DNA from: Xylocopilactobacillus apis
GTDB lineage: Bacteria > Bacillota > Bacilli > Lactobacillales > Lactobacillaceae
NCBI RefSeq assembly: GCF_033095965.1
Contig: NZ_AP026801.1
Span: forward strand, 1,756,001 to 1,820,000
Reading direction: 5' to 3'
Length of the DNA stretch: 64,000 bases
Positions within the stretch are counted from its first letter, which is position 1; each line of letters begins with the position of its first letter. The position numbers and the translations under genes are program-made. Under the pieces are notes generated by a model that worked only from the letters and a program-made list of their open reading frames with translations, ran no database searches and was not told the origin of the DNA. This document shows positions 1 to 64,000 of this stretch, piece after piece.

Positions 1-248
1 ACTTTTGTACCAATTGGCAAGCGACGAACATCAGTGGATTTTGCAATCAAGCCAACGCATTCAATTCCTAATATTTTGGGAAATTTCACTGTTGGAGATT
101 TTCCTTGACGAGTGAAAAGCTCTGAATGATTGACACCAAAGCCCTTTACTTTTACTAAAGACCAGCCTGGTTTTAACTCTGGTGTATGTACATCTTGATA
201 AATTAGATTTTCTGGCCCGCCGGCCTCGTAAATTACTACTGCTTTCAT
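1..248 (-). CDS. Quinone oxidoreductase-like MDR dehydrogenase, N-terminal part (cut by window edge)
   Basis: Reading leftward from an ATG at 248, about 82 codons are present before the window ends. The visible N-terminus (MKAVVIYEAGGPENL, then a segment with GFGVNHSELFTRQG and LGIECVGLI) has the order typical of the GroES-like domain of medium-chain NAD(P)H:quinone oxidoreductases. These are cytosolic enzymes that reduce quinones or enones with NADPH. The start codon overlaps the stop of the upstream permease gene in an ATGA arrangement, so it appears translationally coupled to the osmoprotectant transporter operon. The nucleotide-binding domain lies outside the window, so the subfamily cannot be named. 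Confidence 0.75.
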   Translation of the reverse strand, partial: MKAVVIYEAGGPENLIYQDVHTPELKPGWSLVKVKGFGVNHSELFTRQGKSPTVKFPKILGIECVGLIAKSTDVRRLPIGTK

Positions 249-874
249 TTTTCTCCTAAAGTTCTTAAACTGATTTTTTCAATAATCTTTAAAAACGTGG
301 TTAAAGCCAAACATAATATAATCGTTAAAATCAAACCCCAAATAATTGCAAAAATATTCTGTGTTCTTAATCCATCAAATAAAATTGTTCCGATCCCGCC
401 AGCATTAATAGATGCAGCAATGGTCGCAATACTAATAACTGAAGTTAGGGCAACTCTAATTCCACTAAAGATAGACTTGGCTGCAAGTGGTAATTGAATT
501 TTAAATAAAACTTGTTTTTCTGTCATTCCAAGTCCAATTGCTGTTTCAATAATAACAGTTTCGATTTTATTAATACCTGTTGAAAAATTTCGAAGCAGAA
601 TATATTCGCTATAAAGCGTCAAAACGATAATTGCCGTTATTTTTCCTAAGCCGCTGATCGGTATTAAAAGAGCAAAAAAAGCATAGCTGGGAACCGAATA
701 TAGCGCCGAAAAGAAGTATACAAGTCGATTTAGGCTCTTTGCCCGGTTAACAAAAATCGTAATGATTAAAATTGCACTAATAAAGGAAAGTGCTAATGCG
801 ATTATTACCAATTCTAAGTGCTCACAAATTGCCTGCAACAATAAATCATGATAATTATTCCAATATTTAATCAT
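245..874 (-). CDS. Osmoprotectant (glycine betaine/carnitine/choline) ABC transporter permease
   Basis: About 209 residues with five to six hydrophobic segments and the permease loop motif EXA-like region near residues 110-125 (ETAIGLGMTEKQVLFKIQLP). It is an OpuCB/OpuCD-type inner component of a quaternary amine uptake system. A TTG at 889 is possible, but the ATG at 874 overlaps the ATPase stop as ATGA and has GGAG nine bases upstream, so I prefer it. It is the third gene of a permease-ATPase-permease operon and itself runs into the quinone oxidoreductase gene. Permease identity is firm; the exact substrate is inferred from the family. Confidence 0.85.
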   Translation of the reverse strand: MIKYWNNYHDLLLQAICEHLELVIIALALSFISAILIITIFVNRAKSLNRLVYFFSALYSVPSYAFFALLIPISGLGKITAIIVLTLYSEYILLRNFSTGINKIETVIIETAIGLGMTEKQVLFKIQLPLAAKSIFSGIRVALTSVISIATIAASINAGGIGTILFDGLRTQNIFAIIWGLILTIILCLALTTFLKIIEKISLRTLGEK

Positions 875-1638
875 TTCAGAGAACTCCAAAGTGCATCTTC
901 TTGATAAATAGTGTCTAATAAACGTTTAATAAATTCCGATTTCGGATTTTGTACAATATTTCTTGGAGTGTCAAACTGGCTAATTTTTCCTTGATCCACA
1001 ATCATAACTTGATCACCTAAATAAAGAGCTTCATGAATATCATGGGTAACAAAAATAAATGTTTTGGGTTCCAGTTCTTGATGAATTTTTTTAATTTCTT
1101 TTTGGAGGTCATTACGGGTAATTGCATCAACTGCGCCAAATGGTTCATCAAATAACATTATTTTTGGATTTGCCGCTAATGCTCTAGCCACTCCAACTCT
1201 CTGCTGTTGTCCGCCGGACAGCTGTTTGGGATATCGGTCGCGATATTTATCCATTGGCAGTTTAATCATTTTCATTAGAAGGTTAACTTGGTCTGCTATC
1301 TCTCTTTTCTGCCAGCCTAACAATTCTGGCACTACTGAAATATTCTGTTCTACCGTCATTTGGGGAAATAAGCCAATTTCCTGAACAACATAGCCAATAT
1401 TTCTCCGTAAATTAATTATGTTTACTTTTTTAATGTCATACCCATTGACCTTGACTCGACCTTCATCTGGTTCAAGCAATCCATTAATCATCTTTAAGAT
1501 TGTCGTTTTGCCAGAACCGGAGGTTCCTAAAATTGTAATGAATTTACCTGCTATAACTTCAAAGGACAGATTGTCAATTATTTTTCTATTTTGAAAAGTC
1601 TTTGTTACCCCTTCAAATTTAATTGCAACATTATACAT
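871..1638 (-). CDS. Osmoprotectant ABC transporter ATP-binding protein (OpuCA-like)
   Basis: A 255-residue ABC ATPase. Walker A is GTSGSGKTT (residues 38-46), the Q-loop is VVQEIGLFPQMTV, the signature is LSGGQQQRVGVARALA and Walker B is IMLFDEP, followed by the H-loop FVTHDIHEAL. It powers uptake through the two flanking permeases. Many OpuCA proteins are near 380-400 residues because of C-terminal CBS domains that sense ionic strength; this one stops after the ATPase core, so osmotic gating by CBS domains is absent. It overlaps the upstream permease by eight bases and the downstream one by four. Confidence 0.88.
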   Translation of the reverse strand: MYNVAIKFEGVTKTFQNRKIIDNLSFEVIAGKFITILGTSGSGKTTILKMINGLLEPDEGRVKVNGYDIKKVNIINLRRNIGYVVQEIGLFPQMTVEQNISVVPELLGWQKREIADQVNLLMKMIKLPMDKYRDRYPKQLSGGQQQRVGVARALAANPKIMLFDEPFGAVDAITRNDLQKEIKKIHQELEPKTFIFVTHDIHEALYLGDQVMIVDQGKISQFDTPRNIVQNPKSEFIKRLLDTIYQEDALWSSLK

Positions 1639-2254
1639 AATGTTTTATCACCCAATCAAATATCGTCATACTTATTAAAGATAAAATTGCAACTGACCCA
1701 CCACCAATCAGCAAAAGATCCGTTCGATATAAACCTAATCCAGTAAAAATTAACGTTCCTAAACCTCCTGCCCCAATATATGCAGCAAGGGTGGTACTAG
1801 CGATAATCTCAACTAATGAGATTTTGACTCCATTGAGAATAAAAGGTAGCGCAAAGGGAAACTCTACTTTTTTCCACAGCTGCGAAGACGACATCCCCAT
1901 CCCTGTTCCAACCTCAATCATAATTGGCGGAACCTCTTTAAAACCTAAAACCGTATTGATGAATACTGAAGGTAGACCAAGAGCTACCAAAGCAATTAAA
2001 GCTGGAACTATGCCAGTACCCAAAAATGGAATTAGAATAAATAACACTGCTAAACTTGGTATTATCCTCAATAATTGCGACATAATAATTAACGATTCTG
2101 CGAGCAATTGATGTTTAGCGCAAAATACTCCAAAAGGAACTCCAATCACTACTGTAATTAGTAGTGACATAAAACTTATTTGAAGATGCTGAATCAAATA
2201 ATCAAAGTATTGTAGCTGATTCATTTGAAAATATTTTATGATCTGAACAAACAA
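1631..2254 (-). CDS. Osmoprotectant ABC transporter permease (first gene of operon)
   Basis: A 207-residue integral membrane protein of the OpuCB/OpuCD type, with five or six transmembrane segments and the coupling-loop motif IEVGTGMGMSSSQLWKKVEFP near residues 116-136. The chosen start is TTG at 2254 because GGGAG lies seven bases before it; an ATG at 2224 has no ribosome binding site. It opens an operon read leftward: permease, ATPase, permease, quinone oxidoreductase. The binding protein needed for function is encoded divergently across a 146-bp gap and is frameshifted. Confidence 0.85.
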   Translation of the reverse strand: MFVQIIKYFQMNQLQYFDYLIQHLQISFMSLLITVVIGVPFGVFCAKHQLLAESLIIMSQLLRIIPSLAVLFILIPFLGTGIVPALIALVALGLPSVFINTVLGFKEVPPIMIEVGTGMGMSSSQLWKKVEFPFALPFILNGVKISLVEIIASTTLAAYIGAGGLGTLIFTGLGLYRTDLLLIGGGSVAILSLISMTIFDWVIKHYV

Positions 2255-2400
2255 TCGTTCTCTCCCTTTAGTAATAAGATTTATTCAGTATAATTTTTTT
2301 CTTAAAGAAATATAAGAACGCACCTTTTTATCACATACTTACAAAAAAGTGCGTACTTTTATCCTCGTGATCAGTCGATCTATAATGCTTCCCGGAGGAA
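2255..2400. promoter_or_regulatory. Divergent control region of the osmoprotectant genes
   Basis: The gap between the leftward operon and the rightward binding-protein gene contains an imperfect inverted repeat at 2318-2354 (ACGCAC plus T-tract, mirrored by A-tract plus GTGCGT, 13-nt loop). On the + strand TATAAT lies at 2381-2386. On the - strand TATACT-like bases occur near 2293-2298. The dyad lies where a repressor could act on both promoters. No transcript data are available, so promoter assignment is inference. Confidence 0.45.
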
Positions 2401-3293
2401 ATGAATTTGAAAAAGAAATTAATACTAGTAGGAATCATGACTGGGATGCTTTTTTTTCTATACGGATGCCGATCTACTTCCCAGCAAGATTCACCCATTA
2501 AAATTGGTTCAAAAGATTTTACAGAAAACCTCATTGTTAGTGAAATATATGCCTTAGCCCTTGAAGACCACGGTTTAAAAGTCGAAAGGGTTCCTAATAT
2601 TGCCAGTTCAATAATTCCTGAATCGATTCAGAAAGGAAAAATCGATTTATATCCAGAATATACCGGAACTGCTTTGCTATCCATTTTTAAACTGGCTTTA
2701 GAAACTAATCCGCAGAAAGAGGCAGCCACGGTTCATAAACATTACGAAGCTGGCGGTAAGTTAACGACTCTGAATTATGCTTTTGCTAACGACTCTCAGG
2801 GAATCGCAATCAAAACTAATGTTGCAAAAAAATATCAGATAAAAACCATTAGTGACCTTCAAAAAAATTCCACCAAAATTCGCTTTGCTTCCCAGGGGAA
2901 TTTGATCAACGAGAAGATGGCTTGCTTGGATTAGAAAAGAAATATGGCAAATTCAAGTTTAAATCAACTGCCGTTTATGATAACAGTTTGAAATATCAAA
3001 TATTAAAAAGCAATAAAGCAGACGCAACTCCTGCCTACACTACAGAAGGCCAACTTGCAAATTCTAAGGAATACACCGTTTTAAAAGATGATCGAAATTT
3101 TTGGCCGTCATATAATATTGTGCCGGTAATTCGCATAAAAACTCTAAAGTTACATCCTAAAGTTAAAGGACTGTTAAATAAGATCAACAAAAAGTTAACC
3201 ACAAAAACAATAATTCGTTTAAATGCCGATGTTGATTCTCATGGAAAAAGTTATCAGAAAGTTGCCAAGAATTTTTATAAATCAATCAAATAA
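2401..3293 (+). pseudogene. Osmoprotectant-binding lipoprotein (OpuCC-like), single-base frameshift
   Basis: Two consecutive reading frames encode one quaternary-amine binding protein. The first (2401-2934) starts with a lipoprotein signal, lipobox LYGC near residue 22, and the family motif GSKDFTENLIVSEIYALAL. The second (from about 2900) continues LGLEKKYGKF and ends in the typical VKGLLNKINKKLTT tail. Adding one G to the GGGG run at 2895-2898 joins them through SQGEFDQREDGLLGLEKKYG, the family's expected segment. A TTG at 2407 is an alternative start with better spacing from GGAGG (2394-2398). The protein would capture betaine outside the membrane for the divergent permease/ATPase genes. 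Confidence 0.85.
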
Positions 3294-3325
3294 AAAAAGG
3301 ACATTTATCAGTCCTCTTTTTTTTC
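3293..3325. terminator. Bidirectional terminator between opuCC-like gene and hxlR
   Basis: AGGAC (3298-3302) and GTCCT (3311-3315) form a hairpin with an A-run before it and a run of T after it, so it can end transcription from both sides. It overlaps the end of the HxlR gene. Confidence 0.75.
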
Positions 3326-3652
3326 GTTTTGATTTTCCTGCAGATAATTAGTTCCCCAGTCACTCATCGCATCAATAATTGGTCTGAGAGAATTTCCTAA
3401 ATCACTTAATGAATACTCAACTTTTGGAGGAACTTGCGCATAAACTATTCTATTTACAATTCCGTCATTTTCCATTTGTCTTAAGTTCTCGGTTAAAACT
3501 TTTTGACTAATTCCATCAATTGCCCGATTCAGTTGATTAAAACGACAAGTCCCCTTTAGTAACTCTCTTAAAATCAAAAGTTTCCATTTATTACCAATTA
3601 AATCAACCGTTGTGGCAACTGGACAAACTGGCAATTCTTCTTTTTTTAACAT
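3308..3652 (-). CDS. HxlR family transcriptional regulator
   Basis: 114 residues with the complete HxlR-type winged-helix domain: CPVATTVDLIGNKWKLLILREL, then the recognition segment FNQLNRAIDGISQKVLTENLRQM, and the wing VPPKVEYSLSDLG. Members are dimeric DNA-binding repressors or activators that often respond to redox or electrophile stress; the N-terminal Cys (residue 9 region) is typical. A perfect inverted repeat, ACATGTTA-N11-TAACATGT, lies directly upstream and is a likely autoregulatory operator. A ribosome binding site (GAGGAA) precedes the ATG. The regulon is unknown; the divergent partner side contains only the type I toxin module. Confidence 0.88.
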   Translation of the reverse strand: MLKKEELPVCPVATTVDLIGNKWKLLILRELLKGTCRFNQLNRAIDGISQKVLTENLRQMENDGIVNRIVYAQVPPKVEYSLSDLGNSLRPIIDAMSDWGTNYLQENQNEKKED

Positions 3653-3670
3653 CGCAATTCCTCAATTAAA

Positions 3671-3697
3671 ACATGTTATATTCAAATTGTAACATGT
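3671..3697. promoter_or_regulatory. Likely HxlR operator (8-bp perfect inverted repeat)
   Basis: ACATGTTA (3671-3678) and TAACATGT (3690-3697) are perfect inverted repeats separated by 11 bases, starting 19 bases upstream of the HxlR start codon. HxlR proteins bind dyads of this kind as dimers; binding here is inferred. Confidence 0.55.
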
Positions 3698-3839
3698 ATT
3701 TATAAAACAAAATAAGGATGAATATTTTGCAAACGTTAAGGCACATTCACTAAAGCATATGTTCTGCTGCATGAATTTCTAAAGAGGTGGTGTCGTATGG
3801 AAATACGGAACGATCTTTTAGAAAGGATTCGCAGTCAGC

Positions 3840-3920
3840 TTGACTGTTTTTCAAGCTATCTCGTTAATGATTTCATTTGGCTTGCTTGTTGCAGCCATCT
3901 TGAAACACAACGAAAAGTAA
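3840..3920 (+). CDS. Holin-like type I toxin (Hol-Tox/TxpA-like), copy 1, intact
   Basis: A 26-residue ORF starting at TTG (3840) reads LTVFQAISLMISFGLLVAAI then LKHNEK. A single hydrophobic helix with the TVF-x-A-x-SLM-x-x-FG pattern and a charged C-terminus is characteristic of the small holin-like toxins of Gram-positive bacteria, which damage the membrane. AGAAAGG lies about twelve bases upstream; the codon at the ideal spacing is GTC, so the ancestral start may have been GTG. The mRNA would end at the hairpin at 4010-4039, and an antisense RNA promoter faces it. A second, frameshifted copy lies at 7743. Function is inferred from the fold and architecture. Confidence 0.7.
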   Translation: MTVFQAISLMISFGLLVAAILKHNEK

Positions 3921-3921
3921 C

Positions 3922-4040
3922 AAAAAACCCGTCCTATTCAACTTTGGCTAGTTATAGGATGGGTTAATCTAATTCTATTATTGCCACCGCCTTTAAAGCG
4001 GCTTACATCGAGCTGGTGTTGACGCACCGGCTCTTTTTAT
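3922..4040 (-). ncRNA. Antisense RNA antitoxin of type I module, copy 1
   Basis: The - strand has a promoter (TTGAAC, 17 bases, TATAAT) at 4047-4075 and, about 115 bases downstream, a rho-independent terminator whose stem is CCCATCCTAT/ATAGGACGGG (3928-3963) followed by TTTTTT just after the toxin stop codon. The resulting RNA is complementary to the 3' untranslated region of the toxin mRNA, which is the arrangement of txpA/RatA-type systems. The same promoter and terminator occur at the second copy, which supports it. Confidence 0.65.
4010..4039 (+). terminator. Terminator of type I toxin mRNA, copy 1
   Basis: GAGCTGGTG (4010-4018) and CACCGGCTC (4025-4033) form a nine-pair stem with one G-U pair, followed by TTTTT. 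The equivalent at copy 2 has the pair restored to A-U (CACCAGCTC), a covarying-compatible change. Confidence 0.75.
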
Positions 4041-4046
4041 ACTTAA

Positions 4047-4075
4047 ATTATATAACGCAATTGATAATCGTTCAA
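4047..4075 (-). promoter_or_regulatory. Promoter of antisense antitoxin RNA, copy 1
   Basis: On the - strand TTGAAC (4070-4075) and TATAAT (4047-4052) are 17 bases apart. It overlaps the last codons of the surface-protein gene, so that gene's transcription also runs through the antitoxin. Confidence 0.65.
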
Positions 4076-7000
4076 GGTATATTAACTAAAGTGTACGTCA
4101 CAGTTGCTTTATATTGACCAGGAGCTGGAATATCACTTGGCTTAGCCTTAAAACTTAGCTCCCAGGGAATCGATAATGTATCTTGATAACCCGTTCCCGC
4201 TGTGCCGTTATACACAGCTTGTGCAGTTGAAGTGAGATTTGTTGTTACCCCACCGCTATGATAATACAGTGGGTTGCCTATAATCTTCTTCGTAGAATCA
4301 GTATTCAATTCAAATTGTTTTGAAACTTCGGCGGTAATCTGCCACCTCTTCCCATTTCTTACATTCCGGTTATCGGTTAAGTTAAAGCTCTGGGAACTGC
4401 TGTTATACTCCTCATGCTGCAATGGTGCTTGATGTGATCCAAAGTCTATGCCGTTTGTTGCAGTGATCGTCTGTTTCCCAACCTGATCCCACACGTAAGT
4501 TCTCGTAGCTGTTGCGGTCTGTGATTCAGCGGCAATCTGCGCCGCCGTCTTTGCGTTCCCTGCAGGTTCATGTACCGTGCCATTCCCAACCTCCCGCCAC
4601 TGAGGATTTGTGACGTAATACGTTACTCCTGCATCACTGATCTCCGTTTGTAATGCGGGATCTGTTAAGCCATTGTCACTAGCTAACTTCGTACTCCCTC
4701 CAAGAGTTAACTGCCACAGTTTGGGACTTCCCTCAAACATTGAAGTCATTGTAGTAACATTACTCGTATTGAAGCTGCTGAGGTCTAAATTTGGCAATAC
4801 ATTCATATGGGCAAACATCACTGTCATGTCTGTTGCACTTGTTGTATTAAAGCTTGTTACATTTAACTTTTTGAGCCCATGCATCTCATTGAACATGAAG
4901 CTGAAATCCTGTACCAGACCCGTGTTAAAGTTACTTAGATCTAATTCTGTAATATTCGTGCAGGCCTGAAACATTCCCCGCATACTAGTTACTTTATTCG
5001 TACCAAAACTGCTGACATTTAGACTGTTTAAGCTCGTACAGTAGTTAAACATACTGTTCATATCTGTAACATTAGCGGTGTTGAAATGACTCACATCAAG
5101 ACTCGTTAAGCTCTGACAATGAGAAAACATCGCATTCATATCGGTAACATCGGATGTATTCAGAGCATCAAGACCTTCAACCGCCGTCGCGTTTGTGAGG
5201 TCCGTAAATAGATTATGCAGTGAGCCCCTTGCGGTTACTCCTGGTTTGATTACTACTTTTGTAATCTCCGCTGCCTGTCCATGCCACGGCCAAACCGACT
5301 GACCGGCAGTATCAAGTGCTCCATTTAGTTCATGAGGATAGATCGTCAGCACTTTGGTGATTGGATCAAGGTACCACCACCCTTGATCATTTAACGTCAC
5401 TGAGTCAGTGACTGGTGCATAGTTTCCGGTATTATACACTGGATCTGTGCTAGACAGTGGCGCTTGATTATTACTTGAGTTATAAAAATATGAACCAAAG
5501 ACTGGATCACCATTTTCATCAATTAGTTGGTTGGATTGATCATAAATAGAAACCTTTGAAACTATCTTCGTTAACGGAGCTGCATTGGGACTCACCGGAG
5601 TATTTGTTATTGTAATTTGACCTGCATCATCGGCAGTCAATTGCGCATTATTAGCCCCATTGTATTTCATTGTAACGGTATTATTTCCCGTCTCACCTAG
5701 TTTTAAATCATTGGTACTGCCAAGCTTTAAAGGAACATAAAGAAGTCCAGCCTTTTGAGTGACATCTACTGGCAAAGAACCAACCGGGGTAAACAAACCA
5801 CCTAATGATTGAACTGCTGTGACCTTGGACCAAATCGGAATCACATTATTCTTCGCTGTATATTTAAAAGCAATATTATCTCCTGGTCTGATGGAAGCAG
5901 TTTTCAAAAAGGCTCCACTATTAACACTCATCTGAAGATCTGCTGTAACATCGGTGCTGTTAGCAGGTAATTCCTGCCGATAGACGTAATTCACAAAGGT
6001 AACTCCGCTAAAGTCAGTAGTTACCGTTGTATTATTGCCTGAATTAGTAACTGTTCCCCCGCTGCCGGGAGTTCCAAGACGTTTATTAAGCCGAGTCCCA
6101 TTATCAAAGAAGGTCCCGTTAACTTGAGCTCGACGATAGGTTTTTCCATTTTTTACAATTATCGCCGGACTGCTGGTATCCACGAATTGAGTTGACCCGG
6201 GATGTTGAACCTGCCAATCTGATAAAATTGTTGACTTAACAGGCTGCAAATTATTACCATTTTCATCAACATAACGAGTTGTAATTACCGGGTCACCTGG
6301 GGTAAAAGTTCCTCGGACATTTTTGATTGTATTCCCTTCAACACCTAAACCAGTTGCACCCAAAATTGAAAACGCCCAATTTTTTCGATCCCTTAGAACC
6401 CTTCTCTCTCCAGTGGTTAAAATTTTATTCCAAACTGCCCCGCTAGTAGCAGGATCGCCAATTACTACCTTTAAAGTATACGTAGATGCAGAATAAGATA
6501 TTGACATTGGATGCCAACTATTATCAACAACTTTCATAGATGTACCACTTACATTGCCAAAAGAATCATTTTTAGACGTTAACGGATAGCCATTTAAAGG
6601 AGCAGAATATTGTGACTTCCCAGAATAACCATTGCTATCTGTAGATATAAAAGCTCCATAACTATTATCAATTTGTTCAGGTGACCCTGAAGCAAAACGA
6701 TCATCAGGTTCTAAAACTCCATTATAGGCATGCTGAGAGCTGCCATAGGGAGTGCCGGGAATATAATTTAAGCCTACTAAATTACTCCCATCGAGATATG
6801 TATCAATTTTAAAGGCAATGGCATTCATTAAATCACTAATTCCCAATTGGCTTCCACTATATCCAATTGAATGCAAATTCTGACCAATGTCTAAGTCACT
6901 TGAACTGGTAACAGATGATCCGTCAGAATGACGTCCGAAAATTGATGGTAAAATATAGTCAATTTTTTCAAGAGAATCGACTATTTTATCACCTGGTCTA

Positions 7001-7489
7001 TATAACGGATGTAAAGAAAAACCTAATCCATCACACAGATAAGTCCAACTTGGTCGATCAATCTTTAGATCCCAACTAAAGTTAAAATCTTGACTCATAT
7101 CGACTGTTGAGTTAAGAGTTACTGCTCCAACCTGCCATGATATTGGTTCGTTAATTAATATTGTATCCCAAGTACCATCATCATTGACTTTTGCAACAGC
7201 AGAACCAACCGTCGCAAAGAAATTTTGGCTGTCGCCTGACCCAATATTGATCGGGCTTAACCCGCTTCTTGGTTGAATTAATGATTTCTGTTGCAGCGGA
7301 TCCCCCCAAACAGATTTAACAGGGTTAGCTAAATGCCCCCCCCCTGAAATCGCTACCATTATTTTCAATCGCTATATTCGTTGGAAAATCTGCTGCTTTA
7401 CTCTGCTGTTTAAAGTTCAACGCAAAAGTCAAAACTAAAATTCCACTTAGTAGTACTGCAATATAGCCCAACTTCTTGACTAATTTCAT
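4072..7489 (-). CDS. Large L-type lectin / BspA-like LRR / WxL surface protein with G9 frameshift tract
   Basis: From ATG 7489 (AGGAG seven bases upstream) a signal peptide of about 30 residues (MKLVKKLGYIAVLLSGILVL) leads to FRGG, where nine G bases shift the frame; eight would fuse it to the 1,090-residue remainder. The remainder contains an L-type lectin-like region (FNFSWDLKI, DGLGFSLHP), a MucBP-like segment (TTRYVDENGNNLQPV), then about six DUF285/BspA leucine-rich repeats of the form LxxLDVSxFNTxxVTDMxxMF, and a C-terminal WxL-like wall-binding domain (KRWQI, PWELSF, ending YTLVNIP). It should be exported and bound non-covalently to the cell wall, probably as an adhesin. With nine G the product is truncated, so the locus is OFF as sequenced. 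Confidence 0.85.
7336..7344 (-). repeat. Poly(G)9 tract (C9 on + strand), candidate phase-variation switch
   Basis: Nine C bases on the + strand lie about 50 codons into the surface-protein gene, just after the signal peptide. Changing the count to eight or eleven restores the frame. Long G/C homopolymers are otherwise rare in this AT-rich window. Confidence 0.7.
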
Positions 7490-7583
7490 GGTCATCTCCT
7501 CTTTCTGATCTTAAAGCGTAAATATTTATCGTTAGTATATCAAATAGCTTATAGAAATTATATTTATTTTTTGTAAAAAAAAT

Positions 7584-7614
7584 AAACAAAAAAGCAACTG
7601 CTTAGACAGTTGCT
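7584..7614 (-). terminator. Terminator on - strand downstream of lepA/antisense RNA
   Basis: AGCAACTG (7593-7600) pairs with CAGTTGCT (7607-7614) around a six-base loop, and on the - strand is followed by TTTTTTGTTT. It insulates the surface-protein gene from leftward transcription out of lepA. The -35 of the copy 2 toxin promoter (TTGCTG 7610-7615, TATACT 7634-7639) overlaps it. Confidence 0.7.
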
Positions 7615-7742
7615 GAACATCTGTTCTCTTTGTTATACTTAAAAAGTTAGAAGTTTTATGGGCGGTGGCTGCATGAATTTCCAAGGAGGTGGTGCTGTAT
7701 GGAAATACGGAACAATCTTATTAGAAAGGATTCGCAGTCAGC

Positions 7743-7814
7743 TTGACTGTTTTTCAAGCTATCTCGTTGATGATTTCATTTGGCTTGGCTTTCAGCAACC
7801 ATCTTGAAACATAA
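7743..7814 (+). pseudogene. Holin-like type I toxin, copy 2, frameshifted
   Basis: The 5' half is nearly identical to copy 1 (TTG start, TVFQAISLMISFGL) but one extra base after FGL changes the end to AFSNHLET and removes most of the hydrophobic helix and the basic tail. The surrounding 300 bases, including upstream GGAGG-containing leader, antisense terminator, antisense promoter and mRNA terminator, are conserved with copy 1, so the whole module was duplicated and the toxin then lost. Confidence 0.65.
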
Positions 7815-7825
7815 CGAAAAGTAAC

Positions 7826-7946
7826 AAAAAACCACCCTATTCAACTTTGACAAGGTTATAGGATGGATTACATTTTTCTATAATAACTGTCACCGCCTTT
7901 AAAGCGGCTTACATTGAGCTGGTGCTCCAACACCAGCTCTTTTTAT
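7826..7946 (-). ncRNA. Antisense RNA antitoxin of type I module, copy 2
   Basis: Transcribed leftward from the promoter at 7953-7981 and ending at a hairpin CCATCCTAT/ATAGGGTGG (7832-7866) with TTTTTT after it. Promoter spacing, length and terminator match copy 1. It remains apparently intact although its toxin is broken, and because of sequence identity it might also act on copy 1 mRNA. Confidence 0.6.
7916..7945 (+). terminator. Terminator of type I toxin mRNA, copy 2
   Basis: GAGCTGGTG (7916-7924) and CACCAGCTC (7931-7939) form a perfect nine-pair stem followed by TTTTTAT. Confidence 0.75.
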
Positions 7947-7952
7947 GCTTAA

Positions 7953-7981
7953 ATTATATACCGTATACGGTAATAATTCAA
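7953..7981 (-). promoter_or_regulatory. Promoter of antisense antitoxin RNA, copy 2
   Basis: TTGAAT (7976-7981) and TATAAT (7953-7958) on the - strand, 17 bases apart, just past the lepA stop codon. The spacer contains the palindrome ACCGTATACGGT, absent from copy 1, which could be a protein site. Confidence 0.65.
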
Positions 7982-8000
7982 ACTACGTCATCGCCTTTAA

Positions 8001-9797
8001 TCATTGCTTCAATTCTAAAATTGAATTAAAAACTTCTTGGGATAAAGCTACGTTATTCTTTACTGCTTGGCGCTTATTAATGCTTTGCCGTCTCAGTAAA
8101 TCTTGCTTTTTCGAAACACTCTTTTTTCCGCCTGAAACTGCGGCATTTTTCCTAAGCGGCGGAACATCAACTCTAGCAAGTGCCTTTCCTTCAACAACTG
8201 CCTGTACTGGCATCGGATAAAGAGTTCTTGGAACTGAGTATTTAAGTTTATGAACCAAATCTTGCGTTAAGCGCCCTGCATCTTCCCGATGCACAATAAA
8301 CGATAAAGCATCGATTGGCGAATAATTAATATTAACTTCAACTTTCACCACATCAGCTTTTTGATAACCAGCATCTTCAGTATCTAAAGTTGCATATCCA
8401 TGAGATACCGATTTCAGCTCATTAAAGAATTGATACGCTACCTCTGAAACCGGAATTTGATAAAGAAGTTCGGTATTTTTCGCCTTAGAATCCATATCAA
8501 CTAAGAGTCCTTTATGCTGATCGGCTAACTTCATAACTGGACTGAGTAATTCATTAGGCACTTCGATCGTTGCATTAACCATTGGTTCTTCAACGTAATC
8601 AATATCGTTAAAATATGGAAACTGAGTTGGATTCGTGATCTCCTTAACTTCATTATTTTTCTTTAGATGAATGCGATAAGTTACGTTGGGAGCAGTGGTT
8701 AAAACTTCAAGACCATATTCATTTTTCAGTCGTTCTTGAATAATCTGCAGGTGAAACATGCCAAGAAATCCACAACGAAATCCTGGCCCCAATGCATCAG
8801 ATACTTCTTCTCGATAATGAAATGATGGATCATTAAGTGCTAATTTTGCCAAAGAGTTTTTTAATTCTGGATAATCATTGTTTTTCGGATAAAATCCCGC
8901 AAATACTACTGATTGTGCTGCTTCGTATCCCGAAAGAGCATTTTCAGCAGAGTTATTTTTGAGCGTTAAAGTATCACCCACCCGAACTGATTGTGGGTCT
9001 TTTAATCCTGTCACTACATATCCAACGTCTCCGACAGACAACTGATTGGTTGTTTTCATTTCAGGGGTAAAAAAGCCAATTTCATGAGCTTGAAAACTGA
9101 TCTTTTTGGCCATTAAAAGGGCTTGATCCTCAGATTTTAACTGTCCATCAAAAATTCTCACATAAGCAATAATTCCTAGAAAAGGATTATACAAATAATC
9201 AAAAACCAGAGCTTTAAGCGGCTTTTTTAAATCACCTTTAGGAGCTGGAATTCTAGTTCTAATTGCTTCTAGAACTTCTTTTACTCCCTGCCCGGTTTTA
9301 GCAGATATTTTTAAGATCTCTTCTTCTGCCAAACTATCATCTAACTGTATAATTTGTTCTTCAGTTTCTTCAACGTCAGCTGAAGGCATATCAACCTTAT
9401 TAATCACGGGAATAATTGCCAAGTGATTCTTTTTAGCTAAGCGATAATTTGCCACGGTTTGAGCTTGAACTCCTTGGGTCGCATCAACTAATAAAATAGC
9501 TCCGTCACTTGCAGCAAGACTTTTAGATACTTCATAAGAAAAATCAACGTGCCCTGGCGTATCAATAAAATTATATTCATACTGATGTCCATCTTCTGCT
9601 TGGTAAACATTTCGCACCGTGCGTGATTTAACAGTAACTCCGTGTTCCTGTTCAACCTTTAAATCATCCAAAAGTTGCGCTTTTTCTTCTCGTTCATCGA
9701 TCGTATTGGTCAACTCCATAATCCGATCAGCTAAAGTTGACTTCCCATGATCAATATGAGCAATAATTGAAAAATTACGAATATATTTTGGCTCCAC
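8001..9797 (-). CDS. lepA: LepA-like translational GTPase (elongation factor 4 family)
   Basis: 598 residues, the usual LepA length. G1 is AHIDHGKST, switch I is EQEHGVTVKS, G3 is DTPGHVDF and G4 is NKVD; the C-terminal domain has the RRNAAVSGGKKS-like basic region and ends ILELKQ. LepA back-translocates or rescues stalled ribosomes. The switch region differs from the common DxERERGITIK form (here VEQEHGVTVKSRTV), which suggests a divergent second LepA as found in some lactobacilli; I cannot confirm a second copy here. GTG start at 9797 with AAAGGA upstream, three bases after the TetR gene with which it forms an operon. Confidence 0.85.
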   Translation of the reverse strand: MEPKYIRNFSIIAHIDHGKSTLADRIMELTNTIDEREEKAQLLDDLKVEQEHGVTVKSRTVRNVYQAEDGHQYEYNFIDTPGHVDFSYEVSKSLAASDGAILLVDATQGVQAQTVANYRLAKKNHLAIIPVINKVDMPSADVEETEEQIIQLDDSLAEEEILKISAKTGQGVKEVLEAIRTRIPAPKGDLKKPLKALVFDYLYNPFLGIIAYVRIFDGQLKSEDQALLMAKKISFQAHEIGFFTPEMKTTNQLSVGDVGYVVTGLKDPQSVRVGDTLTLKNNSAENALSGYEAAQSVVFAGFYPKNNDYPELKNSLAKLALNDPSFHYREEVSDALGPGFRCGFLGMFHLQIIQERLKNEYGLEVLTTAPNVTYRIHLKKNNEVKEITNPTQFPYFNDIDYVEEPMVNATIEVPNELLSPVMKLADQHKGLLVDMDSKAKNTELLYQIPVSEVAYQFFNELKSVSHGYATLDTEDAGYQKADVVKVEVNINYSPIDALSFIVHREDAGRLTQDLVHKLKYSVPRTLYPMPVQAVVEGKALARVDVPPLRKNAAVSGGKKSVSKKQDLLRRQSINKRQAVKNNVALSQEVFNSILELKQ

Positions 9798-9799
9798 TA

Positions 9800-10453
9800 T
9801 TAATTTTCCTTTCTTATAAATACGCCCTGCAGGTAGTCGTCAAACATCTTTCTCGCTTGTTGATTTAAATCAATATGAAAATCGGTCATCGTTAAAGATA
9901 ACTGTTGATGATTAAATTGATCTAACCCTACTAAATTCATTAAACCGCTAATAATTGCACTTTGAGCAAAAAAAAGTTCGTTAACTTCGTTTGAATTAAA
10001 ATTTGGAATCTTATCAGCAATCATCTGATTAAGGCTCTGCGTAATTTCATATAATTTTTGTCTTCCACGCGCAGTCTGTTCTTTAATACTATCTTTTTCG
10101 AGCACTTGACCTCTTAGAGCATTTAAACGAACAACTACTGGTCGATTTTGGATTAATTCATCGGTTAAATCTAATAAAAAACATCTTAATTCCTGTAAAC
10201 TAGAAATTTCACGTTCTTCAAAAAGTTGATGCGCTGATAAAAAATATTCCTGATATCCATGAAGTAAAAGATCCATAAAAATACTTTCTTTGTTAGGATA
10301 ATAATTAAACAATGTCCCTTTTGCCACATGCGCTAATTGTGCAATTTGATTCATTGAAATTTCAAAATATGTTTGATTTTGAAAAAGTTCTAAAGCAGCG
10401 TCCGCAATCTGCTGAGTTTTAATTTCTTTTTGTTTTTCACTTTGAGCGTACAT
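9800..10453 (-). CDS. TetR/AcrR family transcriptional regulator
   Basis: About 217 residues. The N-terminal helix-turn-helix (AALELFQNQTYFEISMNQIAQLAHVAKGTLFNYYPNK, approx. residues 15-51, read in parts) is typical TetR; the rest is an all-helical ligand domain. An ATG at 10492 is in frame, but the promoter places transcription start near 10490, and GGGAG precedes ATG 10453, so the shorter form is chosen. A perfect palindrome TGACCGgCGGTCA lies between start site and start codon and is the likely autorepressor operator. The regulator therefore probably also controls lepA downstream, an unusual setting for that gene. Confidence 0.85.
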   Translation of the reverse strand: MYAQSEKQKEIKTQQIADAALELFQNQTYFEISMNQIAQLAHVAKGTLFNYYPNKESIFMDLLLHGYQEYFLSAHQLFEEREISSLQELRCFLLDLTDELIQNRPVVVRLNALRGQVLEKDSIKEQTARGRQKLYEITQSLNQMIADKIPNFNSNEVNELFFAQSAIISGLMNLVGLDQFNHQQLSLTMTDFHIDLNQQARKMFDDYLQGVFIRKEN

Positions 10454-10469
10454 CTTTATCTCCCGAAAA

Positions 10470-10482
10470 TGACCGGCGGTCA
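10470..10482. promoter_or_regulatory. TetR operator palindrome
   Basis: TGACCG and CGGTCA flank a central base, forming a perfect 13-bp palindrome about 10-20 bases downstream of the predicted transcription start of tetR-lepA, a position suited to repression. Confidence 0.65.
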
Positions 10483-10497
10483 ATTTAACCATAAAGC

Positions 10498-10526
10498 ATT
10501 ATAAATCGTTGACAAAATAACGTCAA
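10498..10526 (-). promoter_or_regulatory. Promoter of tetR-lepA operon
   Basis: TTGACG (10521-10526) and TATAAT (10498-10503) on the - strand with 17-base spacing, close to the sigma-A consensus. Confidence 0.75.
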
Positions 10527-10534
10527 ATTAAAAG

Positions 10535-10560
10535 CAAAAAAATAACCAGCCGAAGCTGGT
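10535..10560 (-). terminator. Terminator downstream of the small membrane-protein gene
   Basis: ACCAGC (10545-10550) and GCTGGT (10555-10560) around a CGAA/TTCG tetraloop, followed on the - strand by TATTTTTTT. Confidence 0.75.
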
Positions 10561-10566
10561 TTTAAT

Positions 10567-11076
10567 TTAGTGAATAAAGTAAGGGATGATACCTAAGGCA
10601 AGACTTGTTATTCCCAAAATAATGGTCCCTGTGCGATCATGTCTTCCTCCATATTTCTTACTTAATTTAGAATAAGTAAACATCACGATTAAAAGTTGAA
10701 TTAACGCCATAATTCCTTGAGTAATTTTCAAATCTAAGGTATTAGGAATAATAATTCCCAATAGATTACTGATAACAATCCCTAGAACTAATGACATAAA
10801 TAGTGCCTGCGTACTTGACCTTGAAGACAAAAGTTTAAGCAATAGCCAATCAATTATGAAGAGAACTAAAAAGGTAATAATTGAAACCAAAGCTGCTAAT
10901 CCTAATTGAAAATTTTTAAATTGTTCCGTCGAGAGCCCTAATTTTTCTTTAATAGCCAATAAGTTAGTGATTTCACCCAATGACTTACTGCTAAAAATAT
11001 ATACAATTATTTGCGATACCGGAACTAAAATAAAATAAATCAAATTGGTAAGCCATGAGACTTTTTCTTTTTTCAT
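10567..11076 (-). CDS. Hypothetical membrane protein, four to five helices
   Basis: 169 residues, strongly hydrophobic, with transmembrane segments near residues 9-30, 57-83, 88-108, 115-135 and 148-168. I recognise no family. GGAGGT precedes the ATG at 11076. It lies downstream of another membrane-protein gene (11153-11944) in the same orientation with a 76-bp gap and ends at a good terminator, so the two may be cotranscribed and may both respond to the LytTR-type box upstream. Immunity or transport is possible from context but unproven. Confidence 0.6.
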   Translation of the reverse strand: MKKEKVSWLTNLIYFILVPVSQIIVYIFSSKSLGEITNLLAIKEKLGLSTEQFKNFQLGLAALVSIITFLVLFIIDWLLLKLLSSRSSTQALFMSLVLGIVISNLLGIIIPNTLDLKITQGIMALIQLLIVMFTYSKLSKKYGGRHDRTGTIILGITSLALGIIPYFIH

Positions 11077-11152
11077 TATAAATTACCTCCATCTACTATC
11101 AATGATAACACTAAATAGATTAGAAATAACTTATTTAACTAAAAATCGAGTT

Positions 11153-11944
11153 TTAGTTTGTCTGACTGGATTCTTTCTTTGCTTTGATAAAATAATAAAC
11201 AACAACCGCAAATATAGCTATATCAAAGGCTACAAAAAACGGAATAAAAGGTCCTGTACATTCTATTGCTATCATTGCCACAAGAATTAGCAAACCATTA
11301 TAAGCTTGAGCTTTAGCTGGTATTTTAACCCCCAAATATCTATAAAGCAATAAAGTTATTGGTATTGAAGATAACATTATATTAGAAGAAGTTGTCGTGT
11401 TCCCCAACCAAATACATGCAATGAAAAGTGCTCCAATCAATAAAACATAAATGCCAACAATTTTCTTCACTTTTTCCGTATTTAGAAGATAACGACGAAC
11501 AACGAATTCATAGACACCAATAAAAATTAAGATTCCTATTGTTAAAGGAATGGATTGTTTTGTTGAAGATCGAAACGAAGGTGTCTGATAAACAAAGATA
11601 TCACTCAAAAATGTATTAACAATTATTAGTGAGGCTACTGAAATAAGGTAGTAGAATCCAAGTTTTTCTGATTTTATATTTTGAACATTATGATGCCTGA
11701 AAAATAGATACCCTCCAAAACCGACTAACATCAATATAAGTACAGGAGTTATTGACATATAAGTTGATTTATTCAACCATAACGCAACAATTAATGCGGC
11801 CCCAATAATTAATTGAAGTAATCCTGCTATTAATTTTGATTTAGATTTTGCTTTTATAAATTTATAAAGCATAAATTCGTTAATCCCAGTTAACACCAAG
11901 ATTTCGATACTTGAAAAAATTAAGTCTTTTATTCTTACGTCCAT
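11153..11944 (-). CDS. Hypothetical polytopic membrane protein
   Basis: About 263 residues with seven or eight predicted helices and two internally similar halves (xxEFMLYKFIKAKSKSK and YEFVVRRYLLNTEKVKK each precede a pair of helices), suggesting an internal duplication. No family recognised. The start is ATG 11944 with GGAG eight bases upstream; a GTG at 11947 is possible. TATAAT lies on the - strand near 11971-11976, and two 9-bp direct repeats 12 bases apart lie about 30 bases further upstream, so this gene is the best candidate target of the adjacent AgrA-like regulator. Confidence 0.6.
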   Translation of the reverse strand: MDVRIKDLIFSSIEILVLTGINEFMLYKFIKAKSKSKLIAGLLQLIIGAALIVALWLNKSTYMSITPVLILMLVGFGGYLFFRHHNVQNIKSEKLGFYYLISVASLIIVNTFLSDIFVYQTPSFRSSTKQSIPLTIGILIFIGVYEFVVRRYLLNTEKVKKIVGIYVLLIGALFIACIWLGNTTTSSNIMLSSIPITLLLYRYLGVKIPAKAQAYNGLLILVAMIAIECTGPFIPFFVAFDIAIFAVVVYYFIKAKKESSQTN

Positions 11945-12011
11945 CACATTTTCTCCACTTTTAAGATAGAAATATTATAGTTTGTTTTTTTACCAAAATA
12001 TCAAATTCGAT

Positions 12012-12041
12012 TAAACGTTAGTTTTTCCGTCATGAACGTTA
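12012..12041 (-). promoter_or_regulatory. LytTR-type direct repeats upstream of membrane-protein gene
   Basis: On the - strand TAACGTTCA, twelve bases, then TAACGTTTA. Nine-base direct repeats with a 12-base gap (21-bp period, two helical turns) are the binding format of AgrA/PlnC/ComE-type regulators. They lie just past the end of the frameshifted regulator gene and upstream of 11944. Confidence 0.65.
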
Positions 12042-12045
12042 AAAG

Positions 12046-12782
12046 CTATTTTAATATCTTGATTAACTCCCAAGATTTTCTAATCGATGCGTAGGCGACA
12101 CTCCCGTTATTAAAATACAGCTCGCGTTTATGGTTATCGAAATGTTCAAGCTGATCTAAATTAACCAAATAACTTCGATCACTGCGAAAAAGCATTGGAT
12201 ACTTCTCTTCTAAATCGTTCAAATTGCCGATAAATTCGGTCTTTTTGTCTTAGTAATTAACGTCACACGATGCGGATTTAGTTTTGACGTACTCAAATAG
12301 ATGATTTCAGAAATTGGAATGCTGTAATATTGCGTTCCAATGTGATAATTAAACATATTTTCTCTTTTGTATTCATCAGATTTCAAAAGATCATTCACCT
12401 TTAAAATATCTTCAATGATGTTTTGCTTAATATTATCAAGCCCTTTATCCTTTAAAATGTAGTCTAGAGGGGATACTTTGCGCTCAAGGGTCAAAATTGA
12501 AAGTTCATCATGAGTTGTAATAAAAACTATTTGAGCTCCTACAATCTGCTCACGAATCTTCATTGCCGTACTAAGCCCCTCATCTTTTTGTTTGCCGATT
12601 TGCATATCCAGAAAAAACAAACCCTGATGAGTTTGATCAACAAAATTCATCAACGTTTGCGAATTATCAGTTTCACAAATTAAGCCCATTGCGAGGTCAT
12701 GAATCATAATTGTATTTTTAATTATTGCTGCAAAATTAGCTCGCTGTTTGGAATCATCTTCCAACAAATATATTGGAAACAA
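12046..12782 (-). pseudogene. AgrA/ComE-like LytTR response regulator, frameshifted
   Basis: The receiver domain (LLEDDSKQR, LFFLDMQIG, VFITTHDE) is intact and is followed by the start of a LytTR domain (YYSIPISEIIYLSTSKLNPHR). At an A5 run (T5 on + strand, 12242-12246) the frame ends in TKTKRPNLSAI. One more A would continue into KTEFIGNLNDLEEKYPMLFR, SDRSYLVNLDQL and a stop at 12046, a full-length family member of about 245 residues. As sequenced the DNA-binding domain is lost. TTG start at 12782 with AGGAG upstream. It pairs with the sensor kinase gene four bases upstream. Confidence 0.85.
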
Positions 12783-12785
12783 ATC

Positions 12786-13553
12786 TTATTCTCCTGTAAT
12801 CATTAATGTTGCTTGGAAATGCTGTTTTACAACTTCCGTTTCGAAAAACAAATTTTCATTCTGCTTTACAATTTTATCAACGTTATTTAACCCAAAGCCT
12901 GAATGCCCCGACTTAGTGGTATAGCCACTTTGAGAAATCTGGCTTAGATCTTCTAGATCATTAACAAAGTTATCAACTGTAATCACAATTTGATCGTTTG
13001 ATTTAATTAAAGCACAAATTACTAATTTATTCTCTTCTTTTGTTGCCTGTTCAATTGCGTTATCTAACAATATTCCAATTACTCTAACAATTGATAAAAT
13101 ATCGTGATTTTTGATTTCAATCGATTCTGTAATTTCCAGCTCTAAATTAATTCCCAACTTTCTAGCATAGAAAAATTTTTCAATGATTAATCCTCTAATC
13201 GGTTCGTTTTTTAAATAATTAATGTTACTAATTGACTGATCTTCTAATTCACTTTGACTAGGCTGCTCCCTAACTAACTGCTCATAGTACTCTTTAAATT
13301 GTTTATGGTCTCCCTCTTTTACAAAACCTTCCAGAGCCAAAAGCATATTTTTATAATCATGTTTAAAATGACGTAGTTCTTGATATTGCTGTTCAATATT
13401 ATCAAGGTAGTCTTTTAATTGCTTATTTTGCGCAAATTTTATTTCAGTATCTCTTCGATAATTAAATGCTCGCACGAATGACACAATTACAAAGAAAGTT
13501 AAAATTATAAAAATTGCGAAGATGCCCAACACTAAATAGTTGATAATATTCAT
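12786..13553 (-). CDS. HPK10-type sensor histidine kinase, catalytic part (AgrC/ComD-like)
   Basis: About 255 residues: one transmembrane helix (residues 5-28), a coiled-coil linker, the H-box RHFKHDYKNMLLAL, the N-box LLDNAIEQA and the G-box SGHSGFGLNNV. This is the HPK10 family that senses peptide pheromones. Complete AgrC/ComD proteins have six or seven helices in front of this; here they are encoded by the separate upstream gene, with a 44-bp gap containing several stops, so the receptor is split rather than joined by one frameshift. ATG 13553 is preceded by a weak TAGG site; TTG 13556 is possible. Confidence 0.8.
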   Translation of the reverse strand: MNIINYLVLGIFAIFIILTFFVIVSFVRAFNYRRDTEIKFAQNKQLKDYLDNIEQQYQELRHFKHDYKNMLLALEGFVKEGDHKQFKEYYEQLVREQPSQSELEDQSISNINYLKNEPIRGLIIEKFFYARKLGINLELEITESIEIKNHDILSIVRVIGILLDNAIEQATKEENKLVICALIKSNDQIVITVDNFVNDLEDLSQISQSGYTTKSGHSGFGLNNVDKIVKQNENLFFETEVVKQHFQATLMITGE

Positions 13554-13597
13554 CAAACCTACAAACTTACTAGAATCGAGATTTATATTTATTGTTT

Positions 13598-14200
13598 TTA
13601 AAAATTAATACTGAAAATTGTTCCAAAGATTTGGATAAAAGAAATTGCAAAAATTAAAAAAGCTAAGAAACTAAAGGTTCTAGATTCCAAATTAACCTCT
13701 TTAATATTTTGAACAAAAAACATTATTTTTTCACGATACTTATTAAGCAGCTTAATACTAATTATTAAAAGTGAAATCATTAACACAACTGTAAAGATGC
13801 CTAAAAATAAAGAACCCAAACCATTTGGAATTTTATTAAACAATGGCAAAAAAATCTGAGCACACACCGATGAAACAGTGGAACAAATCTGGATTACAAG
13901 GATCATCAAGATACGATTACTCATGTATTGATAATCAATCTTTTTATATCGCAGCTTTTGATAAATCCATGAAATAATTAGCCACAAAAGAAAAACGGGG
14001 ATTCCAATTATACTGGCAGCAATCATAATAAAATTTTTAAAACCGTGCTTTTTGTTGTGAGAATCTTTCAAGAGAAAACTCGAATGTACTACCGCATAGA
14101 CAAATACAGAAATAACTATACTTAATATGAAAGACGCTTGTAAGAAAAACGACAAAATGAAATTCAACACAAACGTAGACATCAATTTATTACTTAACAT
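13598..14200 (-). CDS. Polytopic membrane protein, probable detached sensor domain of the pheromone receptor
   Basis: About 200 residues with five to six transmembrane helices and no catalytic motif. It lies directly upstream of the kinase part and has the size and topology of the N-terminal half of AgrC/ComD. ATG 14200 is chosen because AAGGA lies seven bases before it; a TTG at 14221 is weaker. It could instead be an independent transporter-like protein, but its position argues for a split receptor. No AIP or pheromone precursor gene was found nearby. Confidence 0.55.
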   Translation of the reverse strand: MLSNKLMSTFVLNFILSFFLQASFILSIVISVFVYAVVHSSFLLKDSHNKKHGFKNFIMIAASIIGIPVFLLWLIISWIYQKLRYKKIDYQYMSNRILMILVIQICSTVSSVCAQIFLPLFNKIPNGLGSLFLGIFTVVLMISLLIISIKLLNKYREKIMFFVQNIKEVNLESRTFSFLAFLIFAISFIQIFGTIFSINF

Positions 14201-14343
14201 AAATTTCTTCCTTTTAAACAATTAATTTTATGATTTCATCTTAGCATTGGAAAAATAAAAAAAAATTTATTAATCTCAAACGTAAATATTTGCGTAATTA
14301 ATGTGAACAAGGTTATTTACAGCGGCATATTTAAAAATTACTG

Positions 14344-14372
14344 TTGACGCAGATAAATGATTATGATTTAAT
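14344..14372 (+). promoter_or_regulatory. Promoter of aromatic amino-acid operon
   Basis: TTGACG (14344-14349) and TTTAAT (14367-14372) with 17-base spacing lie 32 bases before the leader peptide start. Confidence 0.65.
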
Positions 14373-14403
14373 GTAACCATTCAATAAACGAAAGGGAATC
14401 ATT

Positions 14404-14460
14404 ATGACACGCTGCATTTTAAATAAAGATTACTATTATGGCTTTGCTTATTTTAGCTAG
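14404..14460 (+). CDS. Tyr/Phe-rich leader peptide of the aromatic operon
   Basis: An 18-residue ORF, MTRCILNKDYYYGFAYFS, with AAAGGG eight bases before the ATG. Six of the last nine residues are Tyr (four) or Phe (two), the end products of the pathway encoded downstream. It ends at a TAG whose last base starts segment 1 of a chain of seven mutually exclusive RNA stems (14460-14609). This is the design of pheL/trpL-type attenuation leaders: the ribosome pauses at the Tyr/Phe codons when charged tRNA is scarce. Function is inferred from composition and the RNA fold; no published homologue was checked. Confidence 0.8.
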   Translation: MTRCILNKDYYYGFAYFS

Positions 14461-14619
14461 CGTCCGTAATTCTTATTGGATACGGACGCCAGAAATTGTC
14501 CGTGTCTGAGCAGAGTCATTTTGATCCACCAGCTAGACACAATGTGATCTAGCTTGAGCCATATCATCATTAGCTTAAAAACCAGTTAGATTACAACAGT
14601 CTAGCTGGTTTTTTTTATT
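14460..14619 (+). promoter_or_regulatory. Seven-segment transcription attenuator of the aromatic operon
   Basis: Segments: 1 GCGTCCGTA (14460-14468), 2 TACGGACGC (14481-14489), 3 GTCCGTGTCT (14498-14507), 4 AGCTAGACAC (14531-14540), 5 TGTGATCTAGCT (14543-14554), 6 ACCAGTTAGA with following TTACA (14581-14595), 7 TCTAGCTGGT (14600-14609) then T8. Neighbouring segments pair: 1:2 nine pairs, 2:3 six or seven, 3:4 six, 4:5 ten with a bulge, 5:6 twelve, 6:7 ten. A ribosome at the stop codon masks segment 1, giving 2:3, 4:5 and the 6:7 terminator. A ribosome stalled earlier leaves 1:2, 3:4 and the 5:6 antiterminator. No T-box motif is present. Confidence 0.8.
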
Positions 14620-14636
14620 ATTTTTAAGGAGAGAAT

Positions 14637-15821
14637 ATGAATAAACGTCAACTATCGCTTAGTTTATACCTAAACTATTTCATCCATGGCTTTGGATTAA
14701 TTATCCTAACGCAAAATATGCAGGCCTTAAGTAATCATTGGCAGACCCCCATTGCTACAGTATCTTACGTCGTTTCAGGCGTTGGAATCGGTCGGCTGGT
14801 CGCTTACTTTATCCTGGGTAACTTATCTGACCACTTTGGACGGAAAATTTTCGTCAACGTTGGGATGCTCAGTTACTTTATCTTTTTTGTCGGAATGGCT
14901 TTTGTAAAAAATATCCAAGTGGCTTACATGCTGTCCATCTTAGCAGGAATTGCTAACTCTGCTCTTGATTCAGGTACTTATACTACTTTTATCGAGATGG
15001 GAAGTCCTCAAGGTTCCGCTAATGTTCTAATAAAAGCTTTTGTCTCATGCGGTGAATTTATCCTACCATTGGTAGTTGCGAACCTTGAATCTAATAAGCT
15101 CTGGTATGGTTGGTCATTCATGATTGCAGCAGTAATTTTAGTTTTCAATTTTGTTTTCTTAAATCGCCAAAAGTTCCCGCCCCGCAATCAAGACGATGTT
15201 GAAACTGAATCTGCCAGTCAAGAACTAACTGGCACAAAAAAAATAATAGTTTCCGTCAGTTTGATGGGCTACGGATATACAGCAATGGCCCTGATGATTT
15301 TATACACCCAGTGGATTACTCTTTTCGTTAGGAAAACTTTTAACTTTAGTATGTCTTTATCTCATTGGCTCTTATCTTTATACAGTATCGGTTCAATTAC
15401 GGGAGTTATTATAATTTTCCTTTTACTACGCAAAGGCATTCCTGAAAACAAACTGTTATTAATGCTTAATATCATGTCCTTGCTGGCATTAGCCATCGTT
15501 TGTTACAGTCCAATTGCTATTATTTCCATGCTGGCAGCTTTTGCTTTTGGATTTTCTGCTGCCGGCGGAGTACTGCAAATGGGACTTAACCTTTTTATCA
15601 AACTCTATCCTCATGTCAAAGGTCGCATTACAGGAGTCTACTTTACCTTCGGCAGTCTGGCTTCATTTTCAATTCCGATTATTACCGGATGGCTGTCAAA
15701 ACAAAGTACAGCAAGTGCCATGCGTTTTGATTTAATAATCGGGATCGCTGGGGTAATATTTACCGGTCTTACCCACTGGGCACTTACAACTTCCAAAACT
15801 AATTTACAAAAGGAGCAATAA
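14637..15821 (+). CDS. MFS transporter of the aromatic operon
   Basis: 394 residues, twelve predicted helices, with the MFS signature GNLSDHFGRKIF between helices 2 and 3. It is the first structural gene after the attenuator (AAGGAG before ATG 14637) and is followed three bases later by aroC, so it is cotranscribed with the shikimate pathway. Import of shikimate/quinate or transport of an aromatic compound is the natural guess, but the substrate cannot be read from the sequence. It belongs to the drug/sugar-like MFS group rather than the known aromatic permease (APC) families. Confidence 0.8.
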   Translation: MNKRQLSLSLYLNYFIHGFGLIILTQNMQALSNHWQTPIATVSYVVSGVGIGRLVAYFILGNLSDHFGRKIFVNVGMLSYFIFFVGMAFVKNIQVAYMLSILAGIANSALDSGTYTTFIEMGSPQGSANVLIKAFVSCGEFILPLVVANLESNKLWYGWSFMIAAVILVFNFVFLNRQKFPPRNQDDVETESASQELTGTKKIIVSVSLMGYGYTAMALMILYTQWITLFVRKTFNFSMSLSHWLLSLYSIGSITGVIIIFLLLRKGIPENKLLLMLNIMSLLALAIVCYSPIAIISMLAAFAFGFSAAGGVLQMGLNLFIKLYPHVKGRITGVYFTFGSLASFSIPIITGWLSKQSTASAMRFDLIIGIAGVIFTGLTHWALTTSKTNLQKEQ

Positions 15822-15823
15822 AT

Positions 15824-16990
15824 ATGATTAATTACGTTACTGCTGGAGAATCTCACGGTCCGCAATTAACTGGCATTATCACTGGGATTCCGGCTGGTTT
15901 GAAATTAGACATTAAAGAAATTAATGATGCTTTAGCTGCTCGGCAGGGTGGGTTTGGCCGAGGAGACCGCCAAAAGATTGAACACGATTCAGTAGAAATC
16001 ACTGGTGGTGTCCGTCATGATGTTACTCTTGGAAGTCCAATCTCTTTAACAATTCAAAATCGGGACTATTCCCATTGGAGTCAAATTATGGATCCCATTA
16101 GTCCAGCGACCCAAAGTAATACTTTACGCCAAATTACTCGTCCGAGACCTGGACATGCTGATTTGGTCGGTGGTATGAAATATGGTCAAAGTGATCTAAG
16201 AAATGTCTTAGAACGTTCTTCTGCCCGTGAAACAGCAATGCGGGTCGCACTGGGACAAATCTGCAAGCAATTATTAGCCCAGCTTGATATTAATTTGATT
16301 GGCTATGTTCAACAAATCGGCGCAAATAAGATTCCAGACCAAGATTTATCTGTTCAAGAAATTAACAACGCAATTGAACAAAATGACCTCCGAATTTTAG
16401 ACTCGAATTTTGTTGAACAAATTCACAATTCAATCTTACAGGCAAAAAAAGACGGCGACACTCTTGGTGGAATTATTAAGGTCGTTGTCGAAAACGTACC
16501 TGCAGGTTTAGGAAGCTATATTAGTTGGGATACAAAACTAGACGGTCAATTAGCTGGAGCGGTTATGGGAATCAATGCGATGAAAGGTGTTGAAATCGGC
16601 GATGGCTTTGCTGCTGCTGGCAAACCCGGCAGCCAAGTCATGGACGAAATTGATTGGAATCCTGATACCGGCTGGAGTCGGATAACCAATCATCTCGGAG
16701 GTTTTGAAGGCGGCATGACTAACAGTATGCCGCTTGTTATCAAAGCAGCAATGAAACCAATCCCAACTCTTTATAAACCGCTGCAAACTGTGGACATCAA
16801 AACTAAAGAAAAGCAAAAAGCTCAAGTTGAACGATCAGATACTACGGCAATCGTGCCAGCCTCGATTGTAGTCGAAAGTGTGGTTGCAATTGAAATTGCG
16901 AAAGCTATTACCGCAACTTTTGAGGCAAGCAACTTAGATCGTCTAGAAAAAGAACTCCACAATTATCGGGAAGAATTGCTTCGATACTAA
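15824..16990 (+). CDS. aroC: Chorismate synthase
   Basis: 388 residues, normal length. The N-terminal GESHGPQLTGIITGIPAGL motif, the GRGDRQKIE segment, RPGHADLVGGMKYG and the C-terminal GGMTNSMPLVIKAAMKPIPT are diagnostic. The enzyme converts 5-enolpyruvylshikimate 3-phosphate to chorismate using reduced FMN. AAGGAG precedes the ATG and the gene follows the MFS transporter by two bases. It is placed before aroA although it acts after it. Confidence 0.95.
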   Translation: MINYVTAGESHGPQLTGIITGIPAGLKLDIKEINDALAARQGGFGRGDRQKIEHDSVEITGGVRHDVTLGSPISLTIQNRDYSHWSQIMDPISPATQSNTLRQITRPRPGHADLVGGMKYGQSDLRNVLERSSARETAMRVALGQICKQLLAQLDINLIGYVQQIGANKIPDQDLSVQEINNAIEQNDLRILDSNFVEQIHNSILQAKKDGDTLGGIIKVVVENVPAGLGSYISWDTKLDGQLAGAVMGINAMKGVEIGDGFAAAGKPGSQVMDEIDWNPDTGWSRITNHLGGFEGGMTNSMPLVIKAAMKPIPTLYKPLQTVDIKTKEKQKAQVERSDTTAIVPASIVVESVVAIEIAKAITATFEASNLDRLEKELHNYREELLRY

Positions 16991-17000
16991 GGAGATTAAA

Positions 17001-17528
17001 ATGAATGTCCATACCTTAGGTCCAAGTGATACTGATAGCTATGCAGCAGCAGCTGACTATAATTCCCACTATCAAAATAATCTTGCCCAAATTATCTGCC
17101 ATAAAAGTTTTGAAGAGATCCTCACTAACTTGGCAGACTATTCAAAAGAGTATTTAATCATTCCAACAGCTTTTAAATCAAAGAGCTTACACGCAAGCTG
17201 GGGTGACGTTCATTATACCTTGCTGGATCAAATGAACTTAATTACTTCTTTTATCACCAAGCTAGATCCTTTAGTTGTGGTCAAAAGGATTAATGCAGCA
17301 AATAAAATTGGATATACTCATGCAGCAACCGCCCAACTTTTGAAACACACAATTAAAGACGTATCAGTTATAACTACCCCTAGTAAATATCTGGCGTACC
17401 AAGCTTATCAGAAAAATAAAGCTGCATATGTCTTAACGAATACCAAAAACATTAAACTAACCGCCAAAGAAACTATTATTAAAAGTTTTTCCCCCTCAAT
17501 GGTGTGGTGTTTATATCAAATTAATTAG
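17001..17528 (+). CDS. Prephenate dehydratase-like protein lacking the usual catalytic motif
   Basis: 175 residues. The start, MNVHTLGPSDTDSYAAA, resembles the LGPxGTxSxxAA opening of prephenate dehydratases, and length fits the two-lobed catalytic region without the ACT domain. The conserved TRF motif expected near the end is not found (the corresponding end reads SFSPSMVWCLYQIN), so dehydratase activity is doubtful. The position between aroC and aroA, with AAGGAGAT before the ATG, and the Tyr/Phe leader fit a role in phenylalanine synthesis or sensing. It may be a divergent enzyme or a binding protein of the same fold. Confidence 0.6.
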   Translation: MNVHTLGPSDTDSYAAAADYNSHYQNNLAQIICHKSFEEILTNLADYSKEYLIIPTAFKSKSLHASWGDVHYTLLDQMNLITSFITKLDPLVVVKRINAANKIGYTHAATAQLLKHTIKDVSVITTPSKYLAYQAYQKNKAAYVLTNTKNIKLTAKETIIKSFSPSMVWCLYQIN

Positions 17529-17536
17529 GTGAAATT

Positions 17537-18838
17537 ATGAAATTAAAATCTTTTTCTAAAAATGGTCTTCACGGACAAATTAGTGTTCCCGGTGATAAAA
17601 GCATTTCTCACCGCGGACTAATTCTCGGAGCCATAAGTGACGGCACGACCCAACTGCATCACTTTTTAGCAGCCGATGACTGCTTATCGACTTTAAATGC
17701 GCTAAAAGACCTCGGGGTCCCCATTACCCGCAAAAATGATTTCCTTACAATCGAAGGTCAGGGATTAACTGGATTAAAAAGACCAACCAAAAGTTTAGAC
17801 ATGGGAAACGCAGGCACTGCAACTCGACTTCTAGCAGGCCTCTTAGCCGGACAATCATTTAATTCCACTTTAATCGGTGACTCCTCACTAAGCAAAAGAC
17901 CCATGGGGAGAGTCCAGACGCCCCTTCAGCAGATGGGCGCCAAAATTGAATTAACTGACGGACATTTACCAATGACCATCACTGGCCAGAAGTTACACTC
18001 AATTGATTACCAAATGACGGTTGCAAGCGCCCAAGTTAAGAGTGCCCTAATTTTTGCAGCCTTACAGGCAGATGAAAAAAGTACCATTAAAGAATTCTTG
18101 CCGACCCGCGATCATACTGAACGCTTACTTAATAAATTTGGAGCTAACATAACTACAAGTGATGACGGATACACGATTACAGTCGAACCTCATCCTCATC
18201 TAGTCGGACAGGATTTAACTATTCCAGGTGACATGTCTTCGGCTGCATTCTTTATTACCGCCGCCAGTATTATCCCTAACTCTAAAATCACAATTTTAAA
18301 TGTCGGAATTAATCCCACGCGTACTGGTTTATTAAAGATTTTAGAAAAAATGGGCGGAAAAGTTAAGATCATTAATCGTTCTCAATCAGACGGCGAGCCA
18401 ACAGCCGATCTAGAAATTGAAAGTGCACAGTTAAAACCAATTAAAATCACTTCCAAAGATATCCCAGACGTAATTGATGAATTACCATTAGTTGCCCTTT
18501 TAGCAGCTGCTGCAAACGGCGTGAGTGAAGTTACGGGAGCTCTTGAATTAAGAGTAAAAGAAACCGATCGTATCTCAACTATTGTCACTGAATTACAAAA
18601 ACTAGGCATTAAAATTACTGAGCTTACAGACGGATTTATTATTGATGGTCGAGATGATTGGCAGATTCAAGATTCAAAATTAGATAGTCACGGTGACCAT
18701 CGGATTGGAATGATGTTAGCCATTGCAGCGTTGAGAGTAAAAGAACCTCTTACTTTAGAAAATGAAGATGCCATTAGTATTTCTTATCCTCAATTTTTCG
18801 ACGATCTAAAGGAGATTGAAGATGCAGATTCTAATTAA
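17537..18838 (+). CDS. aroA: 3-phosphoshikimate 1-carboxyvinyltransferase (EPSP synthase)
   Basis: 433 residues. PGDKSISHRGLILGAISDG near the N-terminus, the GNAGTATRLLAGLL motif, SKRPMGRVQTPL and the C-terminal HGDHRIGMMLAIAAL are diagnostic of EPSP synthase. It joins phosphoenolpyruvate to shikimate 3-phosphate. The GNAGT sequence (rather than GNSGT) is seen in class I and II forms and cannot alone define glyphosate behaviour. AGGTGA precedes ATG 17537; the end overlaps tyrA by 17 bases. Confidence 0.95.
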   Translation: MKLKSFSKNGLHGQISVPGDKSISHRGLILGAISDGTTQLHHFLAADDCLSTLNALKDLGVPITRKNDFLTIEGQGLTGLKRPTKSLDMGNAGTATRLLAGLLAGQSFNSTLIGDSSLSKRPMGRVQTPLQQMGAKIELTDGHLPMTITGQKLHSIDYQMTVASAQVKSALIFAALQADEKSTIKEFLPTRDHTERLLNKFGANITTSDDGYTITVEPHPHLVGQDLTIPGDMSSAAFFITAASIIPNSKITILNVGINPTRTGLLKILEKMGGKVKIINRSQSDGEPTADLEIESAQLKPIKITSKDIPDVIDELPLVALLAAAANGVSEVTGALELRVKETDRISTIVTELQKLGIKITELTDGFIIDGRDDWQIQDSKLDSHGDHRIGMMLAIAALRVKEPLTLENEDAISISYPQFFDDLKEIEDADSN

Positions 18839-19916
18839 AGGAATGGGATTAATTGGCAGTTCATTAGCTCTCGCAATTAAAGAAGATCATCCGGCTGCTA
18901 ATTTAATTGGCATGGATCTTAATCAAGACAGCTTAAATTACGCTTTACGCCATGGAGTTGTAGACGGAATAACCGATAACTTTAACGAAACTGCCCAAAA
19001 AGCTGATGTCATTATTTTAGCCTGCCCCGTTCAAACCATCATTAAAGATTTAGCAGTTTTAGCTGAACTTCCACTTAAACCCAATGTTATCGTCACTGAT
19101 GTCGGCAGCACTAAAGACAAAATCATGGATGCTGCGTTACCCCTTCAGCAAAAAGGAATAACTTTTATTGGCGGTCATCCAATGGCAGGATCACATAAAT
19201 CGGGTGCCATTGCTGGCAGAGCTAATTTGTTTGAAAATGCTTTTTACTTTTTAGTTCCAGGGCACGCACCTAAAAAAACTGTTGATATGTTACAGGAATT
19301 ACTCACTGCTGCTCATGTGAAATGGCTAATTATTGATTCTAAGGAACATGACCAAATTGTCGGACAGATCAGTCATCTACCGCATATTGTCGCAGCAGCT
19401 CTGGTAAATGAAACTCAAGTAACCCTTGCAGAATTCCCGCTTGGTTTAAGATTAGCTGCTGGAGGATTTAAAAGCATCACTCGCATTGCAAGTTCAGATC
19501 CACAAATGTGGACTGATATTTTATCTTCTAATTCTCCGATTCTTATTAATCAACTGGAAGATTATATTAATGAGCTTTCAGAGTTAAAAGAAGCTTTAGC
19601 TGACAAGAACCTAACAATTATTAAAAACTTTTTTGCTGCTGCCAAAGTTACTCGCGATCATTTAGGCCCAGATCAAATGGGTAGTTTGCCTAATTTCTTT
19701 GATTTATTCTTAAACATTCCTGATCGAGCGGGAGCCATTGCCAAAATTACTAAAATTTTAGCTGAAGAAAATCTAAGTTTAATTAATATTAATATTCTAG
19801 AAATGCGTGAAGAAATTGATGGAGTTCTGCAGTTAACATTCGGCGATCTAGCCACTCAAAAAAGAGCAGATTCAATTTTACAAAAAGCAGGATACCAAGT
19901 TATCAGGAGGAACTAA
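18822..19916 (+). CDS. tyrA: Prephenate dehydrogenase with C-terminal ACT domain
   Basis: 364 residues. The Rossmann motif GMGLIGSSLALAIK lies at the N-terminus, GGHPMAGSHKSG and QISHLPHIVAAAL follow, and the last 75 residues (PDRAGAIAKITKILAEENLS) form an ACT domain that normally mediates feedback inhibition by tyrosine. It oxidises prephenate to 4-hydroxyphenylpyruvate. The ATG at 18822 with AAGGAG seven bases upstream is preferred over an in-frame TTG at 18816. It overlaps the aroA end. Confidence 0.93.
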   Translation: MQILIKGMGLIGSSLALAIKEDHPAANLIGMDLNQDSLNYALRHGVVDGITDNFNETAQKADVIILACPVQTIIKDLAVLAELPLKPNVIVTDVGSTKDKIMDAALPLQQKGITFIGGHPMAGSHKSGAIAGRANLFENAFYFLVPGHAPKKTVDMLQELLTAAHVKWLIIDSKEHDQIVGQISHLPHIVAAALVNETQVTLAEFPLGLRLAAGGFKSITRIASSDPQMWTDILSSNSPILINQLEDYINELSELKEALADKNLTIIKNFFAAAKVTRDHLGPDQMGSLPNFFDLFLNIPDRAGAIAKITKILAEENLSLININILEMREEIDGVLQLTFGDLATQKRADSILQKAGYQVIRRN

Positions 19917-19917
19917 A

Positions 19918-20427
19918 ATGAAAGCTATTTTGATTGGATTCATGGGAAGCGGTAAAACGACCGTTGGTCAATTACTTGCTGAACAATTGAAAACTAAGCA
20001 TATTGATTTGGACAACTTAATCGTCGAAGAAGCAGGAGAATCAATTTCAGAAATTTTTGCAAAACATGGTGAGGCTTATTTTCGCAAACTGGAGCAGCAA
20101 ATTCTAAGCAAAGCTTTAAAACTCCCCGGAATTTTATCGACCGGCGGAGGTACACCAACTATTTCTGCTAATGTATCAATGTTATTAGCTAATAAAGCTC
20201 CAATTATTTGGCTGGAAACCAGCAATCAAGCTACGATAAACCATCTAAAAAATGATACCAGCAGACCATTAATTAAAGACTTAGATCAAGAAGGACTATT
20301 AAAACTAAAAAATCAGCGATCTGAACAATACGAAAAAATCGCTGATTTAACTATCAAAACGGATTGCTTAACACCGCTGCAGATTATGCTGCAAATTAAA
20401 GACTGGTTACTCAGAAAGGACCTATAA
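19918..20427 (+). CDS. aroK: Shikimate kinase
   Basis: 169 residues. GFMGSGKTTVGQLLA is the P-loop, HIDLDNLI carries the substrate-binding Asp, YFRKLEQQIL the conserved Arg, STGGGTP the GGG loop and SRPL the lid Arg. It phosphorylates shikimate with ATP. AGGAGG lies just before the ATG, one base after the tyrA stop; the TAATG overlap with aroE indicates tight coupling. Confidence 0.95.
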   Translation: MKAILIGFMGSGKTTVGQLLAEQLKTKHIDLDNLIVEEAGESISEIFAKHGEAYFRKLEQQILSKALKLPGILSTGGGTPTISANVSMLLANKAPIIWLETSNQATINHLKNDTSRPLIKDLDQEGLLKLKNQRSEQYEKIADLTIKTDCLTPLQIMLQIKDWLLRKDL

Positions 20428-21302
20428 TGAACGAACGAATCGACGGACACACAATTTTAATTGGATTAATGGCATATCCCATTAGACACTCCATGTCACC
20501 TACTATGCACAACAATGCTTTTGCTAAACTGGGACTCAACTATGCATATTTAGCTTTTGAAATAACTAACGATAACCTACCGCAGGCAATTGATGCTATA
20601 CGTACTCTTGATATGCGGGGATCAAATATCTCAATGCCCAATAAACAAAAGGTTATTCCCTTATTGGATAAACTTGATCCAGCCGCCGAAATGGTCGGAG
20701 CGGTTAATACAATCGTAAACGATCACGGAACGCTAACTGGTTATGTTACTGACGGTACTGGTTTTATGCAGGCTTTAAAAGATGAAAATTTAGATATTAT
20801 TGGTGAAAAAATGACCCTTGCTGGAGGCGGCGGGGCTGGAACTGCAATTGCCATTCAAGCAGCAATTGATGGCGTCAAAGAAATTTCTATTTTTAATCGG
20901 CACGATGATTTATGGGAAAACGCTAAGCGTAATGTCGATATAATTAATGAAAATACTAATTGTAAAGCCACTCTCCATGAATTAGAAGACCAAGATGATT
21001 TTAAAAATGAAATTCAAGACTGTGCAATTTATTGCGATTCAACCGGTGTTGGAATGAAACCTTTAGAAGATCAGAGTCTGGTTAATGATCCAAGTTGGTT
21101 TAAAAAAGATATGATTGTCTACGATACCGTCTATGCTCCAAGAACTACTAAATTAATGAATATCGCTCAAGATGCAGGCGTGAAACATGTCTATAATGGG
21201 CTTTCGATGATGCTGGAACAAGGCGCCGAAGCCTTCAAACTTTGGACTAATCAAGAAATGCCCGTTGAGTATATCCGTGATTTATTATTTAGCGAGGAAT
21301 AA
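20427..21302 (+). CDS. aroE: Shikimate dehydrogenase
   Basis: 291 residues. The substrate site YPIRHSMSPTMHNNAF, the catalytic Lys in GSNISMPNKQKV, VGAVNTI and the NADP-binding AGGGGAGTAIAIQAA are all present, followed by GLSMMLEQGAEAF. The usual motif is NVTxPxK; here NISMPNK keeps the catalytic Lys. It reduces 3-dehydroshikimate. It overlaps the aroK stop by one base. Confidence 0.94.
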   Translation: MNERIDGHTILIGLMAYPIRHSMSPTMHNNAFAKLGLNYAYLAFEITNDNLPQAIDAIRTLDMRGSNISMPNKQKVIPLLDKLDPAAEMVGAVNTIVNDHGTLTGYVTDGTGFMQALKDENLDIIGEKMTLAGGGGAGTAIAIQAAIDGVKEISIFNRHDDLWENAKRNVDIINENTNCKATLHELEDQDDFKNEIQDCAIYCDSTGVGMKPLEDQSLVNDPSWFKKDMIVYDTVYAPRTTKLMNIAQDAGVKHVYNGLSMMLEQGAEAFKLWTNQEMPVEYIRDLLFSEE

Positions 21303-21304
21303 TC

Positions 21305-22072
21305 GTGTCAGGAACAACAAGAATCAGAAATATTACTTTAGGAGTTGGACGACCGAAAATTGCAGTGCCGATTATTGGTACTAATAAAGAAGAAATCATT
21401 ACCCAAGCTGCAAAAGCAAAAGATACTCAACCAGATTTAATTGAGTGGCGCATTGATTATTTTGAACAAGTAATGAATTTCAGTGCGTTACAATCTGTCG
21501 GTCAAGAATTGCGCCAAACTATTGGCGATATCGCACTTCTTACAACTTTTAGAACTAAAAACGAAGGCGGACAGATAGAACTAGCTCACGTAGAGGATTA
21601 CGCCGATATTTGTCAAAGCGTTTTACAAGGTAAGTTCACTGATGCCATTGATATCGAACGATTTTATCAAGACGATATTGTAAAACAAATCGTGCAGCTT
21701 GCCCATCAAGACAATGTTATTGTAATAATGAGCAATCATGATTTTGTTAAAACTCCAAGCGCCAAAGATATCAAACAACGACTTTTAGACATGATTGAAT
21801 TTGGAGCCGACGCAGCAAAAATTGCTGTTATGCCTGAGTCTTTAGCTGATGTTTTAACACTAATGACCGCAACACAGGAAGCGTCAAAGATCGCTAATCG
21901 TCCTCTGATTACCATGTCCATGGGGGATATTGGTAAAGTTTCCCGCATTGCAGGAGAAGTCTTTGGTTCAACTGTAACTTTTGCAACTGTCGGGGCTGCA
22001 TCTGCTCCCGGTCAAATCCCAATTGAACATTTACGACAAGATTTAATAGATTTACAGCTAGACCCTCATTGA
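21305..22072 (+). CDS. aroD: 3-dehydroquinate dehydratase, type I
   Basis: 255 residues. The type I motifs EWRIDYFE, TTFRTKNEGG, the catalytic His in VIMSNHDF and the Schiff-base Lys in AAKIAVMP, then SMGDIGKVSRIAGEVFGS are all visible. It dehydrates 3-dehydroquinate. GTG start at 21305 with GAGGAA before it, two bases after aroE. It is the last gene; a terminator overlaps its stop codon. DAHP synthase and aroB are not in the window and must be elsewhere. Confidence 0.95.
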   Translation: MSGTTRIRNITLGVGRPKIAVPIIGTNKEEIITQAAKAKDTQPDLIEWRIDYFEQVMNFSALQSVGQELRQTIGDIALLTTFRTKNEGGQIELAHVEDYADICQSVLQGKFTDAIDIERFYQDDIVKQIVQLAHQDNVIVIMSNHDFVKTPSAKDIKQRLLDMIEFGADAAKIAVMPESLADVLTLMTATQEASKIANRPLITMSMGDIGKVSRIAGEVFGSTVTFATVGAASAPGQIPIEHLRQDLIDLQLDPH

Positions 22073-22087
22073 ATTGAGGGCTTTTTT
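22063..22087 (+). terminator. Terminator of the aromatic operon
   Basis: CCCTCA (22063-22068) and TGAGGG (22075-22080), six-base loop, then CTTTTTT. The aroD stop lies in the loop. Confidence 0.8.
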
Positions 22088-22096
22088 AGTGTTAAT

Positions 22097-22452
22097 TTAG
22101 ACGATCGAGTAGGAGATACTAGTCCTCGCACCACCAAAGGAATACGGTTCAATGCCCTTAAAAGTCGGTAGATTTAGAATAGTAAGAGTTGCTCCACGAT
22201 CTCTAATTTTTCCCATTATATTCTCAATGTCTTCAGTAGAACCGCTCAAGCGATCCAAACTGCTTACAACAATTTCATCACCATCACGCAAGTATCTCAA
22301 AATTTCAGCAAATGTTTTCTATTGACTAAGTTTTAATGAGAACCAGATTTATTTTCAGTAAAAATTTTCTCACATTCTTCTTTTTCAAGTTGCTCAATTT
22401 GGTGATCTAGATTTTGATCTTTAGAGCTAACTCTAATATATCCGATTTTCAA
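22097..22452 (-). pseudogene. Serine recombinase (resolvase/invertase) relic
   Basis: From a TTG at 22452 the sequence reads [20 protein letters not shown], the catalytic N-terminus of small serine recombinases with the nucleophile Ser, then [10 protein letters not shown] and a stop. A second frame continues LRYLRDGDEIVVSSLDRLSG, STEDIENIMGKI and LNLPTFKGIE before ending. The region after the catalytic domain, including the helix-turn-helix, is absent. It is a remnant of a plasmid or transposon resolvase and marks the left border of an accessory patch. Confidence 0.8.
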
Positions 22453-22548
22453 ATTCTAATTCACCACTATACCATCACTTCTCATGCGTTGATTTTATTA
22501 CTAGATCAAAGTGACAACAAGGATATACCCAAAACAACAACGATTTTC

Positions 22549-22748
22549 TAAAAGTAATCTTGTAATGGGCTGTCTAAATTATTTGTCTTTGCTTCAGTAT
22601 TTGGAACGGTGGTATCCGGAGATGGCGTTTTGAGGTTCTGATTGACATATCCACCGTTATCAGCTTGCTCACCATCAGTGGTTCTTTCACTATTTTCCAG
22701 TTCGGGTGCACTAAAGTTTTTCTCACTAGGTTGATACCCCGTTTCCGT
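22549..22748 (-). other. In-frame continuation beyond the toxin stop codon
   Basis: About 66 sense codons follow the TAA in the same frame: hydrophilic, rich in Asn, Thr, Pro and Glu, ending LDSPLQDYF then TAG at 22549. Its composition matches the preceding 40 residues of the toxin, suggesting one original low-complexity tail interrupted by a nonsense change. Confidence 0.55.
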
Positions 22749-23333
22749 TTATGAGGTTGAATTATCTGGAGTTAGTGTATCTTCAAGCTGGGGTTCTGCT
22801 TTTTGCAATAATTCTTGTTTCAATTGCTCCTTGTCTTCATTTCTTTCTTGTTTAACTTGTAGAAGTGTTTTTTCAAAATACTGTAAACTAGAAAAGGAAA
22901 CCAGTCTTTTTTCAATGGGTGTTCTATGCTCGTTACCCCTTTCAAAAACTGGGATAAAAGTTTCGAAAATGAATTTTTGGTATTTTTTATGAATAATGCT
23001 TTGGTCGGATTGAATAACTTTAGCTTCTGATAAAGAAATACCTGATTCTTTTACCAAATAACTTGAGAGCTTATTTTTTTCAATAATTAAGGATTTTGTG
23101 TAATCTAAACCACTTTTTCCTTGGTTATGTCTTTTAGTGATATAACCAAAGTTGTGTCTTAGATTTGTTCGTATCGGTATAAAAGCGAAATGTTTGCTCG
23201 TCAGAGGGACAGACACGTAGTAAGGGCGGTTGTCTTTTTGAATAATGTTTTTGTTATCAGCTTCAAGAAATATATTATTATCTTTAAGCACTTGTTTTAC
23301 GTCTATCGTATATAAAAATTTTTTAATTGGCAT
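22749..23333 (-). CDS. TenpN-like type III toxin (RNA-antitoxin-controlled endoribonuclease)
   Basis: 194 residues. The core KDNRPYYVSVPLTSKHFAFIP, IRTNLRHNFGYITKR and SGLDYTKSLIIEKN (roughly residues 32-90) matches the TenpN branch of ToxN/AbiQ-type endoribonucleases, which abort phage infection by cutting RNA. Two 44-nt tandem repeats and a terminator lie upstream, the standard antitoxin position. AGGGAT precedes ATG 23333. After the TAA at 22749 the same frame continues for about 66 hydrophilic codons (TETGYQPSEKNF to QDYF, ending 22549), so the protein once had, or can gain by readthrough, a disordered tail. Family call rests on motif memory, not a search. Confidence 0.75.
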   Translation of the reverse strand: MPIKKFLYTIDVKQVLKDNNIFLEADNKNIIQKDNRPYYVSVPLTSKHFAFIPIRTNLRHNFGYITKRHNQGKSGLDYTKSLIIEKNKLSSYLVKESGISLSEAKVIQSDQSIIHKKYQKFIFETFIPVFERGNEHRTPIEKRLVSFSSLQYFEKTLLQVKQERNEDKEQLKQELLQKAEPQLEDTLTPDNSTS

Positions 23334-23354
23334 GCATTATCCCTAATTCTTAAA

Positions 23355-23405
23355 CAAAAAAAAGGTATTTACAACTGAAAAAATAATTCAGAAGAAAATA
23401 CCTTA
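23355..23405 (-). terminator. Terminator between type III antitoxin repeats and toxin
   Basis: On the - strand AAGGTATTT and AAATACCTT form the outer stem with an inner CTGAA/TTCAG stem, then TTTTTTTT. In type III systems such a terminator sets the high antitoxin-to-toxin ratio. Confidence 0.8.
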
Positions 23406-23525
23406 GTTTAAAGATTCATCTCGTCGCTTAGTTTTTTAATGTGGCTTAGACGTTTCAACCACTCAACACGTCGCTTAGTTTTTTAATGTGGCTTAGACGT
23501 TTCAACCACTCATCTTTTTCTTTAC
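23357..23525 (-). ncRNA. Putative type III antitoxin RNA
   Basis: Predicted transcript from the promoter at 23532-23560 through both repeats to the terminator. Readthrough would express the toxin ORF at 23333. Confidence 0.65.
23422..23512 (-). repeat. Two identical 44-nt tandem repeats, putative TenpI antitoxin RNA units
   Basis: Copies at 23422-23465 and 23469-23512 are identical, with a 47-nt period. In the transcribed orientation each contains GTGG, CGTC, CCAC and GACG in that order; GTGG pairs with CCAC and CGTC with GACG, which interleave as an H-type pseudoknot, the fold known for ToxI-type antitoxins. Confidence 0.75.
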
Positions 23526-23531
23526 TCTTCT

Positions 23532-23560
23532 ATTATAAAATATTTAAATGTACAAAACAA
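23532..23560 (-). promoter_or_regulatory. Promoter of type III antitoxin RNA
   Basis: TTGTTT (23555-23560) and TATAAT (23532-23537) on the - strand, 17 bases apart; it lies in the 3' end of the truncated mazF frame. Confidence 0.6.
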
Positions 23561-23729
23561 GGTAGAATCCCTCTTTTTTAGTTGATGTTATTGGGCATAA
23601 AGTTGATTGGCGGCGACCTTTATTATACTCATCGTTACTAACGATTAATGCTGGTCTTCTTTTTTTAATTTCATCTCCACGACTAGGATCAAACGTGATC
23701 TCTATTATATATCTCTCTAAAATTATTAA
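23544..23729 (-). pseudogene. MazF/PemK toxin relic, truncated
   Basis: The frame reads EITFDPSRGDEIKKRRPALI then VSNDEYNKGRRQSTLCPITS and stops after TKKEGFYLVLYI. This is the N-terminal half of a MazF/PemK RNase (DPSRGxEIxKRRPALVVS). No start codon is visible before it and the C-terminal half is missing, replaced by the promoter and repeats of the type III system. It follows its antitoxin gene directly, as in an intact mazEF operon. Confidence 0.75.
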
Positions 23730-23977
23730 TCAACATTTAAATTGCTTTCTGTAATTGGTGTACTTTTAGCCAGTCCATCGGGGTCCATGTTTTCTAGCTC
23801 TTCTTTCGTTGCCGTTTTATATAAATTAGGTAGCTTGGGCACTAAAGTGATAAAACCTAATTTATTTCTATATAAATACAACTCTTGCCCTTCCTTAAGA
23901 TTTAATTTTTTAGTCAAGTTGATAGATAAAGAATTTCCTTGCTTTCTAACTTTCACATTGTCTATAGCCATCTGCAT
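23726..23977 (-). CDS. MazE-like AbrB-fold antitoxin
   Basis: 83 residues from ATG 23977, chosen because GGAGGT lies six bases upstream. The N-terminal DNA-binding hairpin KVRKQGNSLSINLTKKLNLK followed by a beta strand (ELYLYRNKLGFITLVPK) is the AbrB/MazE swapped-hairpin fold. It would neutralise MazF and repress its own promoter. Its toxin is truncated, so it is an orphan here unless it acts on other MazF proteins, such as the one at 46700. Confidence 0.8.
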   Translation of the reverse strand: MQMAIDNVKVRKQGNSLSINLTKKLNLKEGQELYLYRNKLGFITLVPKLPNLYKTATKEELENMDPDGLAKSTPITESNLNVD

Positions 23978-24106
23978 AGTTTTACCTCCATACATTCTTT
24001 TACAAATTGAACTAGTTATACCAATTTTACAAGCTATTACGAGTCATGACAAAATTTTTAATTAAATATCTTTAACATATTTCTTATGTCGAATATGGTG
24101 ATAATT

Positions 24107-24152
24107 GTTGCTATTTTATACAAATAATCTATCGTTTGTATAAAATAGCAAC
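24107..24152. promoter_or_regulatory. Perfect 18-bp inverted repeat, likely AbiEi operator
   Basis: GTTGCTATTTTATACAAA (24107-24124) is mirrored exactly at 24135-24152 with a 10-bp gap. It includes a TATAAA that may be the -10 of the AbiEi gene. AbiEi proteins are known to repress their promoter through long inverted repeats. Confidence 0.7.
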
Positions 24153-24167
24153 AGAAAGGTGGGTAAT

Positions 24168-24755
24168 TTGAAGCAGTCAGATAAGGTCCTAGAATTTCTT
24201 AGAAACAATGGCGGACAAATAACCTACGAGCAGGCAAAAAATATCGGCGTTTCGACAATAACTCTTTCGAGAATGAACAAACTAAACCAAATTGAAAAAT
24301 TGATGCCAGGAGTTTATATCGACCCAATCGAACTTGGTGATGATTTTGCTGCTCTTCAATACCGTTTTTCTAAAGGTGTTTATTTTAGAGATAATGCTTT
24401 ATTTTTATATGGAATGATTGATCGAACTCCCAGCAGATATGAAATGAATTTTCCTTTATCTTATTCTTATAGTCAGAAATTAAATGTTCCATTAAAGATT
24501 TTCAGGCAAAGAAATGACTTATACCAACTGGGTATAACAAAAATCCAGAGTCCAGGAGGGCATTGGGTTAACACATATTCAGTTGAGAGAACGTTGTGTG
24601 ATATTTTAAGAATTAGGTCAGATCCCGAAACAATTAAACAGGCAATGAACAGCTACGTTCAGATGGAAGGAAGAGATTTACGCTCTTTATTAGATTTCGC
24701 TGAAATTTTTAATGTTAAAGACGAGATCATGAATTATATGAGCGTTCTATTGTGA
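24168..24755 (+). CDS. AbiEi-family antitoxin/transcriptional repressor (type IV TA), orphan
   Basis: About 195 residues from TTG 24168 (AAGGTGGG upstream; GTG 24159 possible). The N-terminal winged helix VLEFLRNNGGQITYEQAKNI, then LNQIEKLMPGVYIDP and the domain with YSVERTLCDILRIR match AbiEi antitoxins, which silence the nucleotidyltransferase toxin AbiEii. The toxin gene should follow, but only a short start (NLDFKDNE) is seen before a 21-bp palindrome interrupts it. AbiE systems act in phage abortive infection. Confidence 0.75.
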   Translation: MKQSDKVLEFLRNNGGQITYEQAKNIGVSTITLSRMNKLNQIEKLMPGVYIDPIELGDDFAALQYRFSKGVYFRDNALFLYGMIDRTPSRYEMNFPLSYSYSQKLNVPLKIFRQRNDLYQLGITKIQSPGGHWVNTYSVERTLCDILRIRSDPETIKQAMNSYVQMEGRDLRSLLDFAEIFNVKDEIMNYMSVLL

Positions 24756-24775
24756 ACTTAGATTTTAAAGATAAT

Positions 24776-24824
24776 GAAGTGCCTCACAATTGTTAGACAA
24801 ATACTAACAATTGTGAGGCACTTC
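24776..24824. repeat. Perfect 21-bp inverted repeat with 7-nt loop
   Basis: Arms at 24776-24796 and 24804-24824 are exact reverse complements, starting GAAGTGCCTCACAATT. No T-run follows directly, so it is not a standard terminator. It sits where an AbiEii toxin gene should continue and may be a miniature mobile element or abutted insertion-sequence ends. Confidence 0.7.
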
Positions 24825-24947
24825 AAGTACAATAGGATTTTTTTCGAGGATTTCTTGGATAATATGGATATGGATACGGTAAGATCATATACTGAAGAAT
24901 GCCATCAAAATTCCCCTCAAGTTTATTGCAACTTTTGGGTTCACGCA

Positions 24948-25358
24948 TCATTTCAGCCTCTTTAAATATTCCAATGCTTTTGCAGGAACGTCATTAACAG
25001 AAATTGTTTCAAATCCTTTAACGTACTGTCCTTTTATCACAATTTTCAAATAATTGTCTTCTTTATTTTCTAACTTGTTACCAAATGAAGTAAGACTAAT
25101 CTTTCGCCGATGTCCTTTATTATCGTAGGTTTCTATCTTATAAGTGTAATCAATTTTGCCATCAGTACTGTCTTTATAACTCCCAGACTCTTTAGTCGGG
25201 ATTTTTGCATAGACGGTTTGTTTGGTAACTACCGGATTAAGCATGTCAGCAATATAAGCCCAAGTGGAATCGTTATTCTTAGTAACCTGTCCCAAGCCAA
25301 ACAAAACTACAATAATTAAAACGAGCGAGATAATTATAACTTGTACTGTTTTCTTCAT
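24948..25358 (-). CDS. YxeA family protein
   Basis: 136 residues with one N-terminal transmembrane or signal helix (residues 5-27) and a compact extracellular domain containing VYAKIPTKESGSYKD and DYTYKIETYDNKGHRRKISL, which fits the YxeA (DUF1093) oligonucleotide-binding-like fold. Function is unknown; relatives often sit near bacteriocin or TCS loci. AGGAGG precedes the ATG at 25358. It is monocistronic or leads nothing obvious; the region to its left holds AbiE remnants. Confidence 0.7.
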   Translation of the reverse strand: MKKTVQVIIISLVLIIVVLFGLGQVTKNNDSTWAYIADMLNPVVTKQTVYAKIPTKESGSYKDSTDGKIDYTYKIETYDNKGHRRKISLTSFGNKLENKEDNYLKIVIKGQYVKGFETISVNDVPAKALEYLKRLK

Positions 25359-25421
25359 TTCTAACGCCTCCTAATTAAAACTTTAAGCGTTAATTCTGAA
25401 GAAATAATAAAGATCTATAAA

Positions 25422-25622
25422 TTATTTAACGTATTTAATAATATCTCCCGGCTGGCAATCTAGTGCTTCACAGATTTTTTCTAAAGTACTGAAACGAATC
25501 CCTTTAGCTTTGCCATTTTTTAAAATTGATAGATTAGCTGGCGTGATATCAATTAATTGAGCTAATTCCTTTGAGCTCATTTTTTTCTTGAGCATTTCCA
25601 TGTCGAGCGTTATTTCAATCAT
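25422..25622 (-). CDS. XRE-type small helix-turn-helix regulator (YozG-like)
   Basis: 66 residues that are almost only a Cro/CI helix-turn-helix: KMSSKELAQLIDITPANLSI then LEKICEALDCQPGDIIKYV. Such proteins are commonly encoded next to a DUF2975 membrane protein, as here (13-bp gap). GGAG precedes ATG 25622. It probably controls its own operon. Confidence 0.85.
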   Translation of the reverse strand: MIEITLDMEMLKKKMSSKELAQLIDITPANLSILKNGKAKGIRFSTLEKICEALDCQPGDIIKYVK

Positions 25623-25635
25623 TAATTTTGCTCCA

Positions 25636-26175
25636 TTAAATTAAACTATCAGAATCTTCTTGCAGTTCCACTCCTCGCTTGAATACTAGGTAAATTACAT
25701 AAATACCTAGAAACACTAAGGCAGAAACAAATATCTCCGACCATGAAGTGTAAAAGATATTCAAATGAACTATATCAAATACTATTTTGGATAAGACATC
25801 AAGAATTAGAAAGAAAGCTGCTGAATACATAATCCATCTAATATTTTTGAGGTTATCAAAATTAAAATAAATCTCATGTTTAAGATTCTTAACGATTCTC
25901 CTGATAAAAACTGTAATTTCGAAAAAAATAATAATGGATACCAAAATAGAAATCAACAACACGAGGACCGAAAACATAGAAGTGGATTTTATGCCTGGAT
26001 CCACAGATTTTGATATAAAGTCCGATATAAACTCCTTATATAAAGTCCCTACTCTGAAAATTTTTTCTAGTCCAATAACTATCAATCCAACAGTTGCAAT
26101 GGCAAATATTCCAGAAAAAATATACGTCACGATTTCAAGAAAGGATAGTAAAATCGAATTAATTTTTTTATTCAT
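25636..26175 (-). CDS. DUF2975 membrane protein
   Basis: 179 residues with four transmembrane helices (about residues 12-36, 66-90, 112-130, 146-165). The sequence FDNLKNIRWIMYSAAFFLIL and the pairing with a YozG-like regulator fit DUF2975. Function unknown; the pair may sense membrane conditions. It is cotranscribed with the regulator. Confidence 0.75.
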   Translation of the reverse strand: MNKKINSILLSFLEIVTYIFSGIFAIATVGLIVIGLEKIFRVGTLYKEFISDFISKSVDPGIKSTSMFSVLVLLISILVSIIIFFEITVFIRRIVKNLKHEIYFNFDNLKNIRWIMYSAAFFLILDVLSKIVFDIVHLNIFYTSWSEIFVSALVFLGIYVIYLVFKRGVELQEDSDSLI

Positions 26176-26239
26176 GTCATATTCCTTTTTTTAATTTTTA
26201 TTGTAAAACGATAATTTATTTTTGTCAAACAACAATTAA

Positions 26240-27526
26240 TTATAAAGAAATAATAACTTTTCGACCGCCTAAATCTTGTGAGCGTCCGAAAATAATCTTG
26301 CCGTGATGTTTCTTTACAATGCTTTTTGCTATCTCTAAACCCATGCCAAAGTGATTAGGATTTAAGCGTTCTTCTTCCTTTGATCCGCTATCTTCAATTA
26401 CAAACTGCAGCTCGTCTGATTCTTTTATCACTGAAAATTTAATTACGCCATTTATCGGACAGAAATCCACTGCGTTACTAATAATATTGACGATTACCTG
26501 ACGCATTTCCTTTGGTACACTTGCATCTTGGACTACTCTATTTATTTTAAAATCTATTTTCTTTAACTTAGTTAAAGGGGTGATTTCTCCTAAAACTTTA
26601 TTCATAAAATCTGTTAAAGAAACGATGTCTTGCTTTTTAGCTGCCTGCTTATTTTTGGCTAGTAAAATTAACTGATTTAAATCTTGTTCAATGATCTCTG
26701 CACTTGCGATTAAATCATCAAGCTCATTAATCTGATCTTCAGTTAAATCATCTTCTTTTAACAGCTCTGCATTTCCTAAAATTACCGTAAGTGGCGTTCT
26801 TAAATCATGAGACAAAGCGGCAATCTTGCTGCGTTCTTCAGCCTCAGCATTCCACTGACTGATTAATGATTCTTTGAGCGAATTTTTCATCGTCTCAATT
26901 GACTGCAGCACTTGGTTAATCTCTTTAATTGAAGCTGAGCCAACGTCGAAATCAAGGTTCTGATTTTCAATTTGAGTAATTGCTGCTTCAAGAGGAATTA
27001 GCTGCTTTTTTATTTTACGGGCAAAAAGGCGAACATTTATTAAACAAGCGGCAATAAACATTAAAGCCGTTATTAATAGCTGCAGCATCTCAGGCGGCAA
27101 TAGCCAACGATTTAATGAGCGATTAGTATATGCTGCTTGAATTTTATAATACAAAATTATTGTTCTTGAGCCTTTTTTCGTGATTAAGAAATAATTGGGA
27201 ACTTTAGTCGCAGAATCTTTTTCATATTTAGATGCTTCTGTTAACAATTGAGAATTTAAATTAGTTTTCTCTAATTTATGATTATTAAAAACTGCATAAT
27301 TTAGATCATCAGAAATCATTTGATCTGAAAAGCGCTCCGCACGATTAATTTTCTGAATTGTCTGATTTGCGCGAATCTCTGCCTGATTAGCGTTACTAAA
27401 CAGATTTAATTTAAGACCTGAATAGAATAGAAACAAATTTAAAATCACAACGAAAACAACCGAACCAATAAGAGATAAAATAAATTGAATTAAAACTCGA
27501 TTTAAAGTTAATTGCCGCTTTGCCAT
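26240..27526 (-). CDS. Sensor histidine kinase (HAMP/HisKA type)
   Basis: About 428 residues from ATG 27526, which lies inside the end of the response-regulator gene. Two transmembrane helices flank an extracytoplasmic region of roughly 110 residues; then a HAMP-like linker, the H-box SHDLRTPLT with His near residue 240, N-box VIVNIISNAVDF and G-box FGMGLEIAKSIVKKHHG. It autophosphorylates on His and signals to the partner regulator. The stimulus is unknown. Confidence 0.85.
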   Translation of the reverse strand: MAKRQLTLNRVLIQFILSLIGSVVFVVILNLFLFYSGLKLNLFSNANQAEIRANQTIQKINRAERFSDQMISDDLNYAVFNNHKLEKTNLNSQLLTEASKYEKDSATKVPNYFLITKKGSRTIILYYKIQAAYTNRSLNRWLLPPEMLQLLITALMFIAACLINVRLFARKIKKQLIPLEAAITQIENQNLDFDVGSASIKEINQVLQSIETMKNSLKESLISQWNAEAEERSKIAALSHDLRTPLTVILGNAELLKEDDLTEDQINELDDLIASAEIIEQDLNQLILLAKNKQAAKKQDIVSLTDFMNKVLGEITPLTKLKKIDFKINRVVQDASVPKEMRQVIVNIISNAVDFCPINGVIKFSVIKESDELQFVIEDSGSKEEERLNPNHFGMGLEIAKSIVKKHHGKIIFGRSQDLGGRKVIISL

Positions 27527-28173
27527 AAATAACCAACACCCCACGAAGTTTGAATTGGACAATTCTGCACTGAAAGTTTCTGACGAATATTCTTTATATG
27601 CGTTACGATGGAATTGCTGTCACCATCACTTTCAATTCCGAAAACCTGTTCATAAATTTGATCTTTGGAGAATACAAACCCTTTATTTTTTGCCAAAAAT
27701 TCACAAATTGCATACTCTCCTTTTGTCAAAGACACTTTTTGATTTCGATAAAACATGACCTTTTTATTTAAGTCGAAAGTAAAATCCCCTGCTTTGAAAA
27801 CGTGCCGATGAGGTCTTTCTTCTCGGCGAAGATGAGCTTTAACCCTTGCTCTTAACTCTCTTGAACGAAATGGCTTTACAATATAATCATCTGCTCCAAG
27901 ACCAAGACCCAATAGAATGTCGGCTTCCTGATTTTTGGCAGTTAAAAAAATAATCGGGCAATCCAATTCTTCACGATGCTTCTGCACGAATTCAAATCCA
28001 CTAATCCCAGGCATCATTACATCTAAAATCATTAAATTGTAAGAACTTAATTGATTAAAATTTAACGAAGCTAAACTTTGAGCTGTATCGACTAAGTAGC
28101 CATCTTTTTCTAAACTTGTTTTTAACAGCCGCAAAATTGAAGGCTCATCATCAACTACTAATATTTTTTCCAT
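27508..28173 (-). CDS. OmpR/PhoB-type response regulator
   Basis: 221 residues. Receiver domain with VVDDEPSI, phospho-acceptor Asp in LMILDVMMPG, the Thr in IFLTAKNQ and Lys in VKPF; the winged helix (FTFDLNKKV to SWGVGYLW) is complete. It overlaps the kinase gene by 19 bases. The likely targets are the His-rich membrane protein or the ABC transporters to the right, but no binding site was identified. Confidence 0.9.
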   Translation of the reverse strand: MEKILVVDDEPSILRLLKTSLEKDGYLVDTAQSLASLNFNQLSSYNLMILDVMMPGISGFEFVQKHREELDCPIIFLTAKNQEADILLGLGLGADDYIVKPFRSRELRARVKAHLRREERPHRHVFKAGDFTFDLNKKVMFYRNQKVSLTKGEYAICEFLAKNKGFVFSKDQIYEQVFGIESDGDSNSIVTHIKNIRQKLSVQNCPIQTSWGVGYLWQSGN

Positions 28174-28218
28174 ATCTATTCTTTCATTTACTAGGACCTG
28201 TCTTAATAATATAATAAA

Positions 28219-28266
28219 AAGCTGCTGATTATCCGAATAAAATATCTAGCGGAAGATGAGCAGCTT
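28219..28266 (-). promoter_or_regulatory. Hairpin with T-run in the leader of the two-component operon
   Basis: AAGCTGCT (28259-28266 complement) and AGCAGCTT enclose 32 bases and are followed on the - strand by TTTTATTATA, 45 bases before the regulator start. It looks like a terminator or attenuator between an upstream leader and the operon. A 24-codon ORF (MQKYEIHCFIRNQAAHLPLD...) overlaps it but has no ribosome binding site. Confidence 0.4.
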
Positions 28267-28413
28267 GATTACGAATAAAACAGTGAATTTCATATTTTTG
28301 CATCTACTAAAACTTGGAATCGATCAGAAAATTTGTCCCTTACTTTTTTGACGTATTAAAGCAACTGGGATAGTGTAGAATTAAATAGATTATTTATTAG
28401 GAGGAAAGTTCGT

Positions 28414-29163
28414 TTGTCAAAAAAGTATCGCAGCCGAAATGGTTCGCTTCATACATATGAGTTTTATAAAGAACGTAGGGATGACCCGAGTTGGGAGGAT
28501 GATTTCTTAAGAATTCGGGCGATTCGGCAGCGAAATTTCCTAATTGCAATAGTCGCCGTCATTGCAGTTGTAATTATCGGTGGATTCATTTACGAAGAAG
28601 GACAAAAAGGAAAGTCTCAAAACACAGCTGTTGAATCCAGTTCAAGTAGTTCTACAGCGTCATCTAAAAGCAAAGTTAGTGAATCTAGTTCTTCTGAAAG
28701 TTCAAAAGTGGAACAAAGTTCAAAACCAACTGAAAATAAAACTTCCAATAATGCTGAGCAGATTAAGAAGTTTCTTATTGGCAAAACGTACAAAGTAGTT
28801 CCATTTCTTTATGATGGAATCAATGCCAATCAGGCGGCTCATACCAACAAAGCACCACAGAATTTTGTGAAGGACAACATTACGATTCTGCATTTTATCG
28901 ATTCTTCAACTGTCACTCAAAATGGCGTAAACGGTAACAACCAACAAAAAAATGAAAACTATCAAACATCCGATTCTACGATCACAATCGGAGCACTTAA
29001 AATTCCTTATCAAATGAACAATGGTGCAGCTGAATTTCATTCTTGGAATACTGAAGATCAAAATGGTCATAAAGTTACTTGGAAGATCGAGCCTTACCAT
29101 GAAAATAACAATCAAGATGAAGATCATCACGATCATAATAATGACGACGACCATCATCACTAA
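28414..29163 (+). CDS. Membrane-anchored protein with Ser-rich linker and His/Asp-rich tail
   Basis: 249 residues. Start TTG 28414 with AGGAGG nine bases upstream. A short cytoplasmic part with many charged residues, one transmembrane helix (residues 42-62), a Ser/Lys-rich linker of about 50 residues, then an extracellular domain (KKFLIGKTYKVVPFLYDG...) and a C-terminus of the type HHDHNNDDDHHH. The tail suggests metal (Zn, Ni or Cu) binding. The extracellular domain resembles small lactobacillal domains of unknown function. It is divergent from the two-component operon, 240 bp away, and may report to it. Confidence 0.65.
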   Translation: MSKKYRSRNGSLHTYEFYKERRDDPSWEDDFLRIRAIRQRNFLIAIVAVIAVVIIGGFIYEEGQKGKSQNTAVESSSSSSTASSKSKVSESSSSESSKVEQSSKPTENKTSNNAEQIKKFLIGKTYKVVPFLYDGINANQAAHTNKAPQNFVKDNITILHFIDSSTVTQNGVNGNNQQKNENYQTSDSTITIGALKIPYQMNNGAAEFHSWNTEDQNGHKVTWKIEPYHENNNQDEDHHDHNNDDDHHH

Positions 29164-29167
29164 ACAG

Positions 29168-29203
29168 CCAGCCTAAATCTTAATTGATTTGGCTGGTTTT
29201 TTT
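29168..29203 (+). terminator. Terminator of the His-rich protein gene
   Basis: CCAGCC and AAATC pair with GATTT and GGCTGG, then TTTTTTT. It overlaps the end of the convergent ABC permease gene. Confidence 0.8.
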
Positions 29204-30273
29204 GATTCTAATAATTTACGGCTAAGAAGCAAAATCAAAATTATTAGAAGGGAAACTCCGCCTAAAATCACAAAGGCCTGATTAACTGAGTTATGTTTAA
29301 AAATCTTAATCACTGTATCCTGACTATTTATAAAAGAATAAGTGCGAAGCATCTTAGAGACTTGAGAAATGACAACCGATCCAATCACTCCTACTAATAA
29401 CACCTTCTCCGACTTCAATCTTAGTTTGGATAAACCTAAAACGATCAGAAGAAATATAAACACCCCGACAAAAAGAAGCATCCAAGATAATAGACAATAT
29501 TGATAAAATGGTAGACTAGCCAAAGTCGAACCACGATACGTGAACTTCATTGGATAATTTAAACTTCCCAGATGTCCAGTTAATACTAATCCCGTTAGAA
29601 AAGCAGCTAAGATAACAACAAAAGTCGTAATAATCATTAATAGTAGTCCGACAATTAATTTGCTTAGTTCGATTTTTTGATACAAAAACGGCAGAGTTTT
29701 CAGCCAAGATTTATTATTTCTTTCGACCTCTCTGATAAAAAGATCATAAAACAGAAAGACAAAGAACAAAAAGCCATAAACTGAAAAAACAAACGGACTA
29801 ATCTGCCGCATGAAATACAATGCCGACACACCGTAAACGCTGCTGTCTGGTTTAATATCGTGGCTCAAGTAAAACTTATTTTTATCTTGTGCCTTTTTTG
29901 TCGCCCAAGAAATCCCTGTCGGTTCTGTTTGGTCAATTTTCATAACTTGGTCGATTAGAATATTCTCTTGTTTAAGTGCTTTGCGCCAATTATGCGTATT
30001 GATTCCATCTACTTCTTTTTCGACTGCCGTAATCGCACGGCTGAAATACGGCAATAATTCTGGATCAGCTTTTTCTTTACCCGCAGAACTTGATTGTCCG
30101 ATTAAGCCATTATAAATATCATCATATTCTTGAGCTTTTTTCTGGTAGTCCGAAGCCATTTGGCTATTTTGTTGTACACAAAAAAGTATCGTCACTAACA
30201 CGACCAAGCCAATTAAAACCAAATTTTTGGTGTTGGCGAAAAACTTCTTAAGCTCAAACGTAATTGTAGCCAT
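29173..30273 (-). CDS. ABC-2 type transporter permease
   Basis: About 366 residues from ATG 30273 (GAGG nine bases upstream, within the ATPase gene end). An N-terminal helix (FANTKNLVLIGLVVLVTILF), a large extracellular loop of about 120 residues, then five helices: the layout of ABC-2 permeases such as those in lantibiotic immunity or small-molecule export systems. It forms an operon with the ATPase it overlaps and with the second permease further upstream. Confidence 0.75.
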   Translation of the reverse strand: MATITFELKKFFANTKNLVLIGLVVLVTILFCVQQNSQMASDYQKKAQEYDDIYNGLIGQSSSAGKEKADPELLPYFSRAITAVEKEVDGINTHNWRKALKQENILIDQVMKIDQTEPTGISWATKKAQDKNKFYLSHDIKPDSSVYGVSALYFMRQISPFVFSVYGFLFFVFLFYDLFIREVERNNKSWLKTLPFLYQKIELSKLIVGLLLMIITTFVVILAAFLTGLVLTGHLGSLNYPMKFTYRGSTLASLPFYQYCLLSWMLLFVGVFIFLLIVLGLSKLRLKSEKVLLVGVIGSVVISQVSKMLRTYSFINSQDTVIKIFKHNSVNQAFVILGGVSLLIILILLLSRKLLESKKPAKSIKI

Positions 30274-31135
30274 CACGATAATCCTCAAATAAATCGAAAT
30301 AAAGCTGTTCTAAAGGAGGCAGTTCTTTCTCGTAATCTAAAACGTCAGAACCTGTGAGCCTAATAATCTCCGCCATTTCTTCACTGCTGCACTTAATCTT
30401 ACCTTTATGCGCTGTTTCAATTTCGATCGGCTGTTTGATCTTGTCAGCAAATTCTTCAATATCATTAACAACTACCGTATAGGTGTTAATCGACTGATCG
30501 ATAATCTCTTTACATGAAACTAACTGTTTATTTTTTAAAAAGTAAATGTCATCTGTCAGCTTATCAATCTGATCAAGGTTATGCGAAGAAAATAAAATCG
30601 TCGTACCCGCTTTGAATAAATCTTTTAATGTTTCTCTCACTCGAGCAACGCTTGCTGGATCTAACCCGTTTAAAGGCTCGTCCATTAATAACAGCTTCGG
30701 TTTAGGCAAAATCACCATCGCAAAAAGCAAATGCTGCTTCATTCCAAGCGAATAGTTTTGAACTTTTTTGTTCATGTAATAATTCATTTTAAGATCAGTG
30801 AGTACTTCTTCCACTCGTTCATCACTTAAATTATGTGCCGCCTGCACAAATTTAATATGATCCATCCCTGTCAATTCAGTATACAAAACACTGTTGTCCT
30901 GCATGTAAGTCACATCATAAAAAATTTCCTGCATATGATTAGTGACCCCTTCGATTTTAACTGAACCTGTATCAGGGCGCTCCAGATTACAAATGATATT
31001 TAACAAAGTTGTTTTGCCAGAGCCGTTAGGAGCAACCAAAGCAATCAGCCGTGGCTCTTCAATTGATAGATTAATTCCATCGAGCACCAATTGCTTTTTA
31101 AAAGATTTTGTAAGGTCTTTTAATTCTAAAATCAT
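30254..31135 (-). CDS. ABC transporter ATP-binding protein
   Basis: 293 residues. Walker A APNGSGKTT, signature YSLGMKQHLL, Walker B LLLMDEPLNGLDPAS, H-loop FSSHNL. The LSGGQ-type signature is degenerate (YSLGM), as is usual for the CcmA/NatA-like exporters that work with ABC-2 permeases. The last 80 residues form an accessory domain. Flanked by two permeases, it probably drives export or immunity. Confidence 0.88.
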   Translation of the reverse strand: MILELKDLTKSFKKQLVLDGINLSIEEPRLIALVAPNGSGKTTLLNIICNLERPDTGSVKIEGVTNHMQEIFYDVTYMQDNSVLYTELTGMDHIKFVQAAHNLSDERVEEVLTDLKMNYYMNKKVQNYSLGMKQHLLFAMVILPKPKLLLMDEPLNGLDPASVARVRETLKDLFKAGTTILFSSHNLDQIDKLTDDIYFLKNKQLVSCKEIIDQSINTYTVVVNDIEEFADKIKQPIEIETAHKGKIKCSSEEMAEIIRLTGSDVLDYEKELPPLEQLYFDLFEDYRDGYNYV

Positions 31136-31146
31136 CGAATTCCTTT

Positions 31147-32400
31147 CTATACCTCAAACCGGTAAATAAGAAATGTACAAACTGCAAATAAAATTAACGA
31201 ATACAAGAGCAAGATGAATGGCAAAAGCACTAGATCAATACTTTGAGTTTTCTTAGCCAATGACTGGTTGGCATAATAGTAAGGATTTTCCATCACGTTA
31301 CCATTAAACGGAACTGCTGCTGGTGGAACGGTAGAAACTTTTTCTGTTCGAGAATTTATATATTGGCTCTCAAGAATATCTTCGATATGATCTGTACTTT
31401 TAATATTCTTACATAATTTTTCAACATTGAGATAACTCATTGGATTAACTGCGTCAAGGGTTTGCGAATTATTAACGACCAAGACATTCCAACCTACACA
31501 AATAAAAATTGCTAAAAAGACTGCCGCCATTACTTTTTTGGAAATTAAAACTAAGAAATAGATCATAAAATAAATAAAAGTGCCGACAAAAAAGAAGGCG
31601 ATTAACAATATTAATAGATATAGATAAATCGGGACAATTTGTGACGTTCCAAGTAGTGTTAATCGGACGGGATACAACAAGCTACACTTGCGGCTAATGG
31701 CAAATGAAGTCATAAAAGAGATCGCAACCGTTAAACCCAAAACTGTGAGCAAGTTTTTCAGATACAAATAATAATCTTCTACTACTATCTTAATACGGGG
31801 TGCAGGCTGAGTTAAAATTAGCCTGATTCTTCCATCTTCAAACTTTTTGAAATAACTGATCGGAAACAACAAAAACAATAGCAGAAAAAATAACGGCGTA
31901 TTTAAAAATTCCAAAACATTCATCGTAAATATTGCACTATCGGTGCTGTAGTTGAGTGATTCCAAGCGCTCATGATGTTTAATAAGATAGTTGTTGACTG
32001 TCTTTTTGCCCAAGTTATAACTAGGCAGATCGAGATTATTAAACGACGTATGTTCCACAAACTTGCTATCGATAAGAGATTCTTTTTCCGCTTTCAGAAA
32101 TATTTCCTGATTGTCCGACTTGAGCGACTGATATTTTTTGATAAAATAATCTGATTCTTCTTCATCCTTCTTCAAATCCCAATCACGAATTTCTTTTGAC
32201 TTATATTTATAAGAGCGATCTTCTGCTAAAACCTTTTCTTTGTCTTTCTTGGTAAAGCGAAAGGACGTTAAATAGAGATTGTTAATTTTCCTCTCTTTAA
32301 CGGATGTAAAGAGCAAAAATAAACCGATCGAAAAAACAATCGCAACCAGCAAAAATAACTTATTTGGGATCTGTTCAGCTTTGTTTAAGAAGGTATTCAT
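31147..32400 (-). CDS. ABC-2-like permease subunit
   Basis: About 417 residues from ATG 32400 (AAGGA upstream; TTG 32406 is weaker). An N-terminal helix is followed by a long extracellular region of about 120 residues rich in Lys and Glu, then five helices and a second extracellular loop. Same architecture as the second permease in this operon but little sequence identity. First gene of the three-gene transporter operon; the substrate is unknown. Confidence 0.7.
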   Translation of the reverse strand: MNTFLNKAEQIPNKLFLLVAIVFSIGLFLLFTSVKERKINNLYLTSFRFTKKDKEKVLAEDRSYKYKSKEIRDWDLKKDEEESDYFIKKYQSLKSDNQEIFLKAEKESLIDSKFVEHTSFNNLDLPSYNLGKKTVNNYLIKHHERLESLNYSTDSAIFTMNVLEFLNTPLFFLLLFLLFPISYFKKFEDGRIRLILTQPAPRIKIVVEDYYLYLKNLLTVLGLTVAISFMTSFAISRKCSLLYPVRLTLLGTSQIVPIYLYLLILLIAFFFVGTFIYFMIYFLVLISKKVMAAVFLAIFICVGWNVLVVNNSQTLDAVNPMSYLNVEKLCKNIKSTDHIEDILESQYINSRTEKVSTVPPAAVPFNGNVMENPYYYANQSLAKKTQSIDLVLLPFILLLYSLILFAVCTFLIYRFEV

Positions 32401-32445
32401 CGTCAATCCTTATTGGCTATAAGTGTTATTTCGTAATTTTAGCAT

Positions 32446-32476
32446 AAAAATAAGATCTCTTCGTAAAAGAGATCTT
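32446..32476 (-). terminator. Terminator of the ABC exporter gene
   Basis: AAGATCTCTT (32452-32461) and AAGAGATCTT (32467-32476), five-base loop, followed on the - strand by ATTTTTAT. Confidence 0.8.
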
Positions 32477-34043
32477 AAAGATTAGAGCCAAGATCGATTA
32501 CTCGGTCATATTTTTTCAAATCGGCTGGTTCATAGTGATGAATGACTTCAATAAAAGTTAGGGTTGAATCATATAGATATTGATGAATGTCATGATCCGT
32601 CTGGCGGTCAAGCGATGCATTAATTTCATCTAACAATAAAACTGGCCGATGAGCTAAAATGGCTCGTGCTAATTCAATTCGAGCTAACTGGCCGCCAGAG
32701 AGCTGATCTGCGTTATCTCCCAAAGAATAATCATAGCCTTTAGATTTCACAATTTCGCTTAAATCAAGCTTCTCACAAATCTGATTAACTTCTTCTTTTG
32801 AAATATCAGAACCTAATGTTAGGTTAAACCATAAATTATCGGCAAATATGATTGGCTTTTGACTGGCGTAAGCAAAAATCGAACTGAAAGTTCCCGGATT
32901 TTGAACAGTTCCGTTAAGTTCGATTACTTGAGTTTCTCCATATTTGCCTGCCATTAAAAACTGCATTAAGGTGGACTTCCCTGAACCGGAAGGACCAATA
33001 ACTGCAACTTTTTCGCCTGATTCAATTTCAAGATTAATGCCTGCTGCCAACACTTGATCTTTTCGTTTTAAAGTTAAATCATTGACCAACAATTTTTTAA
33101 AATCTGTTACTGAAGAATCTTCTAACTGATCTGCCTGAGTTAAATACTCATTGACCTTTCTAACGATATTTTTAGTCGTCGAAAGATTATTTCTCTCATT
33201 TAAGACCGTTAAAATTGGATTAACAAACGAGTTGGATAACTGAACAATTCCAAACAAAGCGCCAATTGTCGTAAATCCTTTTAAGATTAATAAAATCCCA
33301 ATTAAAAACGGCAGTAAAAATGTCGAAATATACGCTACAAACATGACCGCTGAATTAACATTCAAGTTTATCAGATTCATTTTACCCAAAGTATTTTCTA
33401 AAACATTGATCGTTTTAGAATTTCTAGCTACTGCTTGATCCTGCTTTTGATAAAGCCGAAAAGTATCAGTCCCTGCTAGAAAATTCTTAGTTTGATTAAC
33501 ATATTTAGTGTTTGCTTTTGACCAATTCTCAGAAGATTTTTGAATCGGTTTTTGAAAAATGCTGGAAACAATCATTGGAATACAAGAACCAATAATAAAA
33601 ATTATTGTAATCAGCCAATTAAGATAAATCCCATAGCCTAAAGCCAGAATCATCGTATAAAGATTAATGAAAATAGAAATTTCAGCCCCAAAACGATTAG
33701 TTTCGAGTAATTTGAAATCGTTGGTTAAAAATCCTAGTGCTTCTGCATTATCCTCAGTCGTTGCGTTAAGCATGCCTTTAAGAACTTTGGAACGCAAATA
33801 AGTATTAGTTGTTTTAATCGCATCTGTTTTCAAGTAATTAAACATTAACTGTGAAGCAAACGTAATTAAAAAAGCTACCAGAGTAATCGTAATAACTCTA
33901 GGAATTGATTGATATGTTCCTTTAGTTGCAATATCTGTTAAGTTACCCACCATAAAAGCAAGCACTATGCCTTCAGCACTTGAGATCAATCCAAATATAT
34001 TAAGCAGGATAAATTTAAAACGGGAATAATATTTGTAAATCAT
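32475..34043 (-). CDS. ABC exporter, fused transmembrane and ATPase domains
   Basis: 522 residues: six transmembrane helices in the first 280 residues and an ATPase with Walker A GPSGSGKSTLM, signature LSGGQLARIELARAIL and Walker B VLLLDEINASLD. It is a half-transporter of the multidrug/peptide exporter class, working as a dimer. There is no N-terminal peptidase domain, so it is not a bacteriocin-maturing exporter. It is transcribed alone, ending in a good terminator. Confidence 0.87.
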   Translation of the reverse strand: MIYKYYSRFKFILLNIFGLISSAEGIVLAFMVGNLTDIATKGTYQSIPRVITITLVAFLITFASQLMFNYLKTDAIKTTNTYLRSKVLKGMLNATTEDNAEALGFLTNDFKLLETNRFGAEISIFINLYTMILALGYGIYLNWLITIIFIIGSCIPMIVSSIFQKPIQKSSENWSKANTKYVNQTKNFLAGTDTFRLYQKQDQAVARNSKTINVLENTLGKMNLINLNVNSAVMFVAYISTFLLPFLIGILLILKGFTTIGALFGIVQLSNSFVNPILTVLNERNNLSTTKNIVRKVNEYLTQADQLEDSSVTDFKKLLVNDLTLKRKDQVLAAGINLEIESGEKVAVIGPSGSGKSTLMQFLMAGKYGETQVIELNGTVQNPGTFSSIFAYASQKPIIFADNLWFNLTLGSDISKEEVNQICEKLDLSEIVKSKGYDYSLGDNADQLSGGQLARIELARAILAHRPVLLLDEINASLDRQTDHDIHQYLYDSTLTFIEVIHHYEPADLKKYDRVIDLGSNL

Positions 34044-34151
34044 CTTGTTTTGCCATTTCTAAAATCCCAAGACTGATAACTATGAAATTTTAATAATAAA
34101 TTATTTCTAAATAAATTAAGTGTTGTTTTATACTTTAACATAAACCATAGT

Positions 34152-34177
34152 TAAAAAGCCAAGATTTCTCTCGGCTT
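34152..34177 (-). terminator. Terminator of the sigma-factor/lipoprotein operon
   Basis: AAGCC and GGCTT arms (34156-34176) with inner AGA/TCT pairs, then TTTTTAAC on the - strand, at the end of the last gene. Confidence 0.65.
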
Positions 34178-34893
34178 CAGCGGTGAATTAGATCATTAAT
34201 CTTCTGATTCATCAAAGCATCATCATCTAATTCAGAAGTATTTTGAGGTTGAGATCCTCCTCCTCCACCTGTTGGCTTGGGTTCAGCAGTCCGCAAATAC
34301 TGTCCTTTACTGTTAGCAATAAAGATGCTTTTGCCTCCAACAATTGACTGATAATATTTTTCTTTTCCTTGCGACTTCTTCAATACCAGAGCTACCTTTT
34401 GACCAACTCTAAGTAACGGTGAATTGATGTATTCGATTGTCTGAACTTCAGACGTCTTTTTATTAGCAAGATTCCCGCCCAAAAAGCGAAGATTAATATA
34501 TTTATTCAACAAATTCCGATTGCCAGCTAAAACCTTATTGATATAAACTTTTGCCATCGTAAAAGGAAGCACCGGTGTTTCCGATTGATATTCAGTATTA
34601 TCGGTCAAATCAGTAACAGTTCCTTGAATTACAAGATCACTTTCTTTTAACATCTCAGAAAATGTCATCGGGTAATTAATACGGGATTCTGCAACGCCCG
34701 CTTTTTGAATTGGCTCATGATAGTAATTCTTTTTTGCCTGATTAATTACTATTTTGCTTGAAGATTTTGACTTCGTTATTTCTTTTGCTGCAGGCACTTT
34801 TGATTTCGACTCATAGATATTAACTCCGACTGCTAACGCCAAAACTGCCAGACAACTTATCAAAATACCCCATAATAGTTTAGCTTTTTTCAC
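34177..34893 (-). CDS. Membrane-anchored extracellular protein of the ECF-sigma operon
   Basis: 238 residues, GTG start with AGGAG upstream. One N-terminal helix (residues 5-26), then an extracellular domain (SDLVIQGTVTDLTDNTEYQS, VYINKVLAGN, LRVGQKVALVLKK, YYQSIVGGKSIFI) and a Gly-rich stretch before ELDDDALMNQKINDLIHR. The same module order appears in the C-terminal half of the anti-sigma factor at 37176 (RVARIGTEVVLNL, EGEKSMWVKNEGG, EINRLIAKE), so these are homologous. Last gene of the six-gene operon; function unknown, probably envelope stress. Confidence 0.65.
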   Translation of the reverse strand: MKKAKLLWGILISCLAVLALAVGVNIYESKSKVPAAKEITKSKSSSKIVINQAKKNYYHEPIQKAGVAESRINYPMTFSEMLKESDLVIQGTVTDLTDNTEYQSETPVLPFTMAKVYINKVLAGNRNLLNKYINLRFLGGNLANKKTSEVQTIEYINSPLLRVGQKVALVLKKSQGKEKYYQSIVGGKSIFIANSKGQYLRTAEPKPTGGGGGSQPQNTSELDDDALMNQKINDLIHR

Positions 34894-34901
34894 AAATTCT
34901 C

Positions 34902-35594
34902 CTAATCAAAACGCAAAACGATATTCATTTTCGTCGTTTTAAGCTCGACTTTACTTTTCGGATCGGCATAGAATGTTACCCTTGCCTGCATCGGGTTCAT
35001 GAAATGTGAGCGAGGCTTCTTGACTGGTTCAATAACTCCAACAATTTGATTTATTGTTTCTCCGGGCTGAGTCATTTTCCCATTATTGGCGATTTCTCTT
35101 ACTTGAGAATCATGAACATTTTGATCCATTCCATTATATGGAGCAGTTACTCGATAAAAATTAATCCTTGACGCTGAGCTTTTAGTACCGAGAATTTTAA
35201 GTTCCTGCACTTTCATCAACGATTGCAAAACCTTAATTCCATCTTGTGGTTTTTTCGTGGTGTTTTTATAAACAAAACTGACCTGAAAACCTTGCTCTGT
35301 TAATTTCTTGCCCGTTGAATCAGTGGAAAATGTGATTTCTGGTTCAGCCAAACTGAAAATTCCAGCGGATGTTTTCATGTGATAGGGATGAATCCAGTCT
35401 TGGGTTTTCGCAAATGAATACGTGCCGTTTTGGACTTTTGCCTGTATCCCTTCATCATATTTCTTTTGTTTGGCTAACTTCGAACTTTTAGCTTTAGCTG
35501 CCGCATCACTAGAACCTGTTTCTTTTTGATTGCATCCGGCAAGAAAAATTGTAGCGATCAGAATCACAGTCCCAACTTTAAGGTGATTTTTCAT
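34902..35594 (-). CDS. Lipoprotein, paralogue of the next gene
   Basis: 230 residues with a signal peptide and lipobox LAGC (Cys 21). The mature part carries a Lys/Ser linker and an immunoglobulin-like domain similar to DUF5067/DUF4352 proteins (FQVSFVYKNTTKKPQDGIKV). It is clearly related to the protein at 35608-36345: both share YDExxxxKxxxGTYS, PYxGMDxNxxxS and ADPKSKVELKT. Likely anchored outside the membrane; role unknown. Cotranscribed with 13-bp spacing. Confidence 0.7.
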   Translation of the reverse strand: MKNHLKVGTVILIATIFLAGCNQKETGSSDAAAKAKSSKLAKQKKYDEGIQAKVQNGTYSFAKTQDWIHPYHMKTSAGIFSLAEPEITFSTDSTGKKLTEQGFQVSFVYKNTTKKPQDGIKVLQSLMKVQELKILGTKSSASRINFYRVTAPYNGMDQNVHDSQVREIANNGKMTQPGETINQIVGVIEPVKKPRSHFMNPMQARVTFYADPKSKVELKTTKMNIVLRFD

Positions 35595-35607
35595 TTAGTG
35601 CCCTCAC

Positions 35608-36345
35608 TTAATCAATTCGCATTCCAATTGGCAAGTTAATGGTTTTAAGTTCTACTTTACTCTTAGGATCAGCCAAAAATTGGAGTAAGACATGATCTTT
35701 AGTCGGATCAAGCTTATTTTTACCTTTAAAAGACGGCGTTTTAGTAACAAAACTAATTATGTATTTTCCCATTCCTTGTACTGGCGTTAGATATTCATTG
35801 TTTGCCACTCGTCCAGTTTCAGATATTTTATGATTTTCATCCATCCCGCGATATGGTTCGGTAACTAGATGAACCTGAAGTTGGTTAACTGCAAAATCAT
35901 GTTTACCTAGCACCAATTTCTTTATTTTTAAAATTGATTCAAGTGCTTTAATTCCGTTTTGCGCCTGATTCGTATTATTTCGATAATCAAAAAGAAACTT
36001 AAATCCTATAAGATCTTTTTTGGAATTCTTTGGAGCAGCAATTCCATATAATTCGGGTTCATAAATTGTAAAATTACCTACTGAGGTTTTAAGCTCATGA
36101 ATCGGCCGCCCAGCGTATAACTCCTTAAGTTTCACGTATGAATAAGTACCCGCTTTGATTTTATCCTTAACAGCCTCATCATACTTTTCTTGTTTCAGAT
36201 CCCTCGTGCTTTTAGATTTAGAGACCTTTGACCGTGAAATGACACTGCTCGACTTTGAAGAATCTTTTTGTTGATTACAGCCGGTAAGGACAACTGAAGA
36301 AGCAGCAATAACTAGTGCACCCTTAATTATTTTTTTGATGTTCAT
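35608..36345 (-). CDS. Lipoprotein, paralogue of the preceding gene
   Basis: 245 residues with lipobox LTGC (Cys 23) after a basic signal peptide, a Ser/Lys linker, and an extracellular domain sharing GTYS, YRNNTNQAQNGIKALESIL, PYRGMDEN and ADPKSKVELKT with its neighbour. A tandem duplication within the ECF operon. AAGGAG precedes the ATG. Function unknown. Confidence 0.7.
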   Translation of the reverse strand: MNIKKIIKGALVIAASSVVLTGCNQQKDSSKSSSVISRSKVSKSKSTRDLKQEKYDEAVKDKIKAGTYSYVKLKELYAGRPIHELKTSVGNFTIYEPELYGIAAPKNSKKDLIGFKFLFDYRNNTNQAQNGIKALESILKIKKLVLGKHDFAVNQLQVHLVTEPYRGMDENHKISETGRVANNEYLTPVQGMGKYIISFVTKTPSFKGKNKLDPTKDHVLLQFLADPKSKVELKTINLPIGMRID

Positions 36346-36354
36346 CTTTTCTCC

Positions 36355-37174
36355 TTAATCGATCCCATTTTTGGGAAATATTCCTGTCTTGACCATTTCA
36401 TTTACGGAATTTTCAGATTTTTGATCTTCTTCTCTCATCTTCTTATAGGAATTAATTCTTCCTTGCGAGGTTTCATTTTTTCTAAGCTGATAGTGATGCA
36501 GTAAAAACTTCTGTTGCCCTTTTTGACGATAAAAAACATTGGAAAGGGGTCCAACACCGAAACATTTTGCTAACTTGTTAACTGGCATCGTCAAAATTAT
36601 TTCATCGCCCGGTGCAGAAGGGTCATAAGAATTGCTTTGAACCAACGTATACTGATTTAACTGAGCAGGTGTTAATTTTTCATTTTGGGGAATAAAACTT
36701 TTTTCTTGTAAATCTCTATAATAAACTGAATTTTTAATTTTACCGCCTTCAGCTTCAATATTTGAAAATGTTCCTTCTTTAGATCGATCGCCATCATAAA
36801 CTTTTTCGATAAAAACTCGATAATGCGTTCTAGGTAAAGTATCGTCAACGGTATAACTTGTATTTGTAATCAGGCCCCGAAAAGTAATCATTGAAATCTT
36901 TTTATCTGGGGGCATTGAAATTCCACAAACGTCTTCTTTCATTAATCCGCCGCCTTGACGCGTGACCCCTTTTAAATCCTCTTCAAATTTAGGTCGATTC
37001 TTTTTGGCTTCCGCCTTAGCATCATTAAGCTTACCTGCTAGAATTTCTTCTTTAGTCGGGGCTTTTTTAACAACCTTTGAGGTCTGATCGGCTTTCGATT
37101 GTTGGGCACCAGCCTCCTAAAAATAGAATCGGTAAAATCAAACTTACAGTGAGCTTTTTAGTTGCTTTCATCAT
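36355..37174 (-). pseudogene. Lipoprotein of the ECF-sigma operon, frameshifted in the signal peptide
   Basis: ATG 37174 (AGGAG upstream, overlapping the anti-sigma gene region) begins MMKATKKLTVSLILPILF then LGG and should give lipobox LGGC-AQQ; an extra base in TGGTGCC (near 37109-37110) shifts the frame to a stop. The correct frame continues AQQSKADQTSKVVKKAPTKE and on to the long ORF ending at 36355. The extracellular part (RGLITNTSYTVDDTLPRTHY, VFIEKVYDGD, YDPSAPGDEIILT) is homologous to residues 140-230 of the anti-sigma factor. As sequenced it cannot be exported. Confidence 0.75.
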
Positions 37175-37175
37175 T

Positions 37176-38705
37176 TCACTCCTTTGCAATCAAGCGATTA
37201 ATCTCAGCGGTAATTTCTTGATCGCCTGCTGAATTGGTTTTCACTGGCAATTCTTGCGCTTGTTGACCTTCAATATAATTTTCATTTACGAGTTTATATT
37301 GACCGCCTTCATTTTTAACCCACATGCTCTTTTCTCCCTCTCGCAGTGAGTAGCTTTTGGCTCGATCAATGACTTTTTCACCTTTAGGCATCGAGTGCTT
37401 ACTTACTTTACTGAGATTCAAGACGACTTCGGTCCCGATCCGTGCAACCCGAAAATCTAAGCGTTCAGAGAAGATTTCTTGATTTAACTGTTGTTCAGAT
37501 AAAGCGCTGCTCATTCCATTTAACAGATTTCTCCGAGTGATGTAACCACCTTGTTGGTACACGTAAATCGTTTTGCCTGCTAAATGCTTACTTTTGGCGG
37601 TTAAACCTCGGTATACGTAAATTGAAAGAATCGTGACTGCGGTGTTTTTTGCATTGGGTACCTTCGTCCAAGCTGTAACTACTCCTGCAACAGTCGCTGA
37701 TGATTTCTGGTCCATCTCCGCAAAATTCTTAAAGCTGCTAATCCTTATTTCTGACGCCTTATTATAAGTTTGTTGCGGTGTCTTATCCATTTCAAGTGCT
37801 TGCTTTAGACCAGATTTCCGAGCTCTCGTCAAAACTGCGAGATATTTAGTTCTGGCGGGGGTAACTCCCCGTTTCACCATCTGATTAATCTTCTTCTCTT
37901 CATTTTGATCAATTTGTTTTTCGGACAAGCCTAAATCAGCGGGACGATGCAGCGTAAATTGTTTGGCATTGGGAGTGCGATAGAAAATGCTGCGATCCTC
38001 CACCGTGAATTTCTCACTATTGGCATACTCTGGGATCTTAACAACAACTTCGGTGCCCGGTACCGCAGGATCATACCCGTTAATTTGGACAATTGAATTA
38101 TTCAGCTTGCCTCCCGAGGTTTTAATTGTAACCGTTTTTCCTTCGTCGGACGGGTCACCATCATAAACTTTTTCAACAAAAACTTGATAAATCGTCATGG
38201 GTTGATTGTTTTCCGATGCAAAACTCGTCTTCGTGATTAAGCCTTTAAAGTAATCAAATCGGATTGAAACGACTGCCATTGAAACGGCGGTCAACGAATT
38301 ATCATTATTACTTGAAGTTCTTTCTTTCCTCTTCGTACTTGAATTTATGTGGCTAAGACCTTTTAGTTCTTGCTCGTAGACAATTTTGTTCCGTGCTGCC
38401 CGTGCTTTTGCTTTTTCAAGCGGAGTCTTTGGCTTCTTTTTTACGACTTGAGCTACTGGCTTTTTAACTAAATAATTGTTTTTAACAAAAGTTGCTCCCG
38501 TAATTACTAGAAGGATAGTTGCTGCTAAGATAAACCAGCGCTTAAGTTTAAATCCCCGCTTCGGCTGAATTTTACTTTGTACGCTCGCTTGAATCTGCTG
38601 TTGATCCTGATTTGAAAACGGCTGATTAATCTCTTGCAAAAATTCATCTAATTGTTGGTCATTCAATTTAGTTAATGGAAGTTCAAAGTTTGACTTTTCA
38701 TTCAT
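37176..38705 (-). CDS. Transmembrane anti-sigma factor with two extracellular modules
   Basis: 509 residues. The cytoplasmic N-terminus (TKLNDQQLDEFLQEI) closely resembles that of the second anti-sigma protein (TKLSDQELDKLIEEM) and should bind the sigma factor; a helix spans residues 55-74; outside are two related modules, one near residues 130-240 and one near 310-509, whose relatives form separate downstream genes. The start overlaps the sigma gene stop as ATGA. It probably holds the ECF sigma inactive until an envelope signal arrives. Confidence 0.75.
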   Translation of the reverse strand: MNEKSNFELPLTKLNDQQLDEFLQEINQPFSNQDQQQIQASVQSKIQPKRGFKLKRWFILAATILLVITGATFVKNNYLVKKPVAQVVKKKPKTPLEKAKARAARNKIVYEQELKGLSHINSSTKRKERTSSNNDNSLTAVSMAVVSIRFDYFKGLITKTSFASENNQPMTIYQVFVEKVYDGDPSDEGKTVTIKTSGGKLNNSIVQINGYDPAVPGTEVVVKIPEYANSEKFTVEDRSIFYRTPNAKQFTLHRPADLGLSEKQIDQNEEKKINQMVKRGVTPARTKYLAVLTRARKSGLKQALEMDKTPQQTYNKASEIRISSFKNFAEMDQKSSATVAGVVTAWTKVPNAKNTAVTILSIYVYRGLTAKSKHLAGKTIYVYQQGGYITRRNLLNGMSSALSEQQLNQEIFSERLDFRVARIGTEVVLNLSKVSKHSMPKGEKVIDRAKSYSLREGEKSMWVKNEGGQYKLVNENYIEGQQAQELPVKTNSAGDQEITAEINRLIAKE

Positions 38706-39253
38706 CGCAGTAAGTCCTCCCTTTCCATCAATTGCTGCATAATTGGTTTAATTTTCTTTTTGCCCTGATAGAGACGATTGTTGACTTCATTAAGACTTAA
38801 ATTCAAATTCTTACTGATGACAGCAGGTTTTAGTTCCATAAAGAAGCGCTCAAAACAAATTCTCTTCGTTGGTTCCTTTAATGTTTCAATTGCAGTAAAT
38901 AAGGTCTGCCAGATTAAATCGTTATCAGCTTTTGGTGCTGGAATCATCTCCCAAATAAATTCATCAGTTTCAGTTGGATCTTTTTGATCTCTGATTTTAT
39001 TTAACGCTAAACTTTTAGTCATCAAAGCTAGATAATTTTTTAACGAGCCACGCGTTTCTATGTATTTTTCGGGGTGCTGCCAAAAGCGCCAAAATACATC
39101 ACTGACTATTTCTTTAACATCAAAAGAACTAGCAGTTTGTCCCATCACTGAATAAGCCACTGCCCACAATAGCTTAGAATACTTCGTTACCAAATCATTA
39201 AAGACTGACTCATCTCGATTACTTACGGCCGCCGCAATCTCTTGGTCATTCAT
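38702..39253 (-). CDS. ECF-type RNA polymerase sigma factor
   Basis: 183 residues. Region 2 (VFNDLVTKYSKLLWAVAYSV, VSDVFWRFWQHPEKY, RGSLKNYLALMTKSLALNKI) and region 4 (PTKRICFERFFMELKPAVIS, LNEVNNRLYQGKKKIKP) are both visible. It leads a six-gene operon: sigma, anti-sigma, three lipoproteins (one broken) and a membrane-anchored protein. A near-identical arrangement at 40770 is a paralogous copy. The promoter it recognises could not be derived with confidence. Confidence 0.88.
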   Translation of the reverse strand: MNDQEIAAAVSNRDESVFNDLVTKYSKLLWAVAYSVMGQTASSFDVKEIVSDVFWRFWQHPEKYIETRGSLKNYLALMTKSLALNKIRDQKDPTETDEFIWEMIPAPKADNDLIWQTLFTAIETLKEPTKRICFERFFMELKPAVISKNLNLSLNEVNNRLYQGKKKIKPIMQQLMEREDLLR

Positions 39254-39352
39254 GGAATTAATCCTTCTGATTTATTTTTACAAGCTTGAAAAATGAGTGC
39301 ACCTCTTTTTCGCTATATATACACAAAATTTACCAGAAATACTTAAAAATTC

Positions 39353-39382
39353 ATAAAAAAATACCAGACTTTTTTGTCTGGT
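39353..39382 (-). terminator. Terminator of the second sigma/anti-sigma pair
   Basis: ACCAGAC (39363-39369) and GTCTGGT (39376-39382), then ATTTTTTTAT on the - strand. Confidence 0.8.
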
Positions 39383-39390
39383 AAATCTTG

Positions 39391-40773
39391 TTAAGGTAAT
39401 TTCAACCATCGATATTGATTAGAATTCAGATCATCAGGGGCACGTCCTGCTGAATCAAACTGTAAAAACGGCTTGTAATCCATTGGATTAATTACAACAT
39501 ATCCATATTTAAAAGTTTTACTTGTATGCGGCTCAATCGTTCCAGATGATTTATTATAATCTTTCTGTCCTGACCCAATTCCACGCGGTAATACATAATT
39601 TGGATAGTTCTCAAAATTATTATAAGGAGAAGTGTAAACATCCATGTCTAAAACTAAATTATTTCCCTTTGGTTCTAATAAATATAGACGAGGAGCATTG
39701 AAGTCGTAATGTGAAATTGGTTTAGATGAATCATTAGTGATTTTAACAGTAACTTCATAAAACTTCGGCTGGACTGTTACATTCTTGATCTTACGATCAA
39801 TAGTATTTTTCCCATCACCACGTTTATGGACCTCTCCCTCAAATGGTTTGAGCACTCCTTTATCGGCAATTATCCGATCCAAAAACTTTTCATCAATGAT
39901 ATTAACATCTTTTTTCAAATCAAATTCTTTAGAAATTTCGTTACCAACGTTAACACTTAAAGGTTCAATCTTTATTTGATCCTTCTCACCCACTTCTTGA
40001 GTGAAACTGGTTTTAAACTGCTTAATTGTTGAACTATCAGCTCGCAAAGTCTGGGACTTAACATTATCGTTAGAAGTGTGTGATTCATTTGCCGGAGACT
40101 CAAATGTTGCAAGTTTTGCCGAAGTTGCCTTCAACGATAGACCACCAACAATTTTTTCAATACTTTCTTTGGTTACTTTTGGTCCAAAATATAATTGAAC
40201 TATTCGATGTTCTTTTTCAAATGCAACAAAAACATTAGAACTTTCTCCATCTCCGCCAGCATGATCTACAAAGTAAACAACATTATTATTAATGATTTTT
40301 TTGGTCGTTTTACCAGAGTTTGGCACTTGCAATTTTGCATCATTTTTTGGTTTATAAAAAACCGTCGATAATGAATAATCTTCATCTTTCGGATCGTAGT
40401 ATTTGAGCCCGTCCGTATGCGCCATCGGTTTTAAATTACTTGGTAAATACCCATAATTCACTTTGTAATGACTATTATCCTGCGAGCCATTTTTAAACAC
40501 CAGAGTCGTCAAGAAGCCATCTTTATGGGTCACTGCTTCCCAAAGTCCATTTGCAGCTAATGCTGTTCCAGGGACTAAGATGACTAACGCAGCTGCCGCA
40601 ACTAACCATTTGGTCGCTCGTGGAAGCGATATTGGACGTTTGTGCATTTTTTTATGTAGACGATCGTGAATGTTTTTTTGGTTCTTTGAATTAAAAGAGG
40701 TGTCCATTTCTTCGATCAGTTTATCTAGTTCTTGATCTGATAATTTAGTCACTGGCTGTTCAACATTTTTCAT
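39391..40773 (-). CDS. Transmembrane anti-sigma factor with DUF4367-like domain
   Basis: 460 residues. Cytoplasmic N-terminus TKLSDQELDKLIEEMDTSF, helix at residues 55-75, then an extracellular region with GYLPSNLKPMAHTDGLKYYD and VVYFVDHAGGDGESSNVFVA typical of DUF4367-like anti-sigma sensors, and a C-terminal immunoglobulin-like domain (YEVTVKITNDSSKPISHYDF). The ATG overlaps the sigma stop. It should sequester the sigma factor encoded upstream. Confidence 0.75.
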   Translation of the reverse strand: MKNVEQPVTKLSDQELDKLIEEMDTSFNSKNQKNIHDRLHKKMHKRPISLPRATKWLVAAAALVILVPGTALAANGLWEAVTHKDGFLTTLVFKNGSQDNSHYKVNYGYLPSNLKPMAHTDGLKYYDPKDEDYSLSTVFYKPKNDAKLQVPNSGKTTKKIINNNVVYFVDHAGGDGESSNVFVAFEKEHRIVQLYFGPKVTKESIEKIVGGLSLKATSAKLATFESPANESHTSNDNVKSQTLRADSSTIKQFKTSFTQEVGEKDQIKIEPLSVNVGNEISKEFDLKKDVNIIDEKFLDRIIADKGVLKPFEGEVHKRGDGKNTIDRKIKNVTVQPKFYEVTVKITNDSSKPISHYDFNAPRLYLLEPKGNNLVLDMDVYTSPYNNFENYPNYVLPRGIGSGQKDYNKSSGTIEPHTSKTFKYGYVVINPMDYKPFLQFDSAGRAPDDLNSNQYRWLKLP

Positions 40774-41315
40774 AATTCCTCCTCCATCAATTTTTGTAAA
40801 ATTGGCTTAAGTTTTTTCTTCCCTTGATATAGACGATTGTTGATTTCTGTCACGTTTAGCTCTAAATTCTCGCTGATCGCTGCTGGTTTTAATTCCAGAA
40901 AAAATCGTTCAAAGCAGATTCTTTTAGTGGGCTCAGATAGCGATTCAATTGCTGTAAATAACAAATGCCAAAAAGTTTGATTAGTTTCTGTGTGATCTGG
41001 TAAATTTTCTAAAATAAAGTCTTGGTCCGATTCAATCGGATCGTGCTTTACTTGTAATTTATTGATCGCCATACTTCTTGTTAGTAATGATAAATAATTT
41101 TTTAGTGAACCACGGCTGGGGTCATATTTTTCCGGGTACTGCCAAAATCGCCAGAAAACATCACTGACCAATTCTTCAACATCAGATTCGCTGGTCTGTT
41201 TTCCAATGATGGAAAAAGCAATCACCCACAGCAGTTTGGAATATTGATTTACTACATCGTCGAAAACCGCTTCGTCTTTGTTTTTAACCGCTGATGCAAT
41301 TTGTTGGTCATCCAT
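40770..41315 (-). CDS. ECF-type sigma factor, paralogue of 38702
   Basis: 181 residues with the same segments as its paralogue: VFDDVVNQYSKLLWVIAFSI, VSDVFWRFWQYPEKYD, RGSLKNYLSLLTRSMAINKL, PTKRICFERFFLELKPAAIS and NRLYQGKKKLKPIL. AAGGAAGGTGAG precedes ATG 41315. The two pairs are adjacent duplicates, so cross-regulation between the two anti-sigma factors is possible. Confidence 0.88.
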   Translation of the reverse strand: MDDQQIASAVKNKDEAVFDDVVNQYSKLLWVIAFSIIGKQTSESDVEELVSDVFWRFWQYPEKYDPSRGSLKNYLSLLTRSMAINKLQVKHDPIESDQDFILENLPDHTETNQTFWHLLFTAIESLSEPTKRICFERFFLELKPAAISENLELNVTEINNRLYQGKKKLKPILQKLMEEEL

Positions 41316-41503
41316 TCTCTCACCTTCCTTTCACTAATAAATACAAGATTAGAAATAAAAACTCTTAATTTTGAGCAAAAAAAAAACGTAGAATTTTATT
41401 TTCCAGATCCTAATTTAACATGGCAGAATGGGACAAATAAAAACACTATCTGAGATCTTTCATAATGAGGTGTTGCGCTTAATTTGACAAGTCAAAATAG
41501 AAT

Positions 41504-41544
41504 AATCCTCTTGAAATGAACGATTTTCGTTTTTCAAGAGGATT
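41504..41544 (-). terminator. Long hairpin at the end of the PBECR4-like gene
   Basis: AATCCTCTTGAAA (41504-41516) is perfectly mirrored at 41532-41544; on the - strand ATTCTATTTT follows. Probable terminator with a weak T-tract. Confidence 0.6.
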
Positions 41545-42217
41545 ATATGTCACGCCTCATTTTTTGAGACACGTCTAATAGTTGATCAATGTACTCATTT
41601 ATTTTATTATTACAGTTTTTATCTTTTTGCAAACATTTTTTTACATGAGTGCTTTTATTTTCTTCTAATATGGCAACTACCTTAAATGATGTAAGTGTAT
41701 CTATAACTGATAAGTTTAATAAAGATAACGGAAAATTAACGCCATTACTATCATTATCAACAGCTATACCCAAAATATTAGCTTTAGTCCTTAACAAACT
41801 ATTGTAATGAATTCTGGCCATACTATTTCCAATAGATACTGCTGTATCCAAAGTATCAAGCAAGTTAATTTTGTCTATAACTTCTAATTTCTGAAAAGTG
41901 CTGCCATCTTCTTTTAAATATAAATTTTGTAAGTTTAATTTTTTTCTTTCTAAATCCTTAATAAATCCCCTAGGACCTGTAGAATACTTCACGCCACATA
42001 AGTGCATGAAATGCCTACTTTGAAAAGTGATTGGTAAAGAACATATTTCTCTATCATTTACCACATAAATATAAATTTTAACTTTTCCAATAAAATGGTC
42101 TTTAGTATCGCGTAGAGCTTTTTGGATACTGGGAAGATATTTTTTAAAAGAATTTGTTTCCGAAAGTGTTATTTTATGATAATCACGATCATTACTGAGC
42201 AACGATTCTTTAGTCAT
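41543..42217 (-). CDS. PBECR4-like nuclease, putative toxin of a type III-like RNA-antitoxin system
   Basis: 224 residues, soluble. The segment KVKIYIYVVNDREICSLPIT then FQSRHFMHLCGVKY, GFIKDLERKKLN, TFQKLEVIDKIN and NFPLSLLNLS resembles the PBECR4 fold (phage-Barnase/EndoU/ColicinE5-D/RelE-like nuclease), recalled by pattern, not searched. AAGGA precedes ATG 42217. A terminator lies 18-50 bases upstream, and before it two 52-nt tandem repeats with a covarying hairpin and a promoter. That order (promoter, RNA repeats, terminator, nuclease) is the hallmark of type III toxin-antitoxin loci, but this protein is not of the ToxN, CptN or TenpN type. Confidence 0.6.
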   Translation of the reverse strand: MTKESLLSNDRDYHKITLSETNSFKKYLPSIQKALRDTKDHFIGKVKIYIYVVNDREICSLPITFQSRHFMHLCGVKYSTGPRGFIKDLERKKLNLQNLYLKEDGSTFQKLEVIDKINLLDTLDTAVSIGNSMARIHYNSLLRTKANILGIAVDNDSNGVNFPLSLLNLSVIDTLTSFKVVAILEENKSTHVKKCLQKDKNCNNKINEYIDQLLDVSQKMRRDI

Positions 42218-42234
42218 TTAAGTGTCCTTCCAAA

Positions 42235-42265
42235 GAAAAAACCGATAACTAGTAAGCTACCGGTT
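42235..42265 (-). terminator. Terminator between RNA repeats and the PBECR4-like gene
   Basis: AACCGGTA and TATCGGTT (- strand, 42240-42265) form an eight-pair stem with one G-U, then TTTTTTC, directly before the ribosome binding site. Confidence 0.75.
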
Positions 42266-42274
42266 TTAACCAAG

Positions 42275-42378
42275 TTTTTCTGTTGCCAGCCAACCATCTA
42301 GGATATGCCTAGCATAATATATCTGATTTTTCTGTTGTCAGCCAACTATCTGGGATATGCCCAGCTTAATATATCTGG
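42275..42378 (-). repeat. Two 52-nt tandem repeats with a covarying stem
   Basis: Copies at 42275-42326 and 42327-42378 differ at six positions. Two of these change both sides of one stem: CTAGG-CATAT-CCTAG in one copy, CTGGG-CATAT-CCCAG in the other (- strand). Each also has a GTTG/CAAC hairpin. AUAU upstream of the first stem can pair with AUAU in its loop, an interleaved, pseudoknot-like arrangement. A degenerate third start (TTTTT-GTTGC) follows at 42379. Confidence 0.75.
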
Positions 42379-42663
42379 TTTTTAAGTTGCTTGATCAACT
42401 AAAAGAAAGTACGTTTCTTTCGACATTATAATAGCATGAGTTTTCATAATTATCAATGAGAAAGTGATTTTTCACCTATTGAAGTATACCTATTTTTATT
42501 CCTAATGTACATACTTTACGTTGTAATATGTGTAAATTTGGAACAAAGATGTTGTGTTAATTACGATATAATCTCGTTAAATAAGAATAAATTTAAAAAA
42601 CCTGTAACACCAAAAGTTGAAATAAACTTAAGGGATATTTTTATTTCTGTAATTTACAATAAA

Positions 42664-42795
42664 TTATTTTTTATCTGAAGAGGAAAATTCGGGTGCAGAA
42701 TCAAAAGAAATACTATGAACTATTACTTTTGATCTCTCACCTTTTGCAAACTTTTTTAATTCATTAATACTATCCATCAATGTTTTATCTGACAT
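42664..42795 (-). CDS. Small hypothetical protein (43 aa)
   Basis: ATG 42795 with GGAG about ten bases upstream, reading MSDKTLMDSINELKKFAKGE then RSKVIVHSISFDSAP and ending SSSDKK. No family recognised; amphipathic N-terminal helix followed by a beta-like stretch. It is the only ORF in the 600 bp between the Fic gene and the RNA repeats; 42419-42663 holds nothing else I can identify. Codon use looks ordinary. Coding status rests on the ribosome binding site only. Confidence 0.4.
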   Translation of the reverse strand: MSDKTLMDSINELKKFAKGERSKVIVHSISFDSAPEFSSSDKK

Positions 42796-42821
42796 TGTAA
42801 TCACACTCCTCTAATTTTTAT

Positions 42822-44060
42822 TCAATAAAAGAAGATCTCTTCAATAATCTTCTTGGTTAAGACGTGCGTTTTGGGATTAGTTTTTTTAACTTCAATCAAG
42901 CCCTGCTGAACTAAATCATCTAACATTTTATTGAGCTTATAGCGAGTTAAGTTAAACATCATACTGAGATCTGAATCTGTAATCGCGCTCAACCGGCGAC
43001 CAAATATTTCTTTTTGGCACAAGACAAATAAAATTTCTTTATTGATTTCAGTTAAATTATGTTGATCGAGCACCTTACGAGACTTGTGAAGCAGATGGAT
43101 CCCTTCATCAAGTTGTTCAATGACATCAATCTGTCCTGCTTTTAGTAACTTCATCATACTAATTACAAAGTTGGTGCCTTCACCCTGATTGTACTGATTA
43201 CTCATTTCATTGAATGCCTTGTAGTACGACTGACGCTGCTTAGCAATTGAAGTAGAAAATTGAATTGCTGACATCCGGTCTAGTTTTCTCGCGAGATAAG
43301 CACAGACAATAAACCTGCCGACCCGCCCATTACCATCATAAAATGTATGAATGTACTCAAAGTAATAATGAGCCAGAAAACACTTGGGAAGATAGGGTAA
43401 ATCTTCATTATTCATTTCGGCAATCAACCGATTGAGATCGGTAATAATCGCCTGTTCATCTTCATCTCCCCGATGAATGATCTTATCTCCTGAAACGATT
43501 TTCACCGCTGATTTTCTAAAAAGTTCGCCGTCTGGCTGATCTTCTGGCGCTACTTCAGAACTGACTAACTCATTCCAGATTTCTCTAAAGTCTTTAACAT
43601 TATGAATGGAGCTGTACTTTTCCTTTTGAAAGTTCTCATACAGCTTCACTAATCCCGCAAATCTTACGCTTCCGACATCATTTCTTTTCAGACGATCAAC
43701 AGTATCGCTGATTTCCTGCCTTGAGCTTCTAACCCCTTCAATATCATTGGTACTGTAAAGTTCTTCGATTAAACTGTTATAAAAAAGCTGATCTTGAGCA
43801 AATTCAGTTAATTGCTTTAATCGGATTTCAATATCTAAAGAAATTGAATAAATTTCTTCTGATAATTTTAAAATCTGTGGTGCTGGCAGCAAAAAGATCT
43901 CGTATTGTACATGGTTGCGAAATTCTCTGACTAAAGGCGACATTATGAGTCCCGTGTGCATTGCCAATTCATTATCTTGTCGTTTTTCGACCAGTGCTTG
44001 ATAATCTGCAGGATCTCTATATTTGTAGTAATAACTTTTTAATCCATGGTACTTTTCCAT
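42822..44060 (-). CDS. Fic family protein (putative AMPylase)
   Basis: About 412 residues from ATG 44060, which has AGAGG eight bases upstream. The Fic motif HTFYDGNGRVGRF is near residue 240 and has the catalytic His, metal-binding Asp and Arg. An inhibitory motif TNDIEG (S/T-xxx-E-G/N) lies N-terminal to it, so it is a class II self-inhibited Fic protein. The C-terminus (DSDLSMMFNLTRYKLNKMLD) is a winged helix. It would transfer AMP to protein hydroxyls; targets unknown. No separate antitoxin is encoded. Confidence 0.88.
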   Translation of the reverse strand: MEKYHGLKSYYYKYRDPADYQALVEKRQDNELAMHTGLIMSPLVREFRNHVQYEIFLLPAPQILKLSEEIYSISLDIEIRLKQLTEFAQDQLFYNSLIEELYSTNDIEGVRSSRQEISDTVDRLKRNDVGSVRFAGLVKLYENFQKEKYSSIHNVKDFREIWNELVSSEVAPEDQPDGELFRKSAVKIVSGDKIIHRGDEDEQAIITDLNRLIAEMNNEDLPYLPKCFLAHYYFEYIHTFYDGNGRVGRFIVCAYLARKLDRMSAIQFSTSIAKQRQSYYKAFNEMSNQYNQGEGTNFVISMMKLLKAGQIDVIEQLDEGIHLLHKSRKVLDQHNLTEINKEILFVLCQKEIFGRRLSAITDSDLSMMFNLTRYKLNKMLDDLVQQGLIEVKKTNPKTHVLTKKIIEEIFFY

Positions 44061-44200
44061 TATTGCGCCTCTTAATTTATTAAAAACGGATATTTTTTGA
44101 ATCTTACTAACGGAAATACTACTTCTATTTATTAAAAAAAGCAATTTCTACAAAAATTATTAAATGCTAAAATAAATAAAAGATGCAAACGAGGTACATG

Positions 44201-44941
44201 ATGAAGATCGTTGAATTTGGCAGGGACAATCCGAACGTAATAATTCTGCTTCATGGCGGAGGACTTTCTTGGTGGAATTTTAGGGAAGAAGCCGAGATTT
44301 TGGCGCAAAAATACCATGTGATTTTACCGATTCTTGATGGACACGCTGGAAGCGACCATAATTTTCAAAGCATCCAGGCAAACGCTCAAAGAATTATTAA
44401 CTTTATTGATCAAAACTACCAAGGTCAAGTCTTGCTCATTGGTGGACTATCGCTGGGCGCGCAGATTTTAGTTGAAATTCTTTGTTTAAGAAGTGATATT
44501 TGCCAATACGCAATCATTGAAAGCGCCAATCTGATCCCATCTAAAATAACTAACGCCATGATGCCTTTTGCCATTAATCTTAGTTACGGATTAATTCAAA
44601 AAGAGTGGTTTTCTAAACTCCAATTTAAAAGCCTTAAGATGAATGAGCATTTTTATCCTGAATATTATCGGGATACTTGCCTAATCACTAAGGAAAACAT
44701 GATTTCTTTTTTAAAGGCAAATACGAGTTTTCAAGCTGACCCAACCCTTAAAGATTGTCAGGTTAAAACACGAATTATCGTTGGAGCAAAAGAAAACGGG
44801 GCGATGAAACGCTCCGCGAATATTCTGCACGAGATGTTGCCTCACAGCACTTTAGAAGTTAAAGAAGGACTCTACCACGGTCAATACTCTTTAAATTATC
44901 CAGAAGAATATGTGCAGGATTTAAAACGGTCCTACAAATAG
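44201..44941 (+). CDS. Alpha/beta hydrolase
   Basis: About 246 residues from ATG 44201 (GAGG six bases upstream). The oxyanion-hole segment LLHGGGLSWWN, the nucleophile elbow GGLSLGAQ and the late His in EGLYHGQYS are present, with the acid probably near VGAKENG. A cytosolic hydrolase of unknown substrate, divergent from the Fic gene by 140 bp. AT-rich leader, no clear operon partner. Confidence 0.8.
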   Translation: MKIVEFGRDNPNVIILLHGGGLSWWNFREEAEILAQKYHVILPILDGHAGSDHNFQSIQANAQRIINFIDQNYQGQVLLIGGLSLGAQILVEILCLRSDICQYAIIESANLIPSKITNAMMPFAINLSYGLIQKEWFSKLQFKSLKMNEHFYPEYYRDTCLITKENMISFLKANTSFQADPTLKDCQVKTRIIVGAKENGAMKRSANILHEMLPHSTLEVKEGLYHGQYSLNYPEEYVQDLKRSYK

Positions 44942-45002
44942 AATTTGTATTACTCTTTCTTCTACGGAACCATATTAGGTTCTTTATCTTTCCAGCTGCA
45001 GT

Positions 45003-45281
45003 TTAATTATTTAACCACCGATGCTTTAATGTGTTAATATCATCAATCTCTTCACTGGAATCTTCAATTAAACCAAATTCCTCTGCTTTAGCAATCAACA
45101 TAGATTTTTCAATCTCATATGGGAGAACCATGACGTCACGATTAATCGGATAACTATTATTAAATTGGGTAATCATCATTTTAATTGCTTCTGATACACT
45201 AAGTCCAATTGCTTTCGCATTTTTTTCTAGATCTCGTTTTTCCTGATCTTCTAGACTAATTTCAATTTTTGATGTTGACAT
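45003..45281 (-). CDS. RelB/DinJ-type antitoxin, orphan
   Basis: 92 residues from ATG 45281, with GGAGGTGG upstream. The ribbon-helix-helix KIEISLEDQEKRDLEKNAKA then IGLSVSEAIKMMITQF is typical of RelB/DinJ. The C-terminus would bind a RelE/YafQ-like toxin, but none follows. A 114-bp gap separates it from a divergent YefM-like antitoxin gene. Confidence 0.8.
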   Translation of the reverse strand: MSTSKIEISLEDQEKRDLEKNAKAIGLSVSEAIKMMITQFNNSYPINRDVMVLPYEIEKSMLIAKAEEFGLIEDSSEEIDDINTLKHRWLNN

Positions 45282-45395
45282 AGTTGCCACCTCCGTTTCA
45301 TACCTAAACACATTAACGTATATGTTATCTTTGATATAGCTATACAATGTAAAAATATAATAGAATTATATAAGTTATAAATCATGGAGGTGAAA

Positions 45396-45665
45396 ATGAC
45401 ATTAAGATTAACTCAAAACGACTTTAAAAAGCATACCAATAAATACCTAGACAAAGTGAGCGATCAAGATGAAACCTTATATGTTTCTCGATCCAAAGGA
45501 CGCTCAGTTACTGTCATTTCACAACAAAAAATGAATTACATTGAAACTGCTCTAAGAGCTAAAGAAGAATCTCTTGACTACGCGATTCCAAAAGATCAAT
45601 TAATCAAACGAGGGTTCTTACCTGATGATGAAATCGTTCAATCAAACGATAAATATTGGGACTAA
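45396..45665 (+). CDS. Phd/YefM-type antitoxin, orphan
   Basis: 89 residues from ATG 45396 (GGAGGTG upstream). LTQNDFKKHTNKYLDKVSDQ then LYVSRSKGRSVTVISQQKMN matches Phd/YefM antitoxins that neutralise YoeB-like or Doc-like toxins. No toxin follows. It might serve the Fic protein only distantly, since that has its own inhibitory motif. On the + strand TTGATA and TATAAT upstream are 19 bases apart. Confidence 0.75.
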   Translation: MTLRLTQNDFKKHTNKYLDKVSDQDETLYVSRSKGRSVTVISQQKMNYIETALRAKEESLDYAIPKDQLIKRGFLPDDEIVQSNDKYWD

Positions 45666-45711
45666 TTTAAATAATGGAACATTTAAATCTGATTTTACTT
45701 AATTATTCAAC

Positions 45712-46413
45712 TTACTTCTTTAAAATGTATATCTTATCAGAATCATTATTTTCAAATGCCTGATAAGCTGGCGTCATTTCAAACGATTTGCCATTATCAT
45801 TTGATTCTGCAACGGCTAACCTGCTGACACCAGTATCTGAATTATCATCAATATTTTCTTTTGTTTGCCAATTCTCTTTAACTTTAATCCCGGCAGGAGC
45901 TAGTAAAAGGCTTCGATACTTTATTATTTTTCCATTATCCTGTTGACTATCTTCTTTACCATGAATATTAATAACAAGGCTCCCGTCAGGGTGTTTCAGA
46001 ACTTTATCAATTGAGTCATAAATTTGTTCCTCAAATCCTTGGATAATGACGGATCTTTGCTGAAAATTAATTGTATAGGGATGCCCGAATAGATCATATT
46101 TGCCATTTAAATAATCAAATTGCTCAAGATCAGTTACTTCCACCGTGGACTGATCGTTTTCTTCTGCTTTAGTATGACTTTTTGATTCAGTTTCCTTCTT
46201 TTCAGTCTCTGCTGACGACTTATCCCTGCTTATTGAATCCTCTTTTTGACTAAACGAGCTTTCTTCTTGTTTAATTTTGTCATCAGCTTGCTGATTTTGA
46301 GTTTTCAATAATTTTATTGTTAAAAATAAGATCAGAACGACTAATATAAAAATCAAAGTTATCGATATTGAAGTATAAGGGAAATGTTTTTCTTCTTTTT
46401 TTCTGCGATACAT
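45712..46413 (-). CDS. Hypothetical membrane-anchored protein with charged linker
   Basis: 233 residues: short basic N-terminus, one transmembrane helix (residues 14-36), a Lys/Glu/Ser-rich linker of about 60 residues, and an extracellular domain (LNGKYDLFGHPYTINF, SLVINIHGKED, YRSLLLAPAGIKV). The domain pattern resembles the one in the His-rich protein at 28414 only loosely. No family assigned. The start is two bases after the stop of an rgg fragment and has no clear ribosome binding site. Confidence 0.55.
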   Translation of the reverse strand: MYRRKKEEKHFPYTSISITLIFILVVLILFLTIKLLKTQNQQADDKIKQEESSFSQKEDSISRDKSSAETEKKETESKSHTKAEENDQSTVEVTDLEQFDYLNGKYDLFGHPYTINFQQRSVIIQGFEEQIYDSIDKVLKHPDGSLVINIHGKEDSQQDNGKIIKYRSLLLAPAGIKVKENWQTKENIDDNSDTGVSRLAVAESNDNGKSFEMTPAYQAFENNDSDKIYILKK

Positions 46414-46415
46414 AA

Positions 46416-46540
46416 TTATGTTTCTAACTCGTCTTTCAATAAATCATCTCGCATAATTTTGCTCAACTCCGGCATGCCTAACAGCGAAAAGTAATCGATC
46501 GCCATTTTGCAGGTATCCATGTCTTTTGCATTCTGTACTC
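46416..46540 (-). pseudogene. 3' fragment of an Rgg-type regulator gene
   Basis: The frame reads CKMAIDYFSLLGMPELSKIM then RDDLLKDELET, nearly identical to the C-terminus of the Rgg protein at 47426. Nucleotide identity extends to about 46538 and then stops. It is a partial duplication or the remains of a second rgg gene. The rest of the gap, 46541-46699, shows no recognisable feature. Confidence 0.75.
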
Positions 46541-46699
46541 ATTAAATTATCCTAAGGATTATGTTCAGGATTTTAATTGAATTATTATAGCTTGTTCGTT
46601 AGCATTGACTTAAAGTGATTTAAACCCTACCTATATGTCAATTACCATCTTTTCGCAAAAAAATTGAATGAATAACGATCAACCAGCTTTTAATTTTTA

Positions 46700-47047
46700 T
46701 TAAAAAATATTTTTAGCTCTGAAGATTAACTCACTTAAAAGATCTTGACTGACTTGACCAATTATTTTTCCGTGTCGAGCTTGATAATCAAAATTTGGAA
46801 TTTGATAGGTAATAATAGATCCTTTTATTTGGGGTTGATTGTTTGAAATAGGCAAATAAAGTCGTTGATCATTTTTGAACTTTGAAGTTACCATCATTCC
46901 AACAACCATTCCGGTTGATTTATTATATCCTTTATTAGAAAGTACGACCATTAGTCTTCTAATATTCCCATTATGACCACCCTCTTCACGACCAGCATGT
47001 GGCTCGGCATCAATATAAATTAAATCCCCTTGATTAGGAAATATCAA
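46700..47047 (-). CDS. MazF/PemK family endoribonuclease toxin
   Basis: 115 residues. FPNQGDLIYIDAEPHAGREE, the RRLMVVLSNKGYN segment and GMMVTSKFKN followed by GSIITYQIPNFDYQARHGKI give the PemK/MazF fold. It cuts mRNA when free of antitoxin. The TTG start overlaps the antitoxin stop (TTGA). Intact, unlike the relic at 23544. Confidence 0.85.
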   Translation of the reverse strand: MIFPNQGDLIYIDAEPHAGREEGGHNGNIRRLMVVLSNKGYNKSTGMVVGMMVTSKFKNDQRLYLPISNNQPQIKGSIITYQIPNFDYQARHGKIIGQVSQDLLSELIFRAKNIF

Positions 47048-47310
47048 TCAATTATCTCCTTACCACGCGGCTTTTCAACCCCATAATTACCGACATCCGC
47101 CATTTCTTTTTTAAAATCAATATCAGCAAATTCTCCATTAAGCCAAGGATTATTTTCAGCAGTACGATATTCAAGCGTCCCATCTTTTTTTAAAAATAAA
47201 ATGTATTTTCTACCGGCTGGAATTTGAGCTTTTTTAGGAACCGTTAAAACTACAGAATTACCAGTTTGACGCGTAGAAAATTCTCCCAAAATTCTTTCAT
47301 TTTTTTCCAT
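47044..47310 (-). CDS. MazE-like antitoxin
   Basis: 88 residues. The N-terminal strand-turn EFSTRQTGNSVVLTVPKKAQ is the AbrB/MazE-type DNA-binding hairpin, and the acidic C-terminus (FADIDFKKEMADVGNYG) would wrap the toxin. GGAGG precedes the ATG. It forms a canonical antitoxin-toxin operon with the following gene. Confidence 0.82.
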   Translation of the reverse strand: MEKNERILGEFSTRQTGNSVVLTVPKKAQIPAGRKYILFLKKDGTLEYRTAENNPWLNGEFADIDFKKEMADVGNYGVEKPRGKEIID

Positions 47311-47425
47311 TTTTTTGCCTCCGTCCGTAAATACAAGTATATATCAGCGAAATCAAGATTACGATCAGCAAAATTTCAATTAAATTTATCAGTTCAAATC
47401 CTGATTAAGTAAAAAATGGATCATA

Positions 47426-48286
47426 TCATCTCTCAACTAACTCGTCTTTCAATAAATCATCTCGCATGCTATTACTAAACTCCGGCATGCCTAACAATGA
47501 AAAATAATCGATCGCCATTTTGCAGACAGCCAGATCTTTTGCCTCATGAGTTTTATGGTATTCGATCAAACTTTTATACACTAATACAACATTTTTGTAG
47601 AAAAACAACTGTGGTTTAGTTGTAATTTGGTCAGCTGCTTCAATAAAAAGACTTGTTTCACTTTCCCTTTTGTCTTTAATACAAAAACTCAATAAATTGC
47701 AAATGATTCCTAACACTGCTTCTTGAATATTTTTATCAGGGTTGTCTTTAAATTTTTCAACCATCTTTTTCGCTAAAATAAGATTACTGTCAAGATCATA
47801 AAAGTACATACAATTACAGTAAAGTTCTAGTTTAGTTTGATCAAAATCTGCTGCATTGAAAATTTTCTCTTTTAAAGCAGTTTTGTCGGCTTCCGTTAAT
47901 TCGTTGGGATTATTATCTAATAACGCAATAAAAACTTTAATCATCAGAATTTGTTCATCACGATTGGGATCATCTCCCTCAACAAAAATTTTCTGAATTT
48001 TTTTAAGCTCTCTGGCATCTCCGTGATAATAAGCCTCAATAATAATATTATCTATTTTTGTTTTAATATCATGATGCTTTTGATCTTGATAATTGTATTC
48101 TTTAAAAAAATCGATGATTGAAACATTATTTTTTCGAAGGATCTCAACTAAATCTTCGGCCGTGATGCGATGCTGATTCTTCTCGACTTTTGCATAATAA
48201 GAAGGACTAACAACACCATTAGCCCATTCTTTTTGTGTTCTAAGTTTTGAAATCCGATACTGCTTTAACAATTCACCAATCGTCAT
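47426..48286 (-). CDS. Rgg/RRNPP-type transcriptional regulator
   Basis: 286 residues: an N-terminal XRE helix-turn-helix (LKQYRISKLRTQKEWANGVV then SPSYYAKVEKNQHRITAEDL) and a long helical TPR-like C-terminal domain. Rgg proteins bind short peptide pheromones. No SHP-type peptide gene was found in the 170 bp upstream, which contain only the murP terminator. A decayed relative is at 54051 and a fragment at 46416, so this family has been copied locally. Confidence 0.85.
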   Translation of the reverse strand: MTIGELLKQYRISKLRTQKEWANGVVSPSYYAKVEKNQHRITAEDLVEILRKNNVSIIDFFKEYNYQDQKHHDIKTKIDNIIIEAYYHGDARELKKIQKIFVEGDDPNRDEQILMIKVFIALLDNNPNELTEADKTALKEKIFNAADFDQTKLELYCNCMYFYDLDSNLILAKKMVEKFKDNPDKNIQEAVLGIICNLLSFCIKDKRESETSLFIEAADQITTKPQLFFYKNVVLVYKSLIEYHKTHEAKDLAVCKMAIDYFSLLGMPEFSNSMRDDLLKDELVER

Positions 48287-48352
48287 AGTTTCTCCAATTT
48301 TTATTAAAATAAGTATATATTAAGTTTTTGAGGGCTCAAAGTGATTTTTAAG

Positions 48353-48386
48353 AAAAAAAACCCGAACCACTACAAAGCAGTTCGAG
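48353..48386 (-). terminator. Terminator downstream of murP
   Basis: CGAAC and GTTCG arms with inner GC/GT pairs (48363-48384), then GGGTTTTTTTT on the - strand. Confidence 0.75.
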
Positions 48387-48456
48387 CAATTGTTATTAGC
48401 TACGACGATTAACTAAGTTTTTCTCAAAATTAAAATTTTCTAACGTATTTTTAGTC

Positions 48457-50433
48457 TTAACGATTAGTGACGTCTAAGACTTTATCGCCTTCGGAAATTT
48501 CATGATCGTTAAATTCAGAAACTTTTTCAATTGCATCCATATTAGTTACCGCAGTAATAACTGTTGCTTCTTTAGATGCCTCAGAAATTTGTTTAAGATC
48601 CATGATTCCCAACTGCTGTCCAGCTTCAACGTGCTTACCTGCTTGAACGTCAAAGCTAAAAGGTTTGCCGCCAAGTTCTACTGTATCGATTCCTAAATGA
48701 ACCAAAATTTCGAGACCTGTATCAGTCTTTAAAGTAAAAGCATGCTTTGTATCAGTAATCGTAATAATTGTTCCGCTTGCAGGTGCTACAATTGTTTCCA
48801 TTGTCGGTTCAACCGCAAAACCATCGCCTAACATTTTTTGAGAGAACACGTCATCTTTAACCTCTTCTAACTGAATCAATTTACCAGAAACAGGAGCGAC
48901 TAACGGTGTAACAGCTTTAGAAACGGGTGCTGCATTCATAACATCATTAAGTGATTGTGTCTGTTCACTAGAACTATCAGTTGGCATATCAAGAAGGTTG
49001 CCATTAACATCTTTGGCAACCATTGCTGTTTTCGGAGTTCCAAAGAAGTAAGTTAAAACAAATCCTCCTGCATATGCTGCTAATAATCCAAAAACGTAGC
49101 TCAGCCATTTACCATTAGCAATTAATGGGATCAAGGCAACTCCTGAAGGTCCAATTGAAGTTGCCCCAACATGAAATGCTCCAATGACAGCTCCACCGAT
49201 ACCTCCGCCAAAACATGCAGTGATGAATGGTCGGCCTAATGGGAGAGAAACTCCATATATAAGCGGTTCACCTACTCCTAAAATTCCAACAGGTAATGCT
49301 CCTTTAATCATGCCTGTTAACTGCTGATTCTTGCGGCAGCGAACCCAAAGTGCGATTGCAGAACCAACCTGTCCCGCACCAGCCATTGCTAGTATTGGAA
49401 GCAAAGGAGTGTAACCCATTGTTTTAATCATTTCCAAATGAATTGGGGTTAAGATCTGATGAAGTCCCAACATTACCATTGGAAGAAATACAGTTCCCAA
49501 GATGAATCCGGCGAATGCTCCGCCAATTTTCAAAACCCAATTAATTCCGCCAACTAATGAACCAGAAAGCCATCCGGCAGCCGGCATGATTAAGAAAATT
49601 GTAAAGCAGCCCATGATTAAAAGGCTCAAAAATGGCGTAAAAATAATATCAATGGCATCTGGAATGACTTTATGGAACCATTTTTCAACATAAGACAAAA
49701 TCCAGACCGCAAACAAAACTCCTAAAACACCACCTGAACCTGCAACTAATGGTTTACCTGTAAAAATATTTGGCAGCGTAACAGGAGGAACTACTCCCGG
49801 GAGATAAATTAATCCAGCGACAATTCCTCCCAAACCTGGTGTTGCCCCAAATTCTTTAGCTGTATTAATACCGACATAAATGTTTAAATAGGTAAACAAA
49901 CCGCCATTAATAACTTTTAAAACTGTGATTGCAGTAGTCCAGCTGGCACCAATAGTTCCAGCCACCTGCATATTGCTCAATATTCCTGCAATCCCTGATA
50001 TAAGGCCGGCCCCAACAAAAGCTGGAATCAACGGAATAAATACTGCACTAATATGTTTTAAGGCCGCTCTCCACCACGTCTGCTTCAACTTAGCTTTTTG
50101 TTCTGCATGAACTTGGGCTGCTTTTGCTTCTACTGCACTTTTACCATCGAAAGTTGTAGGAAACGGTTCTCCTAACTCAACTCCCACTTGGTCGACCATT
50201 GCTTTGGATACTTTATCGACAACACCTGGTCCAACAATTACTTGAAGCGTATCTTCTTTAACAACACCCAATACTCCAGGAACTTGTTTAAGTCCTTCCA
50301 TATCAACTTTTGAATAATCTCTAATTGTAATTCGTACTCGCGTCATACAGTGAATCAACTTTTCAACGTTGTCTGGTCCACCAATATGATCGTAAATACC
50401 TTTACTGATAGCTAAATACTTATCTTCCGCCAT
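48457..50433 (-). CDS. murP: PTS EIIBCA transporter, N-acetylmuramic acid type
   Basis: 658 residues. EIIB has the phospho-Cys in IHCMTRVRIT (Cys29); EIIC has ten hydrophobic segments with GVGEPLIYGVSLPLGRPF; the C-terminal EIIA (glucose type) has GLEILVHLGIDTVELGG with the active His. It imports and phosphorylates a MurNAc-containing sugar. Genomic context, with murQ, mupG and an RpiR regulator, gives the specificity. It follows murR by 13 bp in one operon. The fused EIIA makes it independent of a separate EIIA-Glc. Confidence 0.88.
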   Translation of the reverse strand: MAEDKYLAISKGIYDHIGGPDNVEKLIHCMTRVRITIRDYSKVDMEGLKQVPGVLGVVKEDTLQVIVGPGVVDKVSKAMVDQVGVELGEPFPTTFDGKSAVEAKAAQVHAEQKAKLKQTWWRAALKHISAVFIPLIPAFVGAGLISGIAGILSNMQVAGTIGASWTTAITVLKVINGGLFTYLNIYVGINTAKEFGATPGLGGIVAGLIYLPGVVPPVTLPNIFTGKPLVAGSGGVLGVLFAVWILSYVEKWFHKVIPDAIDIIFTPFLSLLIMGCFTIFLIMPAAGWLSGSLVGGINWVLKIGGAFAGFILGTVFLPMVMLGLHQILTPIHLEMIKTMGYTPLLPILAMAGAGQVGSAIALWVRCRKNQQLTGMIKGALPVGILGVGEPLIYGVSLPLGRPFITACFGGGIGGAVIGAFHVGATSIGPSGVALIPLIANGKWLSYVFGLLAAYAGGFVLTYFFGTPKTAMVAKDVNGNLLDMPTDSSSEQTQSLNDVMNAAPVSKAVTPLVAPVSGKLIQLEEVKDDVFSQKMLGDGFAVEPTMETIVAPASGTIITITDTKHAFTLKTDTGLEILVHLGIDTVELGGKPFSFDVQAGKHVEAGQQLGIMDLKQISEASKEATVITAVTNMDAIEKVSEFNDHEISEGDKVLDVTNR

Positions 50434-50446
50434 TATTTTCCTCCTT

Positions 50447-51322
50447 CTAAAAACCTTTACGCATTGCTTTTTTGTACTTTTGAATAACTTTTCTGGATTT
50501 TTTCAATCTTTCATTTGACTGCTCATAATACTTGCTGACAAATGAATAATAAATAATATCAACCAGCATAAATTGCGTATGCAAAGACTGAGTTGCTGCA
50601 ATTCTAAAATCAGCTTCCATTGGCTGCGAAGTCTGAATATTAAAATCACCCAGAGAGTTCAAAGTATTTGCTCCTAATTTAGTGGTTGTAATCACCGTCA
50701 CACCAGCTTCTTTTGCAAATTTTGCAGCCAAAATGACTTCTGGTGATTCTCCACTATTAGAAATCACCCATAATACACTGTCGTGATCACTTTTTTTGCT
50801 TGTTACAATTAATGGCAGCAATTGGTTTAGATCATCACTAACCACGCAAGCATACCCAATGCGGGTCCATTTCTGACCGATATTTTTAGCAGTTAAAAAT
50901 GATGCTCCAACCCCAAAAAGCAGTATTTGTTTTGATTGATGAATTAATGAAACAATCTGATTTACCTCATGATCATTAATCTGAGCAACAGTCTCTTCTA
51001 GTGAACGTTTAGAGTTGTTTAATAACTTCTCTTTAATTACCGAAAGGCTCTCATTAGCTTTAATATCTGAATATAAAGCTTTGTCAATGTCTCGATTGCT
51101 TAAATCTGCCGATAATTGTAATTTCAATTCATTATATCCACTAAAATTTAAACTCTTTACAAAACGGCTTACCGTTGCTGCACTAGTACCAGCAGCATTC
51201 GAAAGCTGTTGAACATTCATTTCTAGAATCAAATTGGGATTTTCTAAAACATAATTTGCAATTTTAAGCTCTTGATCTGTTAGATCATTTTTTACACTTT
51301 CAATATTTCCTTTAACACTCAT
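50447..51322 (-). CDS. murR: RpiR-family regulator of MurNAc genes
   Basis: 291 residues: N-terminal RpiR helix-turn-helix (ELKIANYVLENPNLILEMNV to AAGTSAATVSRFVKSL) and a SIS sugar-binding domain (ILLFGVGASFLTAKNIGQKW, WVISNSGESPEVILAAK). It probably senses MurNAc 6-phosphate. First gene of the murR-murP operon and divergent from mupG-murQ, with a palindrome TGAAAT-ACC-ATTTCA in the gap. Confidence 0.87.
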   Translation of the reverse strand: MSVKGNIESVKNDLTDQELKIANYVLENPNLILEMNVQQLSNAAGTSAATVSRFVKSLNFSGYNELKLQLSADLSNRDIDKALYSDIKANESLSVIKEKLLNNSKRSLEETVAQINDHEVNQIVSLIHQSKQILLFGVGASFLTAKNIGQKWTRIGYACVVSDDLNQLLPLIVTSKKSDHDSVLWVISNSGESPEVILAAKFAKEAGVTVITTTKLGANTLNSLGDFNIQTSQPMEADFRIAATQSLHTQFMLVDIIYYSFVSKYYEQSNERLKKSRKVIQKYKKAMRKGF

Positions 51323-51435
51323 CTAAGCGCCTCATAATCTCTCATATTTATACCAATATCACCCCTTATTAAAACTTGTTTCATGCTATTATCATTTATT
51401 TTATGAAAAAATATATCGTCAAATTAATAAAAAAC

Positions 51436-51464
51436 TTGAAATACCATTTCATTACAGGTAAACT
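51436..51464 (+). promoter_or_regulatory. mupG promoter with RpiR-type palindrome over the -35
   Basis: TTGAAA (51436-51441), 17 bases, TAAACT (51459-51464). The perfect palindrome TGAAATaccATTTCA spans 51437-51451 and covers the -35, suited to repression by the adjacent RpiR protein. TTTCAT and ATGAAA at 51382-51405 form a second, wider pair. Confidence 0.6.
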
Positions 51465-51530
51465 ATACAAGAGAAAGGGTTTTCAGTCAAGCGCTATTTT
51501 GTTTTAAAATATTGAATGGAGTTTACATAC

Positions 51531-52583
51531 ATGCTTGGATTTTCAATTTATTTGCACCAAGAAATAGATACTGAAGTTAAAACTAGAATTAAAGAGATGA
51601 CTGATGCCGGATTTAAAGGAGTTTTTTCCTCGCTTAATTTACCAGAAGATGATCCACAATATTTATTAAAAAGACTTTTTACTTTGGGTAACATCTGCCA
51701 AGAAAATGATCTTTTGTTAACCGTTGATATTTCTCAATCTGCACTAAAAAGGCTCGAATTTAACATAGATGATTTATCGAACTTATTAGATTATGGTATA
51801 TCTCAATTACGGCTTGATGATGGATTTTCGATGGAAGAAGTCGCAGAATTATCAAAAAATATTAAAATTGCTTTAAACGCCAGTACTATTAGCGAAAATG
51901 ACTTTGAAATATTAAGGAAGAATGATGCCGATTTTAATAATATTGAGGCATGGCATAATTTTTATCCTCGCAAAAATACTGGTCTTGACCAAAAATGGTT
52001 TATAGATCGTAATCGATGGTTAATTCAACATGATCTTCAAGTAATGGCTTTCGTCCCAGGTGATGGTAAACTGCGTGGTCCAGTTTTTTCCACTCTCCCA
52101 ACTTTAGAAAGTGATCGATATCAACGGCCGCTTGCACCAGCGATTAAAATGCTGAATCAAGGTATCAGTAAAGTATATATTGGAGACGAATCTTTAAGTG
52201 ATGCTTCCCTCAAACAATTTGAAGCATACACAAAACATGATACGATTCTTTTAAATGTAAAATGCTGTGATGTAGTTCCAACTTATTTCGGACAAGTTTT
52301 ACATCAAAGACCAGACCTTGCTCGTGATGCAATTAGAATTATTGAAGGAAGAAATCTTAAGGAAGGGACTGTTACTCCCGACGCCATGCCTCAAAATCGA
52401 TCTCGAGGAAGTATTACTATTGATAATATCGATGCTAAACGTTACGAAGGTGAACTTCAGTTTATCAAAAATGATCTGCCAGCTGATAAAACAGTTAATG
52501 TAGTTGGCCAGGTTGTAAAAGAGGACTTGAATTTATTAGATGTTTTCAAACCCAACCAAGCAGTCAAATTAGTTGAAAATTAA
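51531..52583 (+). CDS. mupG: 6-phospho-N-acetylmuramidase (DUF871)
   Basis: About 350 residues from ATG 51531 (GGAG nine bases upstream; ATG 51516 lies on the ribosome binding site). An N-terminal TIM-barrel region (FSIYLHQEIDTEVKTRIKEM, FPxxNTGLDQKWF-like segment) and a C-terminal domain (NRSRGSITIDNIDAKRYEGE) are typical of DUF871/MupG. In S. aureus MupG splits MurNAc 6-phosphate-GlcNAc inside the cell. It precedes murQ by 22 bp. Confidence 0.85.
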   Translation: MLGFSIYLHQEIDTEVKTRIKEMTDAGFKGVFSSLNLPEDDPQYLLKRLFTLGNICQENDLLLTVDISQSALKRLEFNIDDLSNLLDYGISQLRLDDGFSMEEVAELSKNIKIALNASTISENDFEILRKNDADFNNIEAWHNFYPRKNTGLDQKWFIDRNRWLIQHDLQVMAFVPGDGKLRGPVFSTLPTLESDRYQRPLAPAIKMLNQGISKVYIGDESLSDASLKQFEAYTKHDTILLNVKCCDVVPTYFGQVLHQRPDLARDAIRIIEGRNLKEGTVTPDAMPQNRSRGSITIDNIDAKRYEGELQFIKNDLPADKTVNVVGQVVKEDLNLLDVFKPNQAVKLVEN

Positions 52584-52605
52584 CATTTGAAAGGATATTT
52601 TAAAA

Positions 52606-53508
52606 TTGGATCTCAAAAAATTAGAAAGTTTATCAACCGAAAAAAGTAACCCGAAAACATCTGAATTGGACAAAATGTCAGCTCTTGAAATTGTTACAAT
52701 AATGAACGAAGAAGATCAAAACGTACCAAAAGCTATTCAAAATGTTTTACCTGAAATAGCACAAGCTGTTGATTTAATCGTTAAAGGGTTTAACGCTGGC
52801 GGAAGACTATTTTATATCGGTGCTGGTACTAGCGGTCGCTTAGGGGTACTAGACGCTGCTGAATGCGTTCCAACATTTGGCACGGAACCTGAAATGGTTC
52901 AAGGTTTAATTGCCGGTGGCATGAAAGCAATGACCATTGCGGTAGAAGGTGCCGAAGACGATATAGATCTTGGAAGACAAGACTTAATTGATCATCAATT
53001 AACTGAAAATGACACCGTTGTGGGGATTGCTGCCAGCGGTCGAACTCCATACGTAATTGGGGGGCTTGAATATGCAAAAGAAATTAACGCAGGGACTATT
53101 GCCCTATCTTGCAACCACAATTCCGAAATCAGCAAACACGCAGAAGTCGGTATTGAAGTCGTTGCTGGACCCGAAGTTTTGTCAGGCTCAACTAGATTAA
53201 AAGCAGGAACAAGTCAAAAGTTAGTTTTAAATATGCTGTCAACGGCTTCCATGGTTAGAATCGGCAAAACCTACGGAAACCTAATGGTTGATGTTCGACC
53301 TACTAATGAAAAATTAGTTGAAAGAGCTAAGAAAATGATTATCACCGTCACTGGTGTCGATGAAAAGACAGCTGAATCAGCCCTCAAGGAATCAAACAAT
53401 TCTGTCAAAGTTGCGATTGTGATGATTCTTAACCAAGTAAGTGCTAAAGAAGCAAAAAAAGAACTTACTGTTGCGAATGGATTCATTCGAAAAGCGCTTG
53501 GAAAATAA
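52606..53508 (+). CDS. murQ: N-acetylmuramic acid 6-phosphate etherase
   Basis: 300 residues, TTG start with AAAGGA ten bases upstream. [39 protein letters not shown] and [18 protein letters not shown] are diagnostic SIS-domain motifs of MurQ; the catalytic Glu lies in the DAAECVP segment. It cleaves the lactyl ether of MurNAc 6-phosphate to GlcNAc 6-phosphate and lactate, finishing the pathway begun by MurP and MupG. Confidence 0.94.
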
Positions 53509-53515
53509 ACAAATA

Positions 53516-53548
53516 GAGGCTGTGACTTTATGTCACCAGCCTCCTTTT
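53516..53548. terminator. Bidirectional terminator of murQ and the repeat RNA
   Basis: GAGGCTG-TGAC (53516-53526) pairs with GTCA-CAGCCTC (53532-53543) with one bulge. CTTTT follows on +, and TATTTGTTTATTTT on the - strand. Confidence 0.7.
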
Positions 53549-53654
53549 AAAGTTCCCATTTTCGGTAGGGAAACACCTGACTTTTAAAGCTCCCATTCAC
53601 GGTAGGGAAACACCCGACTTTTAAAGTTCCCATTCACGGTAGGGAAACACCCGA
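53544..53654 (-). repeat. Three 37-nt tandem repeats with pseudoknot potential
   Basis: Copies start at 53544, 53581 and 53618; the last two differ at one base, the first at a few more. In the - orientation each has CGGGT, TTCCC, ACCG, GGGAA in order, so CGG/CCG and TTCCC/GGGAA interleave as an H-type pseudoknot; AAAG and CTTT can close the unit. There are no spacers, so it is not a CRISPR array. Confidence 0.75.
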
Positions 53655-53664
53655 CTTTCACAAA

Positions 53665-53694
53665 ATAATAATATATTTTTTTAAGTGCTGTCAA
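53665..53694 (-). promoter_or_regulatory. Promoter of the repeat RNA
   Basis: Consensus TTGACA (53689-53694) and TATTAT (53665-53670), 18 bases apart, on the - strand. Confidence 0.7.
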
Positions 53695-53795
53695 CATGTA
53701 AATTGTAAAACAAATTACAACTTGTTTTCTTCGTAACCTCATATTCCCTACGTAGTTATAAAACGATAAAATTGTGGTACGGAGGTTAACTAAAA

Positions 53796-54080
53796 ATGAC
53801 TGAAAAAATAATCAAGCCATTTAAAATAGGAGATTCTTTGTATTTAAGAATCAGTGAAAAAGACTGTAAACTATTAGGCCTTTACGAAAACACCTTATTA
53901 AAAAAGGAAATATCAGCTGATGGGAAATCAATAACATTCAGCAAGGAAAATGACATTGATAAATTTATCAATCAGTTTTACCAATATCACGGCGAATTAA
54001 TGACTGATTTAGAGAACAAAAAGAACCCAGAAAACACATATGGGTTCTTTTTATTTGTTTTCAAAAATAAATTTTTTTAA
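53796..54080 (+). CDS. AbrB/MazE-like small protein running through a terminator
   Basis: 94 residues; GGAGG precedes the ATG. KPFKIGDSLYLRISEKDCKL then LGLYENTLLKKEIS suggests an AbrB-type DNA-binding hairpin, as in MazE antitoxins. The last 20 codons read through a perfect hairpin (AAGAACCCA/TGGGTTCTT, 54021-54049) and end FLFVFKNKFF, which looks like lost-stop sequence. No toxin gene follows. It may be an orphan antitoxin linked to the neighbouring RNA repeat array, but that is a guess. Confidence 0.5.
   Translation: MTEKIIKPFKIGDSLYLRISEKDCKLLGLYENTLLKKEISADGKSITFSKENDIDKFINQFYQYHGELMTDLENKKNPENTYGFFLFVFKNKFF
54019..54056. terminator. Terminator shared by the AbrB-like gene and the rgg relic
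   Basis: AAGAACCCA (54021-54029) and TGGGTTCTT (54041-54049), A-run before and TTTTATTT after, so it works in both directions. Confidence 0.75.
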
Positions 54081-54898
54081 ATCTTTTCCAAAATCGTTCA
54101 TTCCCAATAATTCAAAATCACTAACTTCTCTTTCACAAAGTTCAAAGTCTGCGGGATCCACCAGTTCTGTGATAATCAATCAATTTTTTCATTACAAAAA
54201 AGCATTTCTTCACAAAAAGAAGCTCCTGCCGAGTTTTAATTTGATCTGCGAATTGAATAAAAACTGATGCTTCATCTTCTCTTTTGTTTTCAATACATGA
54301 AGACAGGAGGTTATCGATTATTGTCAGTAAAGCTTCTTGAATCTTTAAATCTTGATTATCCTTAAATTTCTTAATAATTCTTTTTGAAATAATCAGATTG
54401 TCTTCTAAATCATAAATACTCATGCAATTGGCATATAACCCAAGGCTCGTTGTATCAAGTCCTGAATAGTTAAAAATTTTCTCTTTAATTTCAGCTTTCT
54501 CAGCTTCTGATAACTTTTCGGTACTTTCATCCATCTCAGAAACATAAATCTTAATCAGCAATAGTAAGATATCGTGGCTATATATCACTCTCTTCAACCA
54601 TTCTTTTAATTTTCTTCAGCTCTTTAACATCATGCCGATAAGTCGCTTCAGCAATCAAATGTTGAATGACCTCATTATCATCTTGATCTTTTTTATCTTC
54701 ATAATTCAGTTCACTAAAAAATCCGAGTACTAACACGTCATTTTTACGAAGAATTTCCAGCAGATCCTCAGGCTGTTATGCGATGCTGATTCTTCTCAAC
54801 TTTTGCATAATAAGAAGGACTTACGACGTCTTTTGCCCACTCTCCTTGGGTCTTAACATTTTAAATTCGATACTTTTTTAACAGTTCGCCAATCGTCA
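54051..54898 (-). pseudogene. Decayed Rgg-type regulator gene
   Basis: Starts MTIGELLKKYRI then a stop; the helix-turn-helix continues in other frames (GEWAKDVVSPSYYAKVEKNQ, HRITA then stop). The middle is a 150-codon open frame (LYANCMSIYDLEDNLIISKR, LLSSCIENKREDEASVF), and the end shifts frame again (DPADFELCEREVSDFELLGM). It aligns along its whole length with the intact Rgg at 47426, so it is a paralogue inactivated by at least four lesions. It is divergent from the peptide/MFS genes, the usual place of an Rgg target. Confidence 0.85.
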
Positions 54899-54997
54899 TA
54901 TTTCCTCCCAATTGTCGAATACGCCATTTTCTGCCGACCAACATTCATTCGCGATTTAATAATTACATCAATTAATTATACACGGAGGAATTAAATT

Positions 54998-55141
54998 ATG
55001 AATATTTTTGCAAAAGCCCCTTTTAAAAAACGTTTGAATCAAAACCCATTTCATGGTCACTTCTGTTATCACAGTTATCGCGAGTCTCAATTAAGAGCCG
55101 AAATGATAAAGTCTAATCGCATTTTTCCAAAGTATTTATAA
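54998..55141 (+). CDS. Small basic peptide (47 aa) upstream of an MFS exporter
   Basis: ATG 54998 with a strong GGAGG. The peptide is MNIFAKAPFKKRLNQNPFHG then HFCYHSYRESQLRAEM and IKSNRIFPKYL; basic, rich in His, Tyr and Phe, one Cys. It begins MNIF like the MFS protein after it. No double-glycine leader is seen, so a typical class II bacteriocin is not supported. A role as Rgg-controlled peptide, leader peptide or small regulator is open. Coding is supported by the ribosome binding site. Confidence 0.5.
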   Translation: MNIFAKAPFKKRLNQNPFHGHFCYHSYRESQLRAEMIKSNRIFPKYL

Positions 55142-55165
55142 AAATGGCTGAAGGAGAACAAAATC

Positions 55166-56407
55166 ATGAATATCTTCATTAAAAACAAAAACTTTCGCAA
55201 ATTTTCTTTAGCCAGTATGTTATCAAGTGCTGGAGATATCTTGTTTTATCTAGCTTTAATGACCTACGCCAGCAAGTTAAAAAACTACTCGCTTGCGTTA
55301 TCACTAATTGCCATCTCTGAATCAATTCCGAAAATTCTTGATAGCGTTGGTGGGTATCTTGCCGATCGAACCAAAAACAAATTTAAGAATTTAGTCTTAT
55401 TCGCCGTCATCAGATTTCTTTTATACCTGACAGTTGGAATCTTATTTGCTCAAAACATCAATGGCTGGAACTTAGTCATGATTGTCATTGTTATCAACTT
55501 CATCTCAGATTTAATTGGTTCTTATTCTGGCGGTTTACAAACTCCCGTAATTGTAAACATCGTCGGAGTTGACGAAGTAGCTGAGGCCAACGGTTTTACC
55601 GGCGGGGTTAATCAAATTATCTCGATGATTGCCCAATTCGTTGGCTCAGGATTACTTTTGTTCATGTCCTATTCATCCCTTGCAATTGTTAACGCCTTTA
55701 CATTCCTTGCAGCAGGAATGCTCTTTGGACTCGTGGGACTTCAAACCAAAAAAGATATAGCTATCACCGAACAGCCTACGATAAACCAACAGGGCTATTT
55801 TTCCACCATGCTTGACGCTTTTAAACAAGTAAAAAAGGCCAAAGGATTAATGACCACGGTCTTAACCCTTGCCCTTCTAAATGGAATTCTTGGCAGTATT
55901 GAACCCTTAATCTCAATAGTTACAGCCGGCAGCCGCAAAACGATGATTGTTTTTAATTATAGTTTTACAATTGCCTTAATCGGTGCAACTCTTGCTTGCG
56001 GCATGGCTCTCGGGAGTATCGTTGGCCCTCAAGTATTTAAAAAGACTTCCCTCATCATGCTATCAGTAGTAGCTAGTGTAATTTGTATTATTACTGCAAT
56101 CGTCGTTCTATTAAAAAATATTTTCTTTATTATGCCCGTTCTATTTGTTTTAGGAGTGACTGTCGGAACAATTAATCCAAAATTAACTCAATGGTTAGTA
56201 ACTACTGTTGATCGAACCATCCTCTCGTCATCAATTGGACTTCTAAATACAATTTTATTAATCATTACCCCGATCATGACCACAATTTTTACCACTATCT
56301 CAGGCATCTTTAATATTAACTATGCGCTATATGCTGTACTGTTTACTGCCTGCATCATTTTATTAATTACTTTAAATCTACTTCGCCAAAAAAAAGAAGC
56401 CATTTAA
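55166..56407 (+). CDS. MFS transporter, drug/peptide efflux type
   Basis: 413 residues, twelve helices, with the motif GGYLADRTKNKFKNLV between helices 2 and 3. AAGGAG precedes ATG 55166, 24 bases after the small peptide ORF, so the two are likely one operon. The MFS group is that of macrolide/multidrug efflux proteins. Export of the peptide product of the pathway is possible but unproven. Confidence 0.8.
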   Translation: MNIFIKNKNFRKFSLASMLSSAGDILFYLALMTYASKLKNYSLALSLIAISESIPKILDSVGGYLADRTKNKFKNLVLFAVIRFLLYLTVGILFAQNINGWNLVMIVIVINFISDLIGSYSGGLQTPVIVNIVGVDEVAEANGFTGGVNQIISMIAQFVGSGLLLFMSYSSLAIVNAFTFLAAGMLFGLVGLQTKKDIAITEQPTINQQGYFSTMLDAFKQVKKAKGLMTTVLTLALLNGILGSIEPLISIVTAGSRKTMIVFNYSFTIALIGATLACGMALGSIVGPQVFKKTSLIMLSVVASVICIITAIVVLLKNIFFIMPVLFVLGVTVGTINPKLTQWLVTTVDRTILSSSIGLLNTILLIITPIMTTIFTTISGIFNINYALYAVLFTACIILLITLNLLRQKKEAI

Positions 56408-56414
56408 TGCTTCT

Positions 56415-57491
56415 TTATTTTCGTTTAAAAAGAATTTGGGTGGATTTAAAAGAAATTACCGCTAAATTTTTTGTTGTTTTTAATAGAACCTTCCTTAATT
56501 CTGGATCGACATCTTTAAGATTGTTCAAGACCGAAATGGCTTTGGAAAACCAATTTTTCTTTAATTCTGTCATTGAAGTGCTATCAGTGGAAGTTATCAG
56601 TTCATAAAGCGCATTGATAAAGATCTCTTTGTTGTCATCCTCGATCAAATCCACAATTTCACTTGTCGCACCACTTACATACTGAGAAAACTCATCCGGC
56701 GCATCAAGTCTAACGAAACTCCTGCCTGTTACTTGCCAAGTGAATAAGTTATGCTGTCGAAATCCTTTCGCATCGCTTTTAACAACTTGAAATTTATTAT
56801 CCGGATCAAGCAGCCTTCCTACAATTGAAGACTGCGGGATAAACTTGAAAATTTTATCATTAATTTTAATCGAACTTTTATCCTTGCCAAAACCCGGACC
56901 GTCAAAATTAAAAATCTTTTCAATGAGTTGTTGAAGCTCTTCTTCAGCGTGTACCCCTGCATAAACTGCAACGTTGCCGCCTTTAGAATGCCCGCCAAGA
57001 AAAAATGTACCTGAATACTTTTGACTGATTTTTTTAAAATATTTCAAACCCGATATCTGCGAAGGCACGGTCTTTTGATAAGACATATTGAGATCTTCTT
57101 TAAGCCCAAGAATTGAAGAGTCTGTTCCTCCAAAAGCCAAAAAATACAAATCTGGACTTAATTGAAAAGTTATTGCCGAGAACTGCTGCTCAGTTTTTTT
57201 ATTCACCAAATTAAGGTAATCAGACCACGAAATCTGACCATACCTTTTACTCCCAGCAACATCAGATACCAATTGTTCGCTGTCAACTGGAAACCAGGTA
57301 TCTTCAGCTGCCGCTTTAATTAAATCTTCCTGACCTTTTAAATCAGAGAACTGCGAAAATTCATTTTTCGTAAACTGAGTAAAATCTAAATACGATATCT
57401 GCGATAAAATTGCAGCATCTAATTCATTAAACGGTTCATCAACAAAAGTTTTATCTCCATAACTTGTAAGGTAAGAAATAATATTTGACAT
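56415..57491 (-). CDS. DUF2974 (Mbeg1-like) alpha/beta hydrolase
   Basis: About 358 residues from ATG 57491 (GAGGA upstream). FFLGGHSKGGNVAVYAGVHA carries the nucleophile Ser of a lipase-like fold, with IFNFDGPGFGK and FIPQSSIVGRLLD following, all typical of DUF2974. Substrate unknown; relatives are annotated as lipases or esterases. Convergent with the MFS gene, seven bases apart. Confidence 0.85.
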   Translation of the reverse strand: MSNIISYLTSYGDKTFVDEPFNELDAAILSQISYLDFTQFTKNEFSQFSDLKGQEDLIKAAAEDTWFPVDSEQLVSDVAGSKRYGQISWSDYLNLVNKKTEQQFSAITFQLSPDLYFLAFGGTDSSILGLKEDLNMSYQKTVPSQISGLKYFKKISQKYSGTFFLGGHSKGGNVAVYAGVHAEEELQQLIEKIFNFDGPGFGKDKSSIKINDKIFKFIPQSSIVGRLLDPDNKFQVVKSDAKGFRQHNLFTWQVTGRSFVRLDAPDEFSQYVSGATSEIVDLIEDDNKEIFINALYELITSTDSTSMTELKKNWFSKAISVLNNLKDVDPELRKVLLKTTKNLAVISFKSTQILFKRK

Positions 57492-57616
57492 TTTACATGC
57501 GTCCTCAAGAATGATTAAATCTATTGTCACACAAATTTTCTGATCATGAAAAAAATTAAAGAATAATTATAAATAATTTTCTACTTTTTAAAAATAATCG
57601 ATAAAAAATGTTTATA

Positions 57617-58603
57617 TTACACTTTCGGGTCAAAAATATCTCTTAAACCATCAGCAGCAAAATTGAATGCCAGCATTAACACACACAACACCAAAGCTGG
57701 CTCCCACATCTGATAAGGAAGGAAACGAAAAGCCTTCTGCCCGTCTGACAAAAGTGTCCCTAAAGAAGCATTTGGTGCAGGAATACCGATTCCAATAAAG
57801 CTTAGAAATGCTTCAAAGAAAATTGCACTCGGAATTGAGAACATCGTTTGAATAATAATCGTTGAAGAAAGATTAGGAATCAGATGTTTAAAAGTAAGTC
57901 GAAGCGGCGAGATTCCCATAGTTAGAGCAGCCTGCAGGTACTCCTGCTGCCTTAAATGAAGCGTCTGACCACGAATCAATCGTGCCATCGGAATCCAGCC
58001 GGTAAAAACAATCGATAGAATTATTGAACTTAGTCCCGGTTTCAAAACTAACATCAATAAAATAGCAATAATCATTTTAGGAACTGCTGAAATAATTTCA
58101 ATCAGTCGCTGTAAAACGATATCAACAGTTCCACCCAACCAACCGGAAATAATTCCATAAGGCAGACCGATCGCCAGATCAACAAGTGCCGCTAAAAAAG
58201 CAATTATTAAAGATAATCTTGTACCATAAAGAATTCGAGCAAATAGATCACGACCCAGATAGTCAGTTCCTAAAATGTAAGTTCTGTTCTTGGGTATTTT
58301 ATTTTCTTTGTATGCATCAACTACCTTGCCATTTGCATTTTTCATTTTTCCTCGAAACCCCGGAATATTAACGCCTGCAATTCTGGGTGGTAAATTGGAA
58401 TTGTCAGGATTTTGCTGATTCGGATCACGAGGAGAAATAATGGGTGCTGCAAAAGCCAAGCAGATCATTATTACTAAAACTATCAGAGCAATAAGTGCTC
58501 CTTTATTTTGTTTTATCCTTGAAAAGGATGTCGTTGAAGAAGGAATGTTTTGGTCAAATGAAGCAAAAGAAAAATCTTCTGCATTTATTTTCTTATCCGA
58601 CAC
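57617..58603 (-). CDS. oppC: Oligopeptide ABC transporter permease
   Basis: About 328 residues from GTG 58603, which has AGGAGG eight bases upstream. An N-terminal cytoplasmic stretch, a helix at about 30-50, LGTDYLGRDLFARILYGTRL and the coupling motif EYLQAALTMGISPLRLTFKHLIPN are typical of OppC. The start overlaps the oppB stop by 11 bases. Last gene of the oppABC unit: no OppD or OppF ATPase follows, so ATPases must come from elsewhere. Confidence 0.9.
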   Translation of the reverse strand: MSDKKINAEDFSFASFDQNIPSSTTSFSRIKQNKGALIALIVLVIMICLAFAAPIISPRDPNQQNPDNSNLPPRIAGVNIPGFRGKMKNANGKVVDAYKENKIPKNRTYILGTDYLGRDLFARILYGTRLSLIIAFLAALVDLAIGLPYGIISGWLGGTVDIVLQRLIEIISAVPKMIIAILLMLVLKPGLSSIILSIVFTGWIPMARLIRGQTLHLRQQEYLQAALTMGISPLRLTFKHLIPNLSSTIIIQTMFSIPSAIFFEAFLSFIGIGIPAPNASLGTLLSDGQKAFRFLPYQMWEPALVLCVLMLAFNFAADGLRDIFDPKV

Positions 58604-59537
58604 TTTCGATTCCTCCTGTATCACCTAATCGTATCCGTGGATCTGCAAGCGAATAAAGAACATCTGTGATCAGCAGCATACTCATAAATATTACAGAATA
58701 CAAAATGGTTAGCCCCATTATCGTCGGATAATCATTGGTCATAATTGATTTAACGAATTGTTCCCCGATCCCGGGAATCGAAAAGATATTTTCTACCACC
58801 ATTGAGCCTGTTAGGATATTGGCAGTTAATGGCCCGATGATTGTTATTACTGGAATCAACGAATTTCTAAGCGCATGTTTTGTCACGACCTGCCAGTTGC
58901 TATCACCTTTTGCAACCGCTAATTCAAGGTAGTCACTTTTTAAAACATCAACCATTTCAGTTCGAGTAAACCGAGCAATATGAGCGAGCGGTGAAACTGC
59001 TAATGCTAACGATGGCAAAACGCTTGAGCGCCAACCCTCCCATAAAGCAATTGGAAATATTTTCATTTTAAAAGCTAAATAAAACTGTAGGATAACACCC
59101 AAAACAAAACTAGGAACCGAAATTCCCAAAATTGAAATAAAAGTTGCAAGTCGATCGACCCAAGTATTGTAATGAATGGCCGCTAGCGAACCCAAAATAA
59201 TTCCAAGAACTGAACCAATGATTAACGCTTGTGCTCCAATTAACAGTGACGGTTGCAGACGTGAACTTATCAAAGAAATAACGGGCTGATTCTCAAATTG
59301 AAAAGATGTTCCAAAATCTCCATGCAGTAAATTCGACAGATAAGTTAAATATTGCTGCCAAACAGGCTGATCTAAGCCATACTGCTTTTTCATGATTGTT
59401 AACTGGGCTGCTGTTAACTTTTCTTGATTAGTAAAAGGCGTCCCCGGCAGCATTTTCATCATAAAAAACGTCACAGTAATAACAATGAATAGTGCTAAAA
59501 GCAGGTACAAAATGCGTTTAGCAAGATATTTAGCCAT
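58593..59537 (-). CDS. oppB: Oligopeptide ABC transporter permease
   Basis: 314 residues with six helices. The N-terminal LAKRILYLLLALFIVITVTF, GTSFQFENQPV, DYLELAVAKGDSNWQVVTKH and the C-terminal VENIFSIPGIGEQFVKSIM are typical of OppB. It pairs with OppC to form the peptide channel and lies 14 bp after oppA. Confidence 0.92.
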   Translation of the reverse strand: MAKYLAKRILYLLLALFIVITVTFFMMKMLPGTPFTNQEKLTAAQLTIMKKQYGLDQPVWQQYLTYLSNLLHGDFGTSFQFENQPVISLISSRLQPSLLIGAQALIIGSVLGIILGSLAAIHYNTWVDRLATFISILGISVPSFVLGVILQFYLAFKMKIFPIALWEGWRSSVLPSLALAVSPLAHIARFTRTEMVDVLKSDYLELAVAKGDSNWQVVTKHALRNSLIPVITIIGPLTANILTGSMVVENIFSIPGIGEQFVKSIMTNDYPTIMGLTILYSVIFMSMLLITDVLYSLADPRIRLGDTGGIESVG

Positions 59538-59551
59538 ATCGACCCCTTAAA

Positions 59552-61234
59552 TTATTTACTTGCCTCTACACTCGCCATGTCATAGACACTATTAGGACTA
59601 AGTGTAAAACCAGTCATTCCTTTCTTCGTCAGCCATGCACCAGCTGGTTGAAAAAGCGAGATTACTGGCTGTTCTTCATTCAATAAATCTTGTGCTGCCA
59701 ATAAATCTTTCCAACGAGCGGTCGGATTATTCGCATCTTCCGACGAACTCTTTTTGACTAAAGCATCATATTTTGAATTACTCCACTTGCCATAATTAAA
59801 TGAAGAATTTGTCGTTAACAAATCCAAGAAATTGATTGGATCGGGAAAATCAGCAGCAGTTGGAGCTGCCACAATATCAAAATCACCAGAATTTTGGCGC
59901 ATCATCCGGCTCTTGGTTGGAACATTGCGTAAGGTAATTTTTAATCCTTGCAATTGTTCCAACTGGTTCTGCAAAAATTCACTCTGAGCTTTAAACATCC
60001 CCATATCATCTGCTAAAAGTTCAATATTAATCGTTTTACCTTGATTACCAGTCTCTTTTAATCCTTCCTGCCAAAGTTTCTTCGCTTTAGTAGGGTTATA
60101 TTTTCCGTATTTAGCAGCCGATGAACTAGTTTCTGATGCAAAATCTTTTGAAGGATTTTTCGGATCAAATGACATTCCTTTTGGCGTAAAAGAGTAAGTT
60201 AACCCTGAACCGCCACCAAGTACCTTATCTACTAATTGCTTGCGGTTAATAGATAAAGAGAGTGCTTGGCGGATTTTTGTATTTTTCAACAACGGTACTT
60301 TTTTAAGATTAGGCGTAAGGTAATAAGTTGCATTTTTCTTCGCTAATTCAAAATCTGGAGAATCCTTCATTTGACGAATCAGACTGCCTGAAATCATCAC
60401 TCGATCCAAATTATTGTTCTGATAAAGATTTAGAGATGTCGTTGGATCTTTAACTACTTGATACTGAATCTTATCAGTTTTGACATTTTTAGCATTCCAA
60501 TAACGGTTATTCTTTTGCTCAGTCCATGTATTATCCGATCCGTTCCAAGAATTTAAAACATAAGGTCCATTAAATAAAATAGTTTTTGAACTTGTCCCAT
60601 ATTGATTACCCCATTTTTTAACCATTTTTTGATTCTGAGGATAAAACGGAACGCAAGCCAGTAATTGATTAAAATATGGAAGAGGTTTTTCTAATGTAAC
60701 TTGTAAAGTTCGTTGATTGAGTGCTTTGATCCCTAAAGAAGTAACTGGCTTTTTACCCGCAGTAATTTCAGCAGCATTTTTAATTCCATTATAAAGATAA
60801 GCATTTTGTGATTTAGCTTCTGGATCGACCGCCTTTCTCCATGCTCCAACAAAATCAGACGAAGTGACTGCTTCTCCATTACTCCATCTCGCATTTTTAC
60901 GAATTTTAAAAGTATAAGTCAATCCTTTATTGGTGGGTTTAACAATTTTTTCAGCCATTGCCGGTTTTAAAGTTGTCGTTTCATAACGATATAAACCATC
61001 CATTGTATTAGTTAAATTCTGAGTGGCAACTGGCCCCACACTATGAACAGAATCCATCGTTGGAATTTCATCACGCTCTGCAATCCGAATCATCTCTTTT
61101 ACTTTTAGCTTAACTTTAGCCGATTTGGCAGTCGAACTGCTTTTAGTAGTTGAAGATTTTGGACTGCAGCCCGTTAAGAATCCAATACTCAACAAGACGC
61201 TCATTCCAGCGATCATCACTTTTTTGAACTTCAT
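59552..61234 (-). CDS. oppA: Peptide-binding lipoprotein
   Basis: 560 residues with lipobox LTGC (Cys 23), then MIRIAERDEIPTMDSVHSVG, the SBP family 5 pattern YTFKIRKNARWSNGEAVTSS and VLNSWNGSDNTWTEQKNNRY, and LPIPLLKNTKIRQALSLSINR-like helix near residue 330. It captures peptides outside the membrane. First gene of the operon, with an AGGTG-type site before the ATG. The upstream region 61235-61425 shows no clear regulatory box. Confidence 0.9.
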   Translation of the reverse strand: MKFKKVMIAGMSVLLSIGFLTGCSPKSSTTKSSSTAKSAKVKLKVKEMIRIAERDEIPTMDSVHSVGPVATQNLTNTMDGLYRYETTTLKPAMAEKIVKPTNKGLTYTFKIRKNARWSNGEAVTSSDFVGAWRKAVDPEAKSQNAYLYNGIKNAAEITAGKKPVTSLGIKALNQRTLQVTLEKPLPYFNQLLACVPFYPQNQKMVKKWGNQYGTSSKTILFNGPYVLNSWNGSDNTWTEQKNNRYWNAKNVKTDKIQYQVVKDPTTSLNLYQNNNLDRVMISGSLIRQMKDSPDFELAKKNATYYLTPNLKKVPLLKNTKIRQALSLSINRKQLVDKVLGGGSGLTYSFTPKGMSFDPKNPSKDFASETSSSAAKYGKYNPTKAKKLWQEGLKETGNQGKTINIELLADDMGMFKAQSEFLQNQLEQLQGLKITLRNVPTKSRMMRQNSGDFDIVAAPTAADFPDPINFLDLLTTNSSFNYGKWSNSKYDALVKKSSSEDANNPTARWKDLLAAQDLLNEEQPVISLFQPAGAWLTKKGMTGFTLSPNSVYDMASVEASK

Positions 61235-61373
61235 TACATTTCACCTCTTTTTCATCATGTTTTAATCAGCATAACGAAATTAGAGTTTAATGTACATCGC
61301 TTACATTCGATTTAAACTTTTCTTATCTTATTGAGTTTTTATGAAATAAAATTAAACAGTGATAATTAATTAA

Positions 61374-61413
61374 CAAAAAAGCAATTAACTATCATTATTC
61401 TGATGTTAATTGC
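61374..61413 (-). terminator. Terminator downstream of the second surface protein
   Basis: GCAATTAAC (61381-61389) and GTTAATTGC (61405-61413), then TTTTTTG on the - strand. Confidence 0.8.
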
Positions 61414-61425
61414 TTCCACTATTTA

Positions 61426-64000
61426 TTAAGGTGTATCATTCACTAATGTGAACATCACTATCGCACCGTATGTCCCAAAACTTGGGATATCACTTGGTTT
61501 TGATTTAAAGCTTAACGTCCATGGATAATTCTTAGTGTCCGGCTGGTTATCACTTCTGGTCCCGCTGTAAATGGTCTGCCCTGTTGGCGTCAAATGTGTC
61601 GTTGTCCCTGCTGTTGTATCGTGATAATATAACGGATTCCCCCTAATCATTTTTGTCGAATCTGTTGTTAACGTGAACGGCTTCGTTACTGCTGCTTCAA
61701 TATGCCACTGCTTTGAAATATTGCTGTTGCGGTTGTCGGTTTTCCTTATATTCTGGGCCGTACTCACATACTCCTGATTCTTCAAATACCCCGCATGTGT
61801 CCCGAGATCTATGCTCCCAGGAGTCGCTTCTAAAGTCTGAGTTCCTACCTGATCCCACACATACGTCCTCGTATCAGTTCTTGTTGACGATTCATTCATC
61901 ATTTTAGTTACTGTTGCTTCCGCTCCTTTTGGTTCGTGCGGTGAACCTGCTCCAACCTCACGCCACTGCGGATTAGTTACATAATATACTGGGGTCGGAT
62001 TATCAACATCATTGATCGCAGCACCAACAGACGGGTTTGATAACATATCCGTGCTGACATAATCTTCAAGAATAAAGTTTGGACCAAATGTAAGCTTCCA
62101 CAGCTTCGGCGTATTCGCTAACATCCCTTTGCGGTAGCTGCTGTACACCCGCTTCGTGTTGAATTTCGTTAAGTCCAAACTCGTTAACTTGCTGCACCCA
62201 CTGAACATTGAATTAAAGTTCGCAACTTTTTCGGTGTCAAAATTGCTTACGTTTAACCTTGTGATCTCAGCACAGGACCCAAACATCCCATTCATATTCG
62301 TTACATTACCTGTCTTAAAGAAACTGACATCAATAACTGGCAGTACAGTACAGCGATTGAACATATTATCCATTGCCGTTACCTGACTTGTATCAAACTT
62401 CACTGGATCCATCTTGAGATCTGTTAATGACCGGCAGTAGTAAAACATCCCTGACATACTGGTAACCTTACTCGTATCGAAATTCCTTAAATCCAGCGAT
62501 GTTAAAGCAGTACTAAAACCAAACATTGAATGCATGTCTAACACATTGCTGGTAACGAAACTGCTCACATCTATTGTCGGAAGCAGACTGCATTCAAAGA
62601 ACATTAAACTCATATCCGTTACCTGACTCGTATTGAAGTGGGTCACATCTATACTTGGCAGCTTCTTACAGCTCGTAAACATTGCTGCCATATTGGTTAC
62701 TTTGCTGGTATCAAAGTTAGTCACATCTAGATTTGTTAAGTTATTGCATTCCTTAAACATTGCTGACATGGTTTCTACTTTACTGGTGTCAAAGTGAGTC
62801 ACATCTAAATTAGGCAGCTGGCTGCAGTAGGAAAACATACTTGACATATCTGTCACTTTGCTGGTATTAAAGTGAGTTACGTCTACTATCGGCAGTGATG
62901 AACATTGTGAAAACATTGAACTCATGTTGGTTACTTGACTGGTATCAAGCTGGGAGAGGCCTTCGATTGAGGTCATTGCACTCATTCTGCTGAAAAGTCC
63001 AAAAAGTGAATTCTTGGCTGTTACCCCAGGAGAAATAACTGTTTTGACGATCTGACTGTCATTTTGATACCAAGGCCAATCAGATACAACTTTTCCATCG
63101 ACGTCAACGTAACTAACATGATCTACATCAAAGTTCAATTCATGCGGATAGATTGTCAATACTCCTAAATTATATCTCCACCAGTAAGTACCCCAAACAT
63201 ATGTGGATTTTGCTGCCCCCGTTCGATACCTAGTCATAATTTCATTCGCCGAAATTAAGGGACCGTTGGGACTTGTTTCACTACCTGTTCCAACTTCCTG
63301 CCAAGAAGTAGTTGGATTTTGTGAAGTATTACCAGCTGCTGCCGGTAAATCACCTGATTGTGGGAATTTTGTATATGGGCCTAAAGTTAGAACGTTTAGC
63401 GCTGTATCCCCGCTAAAGATATGATCAGTTTTAGTAGCATAAAACATGTTTAAAAGGCTTAAATCCAAAGTTGCTAGACTCGTACAGTTTTCAAAAAGAT
63501 GACTAAAATCTTGACACGAGGCAGTGACAACATTCTGCAAGCCGGACACTGAGGTTAGATAAGGCATGTTTGCAAACATGTAAGACATTGATCTAGCAAT
63601 TACCCCAGAATTAATAACAACACTTTTAACCTCATTTCGCCTTGAATCCCACGGCCAGCCTGCTGCATTTGTTGGTAAAAAGTCAATATTATGTGCATAT
63701 ATAATTAATGTTCCTTGGCTATTTATTTCCCACCAATTACTCTCAGTTAAAGTAACATTATTAGTCTTTGGAACATAGTTGGCTGTATTATAAACGAGAT
63801 CAGTGCTCGCTAAAGGAGAGTTAGAATTAGTACTATTGTAAAAATACGATCCCCACGTAGGGTTCCCTGCATCATCAATTAATTGATTAGACTGATCATA
63901 AATTGAAACACCAGAAACAATTTGTGAACTTCCCGGAGTAGAAGAATTACCAGGAACTTTAGTGACTACAATTTGCCCCTGATCATTTACCGTTAGATTT
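61426..64000 (-). CDS. Second BspA-like LRR / WxL surface protein (5' end beyond window)
   Basis: The open frame runs from the window edge to 61426, about 857 codons, without stops. Its first visible part (VSGVSIYDQSNQLIDDAGNP, TWGSYFYN, LVYNTANYVP) matches residues near 600 of the other surface protein (4072). Two blocks of DUF285 repeats follow; the second has about eleven units of the form LPxxDVTHFDTSKVTDMSSMF. The end has the WxL-like domain (KQWHI, PWTLSF, ending TLVNDTP). Both proteins share domain order and YVTNPQWREVG spacer segments, so they are paralogues, likely wall-bound adhesins. The N-terminus, including any lectin domain or homopolymer tract, is not in the window. Confidence 0.85.
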   Translation of the reverse strand, partial: NLTVNDQGQIVVTKVPGNSSTPGSSQIVSGVSIYDQSNQLIDDAGNPTWGSYFYNSTNSNSPLASTDLVYNTANYVPKTNNVTLTESNWWEINSQGTLIIYAHNIDFLPTNAAGWPWDSRRNEVKSVVINSGVIARSMSYMFANMPYLTSVSGLQNVVTASCQDFSHLFENCTSLATLDLSLLNMFYATKTDHIFSGDTALNVLTLGPYTKFPQSGDLPAAAGNTSQNPTTSWQEVGTGSETSPNGPLISANEIMTRYRTGAAKSTYVWGTYWWRYNLGVLTIYPHELNFDVDHVSYVDVDGKVVSDWPWYQNDSQIVKTVISPGVTAKNSLFGLFSRMSAMTSIEGLSQLDTSQVTNMSSMFSQCSSLPIVDVTHFNTSKVTDMSSMFSYCSQLPNLDVTHFDTSKVETMSAMFKECNNLTNLDVTNFDTSKVTNMAAMFTSCKKLPSIDVTHFNTSQVTDMSLMFFECSLLPTIDVSSFVTSNVLDMHSMFGFSTALTSLDLRNFDTSKVTSMSGMFYYCRSLTDLKMDPVKFDTSQVTAMDNMFNRCTVLPVIDVSFFKTGNVTNMNGMFGSCAEITRLNVSNFDTEKVANFNSMFSGCSKLTSLDLTKFNTKRVYSSYRKGMLANTPKLWKLTFGPNFILEDYVSTDMLSNPSVGAAINDVDNPTPVYYVTNPQWREVGAGSPHEPKGAEATVTKMMNESSTRTDTRTYVWDQVGTQTLEATPGSIDLGTHAGYLKNQEYVSTAQNIRKTDNRNSNISKQWHIEAAVTKPFTLTTDSTKMIRGNPLYYHDTTAGTTTHLTPTGQTIYSGTRSDNQPDTKNYPWTLSFKSKPSDIPSFGTYGAIVMFTLVNDTP

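Follow-up and report, generated by a model that had tools for sequence, protein, structure and literature searches.

A candidate seven-segment leader-peptide attenuator before an aromatic amino acid operon in Lactobacillaceae

The aromatic operon of Xylocopilactobacillus apis is preceded by an element that, judging from comparative sequence evidence, is very probably a leader-peptide (ribosome-mediated) transcription attenuator, sensing tyrosine and phenylalanine through translation and controlling the operon. We examined it within a 64,000-nucleotide stretch of the genome (NZ_AP026801.1, positions 1,756,001 to 1,820,000), hereafter the window, to which all coordinates refer unless stated otherwise; the genome is a single 2.27 Mb contig. 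Four observations form the basis of this reading: a leader open reading frame (ORF), RNA pairings together with their covariation, a match between leader codons and the downstream gene, and the distribution of the leader across its family. An earlier sequence-only reading had proposed a ribosome-mediated attenuator of seven segments before the aromatic operon, and conserved codons, mutually exclusive sets of stems, and codon content that tracks the downstream gene all argue in its favor.

Results

Leader ORF and downstream operon

The leader ORF, MTRCILNKDYYYGFAYFS (14404-14460, forward strand), begins with an ATG at 14404, stops with a TAG at 14458-14460, and is preceded by a Shine-Dalgarno (SD)-like AAAGGGA at 14391-14397 on the same strand. 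The Tyr/Phe-rich peptide ending in YYYGFAYFS, first noticed by the sequence-only reading, is therefore present with start, stop, and SD-like sequence. Inspection of the sequence also revealed a promoter-like TTGACG-17 nt-TTTAAT (14344-14372, forward strand); a generic promoter scan of the window called none on the leader ORF's strand, 14344-14372 included. Upstream of the leader and divergent from it, two reverse-strand ORFs (12219-13556) resemble, by eye, a response regulator and a histidine kinase. Elsewhere in the window, 7624-7814 (forward strand) matches the Rfam Listeria small RNA rli28 at 46.2 bits, against a threshold of 45.

The leader, its segments, and a terminator with a T8 tract precede an MFS-aroC-aroA-tyrA-aroK-aroE-aroD operon, with a pheA-like gene between aroC and aroA. 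All of these genes lie on the forward strand. The first encodes an MFS transporter (14637-15821; PF07690) and is followed by aroC (chorismate synthase, 15824-16990; PF01264), a probable divergent prephenate dehydratase gene (pheA-like, 17001-17528), aroA (EPSP synthase, 17537-18838; PF00275), tyrA (prephenate dehydrogenase, 18816-19916; PF02153 and PF20463), aroK (shikimate kinase, 19918-20427; PF01202), aroE (shikimate dehydrogenase, 20427-21302; PF08501 and PF18317), and aroD (type I 3-dehydroquinase, 21305-22072; PF01487). The pheA-like assignment comes from sub-threshold matches, namely PF00800 (E = 0.017; 15.4 bits, under a cut-off of 25.2 bits) and NCBIfam prephenate dehydratases (E = 0.0094 and 0.019).

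Seven segments and a terminator

Seven forward-strand segments lie between the stop codon and the first gene. S1 (14457-14468) overlaps the TAG, in agreement with the proposal that the first stem starts at the stop codon. S2 (14478-14492) can pair with S1 or S3, S3 (14497-14508) with S2 or S4, S4 (14528-14541) with S3, S5, or S7, and S5 (14543-14556) with S4 or S6. S6 (14577-14595) forms the 5' arm of the terminator or alternatively pairs with S5, and S7 (14599-14616) comprises the 3' arm and the T8 tract. All six of the neighbor pairings that had been proposed were found: S1:S2 (14457-68/14481-92, one mismatch), S2:S3 (14478-88/14497-507), S3:S4 (14502-08/14534-40), S4:S5 (14531-37/14548-54), S5:S6 (14543-54/14584-95, the 12-bp antiterminator of the sequence-only reading), and S6:S7 (14577-90/14600-13). 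The proposed terminator was likewise located, with its stem at 14577-14613 and T8 at 14609-14616. The element thus combines the general features of leader-peptide attenuators: an upstream ORF with an SD, richness in cognate codons, and an intrinsic terminator with a mutually exclusive antiterminator.

Two further pairings were absent from the earlier reading. S4 can form 11 bp with S7 (14528-38/14599-609), and the control codons themselves, around Y-G-F-A-Y (S0, 14439-14450, forward strand), pair with L, the linker between S3 and S4 (14507-14518, forward strand). L overlaps the last two bases of S3, and S0:L overlaps the S3:S4 helix in the window by two bases.

The window fold is beyond chance. 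The 261-nt region folds at −79.9 kcal/mol (z = −7.17), whereas 200 dinucleotide shuffles averaged −51.07 (SD 4.02) and none of them did as well. Because the fold beats the shuffles and relatives keep the pairings by two-sided changes, the pairings of the window are not a product of chance. With a match to the Rfam T-box model as the criterion, the element is not a T-box: that model gave no match in the window, neither at the gathering cut-off nor at E values up to 5.

Two alternative structures are kept in relatives

We collected 60 leaders and, after removing five of other architecture and 17 near-duplicates, aligned 38. The OFF set (S2:S3, S4:S5, and S6:S7) is paired in 97.0% of cells, with two-sided changes at 14 of 26 pairs and 62 such cells versus 16.8 in shuffles, which ignore relatedness. 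The ON set (S1:S2, S3:S4, and S5:S6) is paired in 94.0% of cells, with two-sided changes at 11 of 21 pairs and 54 such cells versus 18.5 in shuffles that again ignore relatedness. Pairing falls to 44% or less when either structure is shifted by one to three alignment columns. Between lineages, CAGCTAG-type and GACTAG-type arms swap together in S4, S5, S6, and S7. The weakest helix of the alignment is S1:S2 (85.7%), at least partly owing to misaligned Fructobacillus-type rows. Both sets are therefore kept by two-sided changes, the covariation across relatives that the sequence-only reading had named as a check. That reading had also been staked on the conservation of leader codons and pairings in relatives, and both are conserved.

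From this arrangement we infer ribosome stalling, an order of events, termination or antitermination in the cell, and a role for S0. When Tyr-tRNA or Phe-tRNA is short, the ribosome would stall on the YYY-G-F-A-Y codons, upstream of S1. Free S1 would then pair with S2, after which S3:S4 and S5:S6 would form in turn, leaving S7 single-stranded, and transcription would continue into the operon genes. With ample Tyr and Phe, the ribosome would proceed to the stop codon and cover S1, so that S2:S3 forms, S4 stays free, and the terminator can fold, either as S4:S5 plus S6:S7 or, in the window, as a long S4:S7 plus S5:S6 hairpin. The decision point would be the capture of S4 by S3.

Distribution of the leader

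Searching 84,980 named genomes for the window AroC yielded 49 loci, all from close relatives because the search patterns were derived from that protein. At 48 of these 49 named Lactobacillaceae aroC loci, among them those of Lactiplantibacillus plantarum, Levilactobacillus, Lentilactobacillus, Secundilactobacillus, Fructobacillus, and Bombilactobacillus, an SD precedes a leader ORF rich in aromatic residues, which in most cases is of the YYxGFxYF type. At the 49th (L038), the contig starts 79 bases before aroC and the leader is consequently not visible. Regions around 14 more or less distant aroC genes in relatives gave a mixed picture: four have a seven-segment leader, which is absent from the other 10; five of those have another aromatic leader, and five, including two from the same genus (G001 and G003), have none by the ORF filter.

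A covariance model of the element, R1, matched, at E ≤ 0.01, 204 of 397 sampled family genomes, spread over 27 of 40 genera. A sample of the order gave 47 matching genomes of 198, eight of those being Lactobacillaceae, and one of the phylum gave 3 of 299, a single one of these 3 lying outside the order (G574, E = 0.0017). Seven R1 loci were inspected; six have a leader ORF, and one (L181) has none by the filter used. The sequence-only reading had considered such an element unusual for Lactobacillales, where T-boxes or repressors would be the norm; with matches in 204 of 397 family genomes, it is not unusual for its group. A weak R1 match in the window genome (L095, G000:C1:2241162-2241269; E = 0.164) has a last hairpin resembling the S6:S7 terminator.

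Leader codons track the downstream gene

We examined 88 leader contexts, 20 of which were chosen among weaker hits, so that they are not a random sample. The first gene after the leader encodes an MFS transporter in 28, AroC in 26, a TrpX-type protein in 13, AroE in 12, a pheA-like product in four, a transketolase in two, AroK in one, and a protein with no reference match in two. The aro operon leaders carry Tyr/Phe codons, and leaders before MFS genes average 3.5 Tyr, 2.2 Phe, and 0.2 Trp in their last ten residues. Before pheA-like genes the corresponding means are 0.0, 3.2, and 0.0, and all four such leaders have Phe without Tyr or Trp in this stretch. TrpX-type leaders (1.3, 3.8, and 0.0) are rich in Phe or Phe/Tyr, 7 of 13 being of an FxFSFFFR type that lacks Tyr in the last ten residues. 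The two Tyr-rich leaders before NhaC genes (4.0, 0.5, and 0.0) end in KYYRNYAYFA and KYYNNYAYRA; one gene (behind L187) encodes an NhaC-type protein at 361.1 bits against a cut-off of 370, and the other (L135) is an NhaC look-alike by resemblance only. NhaC genes of other Firmicutes carry Tyr T-boxes, according to the available part of one source (PMC2494555). This match of codon to gene is, among the comparisons made, the strongest sign that the codons are read.

Stand-alone pheA-like genes occur behind Phe leaders that lack nearby Tyr or Trp codons (L134, L138, L143, and L129). Phe/Tyr leaders (e.g., NFYFSYFR) also precede TrpX-type genes in other families of the order (L182, L183, L185, and L186). 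Aromatic leaders of the SYYYFWFM type and similar, with different stems, stand before transketolase (L087 and L090) and aroE (L083 and L085) genes; among the five-segment variants (these four and L086), only L083 folded as an odd relay.

The window genome itself contains a second R1 match, with the leader MIKNLKQNLQLNNRFYFSYFR, before a TrpX-family ABC substrate-binding protein (338.5 bits, under the 390-bit cut-off). A tandem copy of this TrpX-type gene has its own leader, MNKNLKHCLQLNNRYYYSYYG. The two genes with their Tyr/Phe leaders lie at L177:243-305 and from 1549 onward (G000:C1:1911400-1920000), and the codon content suggests that they transport Tyr/Phe rather than Trp.

Trp leader ORFs at the trpB motif

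In the part of the source available, the Rfam family RF04312, or 'trpB motif', is described as a strong riboswitch candidate with >900 representatives, for which its authors did not rule out a classic attenuator (Narunsky et al. 2024, PMC11109978). The window element is not a member, scoring 28.0 bits (E = 0.039) against a cut-off of 59 bits. A match occurs in 70 of 118 genomes of the order and exceeds the cut-off in 26. We examined the 30 best-scoring loci (L146-L175) for an SD-preceded ORF of 8-30 codons, with Trp in the last eight residues, upstream of the model. Such an ORF occurs at 28 of the 30, ending 5 to 26 bases before the model start and typically in WQNWRR or WQSWRR, whereas shuffled upstream DNA passed in 24 of 1500 cases. 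At the remaining two (L153 and L175), Trp lies farther from the ORF end. The window genome has a match of 44.5 bits (C1:466675-466771; region L176, G000:C1:466000-470500) behind an ORF identified by eye, MFNLKLDLNNRWQSR. Outside Lactobacillales, 3 of 299 phylum genomes have weak matches under the cut-off, and no Trp leader was found at these loci (L189-L191).

An alignment of 27 of 31 RF04312 leaders (four near-duplicates left out) revealed a comparable arrangement. S1, located at the stop or beyond it, has the left arm of P1 as its partner (91.0%), P1 itself corresponds to S2:S3 (96.2%), and S3:S4 (86.5%) and S4:S5 (89.1%) follow. In addition, S3 is complementary to the codon region (88.2% paired; nine two-sided cells versus 3.2, 1 of 500 shuffles). 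In 26 leaders, covering S1 lowered the predicted S3:S4 probability from 0.73 to 0.22, and masking S0 raised mean S3:S4 from 0.46 to 0.66, compared with 0.44 for a control mask (26 of 27 leaders). The aro element and the RF04312 loci thus share an odd-segment relay in which S1 at the stop pairs with S2, and S3 pairs with S2 or S4. From these alignments, RF04312 is probably the same kind of leader-peptide attenuator, with five segments and Trp codons. An LNN[RKA] stretch before the control codons is common to Trp, Phe, and Tyr leaders and suggests their common descent.

These loci bear on a different explanation for the aro element: that it is a small-molecule riboswitch or a protein-bound terminator, and that the short ORF is incidental or a mere translated spacer. 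A multi-stem leader with a terminator before biosynthesis and transport genes would fit that description, and RF04312, with which the wiring is shared, has been published as a strong riboswitch candidate (PMC11109978, available part). However, a riboswitch would not lead us to expect codons that track the gene, with Phe and no Tyr before pheA-like genes, Tyr before NhaC, and Trp before RF04312, nor a stop codon at the edge of S1. There is also no invariant core resembling a ligand pocket, the long helices vary freely between lineages, and no Rfam riboswitch model reached threshold for the window element. We consider a riboswitch or protein-bound terminator very improbable, and retain attenuation by a translated leader as the preferred reading.

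Control codons pair with the S3-S4 linker

On the alignment, S0:L is paired in 81.6% of cells, and of five measures two are weak, at 34 and 106 of 500 shuffles. Among 40 distinct pairs, however, own S0 and L sequences pair at −14.4 kcal/mol versus −10.6 when swapped (0 of 5000 permutations as good), with 17 of the 40 not below p = 0.01 against shuffled L. For 33 hand-chosen divergent leaders, the values were −17.4 for own and −12.8 for swapped sequences (0 of 20,000 swaps as good); the target in this comparison spans S3 to S4 and beyond, and some duplexes extend outside L. At one locus (L064), the Gly codon GGC is replaced by AAC, and the linker has GTTCC. Secundilactobacillus leaders have weak S0:L pairing. 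Overall, these comparisons leave S0:L a well-supported candidate pairing.

This pairing also informs the idea of an arrest-peptide switch, in which the nascent YYYGFAYF, and not slow decoding, would stall the ribosome on free aromatic amino acids. Conservation of residues beyond the control codons (G or D after YYY; final R/S/K/M) is what an arrest peptide would predict. Yet the Gly/Asp/Asn codon sits in S0 and covaries with L (GGC/GAC/AAC with GTC, GCC, GTT), and because the codon letters change together with L, RNA pairing explains their conservation. Moreover, the peptides differ strongly between gene classes that share the stems. An arrest peptide therefore seems to us highly improbable, and slow decoding of Tyr/Phe codons is the stalling step that we favor.

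Predicted folding with the ribosome in place

We folded the RNA downstream of the ribosome edge, up to just before S7, for all 38 leaders. The ribosome was assumed to cover 12 nt, an approximate value, counted from the start of the A-site codon. When the A site was placed on the sixth codon ahead of the stop, which in the window is the Gly codon after YYY, the RNA was free beginning 6 nt upstream of the stop, and mean predicted S3:S4 probability was 0.70. The mean was 0.57 for the third codon and 0.28 for the second, so that by this model the last Phe codon would be too near S1 to act efficiently. A ribosome at the stop gave a mean of 0.09, and RNA without a ribosome one of 0.17. The difference between the upstream and stop positions exceeded 0.2 in 29 of 38 leaders and was reversed in none. 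For the window, predicted values with the A site at the sixth codon were 0.97 for S1:S2, 0.96 for S3:S4, and 1.00 for S5:S6; with the ribosome at the stop, S2:S3 was 1.00 and S3:S4 0.00. From these window predictions, a ribosome held on the Tyr codons would favor the antiterminator relay and one at the stop would block it.

The sequence-only reading had described the parity of the segments as making this logic exact. The ribosome-bound predictions just before S7 agree with its direction, but exact parity is too simple, since S4 also pairs with S7. S4:S7 is paired in 92.7% of cells over the 38 leaders, its number of pair types being lower than the average of the shuffles; S4 is nearly a copy of S6, so that the other helices in part entail this one. 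In the window, a ribosome at the stop leaves S5:S6 predicted to have formed already before S7 appears (0.97), and instead of 4:5 plus 6:7 the predicted terminated form is a single long 4:7 plus 5:6 hairpin that runs up to the U tract.

Without a ribosome, plain parity would give read-through, whereas the low predicted S3:S4 suggests the opposite. S0:L may be one cause of this low value, and the pairing would tend to hold an untranslated transcript off. Masking S0 in the ribosome-free aro RNA raised mean S3:S4 from 0.17 to 0.32. The rise exceeded 0.2 in 8 of 38 leaders, as it did in 8 of 38 when 13 nt at the 5' end were masked as a control, and we accordingly set aside a description of S0:L as a proven superattenuator.

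At full-length equilibrium, a terminator form, S6:S7 or S4:S7, prevails whatever the ribosome state, and for this reason the switch can only work kinetically. The same preference would suit control at the level of translation, or a plain terminator between genes that limits expression constitutively and whose stems are decorative. A constitutive terminator, however, has no need of two alternative structures kept by two-sided changes, and the SD of the first gene lies downstream of the terminator. We regard this as the least credible of the explanations considered.

Discussion

The aro element may be one case of a broader system. The following joint reading, all four of its parts taken together, is in our judgment evenly poised between being right and being wrong: that odd-segment relay attenuators, possibly related to one another, are widespread in Lactobacillales; that those with seven segments precede aro, pheA-like, TrpX-type, and NhaC genes; that those with five segments and Trp codons precede trpB and TrpX-type genes and constitute the 'trpB motif'; and that, through pairing of the control codons to the antiterminator side, the operon is switched on by a stalled ribosome alone. 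If this is true, an absent ribosome and a finished one would both leave the operon off.

The aro element adds a probable case of leader-peptide attenuation to a group in which T-boxes are the more familiar control, among food and probiotic bacteria that include Lactiplantibacillus plantarum. Codon content predicts the role of the controlled transporter or enzyme, for example Phe for several TrpX paralogues. For the orphan riboswitch candidate RF04312, the alternative would be a Trp leader peptide lying outside the published model. The relay and the extra codon pairing also raise the question of whether an untranslated leader leads to termination or to read-through. In the literature that we searched, with subscription journals mostly outside its scope, we found descriptions neither of aromatic leader peptides from Lactobacillaceae nor of Trp leaders associated with the trpB motif.

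The classic enterobacterial attenuators of the trp, his, and phe operons have four segments, and a ribosome stalled on segment 1 allows 2:3 to antiterminate. The aro element resembles them in its short, cognate-rich leader ORF, its intrinsic terminator, its mutually exclusive antiterminator, and, as we infer here, read-through upon stalling. Unlike them, it has seven segments, and its control codons also pair downstream. In addition, it is the ribosome at the stop, not the stalled one, that would cover segment 1, and free segment 1 that would lead to antitermination. The sequence-only reading was right that the design departs from the four-segment one, S1 being located at the stop, downstream of the control codons.

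RF04312 is alike in being a Lactobacillales terminator/antiterminator before trpB or ABC transporter genes, as far as the available part of its description goes (PMC11109978), and in its S1:S2, S2:S3, S3:S4, and S4:S5 wiring; it differs in having five segments and Trp codons. Leader-peptide attenuation in Firmicutes is represented by the leucine-rich attenuator peptide of the Staphylococcus aureus ilv operon (PMC5794164) and by the His leader peptides of bacilli (PMC2965389), which, likened by description from the accessible portions of these papers, involve other amino acids and genes. The uORFC-13-1 motif before aroF in Acholeplasma likewise combines a Phe-coding upstream ORF and a terminator with a shikimate-pathway gene (PMC8632094); it belongs to another phylum and, in the portion of that paper available, no such relay is described, so that we set it apart by description. 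T-boxes share starvation-induced antitermination of amino acid genes in Firmicutes, but they sense uncharged tRNA directly, whereas the aro element has no Rfam T-box match. Thus, leader-peptide attenuation is itself well known, Firmicutes included, and what appears new is the use of seven segments, a ribosome whose role at the stop codon is inverted, and control codons that would double as an RNA strand.
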